A stretch of DNA of 64,000 nucleotides from Norana najaformis. Its lineage: Eukaryota; Annelida; Clitellata; Crassiclitellata; Hormogastridae. The first letter of the stretch is position 1; every line of letters starts with the position of its first letter. Below, piece by piece: positions 1-64,000 of this stretch. A program made the translations under genes and the position numbers. The stretch spans positions 1,845,715 to 1,909,714 of the forward strand of contig OZ029927.1 in the NCBI GenBank assembly GCA_964023275.1, given 5' to 3'. Under the pieces are notes generated by a model, which was not told the DNA's origin, did not search any database, and saw only the letters and a list, made by a program, of their open reading frames with translations.

Positions 1-224
1 GGCGGGCGATGAATACCTGTCCGTCCTGCGTATATCCTTCGGATCGGGGAATATCTGATCGCCGCGTGGCTTTCCACCTGCGAGGGACTGTTGGACGGTG
101 AGACAACCGTGTGCCATCGGCGGCGGATCACATCGCCCATCGTCATTCTTCATTCCTCATCCTTGGTGCCACGAGCTTCAGGAACTTCGGGGCTTCAGAA
201 CATGCCATCATCTTTTAAATCTAG

Positions 225-320
225 TTGGGAATCTGTTGGTATGGCTTTGCGTGTGTGCGCGAGCTTGCCATTGGTGACTCTTCTAGTTGTCTGAGTTATG
301 TTCACTTGCAGGATACTACT
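225..320 (+). repeat. Dispersed repeat (copies at 5575-5720 and 18290-18485)
   Basis: All three copies share a block like GAGCTTGCCATTGGTGACTC followed by TTCTAGTT and CTGAG. The 18290 copy runs on to a TATATAAATTTTGAATTAC tail and a TTACA-type end, so these may be 3' ends of a LINE or a SINE. No coding capacity is seen. Confidence 0.5.
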
Positions 321-964
321 CTGTTCTTAATGACACTTAACATCATTAGTGACTTTTAACATCAAGTCTAGCGCAGTGAGCGCCACTGATTAGTTTTTGC
401 TTGAAGAGGCGCTATACAAATTTAAACTTACAATTACAATTACAATGGCCAAAAGAAGAAAAACTTGAATTGGGAGAAGAGGGAATGGAGTGGAAAAGAT
501 TAAGTTAAGAGGAGGGTCTATTGTAGCACATACTACAATGCTATGGTACTTTGAAGGGTATTCCAGGACACGCTTGATTGGCCTTTGAAAAGCACTGTAT
601 AAATTTCTGTATGCACTACATACACTAGCATTAGTATTTTTTTCAGTAGCACAGATAAGATTATTAACAGGCATTTGTTTATTGCTTCAGTTGATCAGTC
701 CAGGACAAAGCATAGAGTGCTGGATGAAATTAGTGCAGGTCAAGCCATAGAGGGCTGGATGAAAAGATAATTACCAATTGTTAATTGTTTAAATAAAGGC
801 CTCGGTCAGCAGTTGAGTGTTGGTCGCAGATCTCTTTGTGGATGTAATAGACAGGAAAACAGTCAGAGTTAGTATAGCTCATGTATGATTAATTTTTGAT
901 TAGATTATCCAGTTGCTCACATACTGTTAGTATAATGGTTGTGGCTATGTGTTCAATATATCCC

Positions 965-1123
965 AGGAACTTCTTAGTGTCTCTCCCTCTCGTCCGCAAG
1001 CGCTTGAAGACCTTCTGATTTCCCAGTGCTTCTGGGTTGTCAGGCCGGGAGCACCTCCAAGGAGTCTATCTTGAAGTGGCGCTTTATAAATTTTTGATTA
1101 CGTTACATTACATTACAATTTAG
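965..1123 (+). mobile_element. LINE 3' end with TTACA-type tail
   Basis: The segment reads as the last codons and 3' tail of a LINE: Arg/Lys-rich text matching FRKRLKT in other copies here, then GGAGCACCTCC, GTGGCGCTTTATAAAT and an ATTACA-type simple tail. The same arrangement recurs at 19513-19925 (minus), 27297-27482, 42480-42670, 46640-46920 and 55160-55445. Confidence 0.7.
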
Positions 1124-1434
1124 TGCAACTACATTCTGGCCAGGTAATGGCAGTATTACTGGTCAGTCTTCTTCTTAGCTTTCCAGGTCAGTTGTTGACA
1201 CAGATCATTGATCTGTGACCACTGGGATTTTAGTCTCACTTCATTCGATCTGTGGGCCAAAGTTCTTGGCTGCCCTGCATGCTTCAGTGGTGCTTCACAG
1301 TCTCCACTCCTCCCTGTTGTTGTGTGACCAGAAGAATGCCATGGAGCATTCTGTTTATAACTGCATTAGAATAATTTGCATTTTATCCCCTTTCAGTCTG
1401 CATGCTTAGTTTAATTCAACAGAATCTGCCCTTC

Positions 1435-2260
1435 TTGCTGTTCATAACGACATCATGTGTTCTGCGGATAAGGGTAGGGTGACAGCAGTTGTTCTTCTTG
1501 ATTTGTCAGCTGCTTTTGATACTGTGGACCATTCTCTCTTTTTGCATTGTCTGCACCACTGGTTTGGGGTTTCTGGTCCAACCCTACATTGGTTTGCTAC
1601 TTATCTTAGTCCACGCATTCAGTCAGTATATTTGAATGTAATTATTCGTCTAGTGCCTTGTTGACATGTAGCGTTCCACAGGGATATGTGCATGGTCCTC
1701 TTTTGTTTACATTATACTTCACACCACTTGGTACATTGCATGGCAGTCAGTGGCTATGTAGAATATCATTTCTACATTGATGATGCTCAGATTTCTATTT
1801 CATTTGACATCTAGTCTTGTAACTTGTCTGTGCAGCTGTTGTCCCTGCCTTTGAGGAGATGCAGTCCTGGATGGCGGTTACTAAAGTCCTTAACCCATCA
1901 AAAACTGAATTTCTACTACTGGCACTCCACAGCAACTTAAGGAGTTTGAATGGCTTAAATCCTTAAAAATGGATGACTCACTTGTTGAGTTGGCTGATGC
2001 TGCTCGTAATTTGAGCATTTTTGTTAATTTGCTATTTGTCTCACCAACTATAGTAATGTTAGTTGTAAGTCATCATGACATACACAGAATTAAGCGTTAT
2101 GTCCCAATGTCTTCGGAGATATCTTTGGTGAATGTATTGGTCTCTGGTCGCCATGATTACTGTAACTCACTTCTTACTGGTCTCATAAAGTCAAACATGC
2201 AGAAACTTCAAAGACTGCAGAACTCCTTTGCTAGAGCAATAACTAACTACTTGCTGGGAT
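1435..2260 (+). mobile_element. Degenerate LINE reverse transcriptase fragment
   Basis: Two separated open stretches translate to parts of a non-LTR retrotransposon reverse transcriptase. The first (1455-1664) contains LLDLSAAFDTVDH, the usual RT motif around the first catalytic Asp, followed by FGVSGPTLHWFATYL. The second (1969-2230) contains SGRHDYCNSLLTG and KLQRLQNSFARAIT, which sit downstream of the RT core in CR1/Jockey-type elements. Stops and frame changes between them, and the absence of the catalytic YxDD block in frame, show that it is dead. The clade assignment is inference. Confidence 0.85.
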
Positions 2261-3266
2261 GTTTATGGACTCCTCCTTGTGCCTCTCCTTCTCCTCCTTG
2301 TCCTCCACCTTCTCCTCTTTTTCCTCATTGTTGTCATCGTCATCATCATTAACATCATCGTTATTGTTGTTGTCACTGCCACAGTCACCGTGGTTTGATC
2401 AATTTCACCACCTCCCTTTATTCTCTTCGTCACAACCACTTGATTTGGAGAAGAGGCTATTCTTTGTGGGAAATACCCAAATCATTGGTTTCTTCTTGGA
2501 AAAAGATGAGTCATCAGTTGGCCTAATAAATAATGTCCCAGTAGCTGAACTAGTGAAACAAGATAATGTTCATTTATTACAGGGCTCTTGAAACATTTTT
2601 AGCCTCTGATGAGTTAAAAATCTCATGACTGAAGTACAAAGACAACATCTTATTGATCGCTGTTCTCGTATTTGTTACAAAAATAATAAATATGAAGATA
2701 ACAGTTATAGGCATTGCATAACATTATTGAACCGAATTCGTGATCGAATTCATGATCATGATCACGATGAGGATGATGAGAAAACTTAAAATTGGATTTA
2801 TGTTAAAAAGTTTAAGGGTGACTGAGAACGATATGCGTTAAACACATATACACAGAGTTCTACTGGAATTTTACAGAATGACTTCAGAGTATTCTGTTGT
2901 TTTGGATGTTAAGTGCACTACACTCCAAAGGCTGGCATGATAAGCGCTTTCCGCTGGAAAATTTCCTGTGTAGAGATGGTTGTTTTGCTTAGGTTTGGAT
3001 ATGCAGTAACAAAAACTATTGTTACACTATTGCTTACTTGTGTCTATAGGAACTCATCGTAAGCATGGTTCTGGATTTTAAGGATCTCCTGTTGTTAATG
3101 CAGATGCATCAGTCCAGTTCCAGGACACCTTTTTAGCCTTCCAACTTCAGCTACTCATATTTACCAACCCCAGAGAAATGTAGGGCTGATTTTTTCCAGA
3201 TGACTAGGCATTCTGTGGATGGTTACCCATTCATGGAATTATTTATGAGAATTAATACTTGGCATT

Positions 3267-3318
3267 GCTTGACACTGTGGATACAATGCTTGCCAGCATT
3301 GTATCCACAGTGTCAAGC
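3267..3318. repeat. Perfect 24-bp inverted repeat with 4-nt loop
   Basis: Positions 3267-3290 are the exact reverse complement of 3295-3318, separated by TGCC. Both arms contain GACACTGTGGATACAATGC or its complement. An RNA from either strand would form a strong hairpin. Confidence 0.95.
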
Positions 3319-3668
3319 TGTGTTGAATACTGGACAACTCTATTTTGTTTGCTTAGCTGAAAACAAGCCTCGGTTGCACAGAACTGAAAAGCTGTTATGA
3401 ATATCATCAGCTTTTTGCCCATTACATGCTTAAGGAGACATAATGGTGAATATGGCTGAGCATCTTGACTGAAATCTTGGTTCACAGCTCAAACTTTGTT
3501 GTGAATAATGCCAGCATTTTACCCATAGGCACTTGCACTTGCGGCAAGATGGAGCATTTGCCTGTTCTGAAATGCACGTCTGAACACTTTTGGGCGGGAT
3601 GACTTGTCCCATTTTCATGTTTGCCCCTGCTGCACAAATTTCAGTGAGTCCCTGATTTTACCCGTCTT

Positions 3669-3928
3669 TTGCTCAAAGAGACGGCGGCAGAGAAGCTCGG
3701 CTCTAGCGACCTACCAAACCAGGTTTGCAAAGGCAGTGGCAGCAATACATGCACTGGATGATAGAATGGCTTGGCTGGACGCTAGCGGCACTAAGCACCG
3801 GCATAATTGCACTTCCGGTGTTTTATGGTGCCCCACTTTGCTCTGGCGTCTGCATCCAGTCGTTAATCAATGCGACTTTCGGATTTATTGACTTTGAGCA
3901 CACAACGATAATAGTTGTAGGTGGATAC
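3669..3928 (+). CDS. Possible terminal coding exon, unknown product
   Basis: Two overlapping plus-strand frames stay open here and the GC content is above that of the neighbours. One starts after a possible acceptor (TTTTGCTCAAAG, about 3680) and encodes an Arg-rich segment. The other, open from about 3707, ends at a TGA (3929-3931) with hydrophobic text WLGWTLAALSTGIIALPVF that could span a membrane. An AATAAA sits right after that stop (about 3932). I do not recognise either product and cannot find a partner exon, so this could equally be a non-coding or repeat-derived open stretch. Confidence 0.25.
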
Positions 3929-4129
3929 TGAAATAAATCTGTGAACTTCTAGAATGAAACAGTATTTGAAATCATACAGATGTCTTTTGTATATATGACT
4001 AACTGGTATTGTAAAGTAAGCTTACTGTAATGTACCCTTGCTTCCTTGCAGCAGAGTGTCCTGGCACACCAAAAGTTGGCATGTTAACAAAATAAACCTG
4101 TAAATGGAAGAAGAGATGATCAGTTCCTT

Positions 4130-4385
4130 AGGCTAACCCTGACAGTAAACCATGGGTATGAAACGTGAGCAACTTCATTTCTGTATATAAGTATGAGTGG
4201 CCAGTCCTCTCCCTCATTGCTTGATCTTCCTACTGACAGGGTATGTAGGCATTTCATGGCTGAGTTTGTTAGGGGGTGCTGCTGCAACAGAAATCTTGAG
4301 AGTATCTTTTGGTCCTGGCTGGGATTTGAATCCATAACCTGTTGGTTGACAGCCCAGCATTGGACCAACTATTAGACTATTATGC
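4130..4385 (-). mobile_element. tRNA-derived SINE
   Basis: On the minus strand the segment has a tRNA-like head: TAGTCTAATAGTTGG resembles an A box and GGATTCAAATCCC a B box. The body reads toward lower coordinates, and related body text (GTGGCCAGTCCTCTCCCTC) reappears near 35690-35710. It does not fold into an intact tRNA by eye. Confidence 0.6.
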
Positions 4386-5706
4386 ATTCAAAGCAAATAA
4401 ATAAATGAAATGGTTTAATGGAATACAAATTTTAAGAGTCTTTTCTAAACGACGTGTAAGTTATATGGAGGTATATACCAGGAAGCTGCTCGGGATTTAC
4501 ATCATGGAGCTGAGAGACGACTGAGGCAGAGAGATGTATACTGGGCATCTCAGATCAGCCAGAATCTGCAGCAGCAGCACTAGCTATTGATTGCATTTTT
4601 TAGCATTAGGGGAGGAGGAGGGAGAGGGACAGAGGCAGTCCTGGTGATGCCACACCGCTATGGTAGCCTGGAATAATTTTTCATGTTGCCCAACTTGGCA
4701 TATTTATGCTCCACTGCATCCACCTCTTCTCTCGACCACTCTTCACCTATTACCATATTTCGAGCATTTATGCTTTTATATTCGTATATATAAAGGTCCA
4801 CATGTGTTGTTGCACACATATGTGCTAGTCATTCTAATATTCTAATAATCACCTATCCGTTCTTTGCTAAGAAGTTATGCAATTTTTATTTTAAAAACGT
4901 TGAATTTTCTATATCATCAATTAATAGCAAACTCCAGACCTGGGTGGGGTTGATTTTGTAATAAATTCATGGGGCATCTCCATAATTCTTGCAGGTAATG
5001 CCTTTGATGTATTTTGCCCAGTTTTTGCATAGATTATAAATATCTATCATGACCTACTGTCCTTTTGTCTCAGCTTCTTGGATCAAAAAATTTGGTGCAT
5101 CATATGACAGTTTTCTGGTGAGATATGCAACCTTTAAGCAAAGGTTGACCTGTTCTTTGCTTACTATTCACTTTTGCACCTTCTGCATAGGGACACTCCA
5201 TGCACCCTTCAAAGCTTTGGAACTGTTCTGTTCACCAAGGCTGAGATGGGAGTGCTTCTATGTAAACATCTTGAGATGGAGCTATATAAATTTAATGAAT
5301 GAATGAAAGTAAGAAAGAAAGAACATGAATGAAAATGAATGAATGAGTGAAAATGTATGTTAATGACTTTGTACTTTAGCCAAAGTGTCTTTCAATCCCA
5401 TCATGACTGAGTACTTGTATAATACATAGACGAATAATAACTGAGAGATTACATGACCTTATCCGATAATAATCTCATATCAGTAGGCAGTGGGTGTTGG
5501 TTTTTCAGAATGAACAGCTGTGTGTCATCTGTGACCATATTTGCAACAAACTCCTATCATAAAGCTTAATTATGAACTAGGTTGGGCTCTTCGTGTGTGC
5601 GGGGGCCTGCCAGTGGTAGCTCTTTAGATATTTGAGCATTCTTTGCTTGATGATGACTTGAACATGATTTAGGATAGAGAAGGCAGTGCTTTTGTGAGGC
5701 ACTTAA

Positions 5707-5770
5707 AAGGCGCTATATCAAGTGTCTTAACAACTAACAAAGGCGCTATATCAAGTGTCTTAACAACTAA
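5707..5770 (+). repeat. Tandem 35-bp duplication
   Basis: The block AAAGGCGCTATATCAAGTGT followed by CTTAACAACTAAC occurs twice head to tail. It sits at the 3' end of the dispersed repeat ending near 5720. Confidence 0.85.
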
Positions 5771-6169
5771 CTAACTATTCTTTCAAGAGAGTCCTTCAAC
5801 CGAGACATGAGAGAATCTGTTGAACTAAGTTTTCTTTTGATCCATTCATGGACTGAAAGTTTGTTGTTATTTCTGTATAAAGTTTGCACTGAGGATAATT
5901 TAGTCCAATTGACGCATTTGCGGTATTATTGCCTGCAATTTGCATTTATTGATGTTGGCTTGGTTTAAGATTTAATTCACCTGCACAGTAGTTTATGCTT
6001 AAACAGCTGGTACTCCACACGGACCATGCTGTCAGCTTGTCCCACTGTTTCCTTTGATGACTGATTCTAATAAATGCCCTCTGATGTTTATAAACATGTT
6101 TTCTAATAATGACAATTGTTTGATCGAATTGATACCTGATGTGTGCTGAATTTTAATGTTATTTCATGA

Positions 6170-6306
6170 GCTGGCTGGCTAGCTGACTTCCTGACTGACT
6201 GCATGACTTGCATGACTGACCGATTGCCTTACTGGCTGACTGACTGACCCTCTCACTGACCGGCCTGCTGACCAACTGCTGGCATACCATCTGACTAACT
6301 GACTAA
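6170..6306 (+). repeat. Degenerate CTGA tetranucleotide tract
   Basis: Many imperfect repeats of CTGACTGA, GCTGGCTGGC and CATGACTG occur in a row; this is simple sequence. Confidence 0.8.
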
Positions 6307-7345
6307 AGTTGGAAGAGTCCAGTTTTCTTTTATGGATGTGACTAGAGCCATTCAAGATGAAGGGTGTTTTGGAGAAGGTGGCTGGACACCTAATGGTCTC
6401 CTGCTTTCAAATTGAAATTCTATACTGATACATTTGGCATTTGTTGGATGATCAATGGTTTTCATGGACAGCAGCTGCTCTGTGAATCTGTCTTACAGTG
6501 TTGAAATGCCACATTCGTTTCCTGCTGATAGTGTACAGAGGTGTTCTTTTGAACAGCCATCTGATTTACTCCGGCTGTTCTGTTATTTGCTTTTGTTTTG
6601 TGACTCTGCTGCCCTGGTTCTGTCCTGCCCTGTTTCTGATAATTTGGCCTTTATCTGCAAGTTGCTTGCTCACTTTTTTCTGCGTCTGCCATTTGCAACT
6701 CTGTCAGGGATTTTTTAAAGTGGAAAATGTTCATCTGGAAGAATACTTCTGCATTTTCCAGAGAAGTATCGAGGACGGTGACCATGCCGACTGTTGTTGT
6801 TTTTGTTCTTAATGTCATTGTTGATGTTATCAGTACTGATGATGTTGTTGTTATTGATTTGGTTGCTGATGATGTTAAATGCTGGTGATGTTGTTGTTAT
6901 CATCTTGTTATTAGAGATGTGTTGTTCTTGATGATGGTGTAGTTGATTATGAATGTTGTTGTTGAACTGTAGTTGGTGTTGATGATGCTCATTTGGTATT
7001 GCTGAAGTTCTCTTTTGTTAATGTTACATTTTGTTGTAAATTTGGAAAAAAGAAATCATTAATCGCAAACTCTTATGTCTCATTGAATATGGATTAATCC
7101 ATTATTTTCTTGCTAAAGGATAGAGGTTTTATCAAAATTTCACAAAACTTTATAAAATTTATACAAACTTTATAAAAATATATAAAATTTATCAAAATTT
7201 TATAAAATTTCATAGAGGTTTATTTATAAAATTATCAAAATTTCATAGAGATTTTATAAAAATTAGACATCAGTACTTATTACATTGGATATTTTTGATC
7301 TTTGATCTGCAAAACAAGTTAAATGTGTTACTTTGTCTGCTGCAG

Positions 7346-7579
7346 TTTGAATATGTCATGACGCAGAAAAAGTCACTGTATGACTTCCTGGTGGAAGCGG
7401 AATTGAGTCAGTACTACAAGCAGTTTCTTGATGAACTCAAGGTCACAACGGTGTCACAGATCAAGTACGTTACGGATGTCGACCTTCTTGAGATCGGCAT
7501 GACAAAGCCAGAGATACGGAGGCTGAACAAGTTCTTCAAGAAGCAATGCAACCAGGGCACTCTAAACAAACTGAAGGAG
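7346..7579 (+). CDS. TNK2: TNK2-like exon 1: N-terminal SAM-like domain
   Basis: It follows an acceptor ending CTGCTGCAG. The start ATG is at 7358 and the donor is GAG|GTAGAG. It encodes [18 protein letters not shown] and [15 protein letters not shown], matching the ACK N-terminal helical domain that precedes the kinase. Confidence 0.85.
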
Positions 7580-10500
7580 GTAGAGGCAGATTTTCTGTTG
7601 TTTGAAGTTAACATGCGAAACTGAGGTTTGATTTTGTTCAGTTCTTCAGAATTCTATGCAGTCTGCTCAAAGTATCTTAGAGAGTACATAATCGTCGGTG
7701 CTTCGTAATATCCAAGCCCTTACCTTATAAAATGCCTACAGCTGTATCATCTGACACTGGCCTGGTTAGCTTGGTGGTTAAAGCATACATCAAGGCGCCT
7801 CTGTGCTTGAGTATGCCGGTTCACATGCTGATAGTGGCTGTATTGCTGAGATCTGAATCTCGGGCTAGCGCGATTCGTATGTGGGGACCCTAAACGGCGT
7901 GGCAACCACTCAAATGGGCAGCAGTGGTGAAGGATCACACTGGATCAATTCATTGAAAAATGAGCAAGGTTGAGCCTGTACGGTTGCTATAGAAACCATG
8001 TACGTTTTACGTTTACTATTACCCAGTCTGAGTTATGCACCTTATCCAACCGCCCACTGGGTGGTGCTTGTGTTTTTGCATTGACCAACACACACATGAG
8101 TTACACAGCAAATATAGGGAGTGGCATATTTTCATGTACTATATTGCAGCATGAAAATTTATTGTTGAGCAAACAATCACACACACACACACACCATTTA
8201 AACTCACCATCAGTTTCCAAAATTAATTTTAAAAGATTAGTAACATTTTCTTGCTGCTGCATCGTTTACCAGATCTTATCAGATTACTTGGCTTCAGTCT
8301 GACTTGATTTGTTCCACTCAGTAGGTTTTATCTGTTCTGCATGGATTAACTCTGAACTCTGAACTTAGTCCAGTATGAACTGTTTGGATTGGGTGAATTT
8401 AATCTACTCAGGTCTGTTCAGCTTGATCTCATTTTCACTGCTTAATTCTGAACTGGTCTGGTCTTCTTGTTTCTATCTAACCTGATATGGTCTGAACTGA
8501 TTTATTCTTTGTATTACTTCACAACGTCTGGAAATGTCTTTTCACTGCACTGACTGCCAGCCTGATTAATTAATTATGAATGCTTTATTGTTATGAATAT
8601 GTTACTAATCTTTTAAAATTAATTTTGGAAACTGATGTTGAGTTTAATTGGTGTGTTTGTGTGATTGTTTGCTCAACAATAAATTTCAGGTGATGTTAAA
8701 TAAATAACAAATCTCAACTGATGTTAAATTTAAATGGAGTTTGTGATTGATTTCTCATTGATAAATCTCAGTTTGACTCTGACGGTTCATGTGCTTTGTT
8801 GTTGAAATATGCTTTGGGTGTGGTACTCATTTACCAGGGTAAAATATTGTTAAAGTACTTGACCTCTGAACTGTTAAAGGTCATCGGCTATTACAACGTT
8901 AATTCATCTATAGAATCTATAGTTCAAAAAGTTACATAGCAAAACACTTCTGTCATCGCTAGCCTTTGTATGTTTACCATATTCAGTTCTTGGAAATGCA
9001 TGCGTTGTTTTGTATTTGTTCATCCTTTTTATTTTTGTGAATGGCAGATCTTAATTCGAGGCCAGGAGGAGTTGAATACTTCAAAATCTCGACCTGGTGC
9101 CAGTAGGTCACCGGCACCCATTTCAGCAGAGACTGTTAAGCAGGTGATTGATGCAGAGTCTGTTGTGGTACAAGGGTTAATTGGAGAAGGGGAATTTGGA
9201 CATGTTTACCAAGGCATATGGAAGAGAGACCCTGGGGCCAAGGTGAGAGTTTGCAATTAATTTATTGTCGTTTAAACCAGAAATGACAATAATGATGATA
9301 AGAAAACATTTTTAAAATCCTGTTGGAGCAGTATCCATCAAGCTGTGAACCTGTGAATTGCTGTTGAATAGGCCTGAGTTTTTCAGTTAGCAAAATGCTT
9401 AGCATCATTAGCAGTTTTGCCTTTTCATTTCTTAATCAGACTTTCCTTCATCTGTAATCCTAATTTCCTTTTAGCCTTCGTCCTCAGTGCCTTTGATTCT
9501 GATTGCTTTTACCAAAGTCTTGCCTTTTTAAGGAATCCCACCCTGATCAGTCTTCCCATTTCTCTCAGCTTAAACACTTCCCACCCTAGCCTCTTCTCTC
9601 CTCCTCTCTCTGGTCTCCTGGCAGCTGGACTTGGTTCTTGATTTGGCATCTTTGGACAACCCCACGGACTTGATGCAGCGCTCGTGAATAAGCTGGTGCC
9701 CTGCGCTTAGCTTTTAAGTAACACTTTAGAAATTTCGAGTTTATGATTACGTTTATGAATGCTATATATGATGTGTATTAGTGTTTTATTTTTAGGCTAT
9801 GGATACTATAAGTGATTTGTTTTTGACCTGAAATCCTCCTAAGTGGCAGTTGATAATGGAATTGGAATTGTTTTTTTGATTTTTTGATTTTTTAGTATCA
9901 TTGAATGGCATATATCATTATTGGTTGTTTTTGATTCTTCAGACACAGGTGGCTGTTAAGACAATTAAGCAATCTCTGATAAAAAGATCAACATCACAGT
10001 TTCTGCAAGTGATGTCCGAGGTTCAGCAGCTGAGACATGAGAACATCGTTTGTCTGTACGGAGTGGCACTGACAGATGATAACATCATGTTGGTGAGAAG
10101 TTAATGTGTCAAGTAATTTGTGATCTGTTCATTTGTAAATATGTAGATTTATATAGGTCTCAAAGGTGCTTGGTTTGATTGATTTCAAGTTGATTGGTTT
10201 CAACTTTATGGAAACTGTTTTAGCCCAAGATTGGAAACATCTCCTTTTGTATTTTATAATGTGGCTTTCTAGCCTTGATTTTGATCTGTGTGACCTGGGT
10301 TTGACCTAGGTGTTACTTTCTCTTGATAAATGGATTATTTAGAAGTTGGATCACTGCCAGTTACCACCGGCATTTGACCTGGCTTCTCCAGTGGATTATG
10401 ATTTTGATTGTGATTTTCATCGCTTGAAGCAACCATCGACTGGTGCCTTGGGCATTATGATAACAGTGCTACAGACGTCTTTAGAATAGATTAGATTACA

Positions 10501-13500
10501 ATAACAATATTGGAGCAACTCCTATCAACATTTTAAGTTCTGAATTCTATTCCTTGTTCAAGATAAAATGGCACAGGGTGGGTTTGTTTCTACTGTTGTG
10601 AATTATTATGAGAAGACAAACCGAATGGACTTTAAGACAATTAATTTTAGCTCAGAATTATATATTGGTCAGTGAATGAGTACTTTGGAAGTTGGGAAGT
10701 TAAAAAGGTGTCCCTATCTTTCGATTGCAACTGGTTTATTTGCATCTCAGCTGAATGGTCCTTTGAACTGGGGACCATACTTCTGTTGTATTACCTTTAC
10801 CTTACCTGTTTGTGGTTTTTCCACTCAGGTGATGGAGTTGACTCCCTTAAAGTCACTTCTTATCTGCCTCAGCAGCCAATCGAGTCGTGTCAACTATCCC
10901 ATCTGGACACTATGTGACTTTGCCCACCAGGTGGCCAGTGGAATGGAATTCCTTGAGAAACGGAGTCTGGTCCATCGGGATCTGTCAGCAAGAAACGTAC
11001 TTGTCTTTGCAGGAAATCTGGTACAACCAAATTCTCTACTTTGCTAATCTGATCTAATCATAATCGTAAACTCAAGATTTCTACAGCACCCAACAAAAGC
11101 TAAGTCGCGGGAACCAGATTATTCACAGGTATTCAGTCAAAACAAATCGATAGGCAAGAAGGGTTCAGTTCCATGTCAAGATCCAAGAGTCAGGCAAGCA
11201 TGCAGTCACACATCTACAGTGGGTGGTGTTTTGGAATCGGATCTGCAGTGTAGATAAGGGGAAGAAGAGGCATCAGGATAGGATCTGCAGAAGAGGAGTG
11301 TTTTCAGTTTTGAGTGGAAGACCTGCATATGGATTGCAAGGGGTGAAGTGATGGTGAGTTCATAAGATCTGATGACATCTACGGCGCAGTTATCATAATG
11401 CATAAGGCAACGGTTATTGGTTGCTTCAAATGAAAGTAAAAATCCGTTGGAGAACTGAATTTAGTAAGCCAATCAGAAAATGACAGAGTGCAGACTACAG
11501 TGAACATTGTAACGAATTCAGCTGTGTTTCTTTACCAGACCTGAAATGGTTGTGCCATGCTTAAGCAACATCTACCAAATAATTATATATCTAATATTAG
11601 CAACAAACACTATCAAGCTTACAATACACATTCGGTCTTTGATATTCGCTATTCGCTTGGTGGAAATCATAGACATTCTACTGAATTCTCTTTCAATACC
11701 AAACTTAGCTCAACACTGTAAGCAAATTAGCATGCTATTAATACTCACAGCTGTTGAAAGCAGGAATTTCCTGATGTTTGTTAGATTAGATTAGATTAGA
11801 ATACATATAGCTTTGCATAGGGCCGTTTATCTAGACTTGTTTGAGGTGGGTTTGTCATACAGTGGCGGGCATTTATAATATATTGTGGGCTTTCCATCAT
11901 AAGTTAAAGCCTCTACTGAAACTCATCTGAAGCTTGGACTGAGGTTTAGAAGGTTCTGTTGGCTTTGGATTTGTAATGATATACCAACACCAGGAGGCCA
12001 GCAGGGTGAGCTGGCTGTATGGCCTGGTATTCCATGGATGGGTTTCCATCCAGTTACTAATCAGGCTCAAAGTTACTTAACTTCTGTGTGCATGCCAATG
12101 TCATATCCACAGCAACAAGCTGCCATCTGAGTCATGTAGTGTTTTAGCACAGATTTAAATTCTGTTGATTGTCTCATACGTTCTCTTTTGTTAAGTCAAT
12201 AATATGACATTCCATTGTCAGGTAAAAGTGTCTGATGCTGAACTGACACGGGCGTTGGGAGTTGGAATGGATTACTATCAGAGGAATGTTAGCCTCAGTC
12301 TGAAACTGCCAGTGGCCTGGCAAGTGAATTTTTTCATGTCATCCTCAGTGAATGCCTAAGATGTTTAACATAAAAATGTGGTTATGTTGGATGAAAAGCA
12401 TACATGCATTCTTACATACTGTGCCCTGTGCATCATCCTACAAAGATCCATTGACTTGGTAAGCCTCAGACAGTGTGTTTACAGATGGTGGTTTTGCTTC
12501 AACTCAGCTGTTGACTGATGCATATTATGTTAATGGTATTATAAAAAGTCTCCAAACTAGATTATATTAACGTATATGCCTTTTTGAGATTCTGTGTAAA
12601 TAGCCGCATACATACATGTAAATACATACATGGAATCCGCGTTGGTAAGCTGCTTGCATAGTCATTTCCTCAGCCAGACAGTGTATCAGTTGATCATAAA
12701 GATACACAAGGCTTGGCTGGGTCTACTTAGATTACTCAGCTTATTTGAGATATTTTAAGTGCTTTTTGGGATCTAGTTATAAAAACTTTATGTGACTGTT
12801 CATATATATATATATATTTATACTTTGTGACTGCTCATATATATACATATACTGTACTGTATATATATATATATAGTGTACTGTTATATATATATATAAG
12901 GTTAAAAGGGAAGATAGCATACTTTTTTGCCTGCATCTATTGAACTCTTCAAGCATGCTCCTCCTGAGCTTCAAGGATCAGTCAGTTGAGGTGCAGGTAT
13001 GACCACAGCAATCCAACAAATGATATTACTGACAGGTATTACCAACTAACAAAGGATAGAAGGTTGAGTTGGCGTCATGTGATTTGGTATTCCACTTATT
13101 CCATAGGCTGCCTTTCTGTCTTGTGGACTGACCTGGATATTGACCTGATTGCGGCTAGGTTTTAGTGCACCATCGGTTGATGCCTTAAGCATTAGACATC
13201 AGTGTGTTAGAAGTTAATAATTACAATTACTTATTTACATACTTGCATAAACATTATTACGTGTACTGTTATTTTTTTATTATTTTTGCATTTATTATGA
13301 ATGCAAGGTCAGTAAGTCTGAATCTGAGATGCTGAGCAGTTGTGGGTGAAGGACTTGCTCAAGGTCCCTACACAGTACTCCAAGGTCCCTACACAGTACT
13401 CCAAGGTCCCTACACAGTACTCCAAGGTCCCTACACAGTACTCCAAGGTCCCTACACAGTATTCGTCTAAGGGAAGGCTTGAACACATACTTTCTGCGTT

Positions 13501-16500
13501 ACAAGCCGAGTGCTCTATCAAATCTTAACCATGCCTCACTAATCGGCTATTGTGCCCCACTGGAATATTCATATTGGTATTTAATTATGTCATTGGGAAA
13601 TTGGTTGACAAAGTTATAGGCGTGAATATGGCTGGGGTTGTGCATTATGTTGACTCAGGTGTGCACCTGAGTGTATGGAGAGTGAAGCCTTCACCTCAGC
13701 ATCAGACGTCTGGGCGTTTGGAGTGACGCTGTGGGAGATGTTTTCCTATGGATTTCAGCCATGGGCTGGCTTCACTGGAAAACAGGTGAGTTGGCTACAA
13801 ATATCATGTCTTCCCCTCAGATTAGTTGATGCCTTGTGTATAATGATGGCAGTGTTATAGGAATAGGAATCTTTAGGTGGGAATAGCTATTGGATTGCTT
13901 TCAGTTGGTTCTTAATTTAATTCGGCTTTAGAATGCAACTTTGTTTTAAATCAACATGTTCTCTTTGGTGTGGCTGGGTTTAGAGCACTTCGGAATAAAT
14001 AACCTGTAGAGGTGCTATATAAAAGCTGTTAAGAAATGAATGAATGAATCAAGAGTCTGATCCAAGTTTAGGGACAGTTGATTGAGTTATGGAGTGATTG
14101 ATTTATTGATTGGCTGATTGATTTAATCTACTATTCTGCTATGTAGATTGCTTCAGCGATAAGCCCAGCTGGTGGATCCCAGCGACTCAATCGGCCGGAC
14201 TCCTGCCCAAGTGATTTCTATCAGCTGATACAGAATTGTTGGCAGCACTGTCCACAGAGTCGTCCAATGTTTTCCCAGATCGTAACGACTTTGAAAGAAG
14301 TAAGCACTTGACCTGGGTGTGTCTTGAAATTTTTGTCTGTTTGGCTGTATTGTCTGTTTAACTTGGAATAACAGATCACAACTGATGTTGAGAATTAAGA
14401 GCATTCGGCTTTCACACAAGACACGAAACTCGCATAAGAAAACAGTAAGCTGATATGGGAAACTTCCAAGAGTTCGTATATATTAGTATATTTTGATGAG
14501 TGACTTGACATTATTATTAATTATTTGTTGTATTTATGTAGTGCAACTATCTAATGACAAAGCATCACTCGACTGCTGCCAAGCAGTTGTGAATTGAGGA
14601 CGTGTTCATGGAAGCTGACTGTCTTGTGGAAATTGAACCCACATTCTTCATGTTGCAAGAAAGAGCCTTTAATCATTTGGCATCAAGTAAACACTTACCA
14701 CGCGGCCACTGCATGTTCAGCCTCAGCTGTGCTTTGATGCTGCATAAATCATTTTATTATTATTATTACTATTATTGTTATGATTATTATTATTATTATA
14801 TCACAAACTAGTGGCCTAATTGACCACTGTGTCACACAAACCACTTGGCCACTGAGTGACGTATACTTTGTATATGCATCCTGTGTTTCAGACGAAGCTG
14901 ATTCGAATGCAGGTTTTTGACGATCAACCGTCATTCAGAGCCGATTGTCTAAACTGCAAAATGAATGATGTCATCACTGTCTTAGACAACAAGTGAGCAA
15001 AATTAATTCCAGACTGATCATGTCACTTCTTTTGCTTCTGAGACCTGTACTATTACATGTAGAATACACGTGAAAGACTTTCTCAAGACCTATGTGGACT
15101 AACAGTTCTTAACACTGTTATTCAGAAAAAGCCACTGTATGCATGTTGAGCATATATGTTGAGCACATACTGTCGGGCAGTTTAATGTCCTACAGGTTTT
15201 AGCACAGTGAGTCCTAGGCATAGGACCTGCCTCATATGTAACACATATGTATGTAAGTATGTATCTCGACACTTAACATAGTGGCTTTTTAATACCCCTC
15301 AGACTTGCTGCATTTGGTATCCTAAGCGGTGTTAAAGTTAATTAAGAACAAAACGTTCATCAGTGAGCAAATTATGCTAAGATAACTGGAAAAGTCACCG
15401 CCGGTGGGTGGGCCTTTTCATGCACACAGGGCCCAACTAAAGGAGTCCCATCCAGAGATGACAGTTAACACCATGTTCAGAGTTTCTGGTCCATTTCGCA
15501 TTGTGGTCGAGACAACAGCTGAATGAAGTCTGCAGCTCACAGTTATGTTCCCCAACTGCCACTTACTCACAGATGGCAGAAGATGCAACATCCAGACTTC
15601 ACTCAGTCCTCCACCATAAGACAGGCATTCATTAGTAGTTGTAGAACCTTTCTGTGGTTTATAGTTAATGCTGCTCCAAACGCTCTGACTTGTCATTGGT
15701 ATAGAGAAGTTGCAATTAACCAGTCTTGTCATTACTACTGTACAGTAGTTGCTATTGGTATTATTATTAAGACTGTATTTATATAGCAACGTTATCTAGT
15801 GACTGAGCATTAGTCGGTGGCGCTAAGCATGCTACCATGCCTCACTAATTGGCTACTGTGCCTCACTGCTTAAGGTCCTTACAAAATGACTGTTTGAGGG
15901 AAAGCTCAATCCTTTAGGCTTTGCCTCGAAGTGATAAACCAATTGGCCACTGGTTCTGTCGAAAATTTTGTCATTATGGAATTGCGTTGTGCTTAGAAGT
16001 TGCTTCTTGTGCTACAGAATTTTGCAGGTCACTTGGTAATGTAACTCATAAAACTTTTATAGCACCATTGTAATAATGTTCAGAGCATTAGCTGGTGCTA
16101 ACTGCTAAGCAGGATCGGTACACATGCCAAATTCAAGGTGAGCCCAATCAAAAAGCCTAGATGGACATCTGAAAAGATATGGAAACAACCTATGGAGGGA
16201 ATGAGTCCAGGAAGAGATTAGGTTTAGTCGAGATGTGTTGGTCAGCATAGTCTGCAGACTATTTGCCTTATGTCAATGCCACTCGCCACCTTTTGGAATT
16301 CCTTTGTCTTTAGTATTGATGTTACTGTCTTTGATTAGGCCAAAAAGTCCCCCAGCTGAGGGGATGTGGAAGGGAGTAATGGAGTCAAATGGACGAGTTG
16401 GGTTCTTTGACCCTGGATGCTCCATGCCATTCCTCGATCCTAAGACTTCCGAGTCAACTCCAAGAAATAAAATCACCCGCAGATGTAAGGAGCAGTCTGT

Positions 16501-19500
16501 TCTAATTGAATCTAATCTATTGGAGTGTACTGAATTATGTGTATTGCCCATGTCTGATGATGTCTGACACACCTAAATAATCCTCACAAATATTTCTTAA
16601 GGCCAGTCGTCAGGGACATTACACTACACTGCTGTTCGTTACACTATTGCTTAAGTTAAAACAAAACAGATAAGGTAAATGGGCAGGTAAAGATAAGTAA
16701 ATAAATAAGTAAGACATTTGTTAACACGCCATGTGTCAGTCGGCTGAGTGAGGAATTGTAGGCATAACACACTTGGTTGCATGCTTTTATAAAAACTCCA
16801 TCATCAAATTCTTGAGGAACAGGATTTGTCAAGTAGGTGCAAACACGTCAGTCCAATGGCAGGACACCTTTTTGAGGTGTTGAAGATGTCTGATGAAACA
16901 GGGGAGGAAAAGGCAATGATTGAGTCATTTTTGACCGATTTTATGTTGCATAGGTGACCCTATTAAGGAGGACTTTGGTCCCTCCTGGGTCTGCCCTTTG
17001 AATTTCCAAAACAATGTGTACACTGCGTCTTATGATGTTGTCGTTGATAGCAATAAATAATTTAATGATTGAATCTTTACTTGATCGATATGGCTCAATT
17101 GGAGATGAATCTTTTCTTGATCGATATGATGCGGTCAGATTCCATTTGTGATGGCATCCATACAAAGCTGAGTTGTTTAGTTGACTGGTAATGTTTTTGA
17201 TGAGACTGAAACAATTTCAGGTTCCAGCCGAAGGTCCTTGCATTCTGATCAGCGTCTTACTTCTGGAATGATCAGCGCCCCACAGAATGATCTTCGACAT
17301 CTCGGCCATGTTGGCTACGACGGGGCAGCATTTGGAGATGTTGCATTTATCGGAAGGAACTACGATCGATTGCCATTTAAAGTAAAAAGTCCAGGTACAG
17401 TTGAATTTGTCATCGTCACCAATAATGGAATGCTTCTTAGCACCAAAGAGTATTTCTGATTTAGCTGATCTCCTGTACTCCATACTAGGCTGTGTACTTT
17501 GTAATACCAACTTTGTTTGTAATGTGATGTAGCAAAACATTTATGTAGTGCCTTTTGAGCACCTACCAGAAATGCATGATTACCAGTAGTTTTCAGAAAT
17601 GAGGTTCAGTTTCAACCGTTCTGTGCATTGTATTGTATTGTATTTGGTAACTTATATAGCACTTCTTACAGAACAAACCACTCAGAGGCACTTCCAGCAT
17701 GAGAACCCCGGGGAAATAAGAGCATCTTTAAACAACAAGCTGACTCAGCTCTATCTGTATGTGCTAATATGCTTGCAATGACATTATTACTGTTTCTTTA
17801 TACTTTGCATACACCAATTACTGCTAATTAAAAGTTAATTAATTTGTGCAGCATAGTGGTCTGTTTAATTAAGTGCAATAAATAAATAAATAACTAAAAG
17901 GGAAGGGTTGAGTCTCGTATGAGTTAATAGGTTTTCCTGGCTTCTGTTGCAGAATTCCTGTGAATATTTATTAATTTATTGCTGCTCTGCAAGATTACCA
18001 GTAGTTTTCAGAAATGAGGTTCAGTTAAAATATTATGTTATGCTGTTAATTAATTTACTATTAATTAATTAAATATGCTATTAAGTAATGCTAACTGAAT
18101 CAGATCAGTTTAACTTGTCAACAAATTTTGTAAGCTTACTCACCAAATTAGTATAATAGTTAGACTAAATTTGAGAGACATAAGATGAAATTATTTAAAT
18201 TAGCTTAATTATTGTTATTTACCATATTAGATTAGGTCATCTTAAAAAGTGCCAATTGTTTATTTATTAATTAGTGACAACTGTCAACTCTGAATGGGAT
18301 TCTGTGTTTTTGGAGACCTGCCAATGACAACTTTTCTAGTTATCTGAGCACTGTTTGCGTCTTCTAATCTTCCTGGTTAACTTTTTCTTCTTAACGACTT
18401 TAACGTAATTTAGGCTAGCTTAGAGTGCAGCTCTTACTAGGTTCTCATGAGCTATATAAATTTTGAATTACATTTACAATTACATGAGATTTAAATCACA
18501 AGATTCGAAATTTGCCATTCGTCAATTGACTTGAGATACTTGTCTTTCTTATCAGAGAGGAACCCAGCAGATGCCCGGATGTCGACCAGGTCACTGACCA
18601 TGAATGACCTTGTGCCAGGTGGTAGATCGTTCTTGTCACTGACCAGTGATGGCGCATCACCTAGAACCAGCTTTGACATTTCTCCTGGAACCAGTGTTAG
18701 CATGTCACCTGGAACAGGCATATTTTCACCGTGAGTTTGCTGTAACTTGTTTGTTTTGGCTGTTTGATATTTCAAGCTCTCGGTGTGATGCTTGGCACAT
18801 TTGTCACTTTTTGTTGGAGTTTTTATTAGCTTTAGATGTAATGTAACGTAAATCTCCAAAATATCTCGGCACCTCACAACAGCTGCATTAGGGAAACCTG
18901 CTTAGTTACCTGCCCAGATGTGTAGAGTCTTTTACTTCAGCGTAAATTATTCGTTGCAATGAAATTGATGCAACAAACTGGTTGTTGTGGATTTGATTTG
19001 ATTAAGCACCAATGAATAAGTTGTTGCTGAGAAATTTAGCGATTCACATTTAAATTTACTCTTATTGTTGGTTGAATCACCTGCTAGTAAGTGTTATTTA
19101 TTTCTTGAGTTGTTGCTGCACATTGTGCTTAACCAGAGGCCCCTGTAATCCACAGACCAAGCCTGTGACGGAATCGATACCTAGCCTGCGACAGTTGATT
19201 CTTAGCCTGTGACAGTTGATACCTAGCCTGTAACAGAATCGATAATGGAGAGATATAAAAATGAAAATGAGAAGTTGAATTAAAATTAAGAATTAGCCAG
19301 ACAAGATTTGCCGACTTGTTTTGATTAATAGGGATAAGCAGATGTCGGATGTTGGAAGCTTTGAATTTTCTCCTCTGCCGAAGCCAGACACGATCTCTGA
19401 TCACTTCGACCAACGTCAGAATGCTTTGGACACCAGCTTCGATGATTTCAGCATCCCAGATATTTCGGTACTCAGCAACTGACATTCATTTGCCATATAT

Positions 19501-22500
19501 TAATATTCTATTGTAATTGTAATTTAAGATTTATAAAGCGCCTCTTAGAGAAAAAACTCAACAGGGGTATTCCCAACCCAAACAAGTAAAATCACTGTCA
19601 AACAGTACAGTCTTCAGGCGCCTGCAAAACCCTGAGAGGGGAAGAGAGAGGATCTCGAGTTGCAGATCTCGAGAGAGAGAGACGGTTCCAGCAGGTGGGA
19701 CCGACATATGCAAAGCTTCTGAACTGGGCGGTAGCAGTTCGCATGTGAGGGACAAACAAGAGATCGTGCATGGCCGAACGGAGAGTGCTACAGCCCGGTA
19801 ATGAGGAGACTATACTCCCAATTGTTTTGCTGACATTTTTGGAACGTATTGGCATCGCATTGTTGACACAGCTACACTTGATTTTACCACCAGTTGGAGA
19901 GAGTAGGGTGATGTACATAGAAATTTCGAATTCCACTTTTTATATCTTTTACTGTTATTGTGCATAAGAAAAACAAGAACTAAACGTTTACCACTGCAGT
20001 ATATATATATATATTTATAAATTCGCCTGTTCTACCTTCATTGCTTCATTTAAGTTCATAAAAGATAACCTTGGTAGAATTGAATTTAAGATTCTTTTAC
20101 TCTAATTAATATATAATGGTGCAACAGGTCCTGTCAGTCTTCAGTTTGCACTATCCAAGTTGCAGCCTGAATACTCACATATATTAGAATATATGAAAGA
20201 AACAGTACACGACATACATATATACATGTATGCATGCATGTATACTTGCATACATACATGTATGCATACATATGTACATATATGCATACATGTCTACATA
20301 CATACATGCATATATACATGTATACATGCATATATGCAGACATGCATACATATATACATACATATATACATACATGTATACATACATACAATCATGTATA
20401 CATACATCTATGCATACATGTATGCATACATATACCTGAAATTAAACTGGTCTTCGTACTGACTTTATTTATGGTAGGGTTCCATTGGTCTGGACCTTAG
20501 CATCTTAGACGAAATGATGAAGTCGCTTGGTAAACTGGAGGAGTCTGAAGATTACACTGAAACTGCACAGACGCCGCTGTCTGTACAAGAGGGGCAGGAA
20601 GAGGAAGAAGATGAGGAGGAGGAGCAGAAAATATTGGGTGATGGAAGTCGTAGTGGAGCTCAGTCCAAGAAACGGGGAGATTCACCTGCTGGGAATGGCC
20701 CTGATTCGTCATTTTCAGCTGTGACCTGGAGTGACCCAGCCAAGCAGGAAAAGGAAAAAAGTCCATACAGTGACAATTTGAAACTGTCAAGTCTTTCTAA
20801 GGACTCTGAGGTAACTGATGCAACATTTGGCTTGCAATTTATTTCAGTATAGATGGAAACTCTAAACTTATTTTATTTGTTGATTTATTTAATTAAACTC
20901 GACAAATTTTGTTAAAGATGTATTCATCGCCTTTTTCTTGGTTCTGAATTCTAATTAAGTAATCAAGGGCCACATGCGTAACTGCTAATCCCAGACTAAC
21001 TCTGGCTTATGCCCAGACTATGGTATAAGCCCAGGCCATGGATGGCACATCCCATATCTTACTCCTTACACACCAGTATTCAATTGTGCTAAACTGTAGC
21101 GATTGATGAAAAAGATCAATTATAAAAATTTCTAACAGATTCAAACAAAATAAGAGGATGTTTCTAATAATGGCCAATTTTGGTTCATTCTCGTAGTCAT
21201 ACTAAGGAAAAACTGAAATAAAAAACATAATTGAATTCGATAATCAGACATTAACATGTTTTCTGTTAGGTTCAAGAATGCAATAAAGGTCGTTCTGTTC
21301 GGTTCCGATCAAATTATTCGGCTCGAACTTTATCTGATGGTTTTTCACCTCAAGCCTCACATGTTTTGCCAGCCGGCCAAATTCCAGATAAGCATCTACT
21401 TCTCAGTCGTAGTAAAAGCCACCAGAGTGCACCACCATCTACAGTTCGTCAGCGTAGTTTGCGTTCTGATCTACGCGAGTCACGAGTTTCCTCAAATACG
21501 ACGAAAGGTGCTGACGAAAGTCTTCTGGATAAGGACTTGTCACCGCGTGCACCATCAGATGAAAGAGGTGGAGTTCTGTCTAAGATTGGGAGTGCGCTGT
21601 CCAAGCGCACGGAAACCAGAATGAAACGTTCGCTTCAGATTCACATTCCGTCATCTTCGTCATCTTCCACGGAGTTCCTACCGGGTATGGAGAAGTTCCC
21701 TTCACGTGGACAAAAGAACGTGTCTTCGTCTTTACCAAGGGATGGTTCTCTGAGGAGCGATGAAGCTGCGGTCGAGACGAGACAGACATCTTTCCTGCGA
21801 GAGGGTCGATCGTTCAGCAAAACAAAAGCCAAGATTAAGTCATCCGTTTCGTCCGTCATGAGCGGGAGAAGTGCGTCAAGAAAGGAGCCGCCGACCAATC
21901 TTAATGTCAACCTTCCATTTTTCGATAGACTTAGGGAACAAGAGCTCGAGAAAGTAAGGCAGGAAGAGTTGCAGATGCGCGGACTGAAATGCAAAGAATC
22001 GCAGGATGACGTTCACGATTCAACAAATGTCGCAAAGCATGACCGAAATCGTGTGCCTGACCGAGCAGAAGCCAGGCGAGGTGATTACATCACACGACCT
22101 CTTGGCCTTCATACAAGAAACTTTGAGTCTGACTCACAGACCGACGAAGGTATACAAATCTCTCATTCTGTCCCAAATATGCGGAACGATTTTGCCACGG
22201 GTTTCAACCAATTGCTTGAGATGCATGACTCGTCACATGACTCTGAGCAGTCGAGTGTGACCCACCAGTCGGACGATGGCATTTTTGCCGACGACTCGGA
22301 ACTCGACTCTCCCGAGGGCCGTGTCATTCGCTGTCCTTCCCGCTTAGAACCCCAGGCTTCTGCTTGTAGCATTAGTCAGACGAATGCTGGTCTGGGTGTG
22401 CCTGTGACGTGCGAGCCTGCTGCTTTGTCGAGAAGTGAAGGGACCGGTGACTTGGAGTTGGTTGGTGATCGGGGAGAGAGGTACGATGCTCAAAGTGCCA

Positions 22501-24867
22501 TGTTGTCCTGTGGTCAGCTTGATATTTACGAGGATGCTATGGAGTCGGTTTTAGATGGTCCGTTTTCTGTTGGCAGGTATTTTCAGTTCAGGTTTTAGTT
22601 CTTTGTTTATACACCAGAAACTCCTTATGACATACTTCATTACTACACAAATACTGATATTAGACAAGCCGGACATGGGTGCCAAATGTAGTTCAACTAT
22701 TAAAAATGATGTCATTATGACATCACTGTCTTGTTATGAGGCAGTTCTTGATATGGCTGCCAAAGTCAGTGTTTTAATGAGTTTCTGGTGTACTTTATTT
22801 TTGCTTCATTTTTCTTTGTTGTTTAAATGTCTTTCCTTAAACAGCTCTCCATTATATTTTAGTTTTGTTAGTTTTGTGGATTTTACTGTTTACTTTGAGG
22901 AAACCTTGCGTCTTTGTTTGCTCGGTTTGTCATTTCATTTCATAGGTGTTTTCATTAGCTAAGGTTTTGTGGTGCCGGAAAGGAATGTTTGAGGAATGTT
23001 CGTGTGGTGAAGTTCAGTCCTACTTAAGAATTTCTTTATTCAGTGTTTGTAGTTAAGGAGTTTGCTAGTTATGCTAATATTAGAGTCTCTTGGTCAGAAT
23101 GGCTTGGCAGTTCGACTTTTACATATGTTGAAGATAGTCATAAAGATTTGGTGATGATGGTGATGATGATGGTGGTGGTGGTAATGATGGTGGTGGTGGT
23201 GGTGATGATGATAGAGGTGGTGATGATGACGGTGATGATGATGAAGGCAGCAGCCACAACAACAATGAAGTTGGTTAAGATTTTGATGTGGGCCAATTGG
23301 AGAACACGGCTGCCTGTTTGCAGAAGATTTTCAAAAATTTTGTCTTCTCTATGTCAACTGTCACAGCTACCATACCATAAAGCCGTGAAGGAAATTATAA
23401 TGATTACTTTACATTACCTTGCCTTTATGGGGGTCATACTGTTGGCTAAGCAAGTATGTACACCTGAGTCTTGTTATTACATCTTTCATTATAAGACAGA
23501 TTCTGATATAACACAGTTGGGTCATGGATCCCAAATATAGGTCAACTATAGAAAATGACTTCATTATGACTGTCCTGTTTTAAGGCAGTTCTTGATATGG
23601 CTTCCAAAATCAGAGTTTTGATGACTTCCTTGTGTACATATTATCTATGTATGTATCAATAACTTAATACAGCACCTTTTAGTATCTCTCAGGAGTGCTG
23701 AATACCTTGGAGAAGTGCATATGAATTCTAAAATACTGGTATTTGATTAGTTTGAATTGCTGAATCGATGGTAGTTCATTAATGGAGATGCTTGTTATTT
23801 AACACATATATGTATCTAAAAGTCTTATTGCTCTTGCTAAGGACCTCTTGATGAGGTTTCTGAACTTATGGGAAATTTTACGGTTGTTTCTTTTTGTTTC
23901 TAGTTCGAATTTGGAAGAAACTGCCACCAGTAAAGTACAAATAGTTATGTCTACGTTTGAAAATGTAAGCTCTTGAATCTCTAAGCAGTTAAAAATGGAT
24001 GCAATTTCAACTTGAATTTTCAGTCACTGGAAATTAGATAAATTTACATAGTTGAATGGATGAGGGAACTAGACAGATGGATAAATCAAGGTAATTTACT
24101 CTGTAATTATTTACACTGTTCAGTGTAACTGAGGAATTTATGTAGCTCCACTTCAAGAAGGACTTCTCAATGATTGTACAGGTTATGATACAAATGTTTT
24201 TGATAATGTGTCTGTTAGCATGGCTTCATGTGAAGATTAAAATGGTCTCTGAGCCTTAGACTTGCAGTTTACCTAATTTTTAATTTCTGAAATTAAGAAT
24301 GTGCAAAGGCCCCTTGTCCTTTTGCCTGTTCGACATGGAGACATATGTTGCTTGCTGTGAGGAGAACTTACAGTAGTGCACCTCTCAAATAGTCACAGCA
24401 CTTTTTAGTGGTACTTAGAAAGCGCTATATAGGTGCCTTGATGTATACGTATATGCATATACATGCCTACTTACATATGCATATGCCTTCTACGTAGCCA
24501 ATGTCTTGCTTTGATAAATCTTCCAGTAAATCATTATATTATATTATATCAGTTATATTACAGTAGGATAATTTGGCAGATGTATTACATTTGCATTCCT
24601 TTAATAATAATTAGCACTTCTAACAATATTCTGTTACTTTTTTAGATGCGAGTGGAAGACTGTGTGTATGCATTAACAAACAGTGGATGGGACGTGGTGA
24701 ACACCACCAGGCAGTTGCAGGTGAAGTTGTTGGTTGATCAGGGCTTGGGAACTGTTGAGGGCTGCCAAAAGGCCCTCTGCCTCTGTGGCTGGAACCTAGA
24801 TGATACCTTGACGTACCTAAGGGCGCACCCTGAAGACCAGGAATCACCCGAGTACATTCATGTCTGA
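7358..24867 (+). CDS. TNK2: ACK-family non-receptor tyrosine kinase (TNK2-like), 16 coding exons
   Basis: Exons: 7358-7579, 9048-9242, 9943-10092, 10829-11020, 12222-12319, 13659-13785, 14147-14299, 14892-14992, 16339-16484, 17221-17394, 18556-18730, 19332-19467, 20478-20810, 21270-22576, 23904-23964, 24646-24867; all phases agree, giving about 1263 aa (human TNK2 about 1040-1090). The order is the ACK order: SAM-like (about 5-66), kinase (about 115-379), SH3 (about 383-435), CRIB (about 479-493), long Ser-rich linker, UBA (about 1180-1255). ACK kinases bind GTP-Cdc42 through CRIB and act in receptor trafficking. Catalytic Lys145, Glu165, HRD Asp240 and Asn245 are present, but the DFG motif reads DAE (258-260). 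The first ATG after the acceptor at 7345 was taken as start; 12 nt of leader are in the same exon, so an upstream coding exon is not excluded. An AATAAA at 25602 is a possible polyA signal. The family call is very secure; splice sites are hand-set. Confidence 0.93.
7755..7990 (+). mobile_element. tRNA-derived SINE, second family
   Basis: The head GGTTAGCTTGGTGGTTAAAG looks like a tRNA A box. The body CGCGATTCGTATG and the tail CAATTCATTGAAAAATGAG then GGTTGCTATAGAAA recur reverse-complemented at 43850-44130. It lies in TNK2 intron 1. Confidence 0.65.
8153..8688. repeat. About 90-bp inverted repeat enclosing 356 bp
   Basis: The arm 8153-8244 is close to the reverse complement of 8601-8688. 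Shared text includes CAGTTTCCAAAATTAATTTT and TTGTTGAGCAAACAATCACA. A third, degenerate direct copy of the right arm follows at about 8690-8775. The loop is Ts/Cs-rich with CTGAACT-type repetition. It could be a foldback or MITE-like insertion in TNK2 intron 1. Confidence 0.85.
9048..9242 (+). CDS. TNK2: TNK2-like exon 2: glycine-rich loop
   Basis: It encodes a Ser/Pro-rich linker and then the P-loop [11 protein letters not shown] (residues 120-130). Acceptor GGCAG, donor AAG|GTGAGA, both in phase 0. Confidence 0.92.
9570..9760 (+). repeat. Dispersed repeat, copy at 26830-27040
   Basis: Both copies share CCTCTGGTCTTCTGGCA-type text, GGCATCTTTGGACAACCCCA, GAATAAGCTGGTGCCCTGC and a tail AAGTTTATGATTAC. 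This resembles a LINE 3' end, but no protein motif can be read. Confidence 0.65.
9943..10092 (+). CDS. TNK2: TNK2-like exon 3: VAVK lysine and alpha-C helix
   Basis: It encodes TQVAVKTIK with the ATP-binding Lys145, the alpha-C Glu in MSEVQQL (165), and [12 protein letters not shown]. Donor TTG|GTGAGA. Confidence 0.93.
10370..10500 (+). repeat. Dispersed repeat, copy at 34435-34560
   Basis: Both copies contain TGGCTTCTCCA, GGATTATGATTTTGATT, CTTGAAGCAACCATC and GGGCATTATGATAA, then an ATTAGATT-type end. Shorter relatives lie near 13140-13230 and 13800-13870. This is probably a SINE. Confidence 0.6.
10829..11020 (+). CDS. TNK2: TNK2-like exon 4: hinge and catalytic loop
   Basis: It encodes the hinge [11 protein letters not shown] and the catalytic loop [11 protein letters not shown] (Asp240, Asn245). 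Acceptor CCACTCAG, donor CTG|GTACAA. Confidence 0.93.
12222..12319 (+). CDS. TNK2: TNK2-like exon 5: activation segment with DAE in place of DFG; GC donor
   Basis: It encodes [20 protein letters not shown] and KLPVA. ACK proteins have VKIGDFGLMRAL here, so the Phe and Gly of DFG are replaced by Ala and Glu. A GT donor three bases on would break the frame, whereas the GC donor CTG|GCAAGT joins to exon 6 as VAW-CAPE, the family text. Confidence 0.88.
13265..13560 (-). mobile_element. tRNA-derived SINE (most abundant family here) with internal minisatellite
   Basis: Read on the minus strand it begins GGCACAATAGCCGATTAG (A-box-like) with GTTCAAGCC-type B-box text, then CTTGAGCAAGTCC and a tail ending in ATTAATAAATGCA-like sequence. 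At 13365-13470 a 21-bp unit CAAGGTCCCTACACAGTACTC is repeated about five times. Relatives: 14520-14860, 15770-15990, 16055-16170, 33165-33300, 33340-33520, 36465-36640, 42750-42870 and 52700-52870. Confidence 0.7.
13659..13785 (+). CDS. TNK2: TNK2-like exon 6: APE motif and helix F
   Basis: It encodes [11 protein letters not shown] and [21 protein letters not shown]. Acceptor GACTCAG, donor ACAG|GTGAGT. Confidence 0.93.
14147..14299 (+). CDS. TNK2: TNK2-like exon 7: C-lobe end of kinase
   Basis: It encodes [20 protein letters not shown] and [13 protein letters not shown], the kinase subdomain XI. Acceptor ATGTAG, donor GAA|GTAAGC. Confidence 0.92.
14892..14992 (+). CDS. TNK2: TNK2-like exon 8: first half of SH3
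   Basis: It encodes [10 protein letters not shown] and [10 protein letters not shown], which lines up with the start of the ACK SH3 domain (MNDVITV is identical in human TNK2). Confidence 0.88.
15770..15990 (-). mobile_element. SINE copy (abundant family)
   Basis: It shares GGCGCTAAGCA, AAGGTCCTTACA and GCTCAATCC/AAACCAATTGGCCACTG text with the 13265 element. It lies in TNK2 intron 8. Confidence 0.55.
16339..16484 (+). CDS. TNK2: TNK2-like exon 9: second half of SH3
   Basis: It encodes [20 protein letters not shown], the SH3 Trp-containing strand and the residues after it. The phase-2 junction with exon 8 is consistent. Donor AGAT|GTAAGG. Confidence 0.82.
17221..17394 (+). CDS. TNK2: TNK2-like exon 10: CRIB motif
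   Basis: It encodes [15 protein letters not shown] (residues 479-493), a good match to the CRIB pattern IxxPxxFxHxxHVG that binds Cdc42-GTP. Acceptor ATTTCAG, donor CCAG|GTACAG. Confidence 0.87.
17578..18027. repeat. 34-bp direct repeats bracketing about 380 bp
   Basis: GATTACCAGTAGTTTTCAGA followed by AATGAGGTTCAGTT occurs at 17578-17611 and again at 17994-18027. The enclosed DNA has a GTATTGTATTGTATTTGG start and A/T-rich end. It could be a duplication or an unusually long target duplication around an insertion in TNK2 intron 10. Confidence 0.75.
18556..18730 (+). CDS. TNK2: TNK2-like exon 11: Ser/Pro-rich linker
   Basis: The reading phase agrees on both sides. It encodes SerProGlyThr-type repeats ([15 protein letters not shown]). 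No domain is recognised. An open antisense frame across it is a shadow. Confidence 0.75.
19332..19467 (+). CDS. TNK2: TNK2-like exon 12: linker
   Basis: The acceptor TTAATAG|GGATAAG restores phase. It encodes [15 protein letters not shown] and [13 protein letters not shown]. No domain is recognised. Confidence 0.7.
19513..19925 (-). mobile_element. LINE C-terminal coding end and 3' tail
   Basis: Read on the minus strand it encodes [20 protein letters not shown] and TCWNRLSLS, then (frame-shifted) [16 protein letters not shown], followed by the AGGCGCTTTATAAATCTT-type tail and an ATTACAATTACAAT-type end. This is a typical degraded, 5'-truncated LINE copy. Confidence 0.75.
20205..20440 (+). 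repeat. TACA/TGCA microsatellite
   Basis: Repeats of CATACATACATG and CATATATACATG. Long open frames on both strands across it are products of the repeat and were not called as genes. It lies in TNK2 intron 12. Confidence 0.95.
20478..20810 (+). CDS. TNK2: TNK2-like exon 13: acidic linker
   Basis: It encodes [18 protein letters not shown], then a Glu/Asp-rich stretch and Lys/Ser-rich text. It is in phase 0 on both sides (acceptor ATGGTAG, donor GAG|GTAACT). Confidence 0.8.
21270..22576 (+). CDS. TNK2: TNK2-like exon 14: large linker exon
   Basis: A single 1307-bp exon of Ser/Arg-rich low-complexity protein with one helical, charged patch ([20 protein letters not shown]). Long open length and high GC support coding. 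Antisense open frames here are shadows. Confidence 0.88.
22620..23640 (+). repeat. Local direct duplication inside TNK2 intron 14
   Basis: The blocks at about 22620-22800 and 23465-23640 match: GGCAGTTCTTGATATGGCT is shared exactly, with diverged flanks such as AAATGATGTCATTATGAC versus AAATGACTTCATTATGAC. Between them lies a GATGGT-type microsatellite (23152-23245). Confidence 0.8.
23904..23964 (+). CDS. TNK2: TNK2-like exon 15: start of UBA region
   Basis: This 61-bp exon is required by phase: exon 14 ends in phase 2 and exon 16 starts in phase 0. It encodes [20 protein letters not shown], and SKVQ matches the KVQML that opens the ACK UBA region. Confidence 0.85.
24646..24867 (+). CDS. TNK2: TNK2-like exon 16: UBA domain and stop
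   Basis: It encodes [20 protein letters not shown] and [19 protein letters not shown], two UBA-type helical units as at the C-terminus of ACK kinases, which bind ubiquitin. TGA at 24865-24867. Confidence 0.9.
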   Translation: MRVEDCVYALTNSGWDVVNTTRQLQVKLLVDQGLGTVEGCQKALCLCGWNLDDTLTYLRAHPEDQESPEYIHV

Positions 24868-25165
24868 TACGCACCATTGGCAACTGCTGCTGTTAAAACC
24901 AATTGTCTGAAATTCACTCACATCTAACTTACAGGACGAGGTGAAGTCAGACGTCATCCGAGGTAAATAGGTGCATTGGAGCCGACTGTCATCAGTCAAT
25001 ACCTCCACTTCTACAATGTGAGGTAATGTAAATTGTCCTGTGAAATTCACTCATGTCTGATATACAGGGTGAGGAGAAGTCAGGTGTCATCAGACACTTA
25101 ACTGGTGCATTGGAGCCGACCACAATCAGTACCTCTACATCTAGAAGGCATTCTGTTGTAAATTG
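24846..25165 (+). repeat. Tandem repeats starting at the TNK2 stop codon
   Basis: The text ATTCATGTCTGATAC at the stop reappears as ATTCACTCACATCTAACTTACAGG (24912) and ATTCACTCATGTCTGATATACAGG (25046). The last two copies continue in parallel through GGTGCATTGGAGCCGAC and AATACCTC/AGTACCTC. The unit is about 130 bp and lies in the presumed 3'UTR. Confidence 0.8.
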
Positions 25166-26457
25166 TAATGTAAATGGAAGTTTGTAAAGTGGCACTCTAA
25201 AAGTAATCTGCACTGGCACACCCAACTAACCAGCACAACCAATCCACCATCAGTCGAGATAGTTTTCCGCCTTTTGATGGAATGAAGGCTCAAGACTGCT
25301 TGTCAGAAGTTGCTGGGTAAGCCATGATGTATGTGACAGACCAACCTCAGCAAAGCTCTGATGATGTGGCAAAATGCAGGTTGCAGTTCAGAGTGCTAGA
25401 ATCACTGTATGTGGCTGATGAAGTAGCATTGTGCGACTTGGAGATTGCAGAAACAAAACTGCGAAGTTGTTTTGGGTACACCGGGGAACACTGCAAGTTT
25501 AACAGAATACATTGATGTGGTTGAAGATACAATGGTGAAGTAATTCAACAAGGGTAAAATGGTTAGTCTTCCAGTTTGAATTGTAAGACAACAAAGGGCA
25601 AAATAAACAGATCTAATTTTGTATCCCAGGTGGATATTATAGGGCATAAAGTACTTAATGCCCATATCCCAATATCCCCCATTGCCGGAAACTTAATGCC
25701 TAGGAATACACAGAGCTTGAGCAATAGGGAAACTGTGGGATCTGATGCCCAAGAAACAGTAGGTTGTGTGGGCTGTCATTACTTTGCCCGGAGAATCATA
25801 AACGGGGATTTAGCGCAGAATCACCGGTGTCCAGAGATGTTGAATATCGAAGAGAATATCAAGACTTTTATTGGTCGTAGTTGTTTCAGTGCTTGAAAAT
25901 AAGTAGTTGAAGTGCAGAGCTTGTTTTTTTCTTTGTTGTAACTTTAACAATTAGGTTTGAATTCGTGCATTTAACTTGTGATCATCTGATTCCTATTTAA
26001 GGCAGTTAATCTGTTGCTTTTGATGTTATTGTTTACCTATTTGTCTTTGTTTCTTTTTATGTGTAATCTTCCCCACATAATTTAGTATTTACAGTTACAT
26101 GGTTTTCTATTACGTTGTTTTATATCATAGGAGAATGTTTGTGTAAAGCATATCTTAATTAAAAGCTTTTCACAGGCTCTCCATAAATGGCTCTGAGTCA
26201 GATGGAAAATGTGTTAATTTTGAGTGCAATCCATATTATGCTAGAAGCTCTGATTTCAGTTGGTTTGTGTAGAATTTTCTAATTTGATTTATACACAACA
26301 TAGAATATTATATCTTGTATAATACCTGCAACACTTACATATGATGTATATGCATTGTACTTACCTCTGCTGGAAACATGCTACATGACCTTTATTTGCA
26401 ATGGTAATGTTTATGCACAAAGAGCAAATCATTGATAAAACCCTGTCATATATATGT

Positions 26458-26488
<31 letters not shown>

Positions 26489-26610
26489 GTAATCTAACAA
26501 AAATTTCTATGGCTGCACTGTAGGCCAAATAGTGCAGTCAGACCTCAGTTGATAGCGACTGTTGTGTTATCTTAAATCAGTAGATGTTCCACATTCTGCT
26601 TGAAACTCGG

Positions 26611-26826
<216 letters not shown>

Positions 26827-27296
26827 CCCCATTTCTTTCAGCTTAAACAAAACCCAGCCTAACAGCTCCTCTTCCCCTTCTTCCTCTGGTCTTCTGGCAA
26901 CCAGACTTAGTTCTTTTTTTCTTGACATGGCATCTTTGGACAACCCCACTGACTTGACGCAGCGTTTGTGAATAAGCTGGTGCCCTGCACTTAGATTTCA
27001 AGTAGAGCTTAAGAAATGTCAAGTTTATGATTACAATATATACATATATGTGTGTATATGTGTGTATATTTATATATTTGAATACTTGCAATTGTGCCAG
27101 ATATGCCAACGTTTCTTGCTTTATGTGAGCTTTTGTCACGAGTCTGTGTAGGAAGTGAATTTTGGAATGAATGGAGAGTGAACCGACAGCGTAGTGGAAA
27201 AGTGTGAGAGTCAAAATAGATGAACTTTTGTTGGGTCGTGACATAGAAAAGGGTCAGGTGGAAGCAGATTTGAACTTTTGGATTAAGAAATGTACA

Positions 27297-27482
27297 AAGA
27301 CCTAATAGCTGGAATCGCCTTTCCCGAGAGCTCCGGCTTATATTCCTCAGTTTGTCCCTTCCGCAGTTTCGCAAGCGCCTGAAGTCTGTATTGTTTGACA
27401 GTGGTCTCACTGGCTTGGGTCAGGAGCACCTCTGATGAGTCTATTCTTGAAGTGGCGCTTTATAAATGTCAGATTACAATTA
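27297..27482 (+). mobile_element. LINE 3' end
   Basis: AATAGCTGGAATCGCCTTTC, then CGCAAGCGCCTGAAG, GGAGCACCTCTGATGAGTCT and AAGTGGCGCTTTATAAATGT followed by ATTACAATTACAA. It encodes WNRL...FRKRLK in part. Nearly identical to 55320-55445. Confidence 0.75.
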
Positions 27483-30400
27483 CAAAAAGACTGGTCAGAA
27501 TGAAAGACCCTAGAAGTGGGTTTAGAGGAGATGTTGAGGAATGGTTGGAATGGATGCGGATAAACTCTGTTGTAGTGCTTTAACAGATTTTTGGTGCAGG
27601 CCTTACTTTTGCTTCACTAGTCTTCAGTCTTCCAGCAGTAATACAGTATTTAGAATGGTGTTAAGTACCAGTTCCAAAGAATTCCTTACTCAGTTGCAAG
27701 TTCACTGGAACTCCCGTAATGCTGATTTTAGGGGCCATGTGAGGTACAGGCTGTAACGAGGTGAGTTAGTGTTGTAAAGCTAAAGTGATTCTGGGACCCG
27801 TGGACCTGTTACCCAATGAATATCAGTTTTTGAGTTATAATAAAAGTGTATTTTAAAGAGATTCTAGTGTATTAGACATGCGTTCATTATGATTATTTTG
27901 AAAAACGTCTCTAGATCTGCCTTCAAGTGCTATGAAAATATCGTGACTGTTATCTAATCATACTCCTTTCTGGCTTTTGACAAATTTTCTGGACTGTTCA
28001 AAATATGTAGGCCTACTAGCTTTCTTAATGGTGGCCCTGCCGGATTGCTCATATGGGACCCATATTTTTATATGGGACCCTTATGGGGCTCATATGGGTC
28101 TCTTCAAATGTTTATGGGCATGCTGGCTGGGGCTAGTTTCTCAGTTTTTACCAGAGAAGAATGGTATGAAACTGCTCAGTCAGTGGTTGTTAGCATTGCT
28201 GTATAACAAATGATAGAAGTTGGCTTGTTTCAGCTCCTGTGTAGAAGCCATTGATGTTATTATGGGTTGTTATTTCTAGCATTCCTGGCTAACAGCAGTT
28301 AAGAGTGCATTGTTAGTTCTTCCGAATGAATGATGTCTTCAGAAATAGTTAACTGTGGTTAGCTGTTTTTGTTAATTGTGATGTTCATAACTGTGATTAT
28401 ACTGGTGCATTCCTTGTTACATTTGGCATTATTATCGAGAAATACCACCGATTGTTCACGTGACCTTTGACATAAATGGAAAGGTCTAGCCATTTACCCA
28501 TGCGTTTTGATACGCTTTCAACTGTTAATTAAGTTCTTGACAAATTGAAATCAAGTTTAGCTCCCAATCCAGGAGTTGTCCTGTGTAAGCAGTTCTGTAG
28601 TTTAGTTTCAGTTGGCACAGTGCATAGTACCCGGGGCCAGAGCATGTATCGATTAGCCACCAATTATGATGGGCGTATATATTCAGTGTACTTGCTTCAA
28701 AATCGGGGATGACAGGGAAATGTTTTCGTCTTTGATTTCATGGATAATTACTGTAAGCATTGTCCCTTAGAGGTTGTAGCATTTCATGTATGAAAAGCAC
28801 TGCTATCGTCAGATCGTTCAGGCCCTGTCTGTCGATTATTTTTCAATAGAGCTGTGCAGTAAATGAAGTGGCTTCTTTAGCAAACCTTAGTGGAATCATC
28901 ACTCTATTAGTACAGTCCTTAAATGAGACTAGTTTGGAGATTTTTAATAGATTCTGCTGTAAATCGAAGGATTGTATTTGGCAAATTTTTATCAGATATG
29001 GTGCTTTGTAAATGTTTAAGTGGCAATTTTCAAACTAAAAGTTTTTTCATACTTTTTCACCAAGTCTTTCATAAGAAGCACGCGGTAAAACTTTGGAGGC
29101 TCGCGTGCCTGTGTGAGGATTACAGAAAACATGAAATGACATTCTGTGCAAAAGTGCATTGATTTGTGCCACAATTAGTGCAATACTATCGATCGCTTTA
29201 ATCATTTGTTCCTATTAGTTAAGTAATTTTTACATGTATTTTGAACTCTTTCACCATTTTAATCTTGCTTTTTGTCAATACATGACTGGTCAACTTTTTC
29301 TTTGAATTATTGGAGTAGCCATTTACTTAGCATAGCGTCTAGATTCGGTTCGAAACTGGCAATTCTTTGTGAACCCATGCAGCTGATAAGGAAAGGTTGT
29401 CTTTAGAACACTCGGTGCAACAGCTGGTTGTTATGCCTTCAGTGAGCGATGATGTAATGCATTTTTGGTCACTACAGATGTGATACATCACAAATGTGGG
29501 AGTTTCTGTCCATTTTGATGTAGCAAATAGTCACATACATAGTTTATAGCGAATTTTGATAGTAGAACAAAAACTCTGAAATATATTTATGTAGTCCTGG
29601 TGAAATTTGAACCCGTGACCTCCGAACAGACAGGCCAGCATGCTAACACTAGAACATGGCATATACCCACATACGTATGTGAACAGTTATATATAGGTAT
29701 CCTTTGAAAGACCCTCTCAAGAATTCTGAAACGTTGCTGACTGATTTTAAAAGGAGCAACTTAACAATAGACTTAAAGTGTGTGAAAAGTGATGCGTATG
29801 TGTGTGCGTAATGATTAAACAAAACACTGAAGATGGATAAATCTACCACAGACAGAAATCTGGATTCTTCCAAGCGGTACAGCATCGTTAACTGACATTT
29901 ACATAAATAAAATGTTCGAATATACTGTACATCAGTGCACTCGTTGCTGTTATCCTTAAGCCAATAGTTAGCTGCAACAGCAAGGGCAGAATATAGTTTC
30001 TCCAGCTAACACTAAATGACAACTGAAACAGAACTTAAGCAAAGCTTGTCTACACAAACACATTAGCTTAAAAACAACCACCAAACGTCCAGCTTTGTCT
30101 AGTTGTTCTTTTAACATACAAAAGCTTTCTAAATTTTTTTTTGTAAATTCAACTTCTTAAAAGGTAAGTGTTACTTTACTCGTCAACTTCTGTATGCATT
30201 CTCACTCTCTGACCCATTTTAAAGGTCCTTCAGTTTCCCTAATGGCATGCAGTGCAGTATTTTTGCCCATAATACCATCGACATGACTATCTTTTCAAAT
30301 CTACCAGTAAAATTGAGTTCTAATTTGGCATCAAGTCTGTTTGGCTACACTTGAATACATCTAGTCTATTAGAGAAATGCCTAGCTAGTTCTCGTGTGTA

Positions 30401-31929
30401 CCAAGACGGTGCAAACGAAGGTGACAACACCTTAACCACTGCCACAAATGACAATCACACCTCCAACCACCTCCCTCCAAGACGCCCGCAATTTGGGTTA
30501 CGCATTCCCAATCTCTGACCAGGCAAACAAATTCTAGCAGCAACCTAAAAGTAAAATCCACAACGGGGTATCTGCATAACTACCATTATGTTTTGTCTTA
30601 TGGTTATTTCACATACCACTTAACTCTTCTTGCCAAATTACTTCCATGATTAAAGCGTTTCATGCAATTTAAGTAATTTCTATTTCAGACCCGTCAACCA
30701 TGTGTTGAATTTAGATACCTGAGGAAAGAAAACGACCCTTCAACAGACAAGAAATAAGACCAAATGTGACACATTTCGACGTTGTATTCCACAGTTTAAT
30801 ATTTATGTATACACAAAAATTACTCCAGTTCACCATCCATCAATTTGAATTTTGTCAAGTCCACTGAAAATTCAAAAGTAAACTCATCACAACTGAACAA
30901 TACTTACAGACATCAAGCAACTATTGTTCCAGTCTAAACACACTAAGTTTTCATTAGGGTGATTATTATTTGTAATAGAAAAAGAACCTGTAGCAGCAGA
31001 CTGTTCAACAAGTAATGCATTCGACATCTCAATACTATTTTGCTGGCTAGCCATGAACCCTAGCAACAGCAAGACGCCAGTTGCGTCCCTATTTGCTGCA
31101 TGCACTTGATGTTAAGCAGTCTGCTTCGTTGTTCTTCCAAAAAAGGACTCCGAAAGATCTTGGCGTTGGTCCAAAGGCTTGCTTGCTCAAGGCTGTTACA
31201 ACTTGCAAATGAAACTCGTGTCCTCTCTGAAGCGATACAGACAAAGTAATTATCACCCAATTATATTTAAATGTTAAAAGAACAACTATAACAAAAATAA
31301 ATACCAGACTAAACAACAATGTCACTTCATCATGATTATATCAGAAAGAAATCAAAGTTTAATATCCAAACAATAATACCAGACTACATGGAATCGATTA
31401 TATTAAATCTTCAATATTGTATACAATCAAGAGTTTGCATGAACAACATCACTTGGTTAACCAGGCATCAGGATTCAGCCACTTGAACTTCAAATGACTG
31501 TCAAGTTACAACACAAATGAGAACTACCAGAGCGCAGAGAAATGTGAGGCATTGAAGTGTTTTTGGGAGTTAACAACCAGCAGACAAAATGGACTGTAGC
31601 AATGGCAGGAGAACATTCCAATCAGTCCAAATTCAACGGCAATACCTAGTTAATTTTGCACAGCGGGGCATGAAAAGTTACAGTTGATTCAATGCTTGTA
31701 ATAAAAGAAAAGCAATCAGATAAAGAAATTATAGTGGAGTGGACAATAACATAGAAATGGTCCAGACAAATCTTTGCAAAGTTCAATTAGAGACACAAGG
31801 CAGAGAAACTTAAACAACACACGAAAACAACACTCAACATTATTAGTCTTCCCTCAAAATGTAACGCTACCAAGCTAAATAACTACACTGGATCATCTGA
31901 GAGTTCAGTGCTGATCCTAGTCGCATCTT

Positions 31930-32100
31930 ACTTATTTATTCATTGCACTTATTACATGCACAAGATCAGTAAATTCTGAATCCGAGGCGCAATACAAGCA
32001 TGCACAAACTACCTGTCTGGAGCATCACATGCAGTCCACTCAGTCGACTCAGAGCCGCAATCGTTGGATTACAGACCCTTTGTCTGTTGTAACGCAACAT
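31930..32100 (-). mobile_element. tRNA-derived SINE, CACTTATTACATGC family
   Basis: Family members at 31930-32100, 34185-34375, 54630-54795 and 59270-59445 share CACTTATTACATGC, GCAAGGTCAGTA-like text and a terminal tRNA-like part. In the 54630 copy the minus strand reads CGATTGCGGGTTCGAGTCTG, a clear B box. Confidence 0.65.
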
Positions 32101-33339
32101 AACTAGGCATTTATACAGTGCCTTTTAAGTTCCTCTAAGTACCAGCCTAAATCATGCCAAGTGTTCTAAAGAACGAGGGTTAACAGTCTTACACCATGGT
32201 CCCATACTAACCAGATTCCATATAACATTACTGACCACGGTAGAAACTAGACAGGCAATTTACTACAACCTGCTTTTGGTAGCTACATACACATCGCTAT
32301 TAGTGTTACCTGTAAATATAAGTGCTCTCGATTATTTGGAATTATATTTTAAAGGCCTCTGAAGGTCCACCGTAAAGCATTTGTTCACATAATACTCCAG
32401 ACTCAAACAGAATCAGCCACACGGCAAGGACAATGACCAACTGTTGGAATTTGATTAACAGTAAGCAATTTAGTTTTGCACAGCAACAGAAAACTCATTC
32501 TTGATCAATGATCTATATCAAGCAGAAAGATTCACTCCATCTGCCTTCTTAACTAACGACTGATGATCACTGAGGAAATGATTAGCACAAAAATGAACCA
32601 ATAATTACGAACAAAACATCACGAACCTCTCATCATTGCTTGTAAAACATGATCAATAAGAATTCACAAACACTAACTGTAACCAAATGGTTACAGTACA
32701 CAGAACTATATGAAGCAGAAATTTCAAGAAGTCACCAATCAACACAAAACTTTAAAGCACAAGGATCCAATGCACTTAAACAAGCAAGACTGTCAAGCCA
32801 CTACGACAACAGAATGCCAAAATAATAATAAATTACAAATTTATGAAGAAAGTTTTTCAGTACTTTTATAATTTAAGATGACAAGAATTTCATAAATTAC
32901 ATTTCATGAATCAAACAGTAATGCAACTACTTCAGTATCGTTAATTACCTTTCAAAGGTACTGTGTAACGAAACTACTCCGCACGAAATTTCACACCAGA
33001 TAACCAAATTACAACCAGCAAAGTCACTCAAGTAAGCAAGCTCATTAGCAATAACCACTTACACATAAATTGGGTTGAGAATTTTGACAGAATGGCCTAT
33101 TTCAGATTCAGTATAGACCAAGTATCATTAATGTTTATTTCTTCAATGTTTATTTCTTAAATTTATGTTAGTCTAACAAGGATCAACTGATCATGTGCAA
33201 TAAAGAACTTGCTCAAGTTCCCTACGACTGATCGCTTCAGGACGACTCAAACCTGCACGTTCTGCATGGAAATGCTCAACCACTTAGACCAAACACCTCA
33301 CAGATTATACAGAATTTTATGCCAGGGACAGAATTATTA

Positions 33340-33520
33340 CTGCATTTTTTTATATGCCACCGTCTAACGGCAAAGCATCAATCAGTGGCACTGAACAATC
33401 ATGTGTGAAGGACTTGCTCAAGGACCCTACACAGTAACCGTTTCAAGGGAGGCTTGGACCTACACACTCAACTTTGAAAGGCGTGTGCTCAAATAATCGG
33501 CTACCGTGTCACACAGAGAC
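33340..33520 (-). mobile_element. SINE copy (abundant family)
   Basis: It contains GGACTTGCTCAAGGACCCTA, GGGAGGCTTGGACC and AATCGGCTACCGTGTCAC, the complement of the tRNA-like head. It is a fuller copy than that at 13265, without the minisatellite. Confidence 0.65.
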
Positions 33521-34001
33521 CATGTAGATAGAGAGAAGGACTTTCCACTTCCAGAACCGACTAATTGCAGAAAGAATGCTGACCAAAGAAATGTTGCTAA
33601 GACACTTGACAACAGCTGAAGTATAAGCAACAAGGCAGTGCACACAAACACAATGAATAAGGAACATTGACCTAGCACTAGAGAGCGCCACAATTTCGAC
33701 AAATTTACACACTCCTCCATGATTCATGCAATGTTCACGATAACGCAATGTTCACGATTGGCTAGCGTCACTCGCTAAGAAATCCGGGCAAGGCCCACAA
33801 CAAAAGCCGGCCAATGTCCTGCTAAGAGGTTTCAGGTTACGTTACCAAGCAGCGTAACCGACCAACGGTTACCAATGGTAACCGAATAGAGTTCGACAGC
33901 AGCCAACCGTTGCTGTGCAGAAACAATGCTGGATGGAGAAGTATGAGGAGGAGTAGAGAAGAAGGAGGAGTCGGGGCGGAGTTAGTTCGTGCAGACAGGT
34001 G

Positions 34002-41502
<7,501 letters not shown>

Positions 41503-42479
41503 GGCGGCCAATCAATTTACTTGTCAAACAATAAGAAAACTGTCACCTGAATTTAAATAAATCACAAAGTTTTAAACAACTTAGATAGTTATTATCAAGC
41601 GCAAATACCAATACAAGGTTCACATTAACATATCAAGAGCAACATGCTGGTGTATTCAGCTAGTGAGGGAAGTAAACAGCAAGTCTTATGATACACTGGC
41701 TCCAAATCCAGGATCTTAAGATTCACTTATTGTCGGCTCAAGGGCCTAAGAAAGAGGATATATATGCCTCCCCTAAAAACCCCTACGAGACACAGGACCT
41801 CTGCTTCATTTCACTAACATGATTCAACTGAGACTGTTTTTTACTCCCATCAGGCTGTCTTATCATTACACAGCCAGAAAGCAGCTGATGTCTGTTAATC
41901 AAACGTTACTTTTGTCCACATGCGGTAAACAGATGTTTACTGTCACAACTGCTTCAAAGATGCAGCAAAAAACCGCTTCAGTGGTTAGTGCAAACTGTTA
42001 ATATCACACAGTCTCTTGTTAAATATAGCTTTTGGACAGAACTCGAGAGTCTAAACACATCACACATCTCCATAAAAATATCACTTCGTCATGGTCAATT
42101 GATATTTAAAATGATCTTCGTTTATTTATTTATTATATTTCCTCACAGTTTTTTCTGCATAAAAGTGATATTTTATGAACTTCAAAGAAATTCTTCAATA
42201 GCTAAAACTGCCCTGAATAAAGACTTAACTAAACGTCATTTTTTTGCTGTAGATCTCTATACAATCAGAGATTATTCATCATAGCAAAATATGACATACA
42301 TGACCGCTCCTCTGCTGTAAGCCTGTCTGGTCTATCTGTAGGATACTTCCAAACAGTATGAGAAATGATCACTAAACACTTAAGATTTAAATTACTTCTC
42401 AAGTGCAAACATTTAAAGAGATCAATGCTCCATATATTTAATATACTTATAAGTTATAAATATTATTACAGTATAAGTA

Positions 42480-42670
42480 ATGTAAGTGGAATCGTCTCCC
42501 TTGAGAATTGTGACTTGAGCTCCTTTCTCTCCCCCTCTCAAAGTTCCACAGGCGCCTGAAGACTGTACTGTTCAACAGTGATTTTACTTTTTCGGGTCGG
42601 AAGCACCTCTGTTGAGTTTACCCCTCTAAGAGGCGCTTTATAAATCTCAAATTATAATTACAATTACAAT
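42480..42670 (+). mobile_element. LINE 3' end
   Basis: GGAATCGTCTCCCTTGAG, then CACAGGCGCCTGAAGACTGT, GGAAGCACCTCTG, AGGCGCTTTATAAATCTC and ATTACAATTACAAT. The same family as 27297-27482. Confidence 0.7.
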
Positions 42671-43704
42671 AAGTACTTCATGCACAATGATAAGAATGGT
42701 GATTTGGCCACAAATGAGAACCTAAGCAGTATTATTCGACTCATATAATTTAATCTTAAAACTTTTATAGTGCCATGATAATAATGCGCTATGCATTAAT
42801 CGATGACACTCCAAAGCAGAATTGCAATCCTTGTCTGATTCACATGATGTCCCTTTCAAGTTCAATAAAGTGTCTTGGATATCCTTCTCTTTCAGTTAAG
42901 AGAAAAGAAACTTTTCTGTCCTGAAAGTAAATAGTCAGTTTCAGAAAAGGACACAGTATAAACAAAACTTTTAATAACTTAGAAATGTCATAAGAAATGT
43001 GTAAAATTCAATGAAAATTGGTCAGACTAATCATTGCTGCTGAAGATGAAGATTAACTGACAAAAACATGATTCTAAAATGTGAATGAGATTGGTTAATT
43101 CAGTACTGACAGTTGTCATAATAACTACCAGTATCTTTTGCTTGAAACCTTATGGCCGTTATTTAGCAAGACTCTTTTAAATTCACAAGATAACACTTTC
43201 GACTTTGGAAGAGGCCCAAAAACCGGTAGCGCCAGTCACTGTGCCCCGTATACATGTAGCTCCTGACGATCCTAAGTGAACTAAAACTCTTTCAGCGCAA
43301 ACTGTATCTCGAACTGAGCAGAAACTGAGCAGACTCAACTACGACATATCACAGGGACCAGAGAGGGTGGGTTAATGAAAACACACTCGATCGATTATTT
43401 CATTAGTTTGTCTAATACGGTCTATTCTAAGTAAAGCAATTACCCCAATAAAACGCAAGTTGGCAAAGGGCGCTAAATAAATGCCAAGTTTACACATTCT
43501 CGAACTAAACACTCCCGACGGTCGAACGCAGACATGGCAACAACCCGACAACTGTCAATCTTTTAAATACAATTCCACGTAAACATACCCACTAAAACAA
43601 CGCCGGCGGACGGACACACCGTCAATTTATATAAGCAAATGTCTGTAAGGCCGAAAAAGTGATATCATCGAGAATATTTGTCCCTAACTTATCCCGTCCG
43701 AAGC

Positions 43705-43790
43705 CGTTCACAAGATGGCTGTCATTGCCTGCAACCCGTGCCGCTGCCTGTGTAAACCCCAAACTCACGACTGCGCATGCGTCGCACTTG
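43705..43790 (-). promoter_or_regulatory. Candidate housekeeping promoter with NRF1- and YY1-like sites
   Basis: TGCGCATGCG at 43772-43781 is a palindromic NRF1-type site and CAAGATGGC at 43711-43719 a YY1-type site. Both are common at TATA-less animal housekeeping promoters. The block is GC-richer than its flanks and lies about 2.2 kb upstream of the G-beta ATG. Assignment to G-beta is inference; it could be bidirectional. Confidence 0.45.
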
Positions 43791-43845
43791 TCGATCGACC
43801 GCCACTAAGCGCCGTATATTGCCGACAATAACACGTGTTCGATAA

Positions 43846-44130
43846 ATGTAAATGTAAATATGCATGATTTTCTATAGCGACCGTATGGCCTCGACCCTGC
43901 TAATTTTTCAATGAATTTATCGGATAAATGTAAGTGTACACGGTCTTCTATAGCGACCCTATGGCCTCGACCCTACTCATTTTCAATGAATTTATGGGGT
44001 AAGATCCTTTCCCACAGCTGCCCGTTTGAAAGAGTGCCACTACATTTAAGGTCCGCTGATACGAACCGTGCTAGCGCGAGATTCAGATCTCTTAAATAAG
44101 CCACGATCGGTATGCAAACCGGCATCCTCA
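43846..44130 (-). mobile_element. SINE copy with tandemly duplicated end
   Basis: This is the reverse complement of the 7755-7990 element (GCTAGCGCGAGATTCAGATC, GCATACCGATCGTGGC on the other strand). Its tail is present twice: TTCTATAGCGACC-TATGGCCTCGACCCT and CAATGAATTTAT occur at about 43872-43922 and 43950-44000. Confidence 0.65.
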
Positions 44131-44252
44131 CGCTCAGAGGCATCTTAAGTTATGCTTTGACCAATGTAACTAACAAGGGCAGTGGCCATGAGATGATGCA
44201 GGAGCGGAAGTCCGAGCACGATTGCTCAGTCCTATGGACTGATGCTTTGTCA

Positions 44253-44597
44253 CTAGATAGCGGCGCTAATAAATACGGAAGAAATGACAGGCGAGAAAGG
44301 GAGATGCGCGAGCTGGCGAAAGTCTTTCGGGAGTTTGTTGCAAAGAGCTGGCGCTGCGCAAGTTACGCAGAGGTTGCAGAAATTGAAAGGATACTTGAGG
44401 TCAAGATAGAGAAAGGTATGGGAAATATCGAGCTGGCTAGGCCTAGATCTGAGCGGTTGGATATTGAGTAGCTGGTGAATGTAAAAGGGTTGAGAAGTCG
44501 GAAGGGTAGACAGTACTTGCAGAAAATATCTCCACGTACTCCTGGCCAGTTGAATAGGCCATAATAGCAGTTGGAACTCTTTTCCGGGAAGAATCAT
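44253..44597 (-). mobile_element. LINE C-terminal coding fragment
   Basis: The minus-strand frame contains QLARSTWRYFLQ and CAAPALCNKLPKDFRQLAH, the pattern (AAPxLWNxLPxxLR) found near the end of CR1-type LINE polyproteins. A related segment is at 50030-50140. A piece of the abundant SINE overlaps its end at about 44235-44275. Confidence 0.6.
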
Positions 44598-44886
44598 CCT
44601 GTAATGGTGACAATTGTTAAATTCTGGCTCGTTTGATGGTATGCCTTTCGAGTAGTCTAGAATCAGGTTTTCTTGCTCTACGCGTCATGATAGAAATCTA
44701 ATAAGAAATTCCATAGATCGTTAGTTTGGTCTATGCACCTCATAGACCAAACTAACGATCTATGGAATTTCTTATTAGATTTCTATCATGACGCGTAGAG
44801 CAAGAAAACCTGATTCTAGACTACTCGAAAGGCATACCATCAAACGAGCCAGAATTTAACAATTGTCACCATTACAGGATGATTCT
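44590..44886. repeat. Palindrome with 146-bp arms and 5-bp spacer
   Basis: Arm 44590-44735 is the exact reverse complement of 44741-44886 by base-by-base reading; the spacer is CACCT. The left arm starts inside the end of the LINE fragment, the right arm ends about 48 bp from the stop of the propeller-like exon. It has no coding capacity. It may be a recent inverted duplication or an assembly foldback. Confidence 0.95.
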
Positions 44887-44933
44887 ATATACAGAGTGTT
44901 AAACTCGTGATCGAGTATTTCTAAAGTGCTGTT

Positions 44934-46122
44934 TTATTTCGCGACTAACACACTATCGTGGCAATCGACTGACATTATAAACAAGCCAAAACGCGAACTT
45001 TGGCTGTATCTCATTAGTCCGTCTGTGTCCATCTCCGAAATTCTTGTACTGATGGGGAGCATGGAAAGCACAAAGTTCCTTCCTGGTTTTACAAGTACAC
45101 CTTGGACAAAATGGACGTTTGGCAGTTTGACTGTTCTTATTAGCACGCCATCCTTGTCAAACACGATTATTGTCGATGGAACTTTCTCAAATGCGATGAG
45201 GTTTCCATCTACAGCAACTGTTATTTTCGGGCATATTGATGGAGAGAGACTGAGCCAGAGAAATACCTGAAATGATCGTCGCTCGTTTGCAGCTTGGTGA
45301 TTTCAGTGCTGCGGAGTTGTTGGTCGAGTATATAAATGGAATTTCTAAATTATGCATCTTGCAATGTGCCGCGGGTGTTTTGTAGTTGTCAATTGAATGA
45401 AGATGACATCTCTGGTCAAATCCTGTCTGTTATATACTTCAGTGTGGTGACACAGGGCGAACACTTGATCGAATATTGTCACGACTGATATGCAGCACTC
45501 AGGCTGATGTTTTTCCACGACTGTCATTTGCAGGGGATGAGGCGGTAAACAGATACAGTATCTTTTACACAGACGCCAATTAAAAATTGACTGCATATAG
45601 CTACATCTGAAACATTAGGCCCTACTATTAATATTTGAAAAGCAGTAGCGCGCAGCCTGCTGCATGAAAGCCAATGTACAGTACTGTGAAAGCATCAATT
45701 GCAGCAATGACAGTTTCCTATTTAGAGGTAACTATAAAATTATGACATGGCAATGAGATGAAAAAGCAAGATATATAGTTGTGCAAGGTGATGACTTAAG
45801 TACTTGTTTTCCAAGTCTGCATAAAATCCGAGCACACAGCGATATGCAAAACTTATAACAGTATGAACGATTGCCCAAACGGCCAGGCACTTAGTCAGTT
45901 TCAGAAACTCACGCAGTCTTTCAAGAGCTCTGTGGAGACGGATGTTGAAGATATTCATTATCAGGATTGTTTTTTTCCACATAACACACACACGTCGTAG
46001 TCGGTTGACCACGCTTGTGGCTAATTCCTTCCATTTTTCCTTCTGAAGTCTCCTCTCTCTCTGACTTTTGTGACAACTGCCGCTAATAAAATGTTTAAAA
46101 GCAGTTCCACCGGAAGGTCCAT
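44934..46122 (-). pseudogene. F-box-like/beta-propeller-like locus, copy 1
   Basis: An ATG at 46122 opens MDLPVELLLNILL, an F-box-like start (LPxELLxxIL), but the matching second half (SVVNRLRRVCVMWKK) is in another frame of the same stretch (45740-46045). A second exon follows acceptor GTGTAAAAG at about 45579 (RYCICLPPHPLQMTVV). A terminal exon, 44934-45249, encodes KITVAVDGNLIAFEKVP and KDGVLIRTVKLPNVHFVQGV, a strand pattern like NHL-type propeller blades. The frame break near 46045 suggests a pseudogene, though an unseen intron is possible. The F-box and propeller labels are inference from short motifs. It is a tandem duplicate of 47038-48103. Confidence 0.5.
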
Positions 46123-46540
46123 CACCTGAAAGGACTATAGTAATCGTGATTTAGTAGAGTTTAACAATACCGTGCATAGGTTCAACAAATATTTTATAAT
46201 TTAATAAATTTAAGATTAATTTGGCTTGGAGAAATGCTTGGAGAAATGCTTGGACCTTAGAAAGCTGGGGTTGTTCTCGCTTTCATCATCGTGACCTAAA
46301 TGTTCAATATAATTATCTGAAATTTTTTTGGACAGCTATAAAACAAAGCTTGGCATTTTCAGATTCTGCTTCAGTCAGGGGCGGCCGAGGCTAATGAAAG
46401 TGGGGGTCAAGAATAGGGCGCCTGAGGCGGCTCGAGGACGCTCGGTGCCCGAGAGCTCAGGGTGCAGAGCGCGTGAGCATAATTAATTAGGGGATCATCG
46501 TAAGCTTCCAGCAGAATCCAAGGCAGAGCCTCGGTCACTG
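46123..46540. repeat. Duplicated 5' flank of the propeller-like locus
   Basis: The text TCAGGGGCGGCCGAGGCTAA and TGAAAGTGGGGGTCA at about 46375-46410 recurs at 48345-48382, about 1.97 kb away. The unit of the tandem duplication therefore extends upstream of the ATG in both copies (to about 46530 and 48510). Confidence 0.8.
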
Positions 46541-46639
46541 ACGATCTTGGAGCCTATAACGTTTAACTGTATATTGAAAATCGACTTCTTCCGGCTTGCT
46601 TGCGCTACATCTTATCTTAGGAATCAATGTGTCTTGGTC

Positions 46640-46920
46640 TCACCTATTTCTGACAGCAGATGCAATCACTCTGCTGGGCAAGCTAACCCGATGGTCCTTC
46701 GAGACGAACTTCGACGGTCCATCTGTTCTATGGTTGGTCCAGCGTTTTGGAACAGGTTGTCTAGCAACCTACCACATGAGTTCCTTGGTCCTGTTTTATC
46801 TCTTTCCGTAATCCCTTGAAAATCATTCAGGTTGATTGTGGTTTTGTGTTGTTAGGTCCGGAGCGCCTCTTAGGAGTCTCGAAGATGCACGCTACAAATT
46901 TCAATTACAATTACAACTAC
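46640..46920 (+). mobile_element. LINE 3' end inserted between the two propeller-like copies
   Basis: It encodes VGPAFWNRLSSNLPHEFLG and ends GGAGCGCCTCTTAGGAGTCT, GCTACAAATTTC and ATTACAATTACAA. It is absent from the corresponding place beyond copy 2, so it likely arrived after the duplication. Confidence 0.65.
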
Positions 46921-47037
46921 AGTAGTTTGAGAAACAGAGAGAAACATTATCGAGATGAATTTTCAGTCCTTGATTAATTAAATATAAGTCGTAAAATTGT
47001 AAAGCATGTGTAACCTACATTTTTAATGCTTCAATAT

Positions 47038-48103
47038 TTAAAAAAGCTTTAGATTACAGATTATATAAGCGTAAATATCAGAGCAAAATAAACGTAAATA
47101 TAGCAACATATAAAAAATACTGTCAAAGATGTGCAGATTTGATGGAATTTGTTCGAAAAGGATCAAGTTGCCATCCTTGCATACTGCAACTTTCGAAGAA
47201 GTGTTTATCCCAGGCAACACTGCATAAGTGTTTATCCAAGGCAAACTGAGTGTTTATCTTCTGGTAAACTTATCGCCTTAGTGATTTGTGTTATGTTGAG
47301 TGCAGGTGTTTGTCTAAAATGTAAATGCATTGTGACTTCACGCAGAAGGTGATAAACCTCGGGTTAGCTGAGCTAATCAGTTCCACGCAATATTTTGGCT
47401 TAGAAAAGTCACCCATGGTGTAGGTTTTGATGACAGGAGTAGATTTCGTCGGAAATGCCAGCAGAAACACTTCATCGTTCGAGGACGCAATTGACACGAC
47501 ATATTCCACTTTGCTTATGTCAAGAAGTAGCACACGAAAAGGAACAGGTGCTAACAAGAGAGAGTATCTGTTACACAAAAGTCAATTGAAAATTAACTAC
47601 ATATATTTACAAATAAACAATACTTCTGATTTTTCAAATGCAGTTGAACGCTGACTGCTGAAAGCCAGTATGCTATTTGAAGCATGAATTGCAGATATAG
47701 CAGTTTTCTCTTTAGAGGTAAGCATGAAATTATGACATAGCGAAGAGATGAATAAGCAGGGTGTATAGTTGTGCAAGGTGATGACTTAAATACTTGTTCA
47801 CCAAAACTGCACAAAATCTGAGAACATATAGCGATATACAAAACTTTATAACGTGAACAATTGCCCAAGCGGCCAGGCAACTGAACCAGTTTCAGGAACT
47901 CCGGCAGACTGTCACGCTCTCTGTGGAGATGATTCTTGAAGAAGTTTGTTGTGAGTACTGTTTTCCAGAGAACGCATACTCTTGTTAGTCTGTTGACCAC
48001 AGCTGTAACCAAGTTCACCCATTTTCCCTTCGGAAGTCTCTCTGACTTCTGATAGTACTTCGTTTAACAGAATGCTATAAAGCAGTTCTGTCGGAAGGTC
48101 CAT
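47038..48103 (-). pseudogene. F-box-like/beta-propeller-like locus, copy 2
   Basis: Parallel to copy 1: ATG at 48103 (MDLPTELLYSILLNEVL), then NRLTRVCVLWKTVL in a different frame, then an exon after acceptor TGTGTAACAG at about 47573 ending at 47291 (RYSLLLAPVPFRVLLLDISK, VEYVVSIASSNDEVFLLAF), then an exon from about 47219 (KVAVCKDGNLILFEQIPSNL) that runs into a stop early. The last exon loses similarity after HIFD, where copy 1 continues for about 70 codons. The middle exon is better preserved than in copy 1. Not recognised as a named gene. Confidence 0.5.
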
Positions 48104-50261
48104 TACCTGGAAATAAAATAGTAATCCTGATTTAGCAGAGTTTTAACAATACCGTGCATAGGTTTAATAAACATTTAATAATTTAATAAACTTAAGCTTA
48201 ATCTGGCTTGGGATAAATGTTTGGATCCTTAGAAGGCTGGAGTTGTTCGCCTTTTGAACATGCTAAATTGTATGTTTAATCCAATTATCTGAAAATTATT
48301 TAGAGAGCCACAAAATTGAGTCTGGCATTTTCAGATTCTGCTTTAGTCAGGGGCGGCAGAGGCTAATGAAAGTGGGGGTCAGGAATAAGCGCCTGAAGTG
48401 GGTCGAGGACGCTCAGCGACCGAGAGCTCGCGGTTCGAAATGCTCGAATTTTTTTGACTAAAGGATCGTCGTAAGCTCATAGTAAAAGCCGGGGATGAGC
48501 CTCGGCCGTTAAAATGTTAAGAATGGCAGTTAACAAGTGAGTAACTAAATGCTACCTACAGTAGAACCCTCTTGTTAATAACCATCTCTGGACGGTAACA
48601 ATTAAATACACTTATATAAGATCGCTGCTTTCACTGACAGTGTGAGTAAACCAGGAACTCACTGCAAAAAGGACTGGAGAACCTAACACTGGATGATTTA
48701 AGTCGCTAAAGAAATTTCCAAACATATACAAACACATATTTGCTTAATTACTTACTTAGGACTATTTGAAAGCAAGCGTGACCGTATTATTAGGATGAGT
48801 TCTAGTCAATGCATATCGCAACTGGCGATTACTCTAATGCAAGCAATTCGTTTACATTCATTAGCCTAGCTCTTTGAATTTCTTGAACGGTGATTATTTT
48901 AAGCCCGGTTGCTGTGCGATACAAATTTTCAACCTATCCTCCTGCTTTTTCGATTAACTCTTTGTTTAATTGGCGGGGCTTGATTTTAAATATCTTCTTA
49001 AGATCCCCGTTATCCCCAACTATATAGACTGTACAGGATAATATAGGGTCTATCTCTTATATGCAGTCTTTGCGCCTCTTTCTGAACAAGGCGAGATTCT
49101 CCATTTTCTATTTCATTTACATTGGATCTCTCACTTTAAGAATTTGGGACAAACCTATTAGAATTTTGAAATGATCTTATTCCATTATTCTGGTATAGTG
49201 GCTGATTTGTCAAAATCGCTTCAAAGGTATTATCCGTTAGAATTTCATTATCCGTTTTAGGGGTTCATTTTTTGGGTTCTTTGCACTTTCAACAGTTTCC
49301 GAATTTGCATTTACATTCGCACCATTATTAACATTTAGCTTACATGGTTTTTTCTTATGCAGTTCTTTTCAGCCTCGCTTATCAGTTGTTGTACATTTCT
49401 CGTTGACTTTTGACTGCTTGACAAAATCCCCTTTATTCACCGTCTTCCTTGAATCTGAGTTATTAGTCTTCCCATGGATGTCCGAGTATTGATTTCCGTC
49501 TTATCTTCTTCCTCGGTACTTTAAGGTTCACAGTAGGCAATTTCTTCTTCTACTACATCTTCCACTTCTTCCTCCTCCTCCTCCTCCTCTTTCTCCTCCT
49601 CCTCCTCCTTCTTCTCCGGAGCAAAAAGAGCCGGCAGAAGTAACTTCTTCCAAGGCTGACGTATGGTCCAGGAAGACCATCGCTGTTCCCCTGCAAGCCC
49701 CTGCGACCTTTCACCCGAGGCATATTCGGATGTTTCTTTAACGAGACTGAACCTCTATTGATCAAGGGTCGGTTAACATTTTAAAAACTGTTTCTGTTTT
49801 AGTCGAGTTCTGTTAATGGATTTATTTCAGTATGGCTTTCTTTTTATATTGTGAAACGACAAATGATAAAAATATTCCCGCCAAATGGCGCGAAACGGTG
49901 CGTCCTTCATAACGGCTTCAACTTAAAAACAAATACAACATCAAAGATCAAACCACTCAGGTATTAAAAAAACAGTCGACGAATATAGGCCTCGATAGAA
50001 TATAAACCTCAATTGTTAAGTTTAAAAATCATCGATGGAAAAAGTGTTCTAATCCTTGCAGAAGACAGGTCCACGTACTCCTGGCCAGTTGAATAGGCTG
50101 CATGTGAAGTCTGAAAAACTCTTTCTGAACAGAACAACGATAACAATGTCGATGACAAGCGTTTAATGAAGCTGCAGAAGATGTTTTATAGTCAAACGCT
50201 TCATAAGTTTCAAATTTTTTCGACAGTGTCTGTGGAGCGCAAAGGTATTGGAAATAATTAC

Positions 50262-50600
50262 ATAAACACATACCAAGATATACATACTTACATATATACG
50301 TACGTACAAACATATATACATACAAACACACACATATATGCATATTTGCATACATACCATACATAAATGCGTCCATAATACGTGCATGCATACGTACTTG
50401 CATACTTACGTGCATACATACATGCGTTCATTCATACATATATACGTGCATACAAAAACATACATACAAGCATACATACATATATGCATATTTACATGCA
50501 TACATACATAAATGCGTACATAATACATGCATGCTTACATACTTGCATACATACGTGTGTACATACATACATACACACATACATGCATACATACATACAA
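50262..50600 (+). repeat. CATA/CATG microsatellite
   Basis: Long imperfect runs of CATACATACATG and CATATATGCATA. The open frames across it are repeat products. Confidence 0.95.
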
Positions 50601-50852
50601 AACGATGACCCCAGACTGATTGTGGCGGTGGCAGATGCTATACATGGTATGCTGTGATGCACCGTTCCCTCGCTGTCACAGCCGATCACTGACTCGCTAT
50701 AAACACGGAAATCTCTTTTCTCATTCAATGGCGTCCTCGATTTTCTAGCTCCATCCTCGATGCTGCTGCGTTTTCTGAGTTTATCCGCATCACTTGGCTG
50801 TAGGTTGGCGCCTGGTGCAACATCCACTGTTCTCCGATAAGTCCCGTTGCAT
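50599..50852 (-). CDS. Isolated exon-like segment, unknown product
   Basis: It follows a good acceptor (CTTGTCTTTAG) and stays open for 84 codons with ordinary protein composition: TVDVAPGANLQPSDADKLRK, SESVIGCDSEGTVHHSIPC. A donor GTATGT lies at 50598 at the edge of the microsatellite. No partner exon was found, and no family is recognised. It may be a relic exon. Confidence 0.3.
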
Positions 50853-52009
50853 CTAAAGACAAGCAACAGTTCGTCGTAAGCAACTGTAGTTACGTGGATT
50901 CACTTAAATCTACTGGTTTTGTTTTGTGTTGTTAGGCGCAGGTTAATGGTGTTATAGGTCTATGATTTATCTTCATCAATAGGGCCATTGTCTCTACACC
51001 TTTATAAATATACGTGTCTTTATCTACCCTTACAAATATGTATGTATGTGGACATAAACACTTAATATCGCGCCTTTTAACTACCTCTCAAAAGCGCTGC
51101 GCTCCTTAGCCTAATTAATTATACATTTCATTAAGAACAAAAGGTAAATCTGTAAGCAATGTCGGGTTGTCGGGCATGTAGAACCCGGCCAGCATCTACA
51201 CGTAAATTATCTGCGCACCTGTATTGTGTCTTCAATGATTGTCTCTAGGCTTAACGTATGTCTTCATTACTACGTAGATTTTCTGTAAGTCTTAAAAAGT
51301 CTCTAACAATATCATTGTTATTGTTTTAGATTATGCCAGTGAGAAGCCAGTGTTGTTTTGAGCATGACCACATAACCGATTGTGCATACATTACTTTAAT
51401 GACCCATCGAATGAAATCCAGCATCTGTTTTTAGCCTATTACGCCGTTAATCGATTCATATTATTTCGTAATTGAAAGATTGAGTTTATCAGTGACACCA
51501 GGACAACGAATAGAATTCCTTTGAAACCTATTCAATGACTAATTTAATATTGGGATGACTCAGGCTGTACCACCTGCAACGTCGACTACTTCATGCGTGA
51601 CCTAGATTGCTTGTATCGTTGCGATTCAGCTTACATCCCTACCATAGCATAAATTTTATTGCAAACATATGGTGTTCCTCTTGATCAAATCTGATCCGGT
51701 CTGAGACTTAAAATTGAATGGGATCTCATGTTATACAATCCGATTCTTGCTGTTTATCTGATTTGATGTTATGCGATTTGACCTGTTCGAACTGCGCAGT
51801 AAGATTCCTTTGCCTTGTGGAAAGCTGTTGTATGTTCATCGCCATGTGACATTCGAAATCACCTGGCGATGAACTGAAAATGCATTGGACATCGCTTTTT
51901 GTTGTAGAATATTGAAATTAGGACCAAATTATTCCAGATGAGATGCAAATCAATTGCAAGACGAGCCACAAACCTAAACCTTTGAATTTTTAAAGATAAA
52001 TTGGAACCT

Positions 52010-52260
52010 AGAGGAGGAGGAAATGTGAGGAGGAGGAAGAGGAAGAAGAGGAGGAGGAATAGAAGAAGGCAGAGGAGGAAGAGCAGAAGGAACCAGGGGA
52101 GGAGCAGGAGGAAGAGGGAGAACAACGATGAGGAAGAAGAGGAGGAGGAAGAAGAGTAAGAAGAGGAAAAAGAGGAAAAGGAGTAAGAAGAGAAAAGGAG
52201 GAGGACAAAATTACGAGGAGTAAGAGAAGGGAGAGGAAGAGCAGTAGTAGTAAGGGCGAG
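52010..52260 (+). repeat. Polypurine AGG/AAG tract
   Basis: Almost uninterrupted purines on the plus strand. The 179-codon antisense frame is an artefact of this composition (Ser/Phe/Leu only). Confidence 0.9.
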
Positions 52261-52283
52261 AGAAGGTGGGGTGACAGCTGCAG

Positions 52284-52292
52284 TATATAAAA
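52284..52292 (+). promoter_or_regulatory. TATA box of a putative small gene
   Basis: TATATAAAA lies immediately after the purine tract and about 67 bp before an ATG at 52351. An exon with a strong donor (GGCAAG|GTAAGA) follows. Confidence 0.4.
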
Positions 52293-52350
52293 CCGGTCTA
52301 CGTGAGCTTATGGAGTGAATGTGACCTGGTTGATGGAAAAACCAGTCCCC

Positions 52351-53633
52351 ATGATCCATCTTCAAAAAGAACCTAAGCCGGCATCTCCTTTTCAGCATCT
52401 AAGCAGCAGCAGCATCCTAACTATTGGCAAGGTAAGACAACATGGTAAGTAAGGTTTAGATCTTCTTTTGTTGCACGCCTCTTTCAACTACAAACTTTAG
52501 AGGTGTTGTACTGAAATTGAAGAATCTTTCGTTTGATGAGCACTCAAGCGGCAGCCTATTCTTACAGACAACGCAGCTTTCATTCATTCATTTATTCATT
52601 CAGAACATTTGTACATAACACCCCATCAAGATGACAAAGAACTGTCAATTTCGAGCGATAGTTCTGAGCACAACAATCAGGATTTTAATATTTATAGAAT
52701 AAAAAAATTCAAAAGCTATAAATGCCTCGATCAGCATCGCTAAGCAGTTGTGCCGCAAGGATTTCGAGGTCTTTACGACCCAAACATTGTTTTCCGTCTC
52801 CAGTTTGAACCTACAAACTCTACAGCGAATGTTTTATCTATGTTACCAGAAAAACGCTCTCTCAATGAGCTCATCCAATCTTCTATAGCGCCATTAGCAT
52901 AATGCTCAAAACAGTTTTGAAATTAAACTGCAATCCAATTGGTCAAAGAGAAAGGAAGGCACATATCGCTAAGCTGAGAAAGCAAGTAACAAAATGATAA
53001 GTTTTGATTTTAGGCGTCAACGTCGTCCAGCAGCCGAGCAGAGTGGACAGAACTGGGTAGCGGATTACAAAGTTCTGACCAGCCACCCAGAATGTCCAAG
53101 AGCCGAAAACTATCTTAATGCGATGATGCACAGTGTCGTTTACATTATTTGCTGGTCTGATTGGTGAGTCATGAACAAAAACAGTTGTTTGATTTAAATG
53201 TAAAACCTTCTGCGCTGTAAAAAAACTAACAGATTTGAACTGAATTCTCTGTTAAATAGACATCTAGTGTAGTGAATGTAATACCGAAGTAAGGATTAAT
53301 TCAAGTGATCGTCACTCAGCACAGTTTCTTGTAAGATCATCGTTTAACTTCATCAATAGACAATGTGTAGGCCTACACGCATTGTATGCATACAAGCAAG
53401 TAAGTAAGTAAGTGTATTCTTTATTAACCAGTAGCTAATCGCACATCGTATGTATGTTTGTATGTAGCTGACAACAACAGGTGCCTTCTTATCCGACGTT
53501 CTGCGTAAATCATGTCGCAGGTTAAAGTGACATGATGACTAAGTTTGCCATCTTCGAGTCACTCTACGACCTGTGGCAAAGCTTTGCTACCAAGAACCCC
53601 TACAGCGCATGTCTCATGAACTATGAGGGCTGA
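52351..53633 (+). CDS. Putative small multi-exon gene, unknown product
   Basis: Exon 1: ATG at 52351 to donor after 52431 (27 codons). Exon 2: 53014-53163, with acceptor GATTTTAG and donor ATTG|GTGAGT. Read in phase with exon 1, exon 2 ends at a TAA (53116-53118), giving a Ser-rich 61-aa product. Exon 2 is also open throughout in another frame with more protein-like text (AEQSGQNWVADYKVLTSHPE and NAMMHSVVYIICWSD). That frame could join in phase to a 3' exon starting after TTAAAG at 53526 (MMTKFAIFESLYDLWQSFAT) with TGA at 53631-53633, but it would need a different first exon. I cannot decide between the two models and recognise neither. Confidence 0.35.
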
Positions 53634-53722
53634 GGTCGGTCCGTAACACTGCAATCGTTCATTAAGCATTTGCGAGTATGGATCTCAGGCAAACAGGCCT
53701 AGACACAATACATTTGCCAAAT

Positions 53723-53745
53723 GATATATATATATATATATATAA
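53723..53745 (+). repeat. (TA)n microsatellite
   Basis: A short TA dinucleotide run followed by AAGCGCCTTCACA, resembling the end of the dispersed retroelement tails. Confidence 0.85.
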
Positions 53746-54135
53746 AGCGCCTTCACACATTCTTCTAAGGCGCTGTATAAATGTATACATAGCTAACGTA
53801 GAATCAGGTCTGTACATGCGCTGTATAACTCATCACTGGCTTAATGTTTATTCGGGATCTTGCGGGTCTCTGGAGCTCCGGGAAAACGAAGAAATTTCCT
53901 TCACATTTTGTGGTTGATGAAAACATGCCAACATGCTGTTGAAATTCTCGTTTTACGCCCTATCTATCTTAAGTCTGCACAAAGGGCATCTGTATTTCCA
54001 TTCTGCTTCATACTGCGCTACTATTTCCATCTTTCCATAAATATCGGACGAATGCTAGTATCATCTCAATCGTACTAATTCAAATAATTACAAGTGTCTC
54101 GTGAATATTCATAAGATGATGGGTTTGCGTGACTA

Positions 54136-54277
54136 GTTCCAGGAGCCGTCCTGACCTTGACCTTGGAACGTTATTACTCCGTTGATGACGGCTCGAGTCC
54201 CGCGACTGATGTGTCCATCGCTGGCAGAGCACAGCACGTGACCAGGGACGCAGTGGACGTTTCCTCCATGAGGAATC
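54136..54277 (-). CDS. Exon-like segment with stop, unknown product
   Basis: It follows acceptor TGTGTTTTAG. The phase-0 frame encodes IPHGGNVHCVPGHVLCSASD and GHISRGTRAVINGVITF, ending at a TAG. The acceptor and first bases are duplicated at about 54565-54583 (TGTGTTTTAGATTCCTC). It vaguely recalls the N-terminal VPGxxLC of exosome Csl4-type proteins, but this is too weak for a name. No upstream exon was located. Confidence 0.25.
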
Positions 54278-54629
54278 TAAAACACATGCGACACTGAAAC
54301 TGAAGACTTCGTTCGTTCATTCTGTCTCTGACGTAACAACTATTATTTAACCAGATGAGCATTGATGCCATCACCTGTACAACCTTATGCTCTAATTGAA
54401 AGACGCTATTGCGGCAGCTCTGTGTTCCCTCTGAGTTCTCTTTTTGACACCAAACGATGTAAACCTGATTGTCTGTATATTTCCTCAACTATCGATGATC
54501 AATAAAGTAATTTCAGTTCAATTTTTAATTTAAACGAAAAACTGAAGAAATTTTGCCCTGATGTCTTGCATGAAGAGGAATCTAAAACACACACGTCTTG
54601 GAAATTCATAATTTCATTAGTTTTTATTT

Positions 54630-54795
54630 CCATTTGTACACTTATTACACGCGCAAGGTCAGTATATCTAAATTGGAAGTAGGCACAAGCAATTTGTCCA
54701 TGGTCGCTACAATAAGTCCGTTCACCAGACTCGAACCCGCAATCGTTGAACCACAGAACCAGCGTGCTACCGAACAGACGACCTTGCCGCATAGG
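54630..54795 (-). mobile_element. tRNA-derived SINE with clear B box
   Basis: On the minus strand: GTAGCACGCTGGTTCTGTGG then CGATTGCGGGTTCGAGTCTG (B box), then a body ending CGTGTAATAAGTG. This is the best preserved head of its family in the window. Confidence 0.7.
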
Positions 54796-55159
54796 ATCAC
54801 AGTTTGTTCTCTCGTTCTGTCGTTTTAACTGATGGGGAAAAGGGAAGAATTTTGTAGTATTGTTGGTTTTGGAAGAAGGGGAAAGCTTGTTTGTCACTGG
54901 ATCGTAGCTGGCCGGCTCCGATTCATTATGCAACAGCGGTCAGTGTTGGGTGATAGGTTACAAACATTGCCAGACAGAGGTGCCTGCATTTGAGTGTAGA
55001 TTAGTACAGGATAGACAATGTACAGAGGCTATTTTAGGCAATTCCAGAGGCTATTGCAATCTGGAGACCAATAAATAGCAGTACTATCTTGGAATCAATC
55101 GGTGTATTAGCAAGTCTGAGCACCAATGAAGACAGAAGACAGACGTAATTGTCTCGTTG

Positions 55160-55445
55160 GCTCTGCTCTATTATACTTTAGGGACTTCTGCATTTCAATC
55201 TCCTTGGCTCCAGGCCGTAGTATTCTCCGGTCGGCCTCCCTTGGACTTCTGACTGTCCCTCGTATGCGCACTGCTATAGCTCAGTGTGAGAAGCTATGCC
55301 TATGTTGGGTCTAACAGCTGGAATCGCCTTTCCCGAGAGCTGCGGTTCGAGCTTCTCAGTTTGCCCCTTCCGCAGTTTCACTGGTTCGGGTCGGGAGCAA
55401 GTTTATTCCTGAAGTGGCGCTTTATAACTGTCAAATTACAATTGC
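55160..55445 (+). mobile_element. LINE C-terminal end and 3' tail
   Basis: It encodes LLTVPRMRTAIAQCEKLCL, then SNSWNRLSRELRFELLSLPL in an overlapping frame, and ends GTGGCGCTTTATAACTGTCA plus ATTACAATTG. A frameshift separates the two parts. Confidence 0.75.
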
Positions 55446-55694
55446 TTAGTGCGTATAGAGCAGAGTTATCCAACATACCGTTCAAGAGCCATGATCCGGG
55501 CCGCCAAATGGGTTCGTCCGGCCCGCCGAGCCTTTCAAAATATTGATTTTTATGTCAAAATTGTGAACTGCTTACTTGAATACTTGTGTAAGCATAACGA
55601 ATGTCATGTATCCTAGCAGCTGACGTGGAGCAATTGGGATTTTCTCAAAAGGGACATTTTACTGAATAAGCGCAGGAGCCCTGTGCGGGGTGGT

Positions 55695-55901
55695 TTAGTC
55701 GAGTTTTGTTGAAATCGAAATAGTTTGGTTTGTTGAATTATAGTAGTTGCTGTATCTGACCGAGAGTCCAGCGGCGGCAGCGGAGAACTTTGGAGGACAG
55801 CAGAGTCCCTTGCAGGTGAAGGACGAATCCAAGACGGCGGCGATGGCCTGGATGATGGCGACAGCAGCCAACAACGCATCGACGACTACTCTTCCACGAG
55901 G
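55695..55901 (-). CDS. MS4A-like exon 4: TM4 and C-terminus
   Basis: Acceptor TTGCTTCAG, then PRGRVVVDALLAAVAIIQAI and SSFTCKGLCC; stop at 55695-55697. Confidence 0.8.
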   Translation of the reverse strand, partial: PRGRVVVDALLAAVAIIQAIAAVLDSSFTCKGLCCPPKFSAAAAGLSVRYSNYYNSTNQTISISTKLD

Positions 55902-58736
55902 CTGAAGCAATAGAAAACGTAAAGTCACTGTATGAAGACACCTAGGCACTAATCAAAGGTTTGAGGTTCAATTCCCGCGCAGCGAAGAAACATAGTTTCC
56001 CTTTAGCAACTCATTAACATTCTCGTTGTATGGAGTGTGGTGTTATATGGATCGGAAACATGGGCCATCTGAAAAGAAGATGTCAGAAGACTGGAGGCTT
56101 TGAGTTATGGCTATGGCGCAGGATGGAAAAGGTTAGCTGGACAGAGCATAAAACAAACGAAGAGGTGCTTCAACAGTTGGAGGGTGAAAAGATCTGTGAT
56201 GGCTACAGTAAGAACGAAACAGATCAAATGGATTGGACACATACTGAAAGGTGATTCTCTTCTTACAAATATTTTAGATGGAAAAATGGAGGGAAAGAAA
56301 AGAAAAGGAAGACCTAGACAAATGCTACTAGACTGGATGATGGAGGACGGATACGGTAAACTGAACGAAGAGGTCCAACAACATCAGGAATGGCGCCGTT
56401 GGAGGTTCAAACATGTTTTCATGTTTATTGCTCCAGATTCAGAATAAACATTGCACATGTAAATAACATAAATGCTTAAGTGGATGCAAAAATCTACCCA
56501 ATAGGGGCCAAGGTCCCTCTAATCTAGGGCAGCCTGTAACACAATAATATACAGTTGACTAATGCTTGGTGTACGAGCAGTTAATCAATTCTTAACTAAT
56601 ATGAAAACAACATCTGTCAACAAAGAGAACTTGAACGGTGGCAGAGGACTTGAAGAAGAAAACATTCTCATACTCATTAACGACTGTAGCCTGCTGCTGA
56701 TTGCTTCCTCGTCTCACTTGCTAACTCAAATTGCGGTGTAGTGAATGCTTAAAGTGTCACTAATCATTCGTCTTTTTATATCATCGCTTTACATCTAAAT
56801 TCTCTCTTAAATTCTAAAATAATAAATTCTAATCTAATGTCAGAATTTCTATAGCGCCGTCGACAGTAGGCATAAAAATTAGACTGATTTACAAGGTGAA
56901 TTAGTTGCAGACTTACTAAATCAGGTACTATTTAGTTAACGGTAAGTTGTGGAATAACAGCAGCCTTGATGTTTTGGTCTTAATTGGGCTTTGGGGCTAA
57001 TTATTCCAATATGTAATTGATAGATGCTTACGTCGCTGACTGGTTGTATGGGGAGATAGTAGAGCTCATAGTAGAGGCATGTACGTTTCTCAACTGTGGC
57101 CTGTTCGTTGTCTTTGCTGGCAGCAATGACTCCCAGGCAAAACTGCACCGCGGCGACCATCGCAGCAACGATCGACATCGTCAAGTGAGTTATTACCTGT
57201 TCAGGTCAATCGCCCACAGCTCATATCAGTTTTCGAATATGTATTTATAATATTCTGCATTTTTGAATATTTTATTACTGAAATAGACCGTATCTATTTA
57301 GATAAATGTAATGATTTAGTACATATAAACAAACAGACAGACAACAGACAGACAGACAAATGATTTATTACATAAAAACAAACAGACAGACAGCTACTTG
57401 CTACATAAAGACTACTCTGACCTACCATTATATAGACTTTGCAAACGAGCTAACACAGCAAACGTAGATAAGTGCGATTATAAGAAGAATTGCTAAAGAG
57501 AATTTGTGCATCGTAAATCTACCGATAGCAAAGAACAGTTAGGGCCTACTCCGCCTATATGTGAAATAAAGAAGATAGTCTGCTCTCTGAGTAAAGCTTT
57601 ATCTTTATGGAGCAGCCAGAGAGATCTTACCAGACAAGTCGTCTTCTTTCTCTTGGCTAAGATAGCTATCGATCCAGAGATGATATACTGAAAACATATG
57701 CAACATCATTAACCCAACTGTTCATTAGATTCTGTTGTTGATATTATAAAGTAATGCCCAGCGCCATCTGGATTGAAGAATATATCGGCTGAAGCTCAGA
57801 GACAACAGCTTGACAACAACTCGACAACCTTTCCCAATGAATTGCATAGCTGGTAAAGAATTAATTCTTTGGCTACAGAATTTGAATCCGGTACTTTTTC
57901 AGGCAAATCATGCAATATAGCCTACTACTATTTGTGACCCACCCACGCCTACGATTCCTCGCTCAGCTAATGGACATATGGCGTGTTAACAAATGCATTA
58001 TTTAGTTACATACTTACTTAAGCACTGCATGCTGATTACCTTGTCCGCTGCACCTTCGAACCTAAGCGGTCAAAGTGGTGGCCAGGCTTTTTCGGTACTA
58101 CATGATACGTATGATGCATACCCTTACCATACAGAGTGTACAGATTCAGTTCTCGGCTTCATGGAGTCCATGGGATGGTCCTTGTGTTCTACCACTGGAC
58201 TACGTATGCATCTGAGGATTACAGCTGATCCAGGCGTAAGATAACCGATTACCTTGCCCTTTTCACCTTCCACCCTACTGTATATCTACCCAGACGGTGT
58301 GCTTGAGGAAGGTAAGGCACTGAGGGGGCATTCTTGTCTTGTTTATCCCCGATTGTAGGTGAATACCTGTGCCCCTGTGTATGTAGATCAGTAGACTTAC
58401 GATCGTTCCTCCCCAAATTCCGTACCCAATGACCCCAAAGTATCCGCAGTGGACTGGATTGGCGATTCCGAGAGCGATGGAAAAAAGACCAGCAATGATT
58501 TCGATGAGTCCTACGACGACGGTGAACTCGTAGTAAAGAGTACTGAAATGCGTCTTCTGCCTTGGTGCCTCGATGACGATCACCTGTTGCTGAGGCTGCT
58601 GAGGCTGCTGCTGCTGGCGTGCATCTCGACTAGGGCTGCTTGCCATGTGGGGGGCGGGCTGTTCGTACCTGCCCTGGCCGGGGTTTTTGCTCATGGGAAC
58701 CGAAGGGGATGAGAAGGCGTGACCTCGTTCTTCCAT
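55695..58736 (-). CDS. MS4A/CD20-like four-pass membrane protein, 4 exons
   Basis: Exons, 5' to 3': 58401-58736, 57631-57687, 57032-57196, 55695-55901; all junctions are phase 0 with GT-AG sites, giving 254 aa. Residues 1-66 are a cytoplasmic tail with a Gln/Pro tract (QQQQPQQPQQQ, 41-51). TM1 is about 71-92 (FTVVVGLIEIIAGLFSIALG). TM2 spans the exon 1-2 junction (GIWGGTI + YIISGSIAIL); WGG-YIISGS is the family signature, as in human MS4A1. A basic loop with Cys (AKRKKTTCL), TM3 at about 136-157, a Tyr/Cys-containing loop (TCLYYELYYLPIQP), TM4 at about 191-212, and a Cys/Ser-rich tail with KGLCC follow. MS4A proteins sit in the plasma or endosomal membrane and modulate signalling or trafficking; the role here is unknown. 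The 57-bp exon 2 was found from the missing half of TM2. I am confident of the family, not of orthology to any one member. Confidence 0.82.
55990..56450 (+). mobile_element. LINE polyprotein C-terminal relic in MS4A-like intron? No: upstream of exon 4, inside intron 3
   Basis: Overlapping frames encode VLYGSETWA, RRLEA, ELWLWRRMEKVSWTEHKTNE, then TKQIKWIGHILKGDSLL, KKRKGRPRQMLLDWMMEDGY. This WIGHILRGDSLL...GRPRxMLLDWM text is typical of RTE-type LINE C-termini. It lies within MS4A-like intron 3, opposite in strand to the gene, and is broken by frameshifts. Confidence 0.75.
57032..57196 (-). CDS. MS4A-like exon 3: TM3 and extracellular loop
   Basis: It encodes VITHLTMSIVAAMVAAVQFC, LGVIAASKDN and the loop. 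Donor GAC|GTAAGC. Confidence 0.82.
57631..57687 (-). CDS. MS4A-like exon 2: TM2 signature
   Basis: A 19-codon exon between acceptor TTTTCAG and donor CTG|GTAAGA, encoding YIISGSIAILAKRKKTTCL. The family signature and phases make it secure despite its size. Confidence 0.8.
58401..58736 (-). CDS. MS4A-like exon 1: start, Gln/Pro tract, TM1
   Basis: ATG at 58736 (MEERGHAFSSPSVPMSKNPG). Donor ATC|GTAAGT. It encodes TM1 and the first part of TM2. Confidence 0.82.
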
Positions 58737-60519
58737 CCTCTAATAGCCTCCCATTCTAAAACAATGTATGTATGTATGTATGTATGCATGTGTTTTGTCT
58801 AAACGCCGAATATTATGAATACATACTTTCTGAATATACTTCATTGAGATGGCCTCATTTTCGCGAGGATCTACTGTTAGAGGTAATGTGAAACGTCATA
58901 ATGTTGAAATACATATAGAATATGAATTAAGCCAAGTAATATACGCTTTTGCAGCATATAAGATCTAAAGCAATAACTAAATTGAGTAAATATCTCATAG
59001 TACACTCTTCGGGGGAATGCTTGGTAAGAGCAGACACTAGTGAAGCTGAAATACAGAGAGACGCAAACTGAGGTCGACAATCACTAGAAGTTTTGTCCAT
59101 TAATTTTACTTCAAAATAATGAATAGTACATGTTACAATGTGATTGTGTTTTACTACCAGACAGCTAATTTCTATGAGTGTTCTTGATACATTGATGTTT
59201 GTTAATTCCAGATATACTTTTAAGAGTGTAATTAAAGTACATGTAAAGCTCACACGTTACATGGATGGCACACGTATCTCGCTCTTCGACCTTTAGGCTG
59301 GCAATGGTCGAATCCAAGTACATGCATGGTGACAGAGGCATGTATGCGCAAATAACTTGCCCAGGATCGTTACACTGAGTCCCCTCAGCAGGCTCGAACT
59401 CACAAAAGGTTGACCACGGACCAAATTCGCTACATACGGATACGGTGTCTACCTGGTTTAGTTCGCAAGATCTTCAAAATTCGCCAAACATACCTCATGG
59501 TTGAAGTATTTCTATATGCAAACGAAGTGCTTCTTCTGCTTCGATTGAAACAACTGAAATTTCTAAATTTCTCGTTAAATTGTAACATAAACATCGACTG
59601 ATATATTTAACCTAACGATAGGTAGGCCCTATGCTGTCGTATACGCATGTAAAACTATGCGTCCTTCCAGCGCATCTAGGCTGCGCATACTAAAAACTAT
59701 CGATCGATCTAGAAGACGCCAGATGCTCCTTGCTGTTTTAAGTTCTTTCGTCGCCCTTTAACACTTAACATACTGTTAGTTAAAGTTTGGGTTTTTCCGC
59801 CGTCGCCCTGAATTCTCTGTCACCCCGCCCACGTTACCCTGTTTCGCGCGCACCTGTCTCCACTTCGCTACGATTTGACTATTCCTCATTGGATATAATG
59901 CTATCAGTCAACTTATAGGTTAAAGCAGTCTTTTGCATCCAACTGCATACCTATGTATGTAGATACGTAGGGAGGTAGGAAAGTGTATGGCATATATGTG
60001 TACATGCAGTATATGTATGTATATGAACATTTATTCTGCGTCTTTTGTAACCTCTCAGCAGCTCCTCGAAGGCAATAAGTCGACGACAGGTACCACTGGT
60101 ATTCAGGGGTGGAGAGGAATTCGGTGAGTCTGTGAATGACAGACATATAATCCCTCGTTCTAAACTCTGCAGACTCTGCAAGACCCTAGCGTCACTTGGC
60201 CTCCCCGCTTCGAACTCTAGATTCGCCATTAGCATCTTTGCTTATAAAATCAAATTAACGATTGGCCGTCATTTCGATTCATTTTCATTAAGTTTTTCAC
60301 GCAACTAGGACATCACGATTCACAGACAGACGTCGAATGAATTGATTATTTTGATGTCTTGAGTTTCAAAGGACGCAGCCTCTAAACGTCTGTCAGCATG
60401 TCTGGATTGTGTGGCGTTCGTGTGATTTGTGTGGTCTTTCGTATAATTAATGCTTTGTCATCATATATTATAAACCTAAATATACAGAAGGGTATTAGAA
60501 TGAAAAAACACAATAACTA

Positions 60520-60710
60520 CGATGCTACTTCCACTACCACTACTACTACTACCAACCACAATCCATCTACTACTGCTATTACTACTATACTACCACGACG
60601 GCGACTTTCACCACCACAACCACCACCACCACCACAACCACCATCATCACTACTACTGCCACTGCTGCTGCTGATGCTACTACTGCTGCTGGTGCTACTC
60701 ATACTATCCT
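60520..60710 (+). repeat. Trinucleotide microsatellite
   Basis: ACT, CCA and TGC repeats in blocks; open frames on both strands (poly-Thr/Pro/Leu and poly-Ser/Gly) are repeat products. Confidence 0.92.
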
Positions 60711-60959
60711 ATGAAGCATCTCTCTAGCATAATTTTTATATATTGATTCCTGGGAACATAGTTCTTTCTTCCAGTTTAAAAAATGATGATAATGATGATT
60801 CAGTGAATTTTCGTTTCAATTGTGATTGTATTTGCACATGGATGAACACGAAGTGGCTCCATCTGGCTTGTATTCTTGACGTTTCTGTTTCATGTATGTG
60901 TCACCGAAGAAGTTGTGCATCAAATGATAACGATAGTTCTTTCACAACAAATAACATTT

Positions 60960-61165
60960 TTGCATATGTATATGATCAGATATGTATATACTCATATATG
61001 CATATAATCACATATGTATATACTCATATGCATGTAATCACATATGTGTATAATCACATATGTATATACTCATATAGGTATTTACTCATATATGCATATA
61101 ATCACATCTGTATATAACCACATATGTATATAATAACATATGTATATTATACATATAGCCTACAT
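60960..61165 (+). repeat. ATATGTATAT-type tandem repeat
   Basis: Degenerate units of about 16-30 bp built from CATATGTATATACTCATA and CATATAATCACA. This is simple, partly palindromic sequence. Confidence 0.9.
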
Positions 61166-61448
61166 ATACATGTATATACACGACAGTACTTACAACTGTA
61201 TAACCCGCTTATCACTCACTGTGGCTTGCTCAGAAACTGAATAAGATCTAAGATAGGACAACTACTCAGGAAGAAAACGACAGCTGAAAGGGAAGAACAG
61301 AATGGATGCAACAAATTACCAAAGGCTGTAAGTAGGTAAGAAAATGACGAGAAAGAGAAAGGGAGAGACAGCGAGCAAAATGTCGAGGAATAAAGAAAAG
61401 CGACGAAGAAGGATAAAATAGATGTTTTACAGATATTTACATACTACA

Positions 61449-64000
61449 CTGGCCAACAGAAAAAATTTTTTTTCTTGTTGCCTTCGGTTTTAGAACTGTT
61501 ATTGGGGTAATTTTGAGCGCTGATTCAGAAAATGTCATTGGATTGAGTGCATCAGGTCTAGTTTCTGAGATATCGTCGATTTTGTAAAGAAAACCCAGTC
61601 CACTCTTTAAACGATGTCTTTGGCAAAACTAAAATGTCATAATAAGCTTTATTTATGGCTAATTATAATTCTTGCTGATTCATATAATGCCTACATCCTT
61701 ATAATGTAAAATCAGCATATCTTGCCGCGTGCTGAGATATTGCTGATTCAACGAAATAACTATTCCGTAGCTTACAGCTTACTCAGCACTAAATTCATGG
61801 CCTCATTTAGAATTTATTTGTGCTTATACAGCGTTTCATGGTTTCGAACTATGTAAATAGATTATGCTGAAGTCAGCATTTATAGCCTATATAAACCGCC
61901 TTCTGAAAGCTAGGGAAAAAGTCGTCTTAGGGCATATTAAGAGTTGGTCGCAAGAACAATCTGTGAATGTGAACATTAAATAACTACATGTTCTTACTAT
62001 TTTTTAGGTTAGTCACTTAATTCCTCAGATGCGAACATCCTTAAGGTTATGGCTACTTCCAGACGGAGCTGCATTAACCATCCAGACATATTCTGCTACA
62101 TTTGTGGGGAATACACACTAAAAGCAAACAGGAAACCGATTTCTGAGTTTGTAAATAGAGCATATGTAGGTTATTTTGGTGTCAAACTTGGAGATCAAGA
62201 TAAGCAATGGGCTCCTCATACAGTATGCAAAACTTGTATTGAACAATTGCGCCACTAGACAATTGGAAAGAGAAGCTGCCTGAAATTTGGTGTACCGATG
62301 GTTTGGAGGGAACCGATAAACCACTTCGACGACTGTTACTTTTGTATGGTTAATATCATAGGCATCAATCGAAATAATCGTCACAAGTTGTCTTACCCTG
62401 ATATACCTTCAGCCAGGAGACCTGTTCCGCATTCGGATATTGTACCAGTTCCACCTTTTCGCGAACTACCTCAGCTCTCAGACGATGAGACTTGCATGTC
62501 CAATATCGGACAAGATGACGAAAGTGAAGAAAGTGGGGGCAGTGACAGTGATTTCCAATCAACTTCACACAGTGAACGTTTTGACCAAAAAGAGTTGAGT
62601 GATCTGATCAGGGACTTAAATCTTTCCAAACAGTCCTCTGAATTGCTTGCGTCCAGACTAAAGGAAAAGAATGCACTTCAGCCTGGAACGAAAATTACAA
62701 TTTATAGAAACAGAGAAAAGGATTTGCTGCCATTCTTTACCGAAGACAACAACCTAGTATTCTGTAATGACATCAGCAACTTATTGAAGAAAATTGGTCT
62801 GTCGGATTACAGCCCAGATGAGTGGCGTCTTTTTATCGACAGTTCAAAACGTAGTCTGAAATGTGTGCTTTTAAATAACGGCAACAAATTTGGTTCTATT
62901 CCAATCGGTCACTCCACCAGGATGAAAGAAGAGTACAATGCCATCTCTTTATTACTGGAAAAGATAAAATACAAAGAACATCAATGGGTAATTTGTGTAG
63001 ACTTGAAGATGGTAAATTTCCTCCTTGGTCAACAAAGTGGCTACACAAAGTATCCCTGCTTTTTGTGTCTTTGGGACAGTAGAGCCAAGCATGAACATTG
63101 GACAAGAAAAGATTGGCCTTCGAGGAAAGACATGGTGGTTGGAGCTCAAAATGTAATCAAGGAATCTTTGGTGGCACGAGATAGGATCATACTGCCACCA
63201 CTACATATAAAGCTAGGCCTGATGAAACAATTTGTCAGGGCTTTGAATAAAGAAGGTTCATGCTTCGAATACATAGTACACAAGTTACCAGGAATTACAA
63301 TGGAAAAATTGAAGGCTGGAATCTTCGATGGTCCACAGATCAGGCAACTTATGAATGACCCACTTTTCATACCATCAGTGATTGAAATCGAATCTTGTGC
63401 CTGGTCTTCCTTTGTTCTTGTAACTAAAAATTTTCTTGGCAACAAGAAGGCAGACAATTATGCACAACTAGTAGAGGATATGCTTCTTCATTTCAACAAG
63501 CTTGGCTGCAACATGAGCATTAAAGTCCATTATCTCCACAGTCACTTAGATCGCTTTCCAGAGAATCTTGGTGACTTCAGCGAAGAGCAAGGTGAAAGAT
63601 TTCACCAAGACATCAAAACAATGGAAAATCGATATCAAGGAAGATGGGATGCACACATGATGGCAGACTATTGCTGGAATATTATGCGCGATTGTTCCGG
63701 CAGATGCCACACTCGGAAATCGTACAAAAGGAGCTTCTTCGGTGTCGAATGACTTGAAATTTTTATAACAAACTTGTTCTGTTTGGTATCACATAAGTAC
63801 AGTTTCAGGTACTACCATTTTCTTTTAAGTATTTGTATTATTATGTTTATTTAGTGTATCACATAATAAATTGAGCACTACATAATTATAGCTATAGCCT
63901 TATGTCTTATGGGCGAGCAGAGGCAAAGACTGGTATATGGCATAATGTTCTATATCTCGAAAACTAGACCTGCTGGGAGAAAACTGGTGCCTTTTCTGGA
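61449..64000 (+). mobile_element. DNA transposon-like element, right end outside the window
   Basis: CACTGGCCAACAGAAAAAAT at about 61449 is the probable left end. CAGGTCTAGTTTCTGAGATA at 61553 reappears reverse-complemented at about 63953-63972 (CAGGTCTAGTTTTCGAGATA on the other strand). Flanking text also agrees in inverted orientation: TTCAGAAAATG at the left, TTCCAGAAAAGG reading in from the right edge. One long coding frame lies between the repeats. The outer right terminus, and so the target duplication, is not in view. This arrangement is that of a cut-and-paste transposon. Confidence 0.6.
62049..63752 (+). pseudogene. Transposase-like protein of an uncharacterised family, one in-frame TAG
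   Basis: A single frame of 568 codons runs from ATG 62049 to TGA 63752, broken only by TAG at 62256-62258 (codon 70), where Trp (TGG) would fit the sequence. The N-terminus has a zinc-binding pattern (CYIC at 16-19, CKTC about 40 residues on) and GDQDKQWAPHTVC. Then PMVWREPINHFDDCYFC and an acidic/Ser-rich hinge follow. The C-terminal half has CVDLKMVNFLLG, YPCFLCLWDSRAKHEHW, HYLHSHLDRFPENLGDF and SEEQGERFHQDIK. A conserved Asp, a CxxC, an HxxH-like segment and a later Glu are compatible with a DDE-type nuclease, but this is inference. I recall similar proteins as uncharacterised multi-copy predictions in arthropods and other invertebrates. The frame could be a recent pseudogene, or use readthrough. 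Confidence 0.6.

What the first reader, a model, noticed from the sequence alone, without database searches (positions are those of the whole stretch)
61449..64000. Transposon of a poorly described family with a nearly intact 568-codon gene
A long frame with an N-terminal CxxC...CxxC finger and a C-terminal CVDLK...YPCFLCLW...SEEQGERFHQ core lies between inverted copies of CAGGTCTAGTTT. The inverted repeats support a mobile element rather than a host gene, while the protein matches none of the well-known transposase superfamilies that I can recognise. A single TAG is the only break, so the copy is young.
Basis: partly seen in the sequence, partly recalled or inferred. Interest (0 to 1): 0.72.

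Follow-up and report, generated by a model that had tools for sequence, protein, structure and literature searches.

The report
Young Chapaev3-type jumping gene family
The stretch is one copy, with a broken gene, of what looks like an ordinary cut-and-paste jumping gene of the Chapaev3 kind, a probable distant cousin of the enzyme that shuffles our antibody genes, which multiplied recently to many hundreds of nearly identical copies in its host's genome.

Summary
The element runs from 61447 to 68 bases past the window end (2622 bp), between copies of CTA. CAGGTCTAGTTT is not the terminus: it starts 107 bases inside a ~150-bp imperfect terminal repeat that ends CACTGGCCAACA. The genome has 2903 exact CAGGTCTAGTTT against 69 for the backward control. 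Of 35 full-length copies, 32 have a perfect 3-bp target duplication; 22 of the 32 are TWA, and 26 of the 32 lie between A and T. These are published hallmarks of Chapaev3, as are the transposase motifs C(2)C, LH and H(4)H, all present here and mostly kept in at least four older families of the same genome. The burst is young: 44 copies differ from their majority by 0.46% on average, and 23 keep a frame of 560 aa or more. The window copy has a TAG, a changed base near its right tip and the second-highest divergence of the 44. Not shown: fold (prediction failed), a tree with named Chapaev3 proteins, activity. Kinship to RAG1 rests on motifs; profile scores were not significant.

The parts
61444..61446 (.). 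target-site duplication CTA, left copy; the right copy follows the element, which ends 68 bases past the window
   Evidence: L009: ATACTA|CACTGG..CCTGTG|CTATAG
61447..64000 (+). Chapaev3-type DNA transposon; continues to the place that would be window 64068 (2622 bp in all)
   Evidence: L009:448-3069, 98.5% identical to the copy in L014, which has an unbroken frame
61447..61458 (+). left terminus CACTGGCCAACA
61447..61600 (+). left imperfect terminal inverted repeat, about 150 bp; limits carried over from copy L014, where 101 of 140 aligned bases match the right repeat
   Evidence: score 84 against a maximum of 30 in 200 shuffles
61553..61564 (+). CAGGTCTAGTTT, inner part of the left repeat
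62049..63752 (+). transposase frame of 568 codons, broken by one TAG in this copy; intact 567-aa frames exist in other copies
62094..62345 (+). N-terminal cysteine-rich domain, three CxxC pairs (residues 16/19, 60/63, 96/99); possibly the Chapa domain
   Evidence: weak zf-AD match below Pfam's cut-off; comparison with RAG1
62256..62258 (+). in-frame TAG stop that breaks this copy
62838..62840 (+). proposed first catalytic Asp (residue 264)
   Evidence: 12 of 12 rows that have a letter there, of 15 rows
63000..63002 (+). proposed second catalytic Asp (residue 318)
   Evidence: 10 of 11 rows with a letter
63057..63068 (+). C(2)C motif CFLC, residues 337-340, 19 residues after the second Asp
   Evidence: 12 of 13 and 11 of 13 rows with a letter
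63201..63206 (+). LH motif (PPLHIKLGL), residues 385-386
   Evidence: L 9 of 13, H 11 of 13 rows with a letter
63528..63545 (+). H(4)H motif HYLHSH, residues 494-499
   Evidence: 11 of 15 and 10 of 15 rows; the misses are in broken copies
63582..63584 (+). proposed catalytic Glu (residue 512, SEEQGERFH)
   Evidence: 14 of 15 rows
63927..64000 (-). right imperfect terminal repeat, inner part (limit carried over from L014); its end lies at 64068 outside the window
63961..63972 (-). CAGGTCTAGTTT in the right repeat

Best explanation
It is a copy of an autonomous cut-and-paste DNA transposon of the Chapaev3 group (CMC / CMCT clade). Proposed mechanism: a 567-aa single-frame transposase binds the ~150-bp imperfect terminal repeats, probably helped by its N-terminal three-CxxC domain. 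An RNase H-like D-D-E site with a C2/H2 zinc insertion cuts at CAC..GTG. The element is joined into A-TWA-T sites with a 3-bp stagger, and repair of the gaps gives the 3-bp duplication. Shown: ends, duplications, copy number, young age, intact frames in other copies, conserved motifs. Inferred: the D/D/E assignment, the fold, the chemistry, the role of the N-terminal domain and present activity. This copy cannot make the full protein; it could move only with transposase from another copy, and one base near its right tip is changed.
For: Paired termini in high copy number. 32 of 35 full-length copies with a perfect 3-bp duplication; TAA 13 and TTA 9 of the 32; A before and T after in 26 of the 32. 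The published Chapaev3 rule is CAC..GTG ends, TWA duplications between A and T, motifs C(2)C, LH, H(4)H, and a 2289-bp example coding 556 aa (PMC4079192, passages and section 14). CMCT signature D..D..C(2)C..H(3-4)H..E with CA..TG ends (PMC12730594, passages). The same residues are mostly kept across four older families of the genome, whose pieces are 33-70% identical. A sister family ends in CACTGGTCAACA, and its copy L073 has a TTA/TTA duplication between A and T. Two copies with no difference, 14 kb apart, have unrelated flanks.
Against: No named Chapaev3 protein could be compared directly; membership rests on published descriptions. Profile comparison with mouse RAG1 is not significant for the core: 9 of 100 shuffles at least as high, where the global mode gave no sensible alignment; 18 of 100, or 10 of 100 with cysteines kept, where the reversed sequence scored slightly higher. 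It is only suggestive for the N-terminus (probability 4.5%, E 0.0091; 2, 3 and 2 of 100 shuffles in three designs). The structure model was useless (mean pLDDT 30.6). Ten of the 32 duplications are not TWA. The ends of three of the four other families were not seen.
Confidence: 0.86

Rival explanations
1. A separate, unnamed lineage of the CMCT clade that shares ends, 3-bp duplications and zinc motifs with Chapaev3 by common descent but is not nested in it.
For: No transposase model of Pfam matches, sequence profiles do not reach RAG1, and PMC12730594 lists several distinct lineages with these motifs (passages).
Against: The specific Chapaev3 features, TWA between A and T, protein length, single frame, C(2)C/LH/H(4)H, all fit.
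Confidence: 0.1
2. An EnSpm/CACTA element in the strict sense (CACTR ends, 3-bp duplications).
For: CACTG ends and 3-bp duplications.
Against: No match to a CACTA (TNP2-type) transposase model among the Pfam results (that Pfam holds such a model is recalled). The target preference and the LH motif are those described for Chapaev3.
Confidence: 0.03
3. A domesticated host gene rather than a mobile element.
For: A long conserved frame with few breaks.
Against: Two termini, duplications in 32 of 35 copies, and 88 scored protein matches of 98-100% identity on 16 of the 17 contigs.
Confidence: 0.005

Closest known systems
Chapaev3 transposons (Merrow, Garfield, Conan; PMC4079192, passages, section 14)
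   Same: CAC..GTG ends, 3-bp TWA duplications between A and T, 2.3 against 2.6 kb, 556 against 567 aa, transposase motifs C(2)C, LH, H(4)H; single frame as reported for most Chapaev3
   Different: Direct sequence identity not measured; TWA in 22 of 32 duplications here whereas the paper reports it for all elements examined; CACTGGCCAACA and the ~150-bp imperfect repeats are this family's own as far as I saw
RAG1 / Transib (PDB entries listed)
   Same: 19 residues from the second Asp to the first Cys of CxxC (D318-C337 here, D708-C727 in mouse RAG1), then CxxC, LH, H(4)H and E; CxxC pairs in the N-terminus
   Different: Profile scores not significant; H499 to E512 is 13 residues, H942 to E962 in RAG1 is 20; 3-bp duplications, not the 5 bp of Transib (recalled)
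Other CMCT lineages (EnSpm/CACTA, Mirage, Plavaka, ESTA, Lanisha; PMC12730594, passages)
   Same: C(2)C and H(3-4)H between second D and E; CA..TG ends in most cases, 2-5 bp duplications
   Different: Target preference and the LH/H(4)H pattern fit Chapaev3; no tree was made here

Membership tests
Chapaev3 | 5'-CAC..GTG-3' termini | tested here: met
   32 of 35 full copies; CAC or GTG is altered at one end in L025, L029 and L030; L009 (window copy) and L052 differ at an inner base of the terminal six
Chapaev3 | 3-bp target duplication, consensus TWA | tested here: met
   32 of 35 copies have a perfect 3-bp duplication; TAA 13 + TTA 9 of the 32
Chapaev3 | insertion between A and T | tested here: met
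   26 of the 32 duplicated copies
Chapaev3 | transposase motifs C(2)C, LH, H(4)H | tested here: met
   C337/C340, L385-H386, H494/H499; kept in most of the rows with a letter among 15 rows from five families
Chapaev3 | D, D, E catalytic residues | tested here: met
   D264 12/12, D318 10/11, E512 14/15 rows with a letter; assignment by alignment only, no activity test
Chapaev3 | N-terminal Chapa domain | tested here: inconclusive
   three CxxC pairs; profile alignment with mouse RAG1 108-228 in register over the second and third pairs, but 2-3 of 100 shuffles score as high
Chapaev3 | clusters with named Chapaev3 transposases in a tree | not tested
   no Repbase or named Chapaev3 protein was at hand
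Chapaev3 / CMC | RNase H-like fold | tested here: inconclusive
EnSpm/CACTA (strict sense) | transposase matches the Pfam CACTA transposase model (model recalled) | tested here: not met
   no such match at E up to 10 or 1
Transib | 5-bp target duplication (recalled) | tested here: not met
   3 bp

The most novel reading that the evidence does not exclude
A Chapaev3 family, or a sister lineage not yet named, that is still jumping: hundreds of full-length copies with open frames and few short derivatives. That would make it a natural source of an active RAG1-related transposase, with its own ends and target rule, for mechanism work.
Probability: 0.3. Interest if true: 0.5.

Novelty: new member of a known kind. 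Interest (0 to 1): 0.3.

Why it matters
It adds a very young, high-copy member to a transposon group that, by published accounts, shares its catalytic layout and an N-terminal zinc domain with RAG1. PMC4079192 calls the biology of Chapaev transposons largely uncharacterized (passage); such a family could let it be tested. It also shows that general protein libraries (Pfam, PDB sequences) do not recognise this protein, so such genes are easily taken for unknown host genes.

Tried and rejected
Host gene: rejected, see the 32 of 35 duplicated copies and the 88 scored protein matches. Libraries: NCBIfam and PHROGs gave nothing at E up to 10; PDB sequences gave two unrelated matches at E 1.5 for the window protein and none for the N-terminus or the profile. 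Pfam gave only weak matches to unrelated families: zf-AD at E 0.00094-0.0043, below Pfam's score, and 20 others at E up to 1 in single members or up to 3 of 30 pieces, none of them a transposase. Relatives elsewhere: plasmids none; viral contigs none (0, 7 and 29 pattern stretches, none confirmed); prokaryote genomes none (36 and 148 pattern stretches, none confirmed). Profile comparison with RAG1: not significant for the core, suggestive only for the N-terminus. Structure: one thin-alignment model, useless. Short derivatives could not be counted genome-wide; among the 43 pairs in the first 17 Mb of contig C1 two are clearly shorter, 1670 and 2108 nt. The selection count on 44 copies says little: singleton changes in the frame are 148 replacement, 55 silent, 11 stop, where 3845, 1017 and 241 single changes are possible.

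Sampling limits: apart from the window copy (L009), the copies measured come from the first 17 Mb of contig C1. One search used 54 loci (L009-L062); three of them (L057, L059, L060) had no match to the element, and copies lacking an end were left out of the 35. L032 and L033 share flanks (198 and 199 of 200 letters) and are one insertion duplicated, so there are at most 34 independent insertions.

Full report
What was checked. The window is part of a 608-Mb genome in 17 contigs (G000:C15:1845715-1909714). The inverted CAGGTCTAGTTT copies are there, at 61553 and 63961.

Boundaries. Sequence beyond the window (L009) gives the second end. The element is L009:448-3069, that is window 61447 to 64068, 2622 bp, with CTA on both sides. 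The left terminus is CACTGGCCAACA; the right one reads CACAGGCCAACA in this copy. CAGGTCTAGTTT begins at the 107th base of the element. In copy L014 the two terminal repeats align over 142-154 bases with 101 of 140 aligned bases identical; the score is 84 against a maximum of 30 in 200 shuffles.

Copy number. CAGGTCTAGTTT occurs 1525 times forward and 1378 times reverse against 38 and 31 for the pattern read backwards. With two per element this means roughly 1400 elements, near 0.6% of the genome if all were full length (my estimate). Of the first 100 listed sites, 86 form 43 plus/minus pairs; 39 of the 43 are 2402-2418 nt apart, the others 1670, 2108, 2369 and 2515. A protein search scored the best 88 of 6032 candidates; these 88 are 98-100% identical to the window protein, lie on 16 of the 17 contigs, and 87 of them have no stop inside the matched part. 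The query began after the window's own TAG, so that stop is not counted.

Target duplications. Among 54 loci (L009-L062) 35 full-length copies have both ends. 32 of the 35 have a perfect 3-bp duplication: TAA 13, TTA 9, CTA 2, TTT 2, and TAC, TAT, AAA, ATA, TCA, TGA one each. In 26 of the 32 the letter before is A and the letter after is T. Two of the 32 (L032, L033) are one insertion duplicated with its flanks. All but the window copy come from the first 17 Mb of contig C1.

Age. 44 near-complete copies differ from their majority by 0.46% on average (0.15-0.92%); 336 of 389 variants occur in one copy only. 23 of 44 keep a frame of at least 560 aa. Copies L046 and L047, 14 kb apart in opposite orientation, show no difference over the aligned element, while their 200-base flanks match only at background level (57 and 51 of 200 letters): two separate, very recent insertions. 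The family burst is therefore recent. With neutral rates of 1e-9 to 5e-9 per site and year (recalled) the mean divergence would be about one to five million years. The window copy, at 0.88%, is the second most diverged of the 44.

The protein. No curated model recognises the catalytic part and no PDB chain matches by sequence beyond two unrelated ones at E 1.5. To find out what is conserved I looked for other families in the same genome with degenerate patterns that exclude the main family's codons. SEEQGERFH with a TCN serine: 37 hits against 0 for the backward control. A YPCF-C-W pattern with a TAC tyrosine: 13 against 0. A third pattern gave 3 hits against 0; from their spelling I took them for mutated copies of the main family and did not fetch them. 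Fourteen loci (6 of the 37 and 8 of the 13) were fetched. They hold at least four further families: L069 (52% identity over 561 residues), L072-L076 (L076 61% over 549 residues; separate matches of 50 residues or more range from 30 to 70%), L070/L071 (33-52%), L063-L068 (31-50%). None of the 14 loci shows an unbroken frame of full length. On a query-anchored alignment of 15 rows, counting rows with a letter: D264 12 of 12, D318 10 of 11, C337 12 of 13, C340 11 of 13, L385 9 of 13, H386 11 of 13, H494 11 of 15, H499 10 of 15, E512 14 of 15. N-terminal C16, C19, C60 and C63 are kept in 6 of 6, 7 of 7, 8 of 8 and 8 of 8, and C96, C99 in 8 of 10 each.

Sister family ends. In L073 the element begins CACTGGTCAACA after CGATTA and ends with the complement of CACTGGTCAACA before TTATGA: a TTA duplication between A and T. 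L074 and L076 have the same right end and L075 one with a single change, followed by TAATTG, TTATAT and TTATAA. In the other nine fetched loci (L063-L071) and in L072 I saw no such end within the stretch held. The same rule thus holds in one further family and is untested in three.

Comparison with the literature. PMC4079192 (passages; section 14) describes Chapaev3: CAC..GTG ends, TWA duplications between A and T, and, for a 2289-bp silkworm element with a 556-aa transposase, the motifs C(2)C, LH and H(4)H. PMC12730594 (passages) describes the CMCT clade by D..D..C(2)C..H(3-4)H..E, with CA..TG ends in most cases and 2-5 bp duplications. PMC4411706 (passages) reports an N-terminal Chapa zinc domain in Chapaev, Chapaev3 and RAG1. 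[quoted passage not shown] Our element meets the Chapaev3 description on the points of ends, duplication, target and motifs; the Chapa domain is open.

Link to RAG1. The spacing between the second Asp and the first Cys of C(2)C is 19 residues in both proteins (D318-C337; D708-C727 on the fragment). The best local profile alignment falls exactly there, without gaps. But the score is not significant: 9 of 100 shuffles were at least as high, and its global mode gave no sensible alignment, 18 of 100, or 10 of 100 with cysteines kept, and the reversed sequence scored 18.65 against 18.63. For the N-terminal domain the alignment with mouse RAG1 108-228 (letters as printed) puts the second and third CxxC pairs in register; hhalign's own probability is 4.5% and E 0.0091, 2, 3 and 2 of 100 shuffles in three designs scored as high, and the reversed sequence scored 9.9 against 20.3. 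I treat the RAG1 kinship as likely from motifs and literature, not as proven here.

Mechanism. Most likely cut-and-paste: transposase binds the long imperfect repeats, cuts next to CAC, and joins the ends 3 bp apart into A-TWA-T. The duplications and ends are shown; cleavage chemistry and the role of the N-terminal domain are inferred from the clade. The fold is untested: the only model had pLDDT 30.6, and the second job failed.

Verdict. A real, young, high-copy transposon family of a known kind, most likely Chapaev3, with older relatives in the same genome. Interesting as a possible active member; ordinary as a discovery. I did not find this family described, but I ran only six answered searches of an open library, seeing mostly listings, and had no transposon database.

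Noticed in passing
L069; L070-L071; L072-L076; L063-L068 (places): At least four older, broken families of the same transposase group in the same genome, so this group has invaded or diversified repeatedly here.
   Followed up: partly
L020 (G000:C1:4019814-4029813): Four left ends in the same orientation about 2.3-2.4 kb apart with the preceding letters repeated (TATTATTA twice, GATGATAC twice), and one inverted CAGGTCTAGTTT at the end: a tandem array of element pieces, perhaps from faulty repair or local duplication.
   Followed up: no
L046 and L047 (G000:C1 about 13.879 and 13.893 Mb), also L041: Two copies with no difference over the aligned element, opposite orientation and unrelated flanks, about 14 kb apart; L041 differs from both by 0.04%. 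Looks like very recent movement.
   Followed up: yes
L032 and L033 (G000:C1 about 7.784 and 7.809 Mb): Flanks 198 and 199 of 200 letters alike in two places 25 kb apart: a segmental duplication that carried the element along.
   Followed up: partly
L019:235 and 2951: AATACATA then CACTGGGCAACTATATAT near TA-repeats on both sides of the copy, same orientation: a possible further element family with similar ends, lying in a microsatellite.
   Followed up: no
window 7124-7621 (+): Frame with a SAM domain of the TNK/ACK kinase type (Pfam SAM_TNK, E 3.5e-24): probably a host gene exon.
   Followed up: partly
window 60517-60702: Long stretch of short-unit repeats (ACC/ACT type) upstream of the element, giving low-complexity frames on both strands.
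   Followed up: no
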